Shown here in pieces: positions 1 through 22,659 of a stretch of 22,659 nt of DNA. Numbering within the stretch: the first letter of the stretch is position 1; each line of letters starts with the position of its first letter. The notes under the pieces are model-generated. The model ran no database searches, was not told the DNA's origin, and was given only the letters and a program-made list of their open reading frames with translations. The DNA comes from a virus, in the IMG/VR virus record IMGVR_UViG_3300042731_004201, positions 1 to 22,659 of that record; one strand, given 5' to 3'. A program made the translations under genes and the position numbers.

Positions 1-129
1 TATAAAATAATTATTACAATAATCCACTATATTTTCTTCTACTATAGGTATTAATGTTTTTATTAAAGAATCATAAGTGCTTCCCGATATTTGCAATAAG
101 GTTTTAACTTTTGATAAAGTCACTATCAT
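1..129 (-). CDS. Head-tail connector, gp6-like (N-terminal 43 codons, truncated by window)
   Basis: The reading frame opens with ATG at 129 and runs off the left edge. The visible 43 residues begin MIVTLSKVKTLL and continue with QISGSTYDSLIKTLIPIVEE, then a YCNNYF segment. This is the typical N-terminus of the phage gp6-like head-tail connector family, in which short helices form a ring under the portal. A clear ribosome binding site (AAGGTGGTG, about 141-149) precedes the ATG, and the upstream gene stops one base before it, so the genes are co-translated. In related phages this gene normally lies just after the capsid gene. Here it comes after the tail-tube genes, which is unusual. The family call rests on the N-terminus only. 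Confidence 0.6.
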   Translation of the reverse strand, partial: MIVTLSKVKTLLQISGSTYDSLIKTLIPIVEENIVDYCNNYFI

Positions 130-130
130 A

Positions 131-790
131 TTACTGCACCACCTTATATACTTGTTTTATTTTATTATTCATTTTTGGAAACTTTTTATTAATTTCCTTT
201 GCTTTTCGTTCTCTTTCCTCATAAGACATATTTTTAATTTTATGTTTTTTCTTATAGTCTTCAAATGAGCCTTCAAACGAACCATGTTCAGAAGCGGAAA
301 TATATAATTTAAATAATTTATCTTCGATTTCTTTATCATAATAATCTTTTACACCTTTTTTATAAATCTTGTAGGCTTTTTTAAATTCCTTATTTAATAA
401 AATATTATAATAATTAGAATCTTTATAAATTTTCATTAACATATTGTCTATTTCCTCTTCTGAAAAAGTGTTTGCTATATTTTTAATAAAAGTATTAATT
501 ACACTAATTGCTTCATTAATACTTTTATCTTCATAATTATTTTCGTGTCCTGAATCATTTAAAACAATAGCAATTTCAAAAAATATCTTTAAAATACTAT
601 CTATATCTAAATGTTTTAAATCTGTTTTTTCAAAAATGATGATATTTTCTATAATAAACGATTCTAAATAATCATAAACTATCAGGCTAATATCATCATA
701 TAAAGGTCTATATTCAAATTCAAAATTTAAACGGTCTATATTATTATTTAAATTATCGCATAATTTTATTACATCTTTAAATAATACCAT
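131..790 (-). CDS. Hypothetical protein; possible second tail-assembly protein
   Basis: This 219-residue protein is not recognised. It is largely helical by composition, rich in Lys, Glu, Asn and Ile, and has a very basic C-terminus (roughly residues 175-215, including MSYEERERKAKEINKKF). There is no signal peptide or membrane segment. The ATG lies four bases after the stop of the upstream gene with only a weak ribosome binding site, so translation is probably coupled. In long-tailed phages the pair of ORFs after the tail-tube gene usually encodes tail-assembly chaperones, often joined by a programmed frameshift. This gene sits in that place and is +1 relative to its neighbour, but I see no standard slippery heptamer. 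The role is inferred from position only. Confidence 0.6.
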   Translation of the reverse strand: MVLFKDVIKLCDNLNNNIDRLNFEFEYRPLYDDISLIVYDYLESFIIENIIIFEKTDLKHLDIDSILKIFFEIAIVLNDSGHENNYEDKSINEAISVINTFIKNIANTFSEEEIDNMLMKIYKDSNYYNILLNKEFKKAYKIYKKGVKDYYDKEIEDKLFKLYISASEHGSFEGSFEDYKKKHKIKNMSYEERERKAKEINKKFPKMNNKIKQVYKVVQ

Positions 791-794
791 GTGT

Positions 795-1292
795 TTATTT
801 AGCCTTATTTTGTGGTTTAATTAGATTTTTAACACCTTCTATATCTTTATCCGAAAATTTAAACAATGCTTTTATATCGTTAATATTGATACCTAATACC
901 TTTAATAATCTTAATGGTGCTACAGCTTCCATAAGTTCAAAACAATAATCTATAAGGTCGTCTATGGTATACTCGTTCATTTCTTCCATAGATATTTTTT
1001 TATGTGATGTAATTAACTGTTTAACCTCGTTTAATGCTTTTCCCCAATTTTCATTTATATAAAATACTACATCTGCCATTAAAATCAATTGTTTTTGAGT
1101 ATCTGTTAATTTATTATCTTCATGAATCCTTATCGCGTATTTTGCAAAAAAGCCATAATAAGATTTTAATTCCATCAATTTAGAAATATTACTTAATATA
1201 GCAAGTTCATTTATATTAAGCTGTTTAACTGTTAATTGATCTCCTTTTAAACGTTCTAACATGTCTTTTTTGTCTGTATTTACTGTTTCCAT
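795..1292 (-). CDS. Probable tail-assembly chaperone
   Basis: This is a 165-residue, mostly helical, soluble protein encoded directly after the two tail-tube genes. The N-terminal 35 residues are polar (METVNTDKKDMLERLKGDQ). Amphipathic helices follow, with a central segment IDDLIDYCFELMEAVAPLRL. Size, position and helical character fit the tail-assembly chaperones that load onto the tape-measure protein before tube polymerisation. No signature motif is visible, so the call depends on gene order. An AAAGAGAGTGA ribosome binding site lies about ten bases upstream of the ATG. The tape-measure gene itself is not in the window. Confidence 0.45.
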   Translation of the reverse strand: METVNTDKKDMLERLKGDQLTVKQLNINELAILSNISKLMELKSYYGFFAKYAIRIHEDNKLTDTQKQLILMADVVFYINENWGKALNEVKQLITSHKKISMEEMNEYTIDDLIDYCFELMEAVAPLRLLKVLGININDIKALFKFSDKDIEGVKNLIKPQNKAK

Positions 1293-1319
1293 TTTTTTAA
1301 TTCACTCTCTTTCTATATA

Positions 1320-1883
1320 TTAACTAGGTGACGCTTGTCTCATTTCAAAAGGTGGTGTAGTTGAACTGGATGCATATAAACCTTCAAATGTTCTTTCCGT
1401 TACTACCTCGCCTTTTTCACCAAACTCATATGTTATGGTTGGTGTTATATCAAATGCTTTATATAAATATATAGTTATAGGTGATCCGTCATGTTTTTCA
1501 CCTACAAATGCCAAATTAGTCAAAACATCAGTTGATAAAACATTTAATCTAAAATTAACCTTTTTAGCACTTAGACCATGTTTATCTGTTATATCTGTAA
1601 CAGTATGAGGTATTCCATAAAAAGAATTTAAATAATCTATTTTCAAAAAGTTTATAATCAATTGTGGTTTCCACATTTCCACTTTTTGCATTCCTTTTTT
1701 TGGTCCATAAGCTCCATTAAACTCTATTAATTTAATAGTCCTACCTGCTTTATATTTACAGCTTCCCATTGTTGGACCTAATTCGGTTTCGGTACCTTCG
1801 CCTAAATCTTTATAAACTTTTCCAACACCTAATAAAATATCTTTACTTAAAGATGCTGATGGTGTCCATACATTTTTAGCCAT
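1320..1883 (-). CDS. Tail-tube (major tail) protein, short paralogue
   Basis: This 187-residue protein resembles both ends of the preceding 382-residue protein. Near residues 35-60 it has ELG-x(3)-G-x-C followed by NGAYG; the larger protein has ELG-x(3)-G-x-C and NGHYG. Near residue 130 it has KHDGSPITIYLYKAF, matched by THDGVPIVIVYKNVA. This supports two paralogous tail-tube subunits encoded in tandem. The ATG overlaps the stop of the upstream gene as TAATG, and a GGAGGTGA ribosome binding site lies within the upstream gene's end, so expression is tightly coupled. Tail-tube proteins stack as hexameric rings through which DNA passes. It could instead be a tube-end or baseplate-hub variant of the fold. 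Confidence 0.6.
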   Translation of the reverse strand: MAKNVWTPSASLSKDILLGVGKVYKDLGEGTETELGPTMGSCKYKAGRTIKLIEFNGAYGPKKGMQKVEMWKPQLIINFLKIDYLNSFYGIPHTVTDITDKHGLSAKKVNFRLNVLSTDVLTNLAFVGEKHDGSPITIYLYKAFDITPTITYEFGEKGEVVTERTFEGLYASSSTTPPFEMRQASPS

Positions 1884-3031
1884 TATGCGATCACCTCCGC
1901 AACTGTTCCTGATGTATAAAAATAAAATTCTATAGGTACTGTTGTTTCCTCACCATCACCGTAATGAGGTACAAATTCCAATGTTGTTACTACTGATTCC
2001 CTATTGCCTGAGAAATCTAGTTCAATATCATTAACAATAGCTACATTCTTATAAACAATTACAATTGGAACACCATCATGAGTACATGTCACAATAGCTA
2101 CATTATGATAATATTCATCATCTTCTATATTTATTTTACCTATTAGTTTAAAATAGGTTGATTCATCTGTAGATGTTATACCTTGTCCACCATTTTGAGG
2201 TAATATAGATGATTGTGTCGAAGCTTTTACTAACGAAATAGCATCTAACATTGAGTCTACTAAATCACTTGGTGTGTTTATGATAACATAACTCATACCG
2301 GTAATATTACTCCAATCACCACTTGCTAACTGTGTAAATGAACTTTTAGAAATTACAAAATTATTATATGAATCTGCTACTAAATCAGTTCCCGCTAAAC
2401 TTTTATGATATGCATTTGTCAATGTTCCTACTGGATCACTATGGAAATATACTCTTAATACAGCCGTATCTAAATCAATTTTATCTTGAGCTGATATATA
2501 AATACTAAACCCAATATAATCACTATCCCCGGATACTTCACCATTTTCTAAAACAGTAAAATCCATTACTTCATCAAATACAGTATGTGAACCATGACCA
2601 TCAGTATCAGCCGACATTTTAACTGCTTGTTTACCGTTATTAACAATTGTTGTTTCTGCTGTATAAGTGCCACCATTACCTTCCCAGTCACCACTTACCC
2701 ATGCTGAATCCGGGCTAGTGTTTGGGTCTTCACACCAATTAATTCTTTTCTTGTTTTCGGCTTTTAATACTTCTAAATCAGCCGATATTTTACCACCCAT
2801 TTTATCAATACTTATTAATGGTACATTATTCTCATCAAGCACTATTCCATAATGACCGTTAGAATTATGGATGATTATCTCTCTGTCAATATCTGCCTGA
2901 CATTTTCCTTTTATAATGCCTAGTTCTTTTTGTTCTGGTAAACCCCAGTTACCATATAAGTAACATTCACTCATTACGGTACCACTACCGTCAGAAGCCG
3001 GAGAAAAAGGCTTTAAATTAGCTTGTGCCAT
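1883..3031 (-). CDS. Tail-tube protein with inserted beta-sandwich domain
   Basis: This 382-residue protein has a tube-like N-terminal part (about 1-98) and C-terminal part (about 285-382), both alignable with the next gene's product. Between them is an insert of about 175 residues, rich in Asp, Ser, Thr, Trp and aromatic residues. The insert ends in DWSNITGMSYVIINTP and then a LDAISLVKA strand. That closing pattern (W-x(2)-ITG-x(2)-Y ... D-x-I-x-L) is typical of jelly-roll carbohydrate-binding or galactose-binding-like domains. The insert would project from the tail surface. The ribosome binding site AAAGGAGGT is strong. Tail identity is inferred from the paralogy and from the position after the tail-terminator gene; the domain type is inferred from the strand pattern alone. 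Confidence 0.6.
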   Translation of the reverse strand: MAQANLKPFSPASDGSGTVMSECYLYGNWGLPEQKELGIIKGKCQADIDREIIIHNSNGHYGIVLDENNVPLISIDKMGGKISADLEVLKAENKKRINWCEDPNTSPDSAWVSGDWEGNGGTYTAETTIVNNGKQAVKMSADTDGHGSHTVFDEVMDFTVLENGEVSGDSDYIGFSIYISAQDKIDLDTAVLRVYFHSDPVGTLTNAYHKSLAGTDLVADSYNNFVISKSSFTQLASGDWSNITGMSYVIINTPSDLVDSMLDAISLVKASTQSSILPQNGGQGITSTDESTYFKLIGKINIEDDEYYHNVAIVTCTHDGVPIVIVYKNVAIVNDIELDFSGNRESVVTTLEFVPHYGDGEETTVPIEFYFYTSGTVAEVIA

Positions 3032-3051
3032 AAAGTATTTACCTCCTTTAC

Positions 3052-3423
3052 TTAATATAAATGGATTTCATATCTTTGTTGGATTCTTTTAATGTTAGGT
3101 GTATCATCCGGTATTGTACCCTCAAATATTTTATAACATCTAAAAAAACCTTCCGATTCTGTTTGATATAATCCATTCAATGCATTCTTTACTAAATCAG
3201 ATGCATCTAAAATATTATTACTTGTGTTTTGATCCCAAAAATCAATCTCTAATATCCATCTTTCCTTATACAATGTATCATCTGTTTCACTAGGAAATCT
3301 ATAAATTATATAAGGGAATGTTGATGTATTTCCCGCTTCATCTGGATATACATTCATAGTACTATTTACAGCTTCTAATATATCTGCTTTTATATATTTT
3401 TTAAGCTTTCTTAATGGCATCAT
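3052..3423 (-). CDS. Tail terminator / tail-completion protein
   Basis: This 123-residue protein has the layout of the phage tail-terminator (DUF3168/gpU-like) group. A basic N-terminal helix (LRKLKKYIKADILEAV) is followed by TFPYIIYRFPSE, a strand pair with EIDFWDQNTSN, a helix (DASDLVKNALNGLYQ) and a C-terminal strand RIQQRYEIHLY. In known members, hexamers cap the tail tube and join it to the head. The gene lies between the gp10-like gene and the tail-tube genes, the standard place. Two ATG codons stand in tandem; an AAGGGA site lies 11-14 bases upstream. There is nothing unusual in the sequence. Confidence 0.65.
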   Translation of the reverse strand: MMPLRKLKKYIKADILEAVNSTMNVYPDEAGNTSTFPYIIYRFPSETDDTLYKERWILEIDFWDQNTSNNILDASDLVKNALNGLYQTESEGFFRCYKIFEGTIPDDTPNIKRIQQRYEIHLY

Positions 3424-3447
3424 ATTTTTTTTACATTCCCTTCTTAT

Positions 3448-3765
3448 TTATAAATTCTTACCTAATTGTTTTTTTGCTATCTGCATATATCTTGGTATGT
3501 AATTATATACACTAGGTCTTACAAATGGATGTGCCGGCATTTTATATGTACCATATTCTTGAAACCCCGCATATTCACCATTATTTATAAAATGTACCTC
3601 GTTTTCACCAGACACTTTAAATTCGTTTTTACTTTTTAAATACCCTGTGTCTACGGCAACATGATGATCCATTTTTGATTTTCCAAACTTTCCTGAAGCT
3701 TCTAAAAAATCTTTTTTATTTTTTCTAAATTGTTGTTTAAAACTATTCAAATTATTTTCTATCAT
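3448..3765 (-). CDS. HK97 gp10-like head-tail joining protein
   Basis: At 105 residues this matches the HK97-gp10-like family. It has a helical N-terminus, then a VDTGYLKSKNEFKV segment, VHFINNGEYAGFQEYGTYKM and PAHPFVRPSVYN. The order 'DTG-L-S ... YA-FQEYGT ... P-A-HPF-RP' is characteristic. Members act at the head-tail interface, adding a subunit around the connector or assisting tail completion. The ribosome binding site AGAGG lies about seven bases before the ATG. Its neighbours (capsid-associated genes upstream, tail terminator downstream) agree with this role. Confidence 0.75.
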   Translation of the reverse strand: MIENNLNSFKQQFRKNKKDFLEASGKFGKSKMDHHVAVDTGYLKSKNEFKVSGENEVHFINNGEYAGFQEYGTYKMPAHPFVRPSVYNYIPRYMQIAKKQLGKNL

Positions 3766-3777
3766 AATACATACCTC

Positions 3778-4149
3778 TTAATATTCAGGATTAGTAAAAA
3801 CCTCTATACCATAAGTTTTACCACCTGCATTAGCCCATACTATATCTATAGTATCTGTTGGCTTTAATGGTACATTTCGAGTTGGAGCGTATCTATGATA
3901 TTGTACTGAACTCATATCCTGTGATTCTAATACGTGATCGTATACCGCATTGGTACCATTGTTAATGGTAATTGTCAAATCACCAGAAGCACCTACAGCA
4001 TTTAATGATACTCTTACTTCTTTTAATGCCCATCTTTTACCTGTTTCAGGAGCAGAAACATTAATACTTACTGCTCCTGATCCTGTTTCTCTTGTAATAT
4101 GATTGTCAATTTTATGTTCTTCTAATTCTGTTAATCTAGGTAAACTCAC
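3778..4149 (-). CDS. Hypothetical structural protein
   Basis: This 123-residue protein has no motif I recognise. It looks like a small all-beta protein, with alternating strands such as AVSINVSAPETGKRWALKEV and GDLTITINNGTNAVYDHVL, and then PLKPTDTIDIVWANAG. Such a composition fits a capsid decoration or virion accessory protein. It lies between the head-fibre-like gene and the gp10-like gene, where connector components are often found, but it does not look helical as those do. The start is GTG at 4149, with a GAGGTGAT ribosome binding site; the overlapping ATG one base earlier is followed at once by a stop in its own frame. Confidence 0.55.
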   Translation of the reverse strand: MSLPRLTELEEHKIDNHITRETGSGAVSINVSAPETGKRWALKEVRVSLNAVGASGDLTITINNGTNAVYDHVLESQDMSSVQYHRYAPTRNVPLKPTDTIDIVWANAGGKTYGIEVFTNPEY

Positions 4150-4162
4150 ATTATCACCTCAA

Positions 4163-5155
4163 TTAATAACCGACTGTAATTGAGGCTCTTGCCCAATTAG
4201 CACCGGAAATTGTATTATTTGCAGTACATAAATACATATAAGAACTATCAAATTTGACATCACCTTTATTACCTACTGTTCCATCAACTCCGGCAGTTGT
4301 ATCACCTAAAGTTGTAATTTCACTCCCGAATGTACCATTTGCCATAGTTTCACTTACTGCGATTGAATTTCCAGCAACACCTTTAGTAGCCGCTGTTACG
4401 GTTACGGATGTTCCGGTACCTTGTGACATGGTATAAGTTGTTCCCTCATCTGCCCCAATTAATGCACCATCAGCATTAGCGGCGGTACAATCTGCACCTG
4501 CTTGTGTAGTTCCTAATGTACCAGAACCGTCAACTGATCCATTTGTAATATCTTCTGTAAATACAATTGAATCACCTGCTGTACCGGCAACTAATGCAGT
4601 AATAACACAAGCGTCGCCAACAAAATCAGCCGCACTTACACTAGGATGAGCCATATTAATTAAATCGGTTCCGTTGATAGCCGCAACTATGTTTAATTTT
4701 GTGGTTGCTTCATCAACACCAATTGCTATTTCTCCGGCTTCATCTGCTATTGCTTTAAATGTGTAAGTAGTGTCACCTATTACAAAGGATTCGTCGGCAC
4801 TGACTTGATCTGTAATAGTTAATGTGCCTTGAGAAGCTGTTGCATGACTTGTAATATCAACCGCTATATTTTCTGGTGATGTTTTAGATTGTGCCGCATC
4901 TGCAAGAAATTCATAAACATCACCATCAATAGTAACTGTTTCACCATCTATTACAACACCTGATAATGTTAAAGTACCTACAGCCGCTACAGCGTTTACT
5001 GGTGTACCTGCAATACCGGCTGATTCACTAATTGATTTTGAATTAACACCATCATGGTCATGACCTACAGTATTATCAAATATTTGCAATAATACTTCTC
5101 TAATCTGAGGATTTTTTACACTTTGTTCTATATTAGCTTTTAAACTTGTACTCAT
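4163..5155 (-). CDS. Head-fibre-like virion surface protein
   Basis: This 330-residue protein has a short helical N-terminus (1-30), the segment GHDHDGVNSKSI (31-42), a long Ala/Thr/Gly/Asp-rich beta region and a C-terminus GNKGDVKFDSSYMYLCTANN (296-315) leading to NWARASI. The 'HDHDGVNSK' start and the 'KGD..-D--YMYLCTANNT' end are familiar from phage head- or tail-fibre proteins. The middle holds a repeated beta module: GTLTLSG...VYEFLA (60-85) recurs as GTLTITD...YTFKAIADEA (110-140), and TALVAGTAGDSIVFTE (186-201) recurs as TAATKGVAGNSIAVSE (255-269). The order suggests that one unit is nested inside another. Base composition is less AT-rich than in its neighbours. Position just after the capsid gene favours a head fibre. 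Confidence 0.6.
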   Translation of the reverse strand: MSTSLKANIEQSVKNPQIREVLLQIFDNTVGHDHDGVNSKSISESAGIAGTPVNAVAAVGTLTLSGVVIDGETVTIDGDVYEFLADAAQSKTSPENIAVDITSHATASQGTLTITDQVSADESFVIGDTTYTFKAIADEAGEIAIGVDEATTKLNIVAAINGTDLINMAHPSVSAADFVGDACVITALVAGTAGDSIVFTEDITNGSVDGSGTLGTTQAGADCTAANADGALIGADEGTTYTMSQGTGTSVTVTAATKGVAGNSIAVSETMANGTFGSEITTLGDTTAGVDGTVGNKGDVKFDSSYMYLCTANNTISGANWARASITVGY

Positions 5156-5207
5156 TTATTTACCCTCCTGTAGTATTAAATAATTAATACATTTGTTCCA
5201 AGATTTA

Positions 5208-6170
5208 TTATGAAGTAGATAGACCTGTAACCGATCCATGATATTCTTCTGGACCATAATCCAAACCTGCTTGTAACAAAATTTGTTTCTTGCTACTTGC
5301 TCCTGTTCTAGCTAATGATTCTACTGTAACTAATCCACCCGGTAATGGTTGAATAACCAATTTAAGTACTGACATTTCAGTAAAATATAGTTCATCAGTT
5401 GGCATATTATAATCATTAATTAATGAAAAATCACCATATGGTGTACTAATCATCTTCATGGAATACCCACCTTGTGAATTACTTTGAATAGGATATCCAT
5501 ATAAAGCATTGATTCTTTCTAATTGATATCCTGAACATAAACAAGCAATATCCATCATTGGTGAACCTGCTAATTGCATAGTCCTAAGGATTTCATTAAT
5601 CATTGCCATTGATAAATTAGCGGAACCACCTGCTACATTATTTGTTGAAATCGCATTGGCTAGTCCTCTAGTTTGACCGGCTGTGGAAGACCCTGCGGCT
5701 ACATAACTACCGTTAATACAACTGTAATTTAAATCTACAGCGATTTGTTGCATATTAGATGCAACTTGGAAATCCATTTCACTAATAGGCTGAATCTGTT
5801 CATTAACATTTAAACCGGCTCTTTGACCGTAATTGGATTCCTTCATATCTGTAACCTCTGCAACTTGTTGATGAACTTGAATTGCATTGGTATCCTGACC
5901 TCTTGTATAAGTAGTTGGTGTAGGTGTTCTACTGTCATCTTCTGCAACTACTCTTGATTGTGCCGGAATAGTTACACTTGATGTTTGAGCCACCGTAAAT
6001 AAATTTGAATTGACAATTCTTACTTTACCTGCATTAATGGCTATTTGTAAATTCCATTTACTTGTATCATCAGGTATACTCAAAAGTCTTCCCAAAAACG
6101 GAGCGTTTATTTTACCTAATTTAAATAAACTACCAGCATAATTATTGGTATCTAATCCTGTATAAGCCAT
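5208..6170 (-). CDS. Major capsid protein (HK97-like fold, DUF5309/SU10-type)
   Basis: This 320-residue protein starts MAYTGLDTNNYAG, followed by LFKLGKINAPFLGRLLSI. The 'F-LGK-NAPFL' opening is typical of the DUF5309 / SU10-type major capsid family. Further family-like traits are a Gln/Asn-rich middle with IQVHQQVAEVTDMKESNYGQ, then LRTMQLAGSPMMDIACLCSG, and a closing VESLARTGASSKKQILLQAG. Capsid subunits of this kind assemble around a scaffold into icosahedral shells. The gene directly follows the scaffold gene and has an AGAGGTG ribosome binding site. No separate protease gene is seen and the N-terminus lacks a long delta domain, so cleavage is not evident. Confidence 0.75.
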   Translation of the reverse strand: MAYTGLDTNNYAGSLFKLGKINAPFLGRLLSIPDDTSKWNLQIAINAGKVRIVNSNLFTVAQTSSVTIPAQSRVVAEDDSRTPTPTTYTRGQDTNAIQVHQQVAEVTDMKESNYGQRAGLNVNEQIQPISEMDFQVASNMQQIAVDLNYSCINGSYVAAGSSTAGQTRGLANAISTNNVAGGSANLSMAMINEILRTMQLAGSPMMDIACLCSGYQLERINALYGYPIQSNSQGGYSMKMISTPYGDFSLINDYNMPTDELYFTEMSVLKLVIQPLPGGLVTVESLARTGASSKKQILLQAGLDYGPEEYHGSVTGLSTS

Positions 6171-6186
6171 TTATTTCACCTCTTCA

Positions 6187-6879
6187 TTATTTTTGTTGTT
6201 GTTTCTTGGCTTCATCATATTGCATTTGTAATGATAAAGCTCCCATTTCATCACCTTTTTTCTGAGCTTCTAGTATTTGTTGTTCAAATACATTAATATC
6301 AAGGTTTTTATTACCTTTTGTCGGTGATTGTCCTACTATATCGTTATTACCAAACATATCTTTATAATCTGTCTTCAATGGTAATAGAATCTTATCTTGA
6401 TTTAAAATCTCATCATCTTTTATAACCAATTCATCCAAATTGATTTGGCTTAAAAGAAGTTTAGAATTTTTATCACTAACTCCATTACTTTTTAACATGT
6501 CTTTAGCCAGATTCAAATTAAATTTATATTGGTATTCCTTTTCTTTTTTCTCAATATCTGCATTAAATAATGACTGTTGGTCATCTTTTTCTTTGTTATG
6601 CTTTTCGATCAATTTTTGTATTTCTTCCTTATGTTCTTTGGAAGTAACCATATTTTCATAATCTTTTTGATGTTTTTTATTAAGCTCTTCCATATCTTCC
6701 AAACGTTTTTTATAATCTTTTGCCTCTTCATTTTTCTTATTATATTGTTCTTTAGGCATATGTTTTTTACTATCATAGAGATATTTTCCTTTTAATTTAT
6801 CTTTAAATTTTGAGTAAAATGTACTCTTTTCAAGTTCTTTAAACACGTCTTCGCCTATTATTTCTTTTAACCAATCCAT
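6187..6879 (-). CDS. Capsid scaffolding protein (GP20-like)
   Basis: At 230 residues, this is very rich in Lys, Glu, Asp and Gln. A long coiled-coil region (about 40-120) starts at KKHMPKEQYNKKNEEAKDYK, which resembles the opening of the phage GP20 minor structural / scaffold family. After it comes a short domain LAKDMLKSNGVSDKNSKLLL (about 125-144), where family members typically have 'L--NGV-D-K-L', and a low-complexity Gln/Lys tail. It lies between the portal and capsid genes, the usual place. It would direct capsid assembly and then leave the head. The ribosome binding site GGAGG is eight bases from the ATG. Confidence 0.75.
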   Translation of the reverse strand: MDWLKEIIGEDVFKELEKSTFYSKFKDKLKGKYLYDSKKHMPKEQYNKKNEEAKDYKKRLEDMEELNKKHQKDYENMVTSKEHKEEIQKLIEKHNKEKDDQQSLFNADIEKKEKEYQYKFNLNLAKDMLKSNGVSDKNSKLLLSQINLDELVIKDDEILNQDKILLPLKTDYKDMFGNNDIVGQSPTKGNKNLDINVFEQQILEAQKKGDEMGALSLQMQYDEAKKQQQK

Positions 6880-6922
6880 TTTAATATCCTCCGTTTTATA
6901 GACCTTAGTCTTTTAATATTTT

Positions 6923-6951
6923 TTTATAGTGCTTTATTGCACTAATTTAAA
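6923..6951 (-). promoter_or_regulatory. Candidate internal promoter before scaffold-capsid genes
   Basis: On the minus strand, TTTAAA (6951-6946) and TATAAA (6928-6923) are separated by exactly 17 bases. An AGTGC/GCACT hairpin lies largely in the spacer. The 89-bp gap between portal and scaffold genes is the largest inside the late block, so an extra promoter for the high-copy capsid genes is plausible. In an AT-rich genome such matches also arise by chance. Confidence 0.35.
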
Positions 6952-6968
6952 CTTCTTAGCTAAAAAGT

Positions 6969-8294
6969 TTATAACTTATCTTGATTTTCTGTTTGCTCTT
7001 CTTCTTCTGAACCACTGTTTTCATCTTTATTTGTTTCTTCTTTAAGTTTATCATATTCATCATCCGTTGAATATGGATTTAACATGGTTCTTGTTTCTTG
7101 AGAAAGCATTCCAACACTTTTAACTAAATTATCTATTAATTCAGATTCATTAATTAGTAATCTTTTATTAAATATAATTTTAACTTTATTTAAATCATAT
7201 TCTTTCCCAAGGTTTTTTATTTTTCTATATATATTTTCAAATAACATTATTTCTTTAATAAATCGTTTAAGTTGTTTAATAAATTTATTTGCTTTTTGAT
7301 CCAAACTTTCAAATTTACTTTTGATTACTATATTAGTTAAATTTGAACCGGTTAATGTGTCAGTATCAACCGCCTGACTAAATAGATAGATATTTTTCCT
7401 TATTGTTTCCAAAAATTCTTTTCTGGCCGCATAAGGTACTTCTTTTGTTAAAAATTCAATATCACCATCTTCATCAACATTAGCAATACCATATTTTTTA
7501 ATTAATTCTAATACATTACTAATCGATGCCTCATCACTCAAATCACCTTTATAATTTTTAAGTTTTATTATAATATCCTGAAAATCTTCAAAATTATTTG
7601 CAAAATCACTTAAACAAATATCATAAATATCTATTAAATCTTTTATGATCCCCAAATCATTTAAATTCTTTTTATTATTATTTAAACAGATAAATGGAAT
7701 TCTGCCAAAACCTATACCCTTATTATCTTTAGATTTATCATTTACTTTTAATATATAAGGTGTCGAGTTTAATAAAATTAAATCAGTACCATCTAACATA
7801 TAAGTTGATTTTACATCCTTATCATAAGTTTCTACATATTTTTTATTTTTCTCATAAAACCTTATAATAAATGATAATTCCTCCATGTCATCATAAAACG
7901 CAATTATTTCCTCAGTTGGTATTATTTTATAACTTAATTCTGAAAATTCATTAATATAAATATATACCCAAGCTTTCTTTTTAATGCTTGCTTCTTCTGC
8001 AACCTCATCTATAAACTCGTTTATATCCAATATTGGCATGTAATCTTCAAATGTAATATCTTTACCAACACAATAACTTACTTTTTGGTCTACTATCATT
8101 TTAAAGAAATTATTAGCTATTTTATTATTTGCTCTATAAGGATCATTTTTTAATGAGTTGTTATAATAATAACTAAAGCTTCTATCTTTTATTTTTGACT
8201 TACTTACATAATATTTTTCAGCCTGCATAATATCTTTGTAATCTTGTGAAGCTTTATACTCATCAATGGCTTGTATTATTTGGTCATTTGTCAA
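6969..8294 (-). CDS. Portal protein (SPP1 gp6-like)
   Basis: This is a portal of the SPP1 gp6-like family, the dodecameric DNA channel at the unique capsid vertex. The N-terminus has YYNNSLKNDPYRANNKIANN and then FFKMIVDQKVSYCVGKDI, the typical 'N-I--N-FK-IVD-K--Y--GK-I' signature. The middle has RIPFICLNNNKKNLND and then LIDIYDICLSDFANN, matching 'IPf--l-Nn----sdl----LIDaYd---S---N'. The C-terminus is acidic and low in complexity. The longest frame begins with GTG at 8303, but that codon abuts the ribosome binding site (AGGAGG). The TTG at 8294 is eight bases downstream of it and is the better start, giving 441 residues. No minor head (gp7/MuF-like) gene follows, unlike in SPP1. Confidence 0.85.
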   Translation of the reverse strand: MTNDQIIQAIDEYKASQDYKDIMQAEKYYVSKSKIKDRSFSYYYNNSLKNDPYRANNKIANNFFKMIVDQKVSYCVGKDITFEDYMPILDINEFIDEVAEEASIKKKAWVYIYINEFSELSYKIIPTEEIIAFYDDMEELSFIIRFYEKNKKYVETYDKDVKSTYMLDGTDLILLNSTPYILKVNDKSKDNKGIGFGRIPFICLNNNKKNLNDLGIIKDLIDIYDICLSDFANNFEDFQDIIIKLKNYKGDLSDEASISNVLELIKKYGIANVDEDGDIEFLTKEVPYAARKEFLETIRKNIYLFSQAVDTDTLTGSNLTNIVIKSKFESLDQKANKFIKQLKRFIKEIMLFENIYRKIKNLGKEYDLNKVKIIFNKRLLINESELIDNLVKSVGMLSQETRTMLNPYSTDDEYDKLKEETNKDENSGSEEEEQTENQDKL

Positions 8295-8309
8295 TCCTTT
8301 CACCTCCTA

Positions 8310-9575
8310 TCAATAATATACTGGTTTAATATTAGGTGTATTCCAACCATGTGAAAATATTTGTTCATCTAATGCATATCTAATGGAATCTATTGCATCA
8401 TCATTTAACTTTGGAAATTCTTCTATTATTATACCTTCTTTATTTCTTTTGGACCTATAAGAATTTAATTCCCTAAATGTGTTAGGACATCTTACAGGAT
8501 CGACATAAATATGTGAAAGGTTTTGCAACCATTTAAAACTATGATCTCTTCCATCTTTACCTTTAACTTTTGTGCAACGTATTATATTTAATCCCATTGC
8601 TTTTAGTTCTCTAATTTGATTTCTGGCCGCATTATCACCTTTTATTAATTCATTATATGATATTTTATTATCTATTTCCTTTTTTAATTCTTTATTTAAT
8701 ATATCGGTTCTATATACTTCATCAAATATATATAAATCGGTATTATCGAAATGCATTCTAGTATATGCTGTTGGATGAGCTGAGCCAAAATCTAAGCCAT
8801 TATATAATTTATCAAAACTATCTATCATATCTTTCATATTCATAGGTACTACGTTTCTGAAAACTTCGCCACCGGTTCCAGTTATTTTACCCTCGTAGAT
8901 ATTTAAATACTTTTCATAGTTTTCTTTTTTCATACGTTCTATGGTGTTTAATTGCCTACGATTTATCCATTTAGATGGTACGGTTGTATAATCAGAATGG
9001 ATAATAAGTCGATCTGGATATTCTTTTGTCATTTCTATATTTACCCAATGATCTTTACTAGGTGGTGGATTAAATGTATAAAATATAATAGATTTCTCGC
9101 CTCTGGCTAATGATATATTGACTGAATTTATTTCGTCCATTCCTGCAAACTCTTCTGTTTCCTCATATAAAATATATTTACAATATCCTTCCTCAAACTC
9201 ACTAGATTTTAGTTTTGTCGGTTCATCACACCCATGAAACCTAATTTCTTGACCGGAAGGAATATATACACATTTTAGAGGACTTACTGTACATTTCCAA
9301 AGATGTTTTATACCAAATATATTTAATGTCCATATTATTTTACTATATACTGTACTTTTCAAGGTACCGGCTATTTTTCTGATACAAGTAGCATGTGTTT
9401 TCTCTTTTCTTTCATGCCAATCTTCCATCATACCAAATATTGTTATCTCTGCGGCAAATGAGCTTTTAGCTGAATGTCTACCACCTGAATTTACTATTTC
9501 TAAGGTTTCTGCATCTAATATAGTATTTATATGAGGTTTAAAAGGTTCAGTTACTTGATCTGCTAATTTAATCAT
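8310..9575 (-). CDS. terL: Terminase large subunit (PBSX/XtmB-like)
   Basis: This is the packaging motor ATPase and nuclease. From the ATG at 9575 the protein has 421 residues. An ATPase P-loop variant GGRHSAKSS lies at 31-39, a Walker B-like strand KYILYEETEEF at 133-143 and a coupling motif FYTFNPPP at 165-172. In the C-terminal nuclease, LYNGLDFGSAHPTAYTR carries the first catalytic Asp, with KGDNAAR and NDDAIDSIRYAL further on. The GGRHSAKSS form is typical of the PBSX-type large subunits. The frame is open up to 9626, but that would overlap the small subunit gene by 47 bp. The ATG at 9575 lies four bases after the terS stop and has AAAGAGAG upstream, so I prefer it. Confidence 0.9.
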   Translation of the reverse strand: MIKLADQVTEPFKPHINTILDAETLEIVNSGGRHSAKSSFAAEITIFGMMEDWHERKEKTHATCIRKIAGTLKSTVYSKIIWTLNIFGIKHLWKCTVSPLKCVYIPSGQEIRFHGCDEPTKLKSSEFEEGYCKYILYEETEEFAGMDEINSVNISLARGEKSIIFYTFNPPPSKDHWVNIEMTKEYPDRLIIHSDYTTVPSKWINRRQLNTIERMKKENYEKYLNIYEGKITGTGGEVFRNVVPMNMKDMIDSFDKLYNGLDFGSAHPTAYTRMHFDNTDLYIFDEVYRTDILNKELKKEIDNKISYNELIKGDNAARNQIRELKAMGLNIIRCTKVKGKDGRDHSFKWLQNLSHIYVDPVRCPNTFRELNSYRSKRNKEGIIIEEFPKLNDDAIDSIRYALDEQIFSHGWNTPNIKPVYY

Positions 9576-9579
9576 TTTT

Positions 9580-9981
9580 TTACTCTCTTTTAAATATAAG
9601 TTGGTCTTTATTAGGTGAAGTACCAACAGGATACCTTTTTAATAATTCAGCAGCCGCCTTAGTTCTTTCTTTCACATCAATTTTTTTATCTCTCATTATA
9701 GTAGTGAAATACTCGATAATTTCATCCAATTGTGCATGTTTATCACAATTATTTTGTTTGACTAGTTCTTCTATTTTTTCATTAATTTTTGGTTTACTCA
9801 GTAATATGCTACCTTGTCGATATAAACAATTCTTTTCTTGTTTAGTCAATTCTCTTTTCTCTTTTTTTGCAGTGTCTTGAATCTTTTTGCAATACCCGGC
9901 TTTTAAAGCGGCTTCATAAGCATTACAACAAATTGCATATTCAAGGCAAAATTTTAACTGCAATGGTGTTAATGAAAACAC
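9580..9981 (-). CDS. terS: Terminase small subunit
   Basis: This 133-residue DNA-recognition subunit of the packaging terminase has the N-terminal pattern LTPLQLKFCLEYAICCNAYE followed by AALKAGY, the common 'LT-kQ--F--eYl---Na--AA--AGYs' helix-turn-helix. A segment GSILLSKPKINEKIEELVKQ (about 75-94) matches 'g--LL-kp-i---I'. The rest is helical and would oligomerise. The start is GTG at 9981, three bases after the upstream stop, with only a weak AGG in front; translation is probably coupled. It directly precedes the large subunit. Confidence 0.85.
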   Translation of the reverse strand: MFSLTPLQLKFCLEYAICCNAYEAALKAGYCKKIQDTAKKEKRELTKQEKNCLYRQGSILLSKPKINEKIEELVKQNNCDKHAQLDEIIEYFTTIMRDKKIDVKERTKAAAELLKRYPVGTSPNKDQLIFKRE

Positions 9982-9984
9982 GTA

Positions 9985-10383
9985 TTATTTGCCTGCACTA
10001 TGCTTTTTTATAAAATCATATCCTGCATTTTTACCTTGAATCATACTATCAAAAAATGATAAGCTGAATGTTTTTCCATTATCATAACCACATGATACTA
10101 AATATTTTTTTCTATCTATACAATATTTTATATAGATGTCATATTTTCCACCATTACAGACAACTAATGACTTATAGGAATCTATATTACGTAATGGTGT
10201 ACCGTTTTTATTACGTAACTTCCTTCCGTATCCGTCAACAAAATCATCTTCGGTAATAGTTTTTTCAAATAATACCTCTTCATTTAATACAGTACCTTTT
10301 ATATTTATATCTCTTACTCCCTTAACAGTATAAAGATTTTTATCATTTCTGAATTTTGATTTATTTGATTTTGTTTCAGCCAT
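9985..10383 (-). CDS. Hypothetical protein upstream of terminase
   Basis: This 132-residue protein is not recognised. The first 15 residues are polar (MAETKSNKSKFRND). The remainder mixes beta-like segments (TVKGVRDINIKGTVLNEEVL, SLVVCNGGKYDIYIKYCIDR) and ends in GYDFIKKHSAGK. There is no membrane segment or signal peptide. The ribosome binding site AAGGAGG is very strong. It is the first protein gene after the tRNA region in the late block, where phages often carry a small HNH or DNA-binding gene, but no HNH motif or zinc site is present here. Confidence 0.6.
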   Translation of the reverse strand: MAETKSNKSKFRNDKNLYTVKGVRDINIKGTVLNEEVLFEKTITEDDFVDGYGRKLRNKNGTPLRNIDSYKSLVVCNGGKYDIYIKYCIDRKKYLVSCGYDNGKTFSLSFFDSMIQGKNAGYDFIKKHSAGK

Positions 10384-10409
10384 AAATCACGCCTCCTTTT
10401 ATTTAATAA

Positions 10410-10481
10410 TAGCAGTGACGGGAATCGAACCCATGATAACCGGAATATGAACCCGGTACCTTGCCACTTGGTTACACTGCA
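10410..10481 (-). tRNA. tRNA with CAU anticodon (Met or Ile-AUA)
   Basis: A complete cloverleaf reads on the minus strand. The acceptor is TGCAGTG/CACTGCT, with T1 opposite T72 unpaired. T8 and A9 are followed by D-stem ACC/GGT, anticodon stem CCGGG/TCCGG with loop TTCATAT (anticodon CAT), a five-base variable loop and T-arm ATGGG-TTCGATT-CCCGT. No CCA is encoded. CAT can mean elongator Met, initiator Met or, after lysidine modification, Ile reading AUA. AUA codons are frequent in this phage, which makes Ile attractive, but the sequence does not settle it. The open 1-72 pair and the GGG run in the anticodon stem are faintly initiator-like. Confidence 0.8.
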
Positions 10482-10488
10482 ATAAACA

Positions 10489-10558
10489 ATTGATTAACAG
10501 GAATCGAACCTATATCTTTCTAAGCCACTCGAATGTTCTACCATTGAACTATAACCAA
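10489..10558 (-). tRNA. tRNA-like gene with defective anticodon arm (possible pseudo-tRNA)
   Basis: The acceptor TTGGTTA/TAATCAA, D-arm GTTC-AATGGTA-GAAC and T-arm ATAGG-TTCGATT-CCTGT are all good. The anticodon arm is not: TTCGA and TAGAA form the stem with a G-A mismatch, and the loop GTGGCT has six bases instead of seven. The anticodon therefore cannot be assigned; GGC, GTG and TGG are all readable depending on where the base was lost. The gene is one or two bases shorter than usual. Either it is decaying, or the RNA is unusual. Confidence 0.55.
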
Positions 10559-10566
10559 CCAATTAA

Positions 10567-10648
10567 AAGGACCGCTGGGAATCGAACCCAGACATATAGA
10601 AATATATTGGATAGCTAATCCATGGATAATGCCAATATCCCAAATCCT
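10567..10648 (-). tRNA. tRNA-like gene, long variable arm (Ser/Leu class), irregular
   Basis: The T-arm CTGGG-TTCGATT-CCCAG is perfect. The 3' acceptor strand CGGTCCT pairs with AGGATTT over six bases, two of them G-T, with one mismatch. A D-arm-like hairpin (GATA-TTGGCAT-TATC) contains the conserved GG. A long variable arm (ATATA-TTTC-TATAT) points to the class II tRNAs, Ser or Leu. The anticodon stem-loop TGGA-TTAGCTA-TCCA has the four-pair stem in an odd register, so GCT (Ser), TAG (Leu) and AGC are all possible readings. The base at position 8 is not T. It may be decayed, or may be the 3' end of the neighbouring structured RNA region. Confidence 0.45.
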
Positions 10649-10951
10649 AACACAATCACATTAATTATATTACTAACACTCAATACTGGAATTTTTGTTT
10701 ATGGTCTATGTTATCTACCTACTTTTGCATTTCGGTTTGTTTCCATACCATATTATAAAACGTTCTTGAGCCATTATATTTATTTACCTCTAATTTTCAA
10801 GTATATAAGTTCATTATCGCTTATATACCCTACTAATTAGAACCTTCCTGCCACCTATCGTTTATTAATATGCTTTGTTAACGTTCCCAACTAGTATGGT
10901 TAACACTTAAGGTGTTTAAAAACGATCAAAAACTTTTACCTGAATAGGTAG

Positions 10952-10968
10952 TAAGGACTTGCACCTTA
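10952..10968 (-). repeat. Hairpin repeat copy A (T-arm-like)
   Basis: On the minus strand this reads TAAGG-TGCAAGT-CCTTA, a perfect five-base stem with a seven-base loop. It is followed at once by CTACCTA, which pairs with TAGGTAG at 11038-11032. That is exactly the geometry of a tRNA T-arm and acceptor, and the loop differs from the usual TTCAAGT by one base. Confidence 0.6.
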
Positions 10969-11000
10969 TACAACAACTTTGTCAAAGTCAATTGACTTCG

Positions 11001-11017
11001 TAAGGACTTGCCCCTTA
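11001..11017 (-). repeat. Hairpin repeat copy B
   Basis: On the minus strand this reads TAAGG-GGCAAGT-CCTTA, identical to copy A at 10952-10968 except for one loop base. Between the copies is the 14-bp palindrome AAGTCAATTGACTT (10985-10998). Both copies lie inside the ATAGGTAG/CTACCTAT outer stem, and the direct repeat TTACCTGA (10936-10943 and 11041-11048) flanks the unit. Confidence 0.6.
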
Positions 11018-11048
11018 GTAACTTACTATGTCTACCTATCTTACCTGA

Positions 11049-11119
11049 CTGGAATAAATGGATTTGAACCACTACTATTAGAATCAAAGTCTAATATGCT
11101 ACCATTACATCATATTCCA
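11049..11119 (-). tRNA. tRNA-Gln (UUG)
   Basis: The cloverleaf is complete on the minus strand. The acceptor TGGAATA/TATTCCA has seven perfect pairs and discriminator G. A short D-arm contains the conserved GG. The anticodon stem TTAGA/TCTAA encloses loop CTTTGAT, giving anticodon TTG. The T-arm is AGTGG-TTCAAAT-CCATT. The U1 start and G73 are typical of bacterial tRNA-Gln. No CCA is encoded. It would read CAA, the favoured Gln codon in an AT-rich genome. Its first ten bases overlap the 3' end of the upstream AbrB-like gene. Confidence 0.88.
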
Positions 11120-11295
11120 TTAAAATCTTTTTCTGTTATCTTCTTTAATAATATACCCTCTTTTACTTCAATAACATTTATAGAATCTCCTGCTTTTAAT
11201 TCTTTATTTTTTGCAATATTTAAAGGTATATTAAACACTAAACTACCTCTTTTGTTTATTTTGTATATTTTTCTAATACTTAAGTTATCATTCAT
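11110..11295 (-). CDS. AbrB/SpoVT-like small DNA-binding protein (copy 1)
   Basis: A 61-residue protein with the swapped-hairpin AbrB pattern: IRKIYKINKRGSLVFNIPLN, then the NIAKNKELKAGDSINVIEV helix and strand, and GILLKKI. Members bind DNA as dimers and act as transition regulators or antitoxins; no toxin gene is adjacent. The longest frame starts at 11301, but that ATG is only two bases from the AAGGA site. The ATG at 11295, eight bases away, is the better start. It is the first gene after the leftward promoter at 11411-11439, and a terminator-like hairpin lies 22 bases in front of it. Its stop codon lies inside tRNA-Gln. A second AbrB-like gene is at 18864. Confidence 0.72.
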   Translation of the reverse strand: MNDNLSIRKIYKINKRGSLVFNIPLNIAKNKELKAGDSINVIEVKEGILLKKITEKDFNGI

Positions 11296-11316
11296 TTCCA
11301 TATTCCTTTTTTTGCC

Positions 11317-11351
11317 AAAAAGGTAGTGATGAGCTTATTCACTACCTTTTT
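11317..11351 (-). terminator. Terminator-like hairpin in the leader of AbrB copy 1 (attenuator candidate)
   Basis: AAAAAGGTAGTGA (11317-11329) and TCACTACCTTTTT (11339-11351) are perfect 13-base inverted repeats around a nine-base loop. The stem ends in a T run on either strand, so it could stop transcription both ways. It lies between the leftward promoter (start near 11404) and the first gene, so leftward transcripts must read through it to reach the tRNAs and late genes. A stopped transcript would be about 90 nt. Confidence 0.6.
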
Positions 11352-11410
11352 GAGCATTAGTTAATTTCAAAATTTTATATAGGATTTGTTTGAGTCATAA
11401 TCATAATTAA

Positions 11411-11439
11411 ATTATATCATGTTTAGCTTTTTGAGTCAA
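11411..11439 (-). promoter_or_regulatory. Leftward promoter for AbrB-tRNA (and possibly late) genes
   Basis: On the minus strand, TTGACT (11439-11434), 17 bases and TATAAT (11416-11411) form an almost perfect sigma-70/SigA promoter with an extended TG before the -10. The expected start is near 11404. No other strong promoter was seen upstream of the terminase genes. Confidence 0.7.
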
Positions 11440-11450
11440 TATGATATAAT
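11422..11450 (+). promoter_or_regulatory. Rightward early promoter, extended -10
   Basis: TGATATAAT (11442-11450) is an extended -10. The -35 position 17 bases upstream (TTTAGC, 11422-11427) is weak. Transcription would begin near 11457 and enter the gene at 11483. The -10 lies in a perfect 13-bp inverted repeat with the leftward -10 (TAAATTATATCAT at 11408-11420 and ATGATATAATTTA at 11441-11453), so one regulator or one polymerase could choose between directions. Confidence 0.6.
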
Positions 11451-11482
11451 TTAGATACGAACTAATTAAGGAGAATATTAAA

Positions 11483-11779
11483 ATGGACAAAGTTAAAATA
11501 GGTGGTATTTTATATAAAGTTTCAAAAATTAAAGATTTAGCCAGAGATAGAGGTCACTTAGGTGAATGCTGTGGTAATAATGCAACAATAGGTTTAGATG
11601 ATAATTTACATTCAGATGTTGAAAGAAAAGTATTACTGCATGAAATTATTGAGGCTATTAATTTTGAGTATGAGTTAGAATTAGCACATAATAAAATATC
11701 TACTTTAGAATCATCTTTATATCAAGTAATAATGGATAATAAAGAATTAATAAAAAGCTTTTGGAAGGTTGATGATTAA
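11483..11779 (+). CDS. Small metallopeptidase-like phage protein (HEIIE variant)
   Basis: This 98-residue protein belongs to a group of small phage proteins that look like the catalytic helix of ImmA/IrrE-type zinc peptidases. ILYKVSKIKDLARDRGHLG opens it, and LLHEIIEAINFEYELELAHN (51-70) is followed by KISTLESSLYQVIMDN. Relatives often have HEIxH; here the second His is Glu (H53, E54, E57), while H69 and E76 might take part in metal binding. Activity is therefore uncertain. It is the first gene of the early rightward operon, with an AAGGAG site. The next gene begins at the base after its stop. Proteins of this kind in phage early regions sometimes act on host regulators; that role is only a guess here. 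Confidence 0.6.
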   Translation: MDKVKIGGILYKVSKIKDLARDRGHLGECCGNNATIGLDDNLHSDVERKVLLHEIIEAINFEYELELAHNKISTLESSLYQVIMDNKELIKSFWKVDD

Positions 11780-12433
11780 ATGGAAATAAAATTAATAACT
11801 AAAGAAACAAATCTAAATGAGGTAAGATTACACCCTTATAATTGGGATGCAACATGTTATAAAAATACTATGTTATTAGATGTATACAAGATAGAAGGCT
11901 ATTATCATTGTATAGGTGGAAAATATGGTAATAATGATTTATGGTGCTGTCCTAGAGGTGAAAAACCGACTTTTGATAATTTAGTAGAATTTAACGGTAA
12001 TGCTTGTAATTGGGATTTTGAAGTTAAACAAGAAAATTATACTAAATCAAAATGGAATGAAACAGAAGTTTTATGTACTAATTTAGTCATTATCAGACGT
12101 AATGGAAAAAGATTTTATTCATTCGGTTGTCGTGATCTTGAATATGGTGTCCATAAAGCTATGGTATTAATGACCGATATACAGGAACATCCTATATCAT
12201 TTAGTCATATAAATTATGAGAATGAAATATTAAATAGAAGAATTGATTGGAAGCATATGCCTTCCATTATAAAAAGTTATACCATGGATGGAAACCTTGG
12301 TATTGTTCCAGATGAAAGATTAATTACTCCTGAAGAATTTTCTAAAAAAGTATTAGGTGATTTTGAAGATAATATGGTTATGGAAGATTTATTTGCACCA
12401 AGTATAGATTGGTTTAGAGAGGTTGATGATTAA
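11780..12433 (+). CDS. Hypothetical early protein
   Basis: This 217-residue protein is not recognised. It is soluble, rich in Trp, Tyr, Cys and His in its first half (RLHPYNWDATCYKN, YYHCIGGKYGNNDLWCCP, FNGNACNWDFEV), and acidic at the C-terminus. The cysteines do not form a clear zinc motif. The start codon follows the previous stop directly (TAAATG), with a GGAAGG site 12 bases back inside the previous gene. It shares an identical 17-base junction with the next gene boundary, and both encode a Val-Asp-Asp C-terminus. It is presumably an early host-interaction gene because of its position, not its sequence. Confidence 0.65.
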   Translation: MEIKLITKETNLNEVRLHPYNWDATCYKNTMLLDVYKIEGYYHCIGGKYGNNDLWCCPRGEKPTFDNLVEFNGNACNWDFEVKQENYTKSKWNETEVLCTNLVIIRRNGKRFYSFGCRDLEYGVHKAMVLMTDIQEHPISFSHINYENEILNRRIDWKHMPSIIKSYTMDGNLGIVPDERLITPEEFSKKVLGDFEDNMVMEDLFAPSIDWFREVDD

Positions 12434-12853
12434 ATGAAAAAAGTTAGTGCTAGAAAATTAGATTTAAGATGTCTAGAGAAAGAACCAAATACTTTTGAAA
12501 TTAGAGATATGGATAATAAGTTAATCTCTAATTCATGTGAGGATTTATCAAATGGTTTGGAAGATGGTCAAACAGCTACATTTTATTTTGTAGGTTTAAC
12601 CGAATCAATGTATACAAATAAAAATCCTAAAAAGCCTATGACTTGTAATGTGACTGGAACTCCTTCATTTGAGATTATTGAGTACCTTTATAAGAAAAAG
12701 AAAATGTCTATAATGGGTATTTTTACATTATATCTTCGGATGTGTGAAGATTGTATTAATGAGCTTGAGTCTATAGCTAAAGGCGAAGTTAGTTATAAAA
12801 GAACGGCTGGAACTGAATGCGATTTTTGTAAAGAAATACTTAAATTGGTTTAA
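12434..12853 (+). CDS. Hypothetical early protein with CxxC pair
   Basis: This 139-residue protein is not recognised. Two CxxC pairs near the C-terminus (C104-C107 in MCEDC and C129-C132 in CDFC, 21 residues apart) could bind zinc. The N-terminal half looks beta-rich (TFEIRDMDNKLISNS, GQTATFYFVGLTES). It is the last gene of the early operon, directly after the 217-residue protein, and is followed by a strong intrinsic terminator 24 bases downstream. A DNA- or protein-binding role is possible but not shown. Confidence 0.62.
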   Translation: MKKVSARKLDLRCLEKEPNTFEIRDMDNKLISNSCEDLSNGLEDGQTATFYFVGLTESMYTNKNPKKPMTCNVTGTPSFEIIEYLYKKKKMSIMGIFTLYLRMCEDCINELESIAKGEVSYKRTAGTECDFCKEILKLV

Positions 12854-12877
12854 ATAAAATTATTAGATAACATGTGT

Positions 12878-12914
12878 GAGGCACAGATTGAATAAAATCA
12901 TCTGTGCCTCTTTA
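12878..12914 (+). terminator. Intrinsic terminator of the early operon
   Basis: GAGGCACAGAT (12878-12888) and ATCTGTGCCTC (12900-12910) form a perfect 11-base stem with an 11-base loop, followed by TTTATAAT. It ends the three-gene operon 11483-12853. Confidence 0.85.
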
Positions 12915-13031
12915 TAATTAATTTATCAACACACCGCAAAACCATACGACTGGATGACTAATAGTTTTTATATGAATATATCTACCAGACCATTATATTA
13001 TAATTATTCGTTTTATGCAATATTTATAAAC

Positions 13032-13063
13032 AAAAAAACCTAGTTATATAGTACTAGGTTTTT
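13032..13063. terminator. Bidirectional terminator hairpin
   Basis: AAAAACCTAGT (13034-13044) and ACTAGGTTTTT (13053-13063) are perfect 11-base inverted repeats with an eight-base loop. A or T runs on both sides allow termination on either strand. No gene is seen directly on either side, so it may end a short RNA starting after 12915 or act as a backup. Confidence 0.6.
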
Positions 13064-13218
13064 AAAATTCACGATGAAAAATGCTAACTTTAGTATATCA
13101 TATGCAGGATAAAAGTCAAAACGCAGTCTACCAAAATATTTAAAACATATGTATTTTGGCTTTAAAATATATATGTTATATAAAATATTTTAATGAAAGT
13201 CTTGAAATATATGATTTA

Positions 13219-13285
13219 AGACCTTATAAAAAGTTGTATTATTTATGGCAAAAGATTAGACCTTTTATAAAAGATGTATTATTTA
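13219..13285. repeat. Imperfect tandem repeat, 39-bp offset
   Basis: AGACCTTATAAAAAGTTG followed by TATTATTTA (13219-13245) recurs as AGACCTTTTATAAAAGATG followed by TATTATTTA (13258-13285). The second copy is followed by GACCC. The offset of 39 bp is close to four helical turns. The 61-codon frame across it is not supported as a gene. Confidence 0.55.
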
Positions 13286-13623
13286 GACCCAAATCACTTA
13301 TTTTAATACTTATTAAATCCATCAGCTTCCAAATATTGTAAAACACAACCTGCAGGCCCTAGTTCCTCAGTGTTAAAATCATACATATAATAAAACATTT
13401 AAATTATAATTTCCAGTCGAGTGATTTTTGAACAGTGATTTACCCGACATTTAAACTCTACAATAGTGATAAATGAAAAGGTGGTTACTGACAAATAATG
13501 AACTCAACACACCTCAAACCCAGACTACTACTGCATAGTGATTTTAGTGCGTTTTCAGCCGTCTACCTATAGAAATATATTTTTTTACACAGGGTATACA
13601 AATGTTTTGTATTGTTCATGTTT

Positions 13624-13652
13624 AATGGTGGATATTGGTTACCATTTTTTTT
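13624..13652 (+). terminator. Weak intrinsic terminator
   Basis: AATGGT (13624-13629) and ACCATT (13641-13646) form a six-base stem, followed by a run of eight T. It would end a rightward transcript coming from the repeat region, for which no gene is visible. Confidence 0.4.
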
Positions 13653-13912
13653 ATTTTAAATATACATACAGAAATTTGAAACGTCACTAACCTCACTCTT
13701 ATTATTACTGGGATACAAGCGTGACAATATTTGTAAAAAATCGCTGTAGTGATGTAGTATCCATAGAGAGGAGATTTCATTTTCCGTTTCTCACTTTGAA
13801 AATCACTGAAAACACATTATAACCTATTTAATACCAATGTTGTTAAAATCACACAATCATAAAACGAAACATCCTAAATATTGACATAACTGGAAAGTGA
13901 AAAAAATACTAA

Positions 13913-13972
13913 AAAAGTTGTTGTAATACAATAAAAGTTGTTGCAATACTATAAAACTTGTAGTATAATAAA
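13913..13972 (+). repeat. Three 20-bp tandem repeats over a promoter (operator candidate)
   Basis: AAAAGTTGTTGTAATACAAT (13913-13932) is followed without a gap by AAAAGTTGTTGCAATACTAT (13933-13952) and the diverged AAAACTTGTAGTATAATAAA (13953-13972). The 20-bp period is about two helical turns, so bound proteins would line up on one face. Copy 1 contains a perfect small dyad, TTGTA-A-TACAA. The third copy supplies the -10 box of the promoter for the HTH gene, which could regulate itself here. Confidence 0.7.
13941..13969 (+). promoter_or_regulatory. Promoter of the HTH-helicase-polymerase operon
   Basis: TTGCAA (13941-13946), a 17-base spacer and TATAAT (13964-13969) match a SigA promoter, with the start expected near 13976. 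Repeat 2 holds the -35 and repeat 3 the -10, so binding to the repeats would block it. A closely similar promoter lies at 18795-18823. Confidence 0.65.
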
Positions 13973-14026
13973 TCTACAGACTAAAGTTACTACGATTTCT
14001 AAAATTATTAAAGGAGTGAATAACAA

Positions 14027-14245
14027 GTGTCAAAGTTAAGACTGAAATTATTAGAAAAAGAGATCATGATTAAAAAATTAGCCGATAAATGCGGCGTAAC
14101 TTCATACATCATGGGTCAAAAAATAAAGTATAATGATAGACTAAAATTACCTGAGATAAAAATAATATTAGATGAATTAAACACAACATTTGAAGATGTG
14201 TTTTTGAATGATGAAATAGAAGAGCCGAATAAATTTCAATTATAA
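14027..14245 (+). CDS. Small XRE-like helix-turn-helix regulator
   Basis: A 72-residue protein with an HTH layout: LRLKLLEKEIMIKKLADKCG, where KKLADKCGV is the first helix and turn, then TSYIMGQKI for recognition and LPEIKIILDELNTTFEDVFL at the end. The closing 'L--I---L--t-edvFl' is usual in XRE/Cro-type phage repressors. The start is GTG at 14027 with AAGGAG ten bases upstream. It is the first gene after the repeat-covered promoter, so autoregulation is likely. The ribosome binding site of the next gene overlaps its stop. It probably controls the replication operon. Confidence 0.7.
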   Translation: MSKLRLKLLEKEIMIKKLADKCGVTSYIMGQKIKYNDRLKLPEIKIILDELNTTFEDVFLNDEIEEPNKFQL

Positions 14246-14257
14246 GGAGCTGATCCA

Positions 14258-16120
14258 ATGAAATATAAAAAGGTTATATTTGATGATATAGATACCTTAC
14301 TGGATTTAGAAAAGTTTAATAAAATGCCGGATGATGAATATGATGCATTTATAGAAAATCCAAATAATATCAATACAATATTTGATGAAGAAATACAGAA
14401 TCTAAAGGATAAGCAGATAAATGTAATTAAAATTGATAAAGATATTAAAAATCTTACATTATCTTGCATAGTTGAAGATAATGACAGTGAAATTATACAT
14501 TTATATATCAGACCTCAAATTATAACATGTGATGAAAATGGAAAACCATTATCACAAACGAAAAACTCCATAGACACTGATGTTAATAACGTATTATCAC
14601 AATATTTAAAGAGCCAAGGTATTATAATACAAAAACTTGATTCAGACGGTGTAATATTTGACTGTCCATTATGTAAGGATAATGATTTTAAATGTAAGAT
14701 GTTTTACAATACCGGTATAATCAATGCTTTTAGAAATACTTGTTCTACCGAAGCAAAACATGTTGACCTTTTTAGAAGATTAACAAGAGAAGCAAAAGGA
14801 TATTTAAAAGAAATCAAAAAAGCTCATAAACAAGAAATAGTTAATGAAAAAATGCATAGGCTTGATAAGTTAAAAATCAAAGCGGATATGAATTTAGAAT
14901 TATATGAATATTCATGTGAGAAAGGTTATTATACAAAATTACCTAAAAGAAAACTTGAAAAATATATTTATGATTATTGTAGTCCAGAAGACAACAAAGA
15001 ATATAGAGATATCCTTGGAGAAGTAAGAAACGATTATAAACCTGAACCATTCGCAGAAGGTTATTTAATGAATATGGAAAATGGTATTTATAATATTAAA
15101 GAAGATAAGTTATTAGAAAAAGATTCAGATATGTTTTTCACATATGTTATACCTGCGAAATATGATCCAAGTGCAAACTCAGAATTATTATATAACACTG
15201 TAAGGCAAATATTTGATAGTGATGAAATAGTGACTGAATTTAAAAAAGCATTAGGATATTCCATTCATGATACATGCATGTTTGAAAAAGGATTTATATT
15301 AAGAGGCACGAAAAATGGAGCCAATGGTAAAGATACGATATTAGGTTTATTGGTAGGATGTAAGGAAAACAATTACAGAGGTCTTTTTAGTCATTTGGCT
15401 GTTAAAGCTTCCATCACAGATTTAAACGACACATTTTCTCATTCAATGATTGAAAATAAAAAAGTATGGTTTGATACTGATTATAACGAAGCATTTTTAA
15501 AACACACTGCTATAATTCGTAAAATGATATCAGGATCAGTCTTAAAAGTGAGAGAACCATTTAAGGAATTTAGATATATAGAGGCAAACTGTAAGCCATG
15601 GATAGCATGTAATACACTACCAAAACTTGAAAACAATGACGGTGGTTGGTGGCGTAGATGGCAGATATTTGATTGTCAATTAACATTTGGTGGTAAAAAT
15701 GGAGCTAAAAAAGACCCAACCTTAAAATTTAAATTAAATACTGATGTAGTATATAGCACATTATTTAATTGGGTTATTGAAGGATACAAAGCAGTCGAAA
15801 ATTATAATATTACAGATGGTGAGTTTTTTATGGAAAATGATGCGGCTATTGATACTTGGAAAAAACAAGCTAATAATATTGTGTTATTCATTGATGAAGA
15901 ATGTAATATTAATCCTGATGTTAAAATAAAAAGATCATTGTTGTATAAGTATTATAAACAACATTGTCTGAATTCAGGAACCAAACCATTAGGGAAACAA
16001 AATTTTTATGAGAAAATAATTTATGAATCAGCCATATATCATAAAAAATCAAATGGTGTTGATTGGCTTTATGGTATTGAAATGAAAGGGGAATTTGAAT
16101 ATGAAGATAATGGGCTTTGA
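14258..16120 (+). CDS. D5-type SF3 replicative helicase without a primase domain
   Basis: This 620-residue protein has a C-terminal superfamily 3 helicase. Its parts are a D5_N-like region (about 265-345, with MNMENGIYNIKEDKLLEKDS and VIPAKYDPSA), Walker A GTKNGANGKDT (350-360), a Walker B-like strand KKVWFDTDYN (401-410), sensor 1/motif C CKPWIACNTLP with N452, and the Arg-rich WWRRW (464-468). Around 136-162 are four cysteines (CPLC, C146, C162) that may form a zinc ribbon. Many phage proteins of this type begin with an archaeo-eukaryotic primase domain; I find none here. It would unwind DNA at the fork as a hexamer. Its end overlaps the polymerase gene by about 20 bases. Confidence 0.85.
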   Translation: MKYKKVIFDDIDTLLDLEKFNKMPDDEYDAFIENPNNINTIFDEEIQNLKDKQINVIKIDKDIKNLTLSCIVEDNDSEIIHLYIRPQIITCDENGKPLSQTKNSIDTDVNNVLSQYLKSQGIIIQKLDSDGVIFDCPLCKDNDFKCKMFYNTGIINAFRNTCSTEAKHVDLFRRLTREAKGYLKEIKKAHKQEIVNEKMHRLDKLKIKADMNLELYEYSCEKGYYTKLPKRKLEKYIYDYCSPEDNKEYRDILGEVRNDYKPEPFAEGYLMNMENGIYNIKEDKLLEKDSDMFFTYVIPAKYDPSANSELLYNTVRQIFDSDEIVTEFKKALGYSIHDTCMFEKGFILRGTKNGANGKDTILGLLVGCKENNYRGLFSHLAVKASITDLNDTFSHSMIENKKVWFDTDYNEAFLKHTAIIRKMISGSVLKVREPFKEFRYIEANCKPWIACNTLPKLENNDGGWWRRWQIFDCQLTFGGKNGAKKDPTLKFKLNTDVVYSTLFNWVIEGYKAVENYNITDGEFFMENDAAIDTWKKQANNIVLFIDEECNINPDVKIKRSLLYKYYKQHCLNSGTKPLGKQNFYEKIIYESAIYHKKSNGVDWLYGIEMKGEFEYEDNGL

Positions 16121-18791
16121 TATAAGATTTGCTATTGTTGACTTGGAATGCTTGGAAGACTATTTTAGTCTCCAAGTCTCCAATGAAAAAAGCGACAAAG
16201 TTAGTATAATAGAGTGTACAGAAAACAGCCACTTTTTTAAATTATATAACAACTTGAAAAAAAGTACTATACAAAAAATAAATAGACCTATGTATGTATA
16301 TTCAATTGATTATGATAAAACAATGTTAAACGCACTATGTAAAATTGTGGAACAAAAAAACAGAGGACAACTAAAAGGTATAAATATAAACAAAATGTTA
16401 AGAGATATTAATAATTATTTAATACCTGCTAAAGGACCTGTTAAACCAAAGAAATCTGATGAAGTACATTACTTTAGATTAAATCGAGAATTTTGGGCAT
16501 TTAAAGACAAATATGGAAAGAATAATCCAACAAGAGATTTTGCAGATTGTTATAATTATGCATTACAAAGAATAAAATCACAATACACCGGAAAATGTTT
16601 AGAATTCATAGAGAAATATCATTTTTTATTTGGACAATCTAAAGTATATAAAAAATTAACAATAAACGAAGTTCCTAGGATTTACGGTTATATAATAATT
16701 GATAAAGAAAAAAATGTAGCTCCGAGTATAGGACTAAAGAAACTACAATTAATAAAAGAAGATTATAATGTAAAGTTTAATTTTGACAAATATAAAACCA
16801 TAAAAGATATTAAAGATGATGGCTTATATGATTATTGGATTAAATATAGTAAAAATGATATAACCTTTTTAAAAAAATTATTCATGGAAAAACCATTAGA
16901 TGATATTAAAGAAAGAATTTATGCAATAAGAGCAGTACAAAAAATTAAACCGGATCTTAAGTATACAAATGATATGATTTTTACTGGAACACATACAAGG
17001 TTAGTTTCTGGTGTATTAAGTATAAACAATCCTAATAAAAAAATAGTAATAGATTATCCTGATTATATTAAAACTAATTTTAAAAAGTTCAATGATTTCG
17101 TAAGTTTTGTAAATACACATAATAATATCAAGGATGATAAAGAACTTAAAAAAATGTATTGTACTGAATATGAGGTTAATTATATAGAAGATGATGAAAT
17201 AATAATGACAGATGATAAGCTAGAGTCTAAAATAGGATCATTTAACACTTTAAACTATAATGGTATGGAAATTAAATTTGGTTTAGGTGGTATACATGGA
17301 GCTATACCAGATTATACAGGAGAGAATTTATTACATTCTGATTATACATCACAATATACCTCTATAATCTTACAATACAAAGAATTGTTTAAAAATATCA
17401 TAGATGTTGATTTATATGAGGCTATATATAATATGCGTATAAAGGATAAAGCAAACTTAAAAAACATGGTATACGGTTCAGATGAATATAATGAGTGTAA
17501 TTTAATAGTCACAGGTTTAAAGTTGATATTAAATTTTACATTCGGTTTAATAAATAGTAATTTTGATTTACCTGTAAGCTGTAAACCACTTGGTAGATTT
17601 ATATGTCTTAAAGGTCAAAGCTTGTTGTTGAACTTATTAGAAAAACTTATCAATCCTATAAATGTTAATACAGACGGTATCATATGGAAAAATGATGGTA
17701 GCCTAAATGTAGAAACAATTACCAAGGCAGATGGATATTTTAAGTTGGACAATAATAAAATTGAAATGTTATTACAGAATAATGTAAACAATTATATAAA
17801 AATGGTTAAAGTAAAAGCTTTTGATGGAACAATGAAAAATAAAATGAAAACAAAAGGAAAATATAATATCTCCATAAAACAAAGGATTAATTCAGATGAA
17901 AAATTAAGTGTAAATTTAGAAAATGCTTTAAATCTTTTTCAAAACAAAGAGGTAACATGTGAACCTATTTATTTCGGGAAGAAAATAAATATAAAACATG
18001 GTACAGATACTCCATATTATTTAACCAATAAAAAACAAGGATACACAGCAATTAAAGCACTAAAAAAGCCATTAATATTAGGTATAGATGACGAATTATA
18101 TTATTTCACATCTGATAAAAATAAAGCTGATATTAATGTATATAAACACTTTGCCGAAATGTTTTTAAACAAAATTTATACATTTGAAATTTTCACAAAA
18201 ACTAAAAAAATAATACCTTATATAGAATATCCTATTATAGAAGATTCAGAAGAAAATAATAAGATAAAAAATAAAAACAAACTTAAATTATATAGGATGT
18301 TTGGTAGTAATCATATATTTTTTGGTGGATTTAGAGGAGATTTAAAAGCAACAAGTTTTATAAATAATAATCCTATACAGAATTTAATTCATTATAAAAA
18401 GACAGAAATTCAAAAATCTACATTTTGTAAAGGTTTTGGTGTAGCACCAGAAGATAAATATTTAATAATAGATGTAGATATTTATGATAAGAAAACAGGA
18501 AAATCTAAAGAAGGTTATGAAATATGCAATGATATTATAGAAGCCTTAGAGCAATCTAATACATTTACTTGCTGGAACAATGCAACTAGTAAATATGGTA
18601 ATAAAAAATATATATTTACTAATCCTAGTAATAAAAGATTTAAAATAAATTCTGAGTATGCTAAATATATAGAATTATTAACTCATAAGGCAATGGTATG
18701 GTCGTTACCTAATTGTACACCTACTTATTTTAATAATGAAACTGAACCTAATAATATGTCAAGTTATTTATTTAATAAATTAATAAAATAA
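16101..18791 (+). CDS. Family-B-like DNA polymerase with C-terminal PrimPol-like domain
   Basis: From the ATG at 16101 the protein has 896 residues. The longer TTG start at 16095 is poorer; AAAGGGG is nine bases before 16101. Exonuclease motifs are D14-L-E16 (IVDLECL), a probable exo II near 68-75 and exo III Y249-SKND253. Polymerase motif A is HSDYTSQYTSI (412-422), motif B K474-LILNFTFG and motif C NVNTDGI (521-527), in the family B order. From about 731, GFGVAPEDKYLIIDVDIYD and the E858 strand (YIELLTHKAMVWSLPN) resemble an archaeo-eukaryotic primase-polymerase. The usual catalytic His after GG appears to be Lys (YGNKKYIF, 832-839). The fusion is unusual, and priming activity is uncertain. 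Confidence 0.8.
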   Translation: MKIMGFDIRFAIVDLECLEDYFSLQVSNEKSDKVSIIECTENSHFFKLYNNLKKSTIQKINRPMYVYSIDYDKTMLNALCKIVEQKNRGQLKGININKMLRDINNYLIPAKGPVKPKKSDEVHYFRLNREFWAFKDKYGKNNPTRDFADCYNYALQRIKSQYTGKCLEFIEKYHFLFGQSKVYKKLTINEVPRIYGYIIIDKEKNVAPSIGLKKLQLIKEDYNVKFNFDKYKTIKDIKDDGLYDYWIKYSKNDITFLKKLFMEKPLDDIKERIYAIRAVQKIKPDLKYTNDMIFTGTHTRLVSGVLSINNPNKKIVIDYPDYIKTNFKKFNDFVSFVNTHNNIKDDKELKKMYCTEYEVNYIEDDEIIMTDDKLESKIGSFNTLNYNGMEIKFGLGGIHGAIPDYTGENLLHSDYTSQYTSIILQYKELFKNIIDVDLYEAIYNMRIKDKANLKNMVYGSDEYNECNLIVTGLKLILNFTFGLINSNFDLPVSCKPLGRFICLKGQSLLLNLLEKLINPINVNTDGIIWKNDGSLNVETITKADGYFKLDNNKIEMLLQNNVNNYIKMVKVKAFDGTMKNKMKTKGKYNISIKQRINSDEKLSVNLENALNLFQNKEVTCEPIYFGKKINIKHGTDTPYYLTNKKQGYTAIKALKKPLILGIDDELYYFTSDKNKADINVYKHFAEMFLNKIYTFEIFTKTKKIIPYIEYPIIEDSEENNKIKNKNKLKLYRMFGSNHIFFGGFRGDLKATSFINNNPIQNLIHYKKTEIQKSTFCKGFGVAPEDKYLIIDVDIYDKKTGKSKEGYEICNDIIEALEQSNTFTCWNNATSKYGNKKYIFTNPSNKRFKINSEYAKYIELLTHKAMVWSLPNCTPTYFNNETEPNNMSSYLFNKLIK

Positions 18792-18794
18792 CTA

Positions 18795-18823
18795 TTGTAA
18801 CTACTATAATTATGTTGTATAAT
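18795..18823 (+). promoter_or_regulatory. Promoter embedded in the terminator hairpin before AbrB copy 2
   Basis: TTGTAA (18795-18800), 17 bases and TATAAT (18818-18823) form a good promoter. It is nearly the same as the one at 13941: both share a TTGyAA...ACTATAA...TTGTA...TAATA pattern. It overlaps the stem and loop of the terminator, so new transcripts starting near 18830 lack the 5' arm and escape it. Confidence 0.55.
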
Positions 18824-18845
18824 ATAGTTATAGTAGTTATTTTTT
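18798..18845 (+). terminator. Terminator hairpin between polymerase and AbrB copy 2
   Basis: TAACTACTATAA (18798-18809) and TTATAGTAGTTA (18828-18839) are perfect 12-base inverted repeats with an 18-base loop, followed by six T. It would end the polymerase transcript. The next ribosome binding site (AAGGAG) begins six bases later. Confidence 0.7.
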
Positions 18846-18863
18846 ATAGAAAGGAGTTCTATA

Positions 18864-19049
18864 ATGGAGAAATCAAATATAAGAAAATTAAGAAAACAAA
18901 ATAGTTCTTATATAATAACATTGCCGGCAGAATATATTAATTATTGTAAATTAGATTTAAATAGTTTATTATGGGTTAATTTGATTGATAAAAACACAAT
19001 TTTAATTAAGAAAGTAAAAAAAGAAGAAAGGACTTTTTATAATGAATAA
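18864..19049 (+). CDS. AbrB/SpoVT-like small DNA-binding protein (copy 2)
   Basis: This 61-residue protein has the same size and design as the product at 11110-11295: NIRKLRKQNSSYIITLPAEY, a short helix YINYCKLDLNS and the strand pair LLWVNLIDKNTILIKKVKK. It binds DNA as a dimer in known families. AAGGAG lies eight bases upstream of the ATG. Its stop overlaps the RecD-like helicase start by eight bases, so the two are co-translated. Like copy 1 it comes right after a terminator-like hairpin, about 20 bases downstream of the T run. Sequence identity between the copies is low, so they may recognise different sites. Confidence 0.72.
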   Translation: MEKSNIRKLRKQNSSYIITLPAEYINYCKLDLNSLLWVNLIDKNTILIKKVKKEERTFYNE

Positions 19050-21309
19050 GCAAGTGAAAATAAATATTTTTATAGATAGTGAAAGATGGGCCGCAGATGA
19101 TGGTAGTTTTTATGTGTATAATGCGTCATATAATTATAAAAATGTCGGAGTAACTACACCAGGTTTCCAATTAAGAAGAGGATACACTATATTGGTAGGT
19201 GTATGGACAGAGTTTAGAGGTACACCAAGCTTTAAGGCAGATTATGAAGAAATAGATGAAAGTTCTTATGAGGCTCAATTTAATATTTTATGTTCTATTG
19301 ATGGAATTAAAGAAATAACAGCAAAGAAAATACTAGATAATATTCCAGATCATAATATTGAAATATTTTATAATGATGATGTTCCTAAAATAAAAGGTAT
19401 AGGTCCAAAAACAATTGAGAAAATACATCAAGGACTTAATTTCTTGAGAAACAATGCAGTATTAAAAGAATTAATCGCATTGTTAGGTAATTATATATCT
19501 AGTGCCAAAATACACAAATTACATAAGCATTTAGTTAATAATTCGATAAAGATGTCTGAATTTAGAGCTGATCCTTATAAAATTTTAATTGAGGATTCAG
19601 GATTTAAATTTTATACCGCTGATAAATTAGCACAAGAGAAATTAAAATGTGATCCTGAATTAGACAGTAGAGTAAATTATCTTGGTGAATATGCAACAAA
19701 AAATATACTTTTAAAAAGTGGTAGTACATTTACAAGTTATGATAATTTTAAACAAAATATGTATGACTATAACATTGATGTAGATAAATATAATGATTTA
19801 TTTACAGATGAAAACTCAAAGATAAGCGTTAATGGTAATATTGTACAACTAAGAAATATAGAAAAGGCTGAAATAGATATTCCTAATTATCTTGATTATT
19901 ATAAGCAATTGACTAAAGAATTAGGTCAATATGAATTGAAGCAACTTAATGAATATATTGAAGAATATGAGAACATAAATAAAATTAAACTACACACTAC
20001 TCAAAAAGATGCAGTAATTACATCTATATCTAAAAATGCCTCAATTATTTGTGGTGGTGCAGGTACAGGAAAATCGACAATAGTTAAATGCATTATTTAT
20101 ATTTTGAATAGATTAAATAATGCTACTGTTTGTATAGCTCCAACAGGTAAAGCGGCTAGAAGAATGTCAGAAGTCACACAAGAAAACGCATACACATGTC
20201 ATAGGTTTTATTTAAGTGAATTAGACGATTTAAATAACAATACTAAACCATGGACATCTTTTAATAACAATTGTACATTAATCATTGATGAGTTTTCAAT
20301 GGTAGATACCTTGTTATTTTATAATGTATTAGAAGCGGCAGACCAAAGTATTAATAAATTTAATAGAATTATATTAATAGGTGATCCCGGACAATTACCG
20401 TCTGTAGGTGCTGGTAAAGTTATGACAGATATTATAAATAATAATTATATTGCTGTAATAGAATTGACTAAAACATTTAGACAATTGAGTAATAGTAATA
20501 TAATTGATATGGCTAATTTAGTAAGGAATAGAAATCCATTACCACATATAGCAGAAAAAGATTTTTTTATTAGCTGTAATGATGTGCCTATAGATTATAT
20601 ATTAAGATGTTATAAAACAAAGTTAAATGCTACATTGTGTCTAGATGATTTATATGATGAGTTTCAAATGTGTACATCTACAAATAAACGTGCGGCACTA
20701 ATAAATGAAAATATCCAGAGCCAAATAATGAATACAGTTTTATTTAAATTAGGTAAAAATACATTATCGTTTGGCTTAAATGATAAGGTTATGTGTGTAG
20801 AAAATGATTATGATAATGATATTTATAATGGTGAATTTGGTAGAGTAGTAGCCTTTAAATATGTATCTAAAGATTGTTTAAATCAGGAACATGAAATTAT
20901 TGATCCTAAAGAACTACAGAATTTTTATTTAAGTCGTGAATTTTTAAATAGACAAATAAAAGATATGCAATTTAAAGTATATTATAAAGGCTTAAATAGA
21001 AATGTAATCTATGATATGGATTGGAATGATATTAATAAATTCAGACCTTCATATTGTACAACAATACATAAGCTCCAAGGATCAGAATTTAAAATTGTAA
21101 TATGCGATTTATCAGAATTTAATCCTATTACAGATTCAAGATTGTTATATACAGCAATCACCAGAGCCAAAAATTTATTTCTATTGATTAGTTCCAATAT
21201 GAGTTTGATTAATAAAGTGGCGACTAATCCATATTCAAGTAAAAGACAAACCTTATTATTTAAACATACCAGAGAGGATGATAAAAATGAAGCCAAACTG
21301 GACATATGA
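19042..21309 (+). CDS. RecD2-like SF1 helicase
   Basis: This 755-residue 5'-3' DNA helicase has the RecD2 architecture. An N-terminal OB-like region (1-75) is followed by helix-hairpin-helix repeats (IDGIKEITAKKIL at 86-98 and VPKIKGIGPKTIEKI at 114-128). Motif I is GGAGTGKST (338-346), Ia APTGKAARRM (366-375), II LIIDEFSMVD (413-422), III GDPGQLPSVGAG (447-458) and IV ELTKTFRQ (474-481). The late part has the NDKVMCVENDYDNDIYNGEF signature, TTIHKLQGSE (motif V) and YTAITRAKN (motif VI). All key residues are present. It probably supports replication or recombination together with the ERF protein downstream. Confidence 0.9.
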   Translation: MNKQVKINIFIDSERWAADDGSFYVYNASYNYKNVGVTTPGFQLRRGYTILVGVWTEFRGTPSFKADYEEIDESSYEAQFNILCSIDGIKEITAKKILDNIPDHNIEIFYNDDVPKIKGIGPKTIEKIHQGLNFLRNNAVLKELIALLGNYISSAKIHKLHKHLVNNSIKMSEFRADPYKILIEDSGFKFYTADKLAQEKLKCDPELDSRVNYLGEYATKNILLKSGSTFTSYDNFKQNMYDYNIDVDKYNDLFTDENSKISVNGNIVQLRNIEKAEIDIPNYLDYYKQLTKELGQYELKQLNEYIEEYENINKIKLHTTQKDAVITSISKNASIICGGAGTGKSTIVKCIIYILNRLNNATVCIAPTGKAARRMSEVTQENAYTCHRFYLSELDDLNNNTKPWTSFNNNCTLIIDEFSMVDTLLFYNVLEAADQSINKFNRIILIGDPGQLPSVGAGKVMTDIINNNYIAVIELTKTFRQLSNSNIIDMANLVRNRNPLPHIAEKDFFISCNDVPIDYILRCYKTKLNATLCLDDLYDEFQMCTSTNKRAALINENIQSQIMNTVLFKLGKNTLSFGLNDKVMCVENDYDNDIYNGEFGRVVAFKYVSKDCLNQEHEIIDPKELQNFYLSREFLNRQIKDMQFKVYYKGLNRNVIYDMDWNDINKFRPSYCTTIHKLQGSEFKIVICDLSEFNPITDSRLLYTAITRAKNLFLLISSNMSLINKVATNPYSSKRQTLLFKHTREDDKNEAKLDI

Positions 21310-21517
21310 TAAAGATAAGGAAGCATTTATAATAGAACATTGGGTTTTTAAAAAGAATCCTTTGATTTTAAGACGTACAGATATGCAAAAAGTAAGTGAT
21401 GATTTTTATTTTTATCACGACGACTTTTTCATAATTACTATAGTTTTTGCACTTACAGGAACAGAGGTAAAAATATTTATCCAAGAAAATAAAGAAAGGA
21501 AGGTAGTAAAAAAATGA
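21287..21517 (+). CDS. Small hypothetical protein
   Basis: A 76-residue protein that I do not recognise. It starts MKPNWTYDKDKEAFIIEHWV, has two aromatic-rich segments (FYFYHDDFFIITIVFALTG) and ends in a basic tail. The single hydrophobic stretch, about 11 residues, is too short for a sure membrane segment, so a holin is unlikely. The frame is open from 21278, but that ATG is one base from the AGAGAGG site; the ATG at 21287 is better placed. It overlaps the end of the RecD-like gene by 23 bases and the next gene start as ATGA. Confidence 0.55.
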   Translation: MKPNWTYDKDKEAFIIEHWVFKKNPLILRRTDMQKVSDDFYFYHDDFFIITIVFALTGTEVKIFIQENKERKVVKK

Positions 21518-22053
21518 ATGTACTAACAATTCAAAGAAAATTAAATTTATTAAATGCAGGGTTAAAGGAGGATGGAATATTAGGAAATAAGACAAAGTTT
21601 TGGATTTATGCGGTACAAAATTCTAGTAAAAATCTTGATAATGATGGTGTATACGGTGTCGTAACCAATACATATGTTGACTCCATAATCGGTAAAAAAG
21701 GAGTATACACCAACCATTTTAAAAAATATGAATGTGATTGTCATCATTGTGGAAGAAACATAGGTATGGATATAAATGTTTTAATATTAGCTGAAGGTAT
21801 AAGATTTAAATTTGGTAATAAGCCAATAGCTGTTTCAAGCGGTTACCGGTGTTCTACTCATAATAATGCTGTGGGAGGCGGTACTAAAAGCCAACATCTA
21901 TATGGAAGAGCCTTAGATATTGTAGTAACAGGTGTATCCGCTTCAAGAGTATATGCGGTAGCTAATGTACTAAATGTTAAAGGTGGTGTAGGAAGTCCAG
22001 ATTATATAAATTTTACTCATATTGATTCAAGAAAAACGAAGGCAAGATGGTAA
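21514..22053 (+). CDS. Endolysin: peptidoglycan-binding plus M15 peptidase
   Basis: A 179-residue cell-wall peptidase. Residues 1-62 look like a PG_binding_1 repeat (LTIQRKLNLLNAGLKEDGIL ... AVQN ... DGVYGVVT). Residues 68-179 are an M15-type zinc peptidase: FKKYECDCHHCG (69-80), SSGYRC (108-113), then TKSQHLYGRALDI with zinc ligands H128 and D135, and FTHID with H169. All three ligands are present. It would cut peptide cross-links in the host wall at lysis. There is no signal peptide, so a holin elsewhere is expected. The start overlaps the previous stop as ATGA. Its place within the replication operon and not beside the tail genes is unusual. Confidence 0.85.
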   Translation: MNVLTIQRKLNLLNAGLKEDGILGNKTKFWIYAVQNSSKNLDNDGVYGVVTNTYVDSIIGKKGVYTNHFKKYECDCHHCGRNIGMDINVLILAEGIRFKFGNKPIAVSSGYRCSTHNNAVGGGTKSQHLYGRALDIVVTGVSASRVYAVANVLNVKGGVGSPDYINFTHIDSRKTKARW

Positions 22054-22083
22054 TAATCATTATTATGAAAGGATTGATAGCAA

Positions 22084-22659
22084 ATGCCAAATGAAAATAT
22101 TTATCAAAAGATATCGATTATGCAAGAGAGAATTAAAGTTAATAAATCAAGTAGAAATAATTTTGCCGACTTTAATTACAGAACCATCCAAGATATTTTT
22201 AGCGAACTAAAACCTTTATTAAAAGAATTAGGATTAATAATTACTTTTGGTGGAGGAAAATTAAATGAAGATAAATATACCTTAGGAATTATGATAACTG
22301 ATATCAATGATCCTACTAATAGGATTGATGAAACAGGTGAGATTTACATTGATAGAGCAAAGTCAAAAATGGATTTAAGCCAAAAAGTATTAAGTGCTAA
22401 AACATTTTTAAAAAAATCATTATTAGAAGATTTATTATTAATTTGTGAAGATGATGATCCAGATAGCCACGACAACACAGGTAAAAATAATTTTCGGGGA
22501 AACACTAAACCAAATCAAAAACCGAATACCAGAAATGACAATAAAGGAACTGGATCAACTGAACCAACTAATAAAGAACCTAAAAAAGTTAGTGATAAAC
22601 AATTAAAGAGGTATTTTGCTATAGCTAAGAATAGAAACGCAGATATTAAAGTATTGGAT
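22084..22659 (+). CDS. ERF-family single-strand annealing protein (5' part, truncated by window)
   Basis: The frame starts with ATG at 22084 (AAAGGA site about 12 bases before) and is open for 192 codons to the window end. The start NIYQKISIMQERIKVNKSSR and the following FNYRTIQDIFSELKPLLKEL then GLIITF match the ERF recombinase pattern 'l---l--v---l--v-K------f-Y--i--i---l-plL-e-gl-i'. An acidic, Asn/Lys/Pro-rich linker follows (about 130-170), and then VSDKQLKRYFAIAKNRNADI, similar to the C-terminal helices found in phage ERF and RecT relatives. It anneals single strands during phage recombination. It is the last visible gene of the rightward operon. Confidence 0.8.
   Translation, partial: MPNENIYQKISIMQERIKVNKSSRNNFADFNYRTIQDIFSELKPLLKELGLIITFGGGKLNEDKYTLGIMITDINDPTNRIDETGEIYIDRAKSKMDLSQKVLSAKTFLKKSLLEDLLLICEDDDPDSHDNTGKNNFRGNTKPNQKPNTRNDNKGTGSTEPTNKEPKKVSDKQLKRYFAIAKNRNADIKVLD

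Follow-up and report, generated by a model that had tools for sequence, protein, structure and literature searches.

The Polymerase Gene and Its Fused Relatives

The window, i.e. the whole stretch of DNA analysed here (22,659 nucleotides, IMG/VR record IMGVR_UViG_3300042731_004201), is part of a tailed-phage genome, with terminase, portal, and major head and tail proteins. An open reading frame on its plus strand, which starts with ATG at position 16101, encodes 896 amino acids (coding part 16101-18788) and closes with a stop codon ending at 18791, specifies a family B DNA polymerase (PolB) with a C-terminal extension, and its start is overlapped by 20 bases by the preceding helicase gene (Table 1). 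The exonuclease and polymerase motifs of family B had been recognized in a first-pass annotation of this DNA, and the assignment was corroborated with a home-made profile of 39 further phage PolBs, which detected the window protein with E 3e-29. Residues D14, E16, D72, Y249, and D253 of the exonuclease and D414, K474, N478, N523, and D525 of the polymerase are invariant in all members carrying the fusion, wherever the sequence is present. In the alignment, the ordinary phage PolBs of Wanderer, P40, HHU-22, and PMF329 end at about residue 697 of the window protein; residues 698-896 are therefore an addition of ≈ 199 residues, longer than the ≈ 165 first proposed.

Table 1. Features of the polymerase and helicase genes in the window.
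Feature	Position	Strand	Basis
D5/P4-type SF3 helicase, 620 aa, without AEP domain	14258..16120	+	TIGR01613, PF08706, PF19263
Predicted helicase zinc ribbon, C136, C139, C162, H168	14663..14761	+	conservation in intact members
Family B DNA polymerase core, residues ~1-697, exonuclease and polymerase motifs	16101..18191	+	PolB profile, invariant residues, alignment end
C-terminal AEP (PrimPol-like) domain, residues ~698-896	18192..18788	+	AlphaFold2 and Foldseek
AEP motif I, D791-V-D793 (hhhDhD; IIDVD), predicted strand 787-792	18471..18479	+	
AEP motif II position, K836 replacing the usual His, predicted strand 835-840	18606..18608	+	
AEP motif III acid, E858, predicted strand 857-860	18672..18674	+	

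An identical copy of the polymerase is present in a second contig, IMGVR_UViG_3300035138_000043, and shares two unusual features of the window protein, namely T420 (17358-17360) in polymerase motif A, where Pro is usual (SQYPS), and F479-T-F481 (17535-17543) in motif B, as against S/T-x-Y/F in relatives.

The same fusion, which the first-pass annotation had proposed to look for in other phages, was found by successive scans in 11 distinct IMG/VR viral contigs (the window, L099 (=L004), L100, L098, L101 (=L015), L102/L103, L104, L105, L106 (=L016), L107, and L108, with L102 and L103, identical in the polymerase, counted as one member). Over the polymerase core the members are 44-74% identical to the window protein, over the extension 28-62%, and dN/dS values of 0.21-0.29 for the extension in two pairs with intact active sites indicate purifying selection. 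The extension is neither a chance reading frame nor an annotation artefact. Within the searches run, isolated phages matched the polymerase part only and never the extension, no carrier of the fusion appeared among plasmids, and two contig scans of GTDB species genomes gave no relative with the fusion.

Fold of the C-Terminal Domain

AlphaFold2 modelling of residues 695-896, based on an alignment of the eleven fused homologues that included no known archaeo-eukaryotic primase (AEP), gave a mean pLDDT of 90.9 and a pTM of 0.85. In a Foldseek search of the PDB with this model, ranks 1-6 were all occupied by the NrS-1 primase-polymerase, with a best E of 4e-4 and probabilities of 0.96-1.00. The match after these had E 0.26, and a CRISPR-associated Prim-Pol was listed eleventh, weakly scored; among viral models, Prim-Pol proteins headed and dominated the list (best E 1e-5). 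With 0.39 for NrS-1 and 0.54 for the top viral model, the TM-scores are modest, in keeping with a distant relationship. The PrimPol resemblance suspected in the first-pass annotation thus held up, and the two outcomes named there as speaking against it, a family B thumb or an unrelated fold with no AEP match, were not what the predicted structure displayed.

Searches at the sequence level were far less telling. Pfam, PHROGs, NCBIfam, and the PDB sequences returned no usable AEP match for the extension; phrog_1156 (DNA primase) matched weakly, around motifs I and II only. As to PF09250, proposed earlier for comparison, the AEP fold was recovered by structure search and the Pfam profile was not, with no match over the curated cut-off in the window protein or in any genome with the fusion. 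Profile-profile comparison of the extension (11 sequences) with the AEPs of phage D5-type proteins by hhalign was suggestive only (best P 2e-4, probability 45%), and the probability never exceeded 45% with 2, 4, 7, or 11 sequences. These poor scores are what an unrelated α/β fold with a coincidental DhD motif would lead one to expect. Such a reading is nevertheless extremely improbable in view of the confidently predicted fold, the top six PDB matches to one PrimPol and the viral matches, nearly all of them Prim-Pol. Judged by its predicted structure, the extension belongs to the AEP superfamily, though unrecognized by any sequence-profile library tried. A PD-(D/E)xK nuclease, considered for the D...E...K arrangement, was dismissed, with a spacing that does not fit and a fold search that returns PrimPols. 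Only ≈ 38 residues follow motif III, so that the chain contains no helix-bundle or PriCT domain.

Active-Site Motifs and Their Decay

The residues D791/D793, E858, and the Lys of YGNKKYIF (K836) singled out in the first-pass annotation are all found at their places, and D791, K836, and E858 each fall on a predicted strand of their own, in the succession known for motifs I to III of AEPs. All four are kept in seven members (the intact set), down to ≈ 40% identity of the domain to that of the window. Motif I conforms to hhhDhD/E and motif III (E858) to hD/E in each of the seven, while at motif II the sxH pattern is replaced throughout by a lysine (7/7).

The remaining members have N, K, V, N (L098), K, E, T, K (L102/L103) or S, D, C, D/N (L105/L107, where D793 is retained) at D791, D793, K836, and E858, respectively. 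Of 34 extension positions invariant in the intact members, the three dead lineages have all lost the same eight, including D791, K836, and E858, whereas D793 is lost in two of the three. The exonuclease and polymerase residues of PolB stay invariant while this catalytic set decays. A single clade of dead members is rejected on the polymerase-core tree (AU p 0.006), which needs two to three changes; to judge from the sequences, the catalytic set has been lost in two or three independent lineages, in which the polymerase-borne AEP is predicted to be a retained, non-catalytic domain. In L105/L107 the dead domain is still under purifying selection (dN/dS 0.26), which points to some structural role there.

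Since K836 is kept together with the acids and lost together with them, it can be regarded as part of the active site and not as a sign of its death. An Arg or Lys at the motif II His position has been reported for the DR0530-like AEPs, and Gln, Tyr, Arg, and Lys variants have been described in other AEP families (PMC5862659), so that a lysine is evidently allowed within the superfamily. With this precedent and the behaviour of K836 in the eleven members, the earlier suggestion that the replacement of His by Lys leaves a domain merely binding template or nucleotides is not favoured. Extended to all members, it would make the domain a non-catalytic processivity module, in line not only with the lysine but also with the retention of the domain without catalytic residues in L098, L102/L103, L105, and L107 and the selection acting on it in L105/L107. 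However, a domain that only binds would not be expected to keep the acid triad, which is invariant with K836 in seven members as divergent as those described above, and in the dead lineages the catalytic set disappears together with a change of helicase (see below); a binding module throughout is therefore rated as highly unlikely.

Motif I is directly followed by a loop DKKTGxxKxG (window 18486-18515, residues 796-805). Its sequence is largely conserved among the intact members, whereas the dead members have a shortened loop or none; it may bind template or nucleotides, as a feature specific to this fused polymerase family.

The Neighbouring Helicase

The helicase gene preceding polB encodes an SF3/D5 part that scores over the cut-off of TIGR01613 (E 8e-34, 116.9 bits) and also matches PF08706 and PF19263. 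An N-terminal AEP domain was not detected in it: primase-helicase profiles match the helicase part only, phrog_1829 for instance from profile position 386 of 772 onwards. That the AEP domain is normally joined to the D5-type helicase, as had been remarked at the outset, holds for related phages with polB, and the neighbouring helicase here is without one. The same applies to all seven intact members, whose helicases (of the D5 type in five members and of the VapE type in L100 and L104) lack an AEP and carry a conserved zinc ribbon in their N-terminal module; its first two Cys and last His are conserved in 7/7, and the third Cys, likewise present in 7/7, is shifted by one position in five. This zinc-ribbon module is joined either to a VapE-type motor (L124:13616-15565 and L129:12180-13988, from the L100/L104 genomes) or to a D5-type motor, and it seems from these sequences that the motor was exchanged behind a conserved N-terminus in L100/L104 relative to the rest.

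In L098, L103, L105, and L107, on the other hand, the N-terminus of the helicase strongly matches primase families (phrog_256 with E 1e-51 and 1e-58, phrog_1829 with E 1e-17 and 1e-14 for the primase region), in agreement with genome-wide searches. L102, with the polymerase of L103 near one end of the contig, has no helicase found on that contig. Consequently, an intact polymerase-borne AEP goes with a primase-less helicase in 7/7 and a dead one with a primase-bearing helicase in 4/4 cases, a split with a chance of 1 in 330 under independence of the members, an assumption that does not hold; with 11 contigs and 2-3 independent changes, a sign test of the association cannot reach 0.05. Neither a Toprim (DnaG-type primase) nor a DnaB family match was obtained in any genome with the fusion, the contigs being possibly incomplete, and the DnaG-type zinc ribbon in L105/L107 lies inside their own AEP-D5 proteins.

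Relation to Known Systems

Within the open-access literature, fusions of PolB with PrimPol are already known, and the new aspects are the order of the domains, the separate zinc-ribbon helicase, the lysine, and the recurrent inactivation. In the HelPrimPolB group, an SF3 helicase and a PrimPol precede PolB in one chain (Kazlauskas et al. 2020, PMC7544198), and GP55 of lactococcal phage 1706 was reported to carry out de novo priming and extension, with an extra α-helical domain needed for priming (PMC12205980). Common to these and the window protein is a family B polymerase and an AEP/PrimPol in one phage-encoded chain. In the known fusions the primase precedes PolB and the helicase belongs to the same chain; here the AEP is C-terminal and the helicase is encoded by a separate, overlapping gene, and both HelPrimPolB and GP55 differ from the window system with its zinc-ribbon helicase, motif II Lys, and recurrent inactivation. 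ORF904, NrS-1, and GP55 all depend on an accessory helical domain for priming; the chain of the window polymerase has none.

The best structural match, the N-terminal domain of NrS-1 primase-polymerase (N300; PDB 7rr4, 6k9a, 6a9w), shares the AEP core at a sequence identity of 9-12% in the Foldseek alignments; NrS-1, however, is equipped with a helix bundle at its C-terminus and a helicase domain of its own, and PolB is absent. In Wanderer, P40, HHU-22, and PMF329 the same gene pair is found (polB and a D5-type helicase), an AEP-PriCT-D5 protein adjoining polB, and the AEP of the helicase presents its motifs in the same order as the window extension; in these phages, however, the helicase begins with the AEP, motif II has the His, and PolB stops at the end of the core. 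DR0530-like AEPs are not known as fusions with PolB. They resemble the window domain in the Arg/Lys reported to take the place of the motif II His (PMC5862659), a likeness drawn from their published description.

Probable Function of the Polymerase-Borne AEP Domain

AEP-type primases of phages usually reside on the helicase, and here the domain is attached to the polymerase. That the intact domain occurs only with a primase-less helicase and the dead one with a primase-bearing helicase suggests real primer synthesis, and the polymerase-borne AEP is probably the phage's own primase. It would synthesize a primer on single-stranded template, to be taken over by the PolB active site of the same chain. 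D791, D793, and E858 are the presumed ligands of the catalytic metals, K836 would hold the phosphates of the incoming nucleotide in place of the motif II His, and the zinc ribbon of the helicase may help the domain to start primers in trans. On the simplest account, the AEP may have moved from the helicase to the polymerase, or the polymerase may have gained an AEP while the helicase lost its own; where an AEP-bearing helicase is present, the active site on the polymerase would then decay and the domain be kept, in an order of events that is presumed.

Alternatively, the domain could have a working active site and act as an additional polymerase or nucleotidyl transferase in gap filling or lesion bypass, with the genome primed by the host DnaG. 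Many AEPs extend primers, the helix-bundle/PriCT module required, according to the literature, for priming by AEPs is absent from the chain, and with no other phage primase found, priming by the host is possible. Yet this alternative is unlikely, as the domain is intact exactly where the replicative helicase has no AEP and dead where it has one, the pattern expected if the AEP supplies the primase that the helicase is missing.

An elaboration of the primase reading, possible but more tentative, is a split primase, in which a Lys-type AEP on the polymerase and a zinc-ribbon accessory on the helicase would make primers only when they meet at the fork, and in which repeated swaps of the module between the two proteins would have taken place, the polymerase copy dying each time a helicase primase was acquired. 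The natural losses of the active site match the changes of the helicase and thereby offer a comparison of moves of the primase module within the replisome; the fused family can also serve to test whether an AEP still works with Lys instead of His in motif II.

Other Extended Family B Polymerases

C-terminal extensions were also noted on several other phage PolB frames of 795-901 codons (L039, L044, L054, L056, L069, L073, L075, L080, L082, and L088); no AEP motifs were seen in these extensions, which may be run-on into the following gene. In L025 (IMGVR_UViG_3300010413_000112), a frame of 1607 amino acids at 3101-7924 has PolB at its N-terminus, followed by an AEP-like stretch (NVGYFDLDEG ... 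KRKQRHFFLL), a weak match to PriX (E 0.14), and the P-loop sequence GAGKTT, and is possibly a PolB-AEP-helicase triple fusion in another order.
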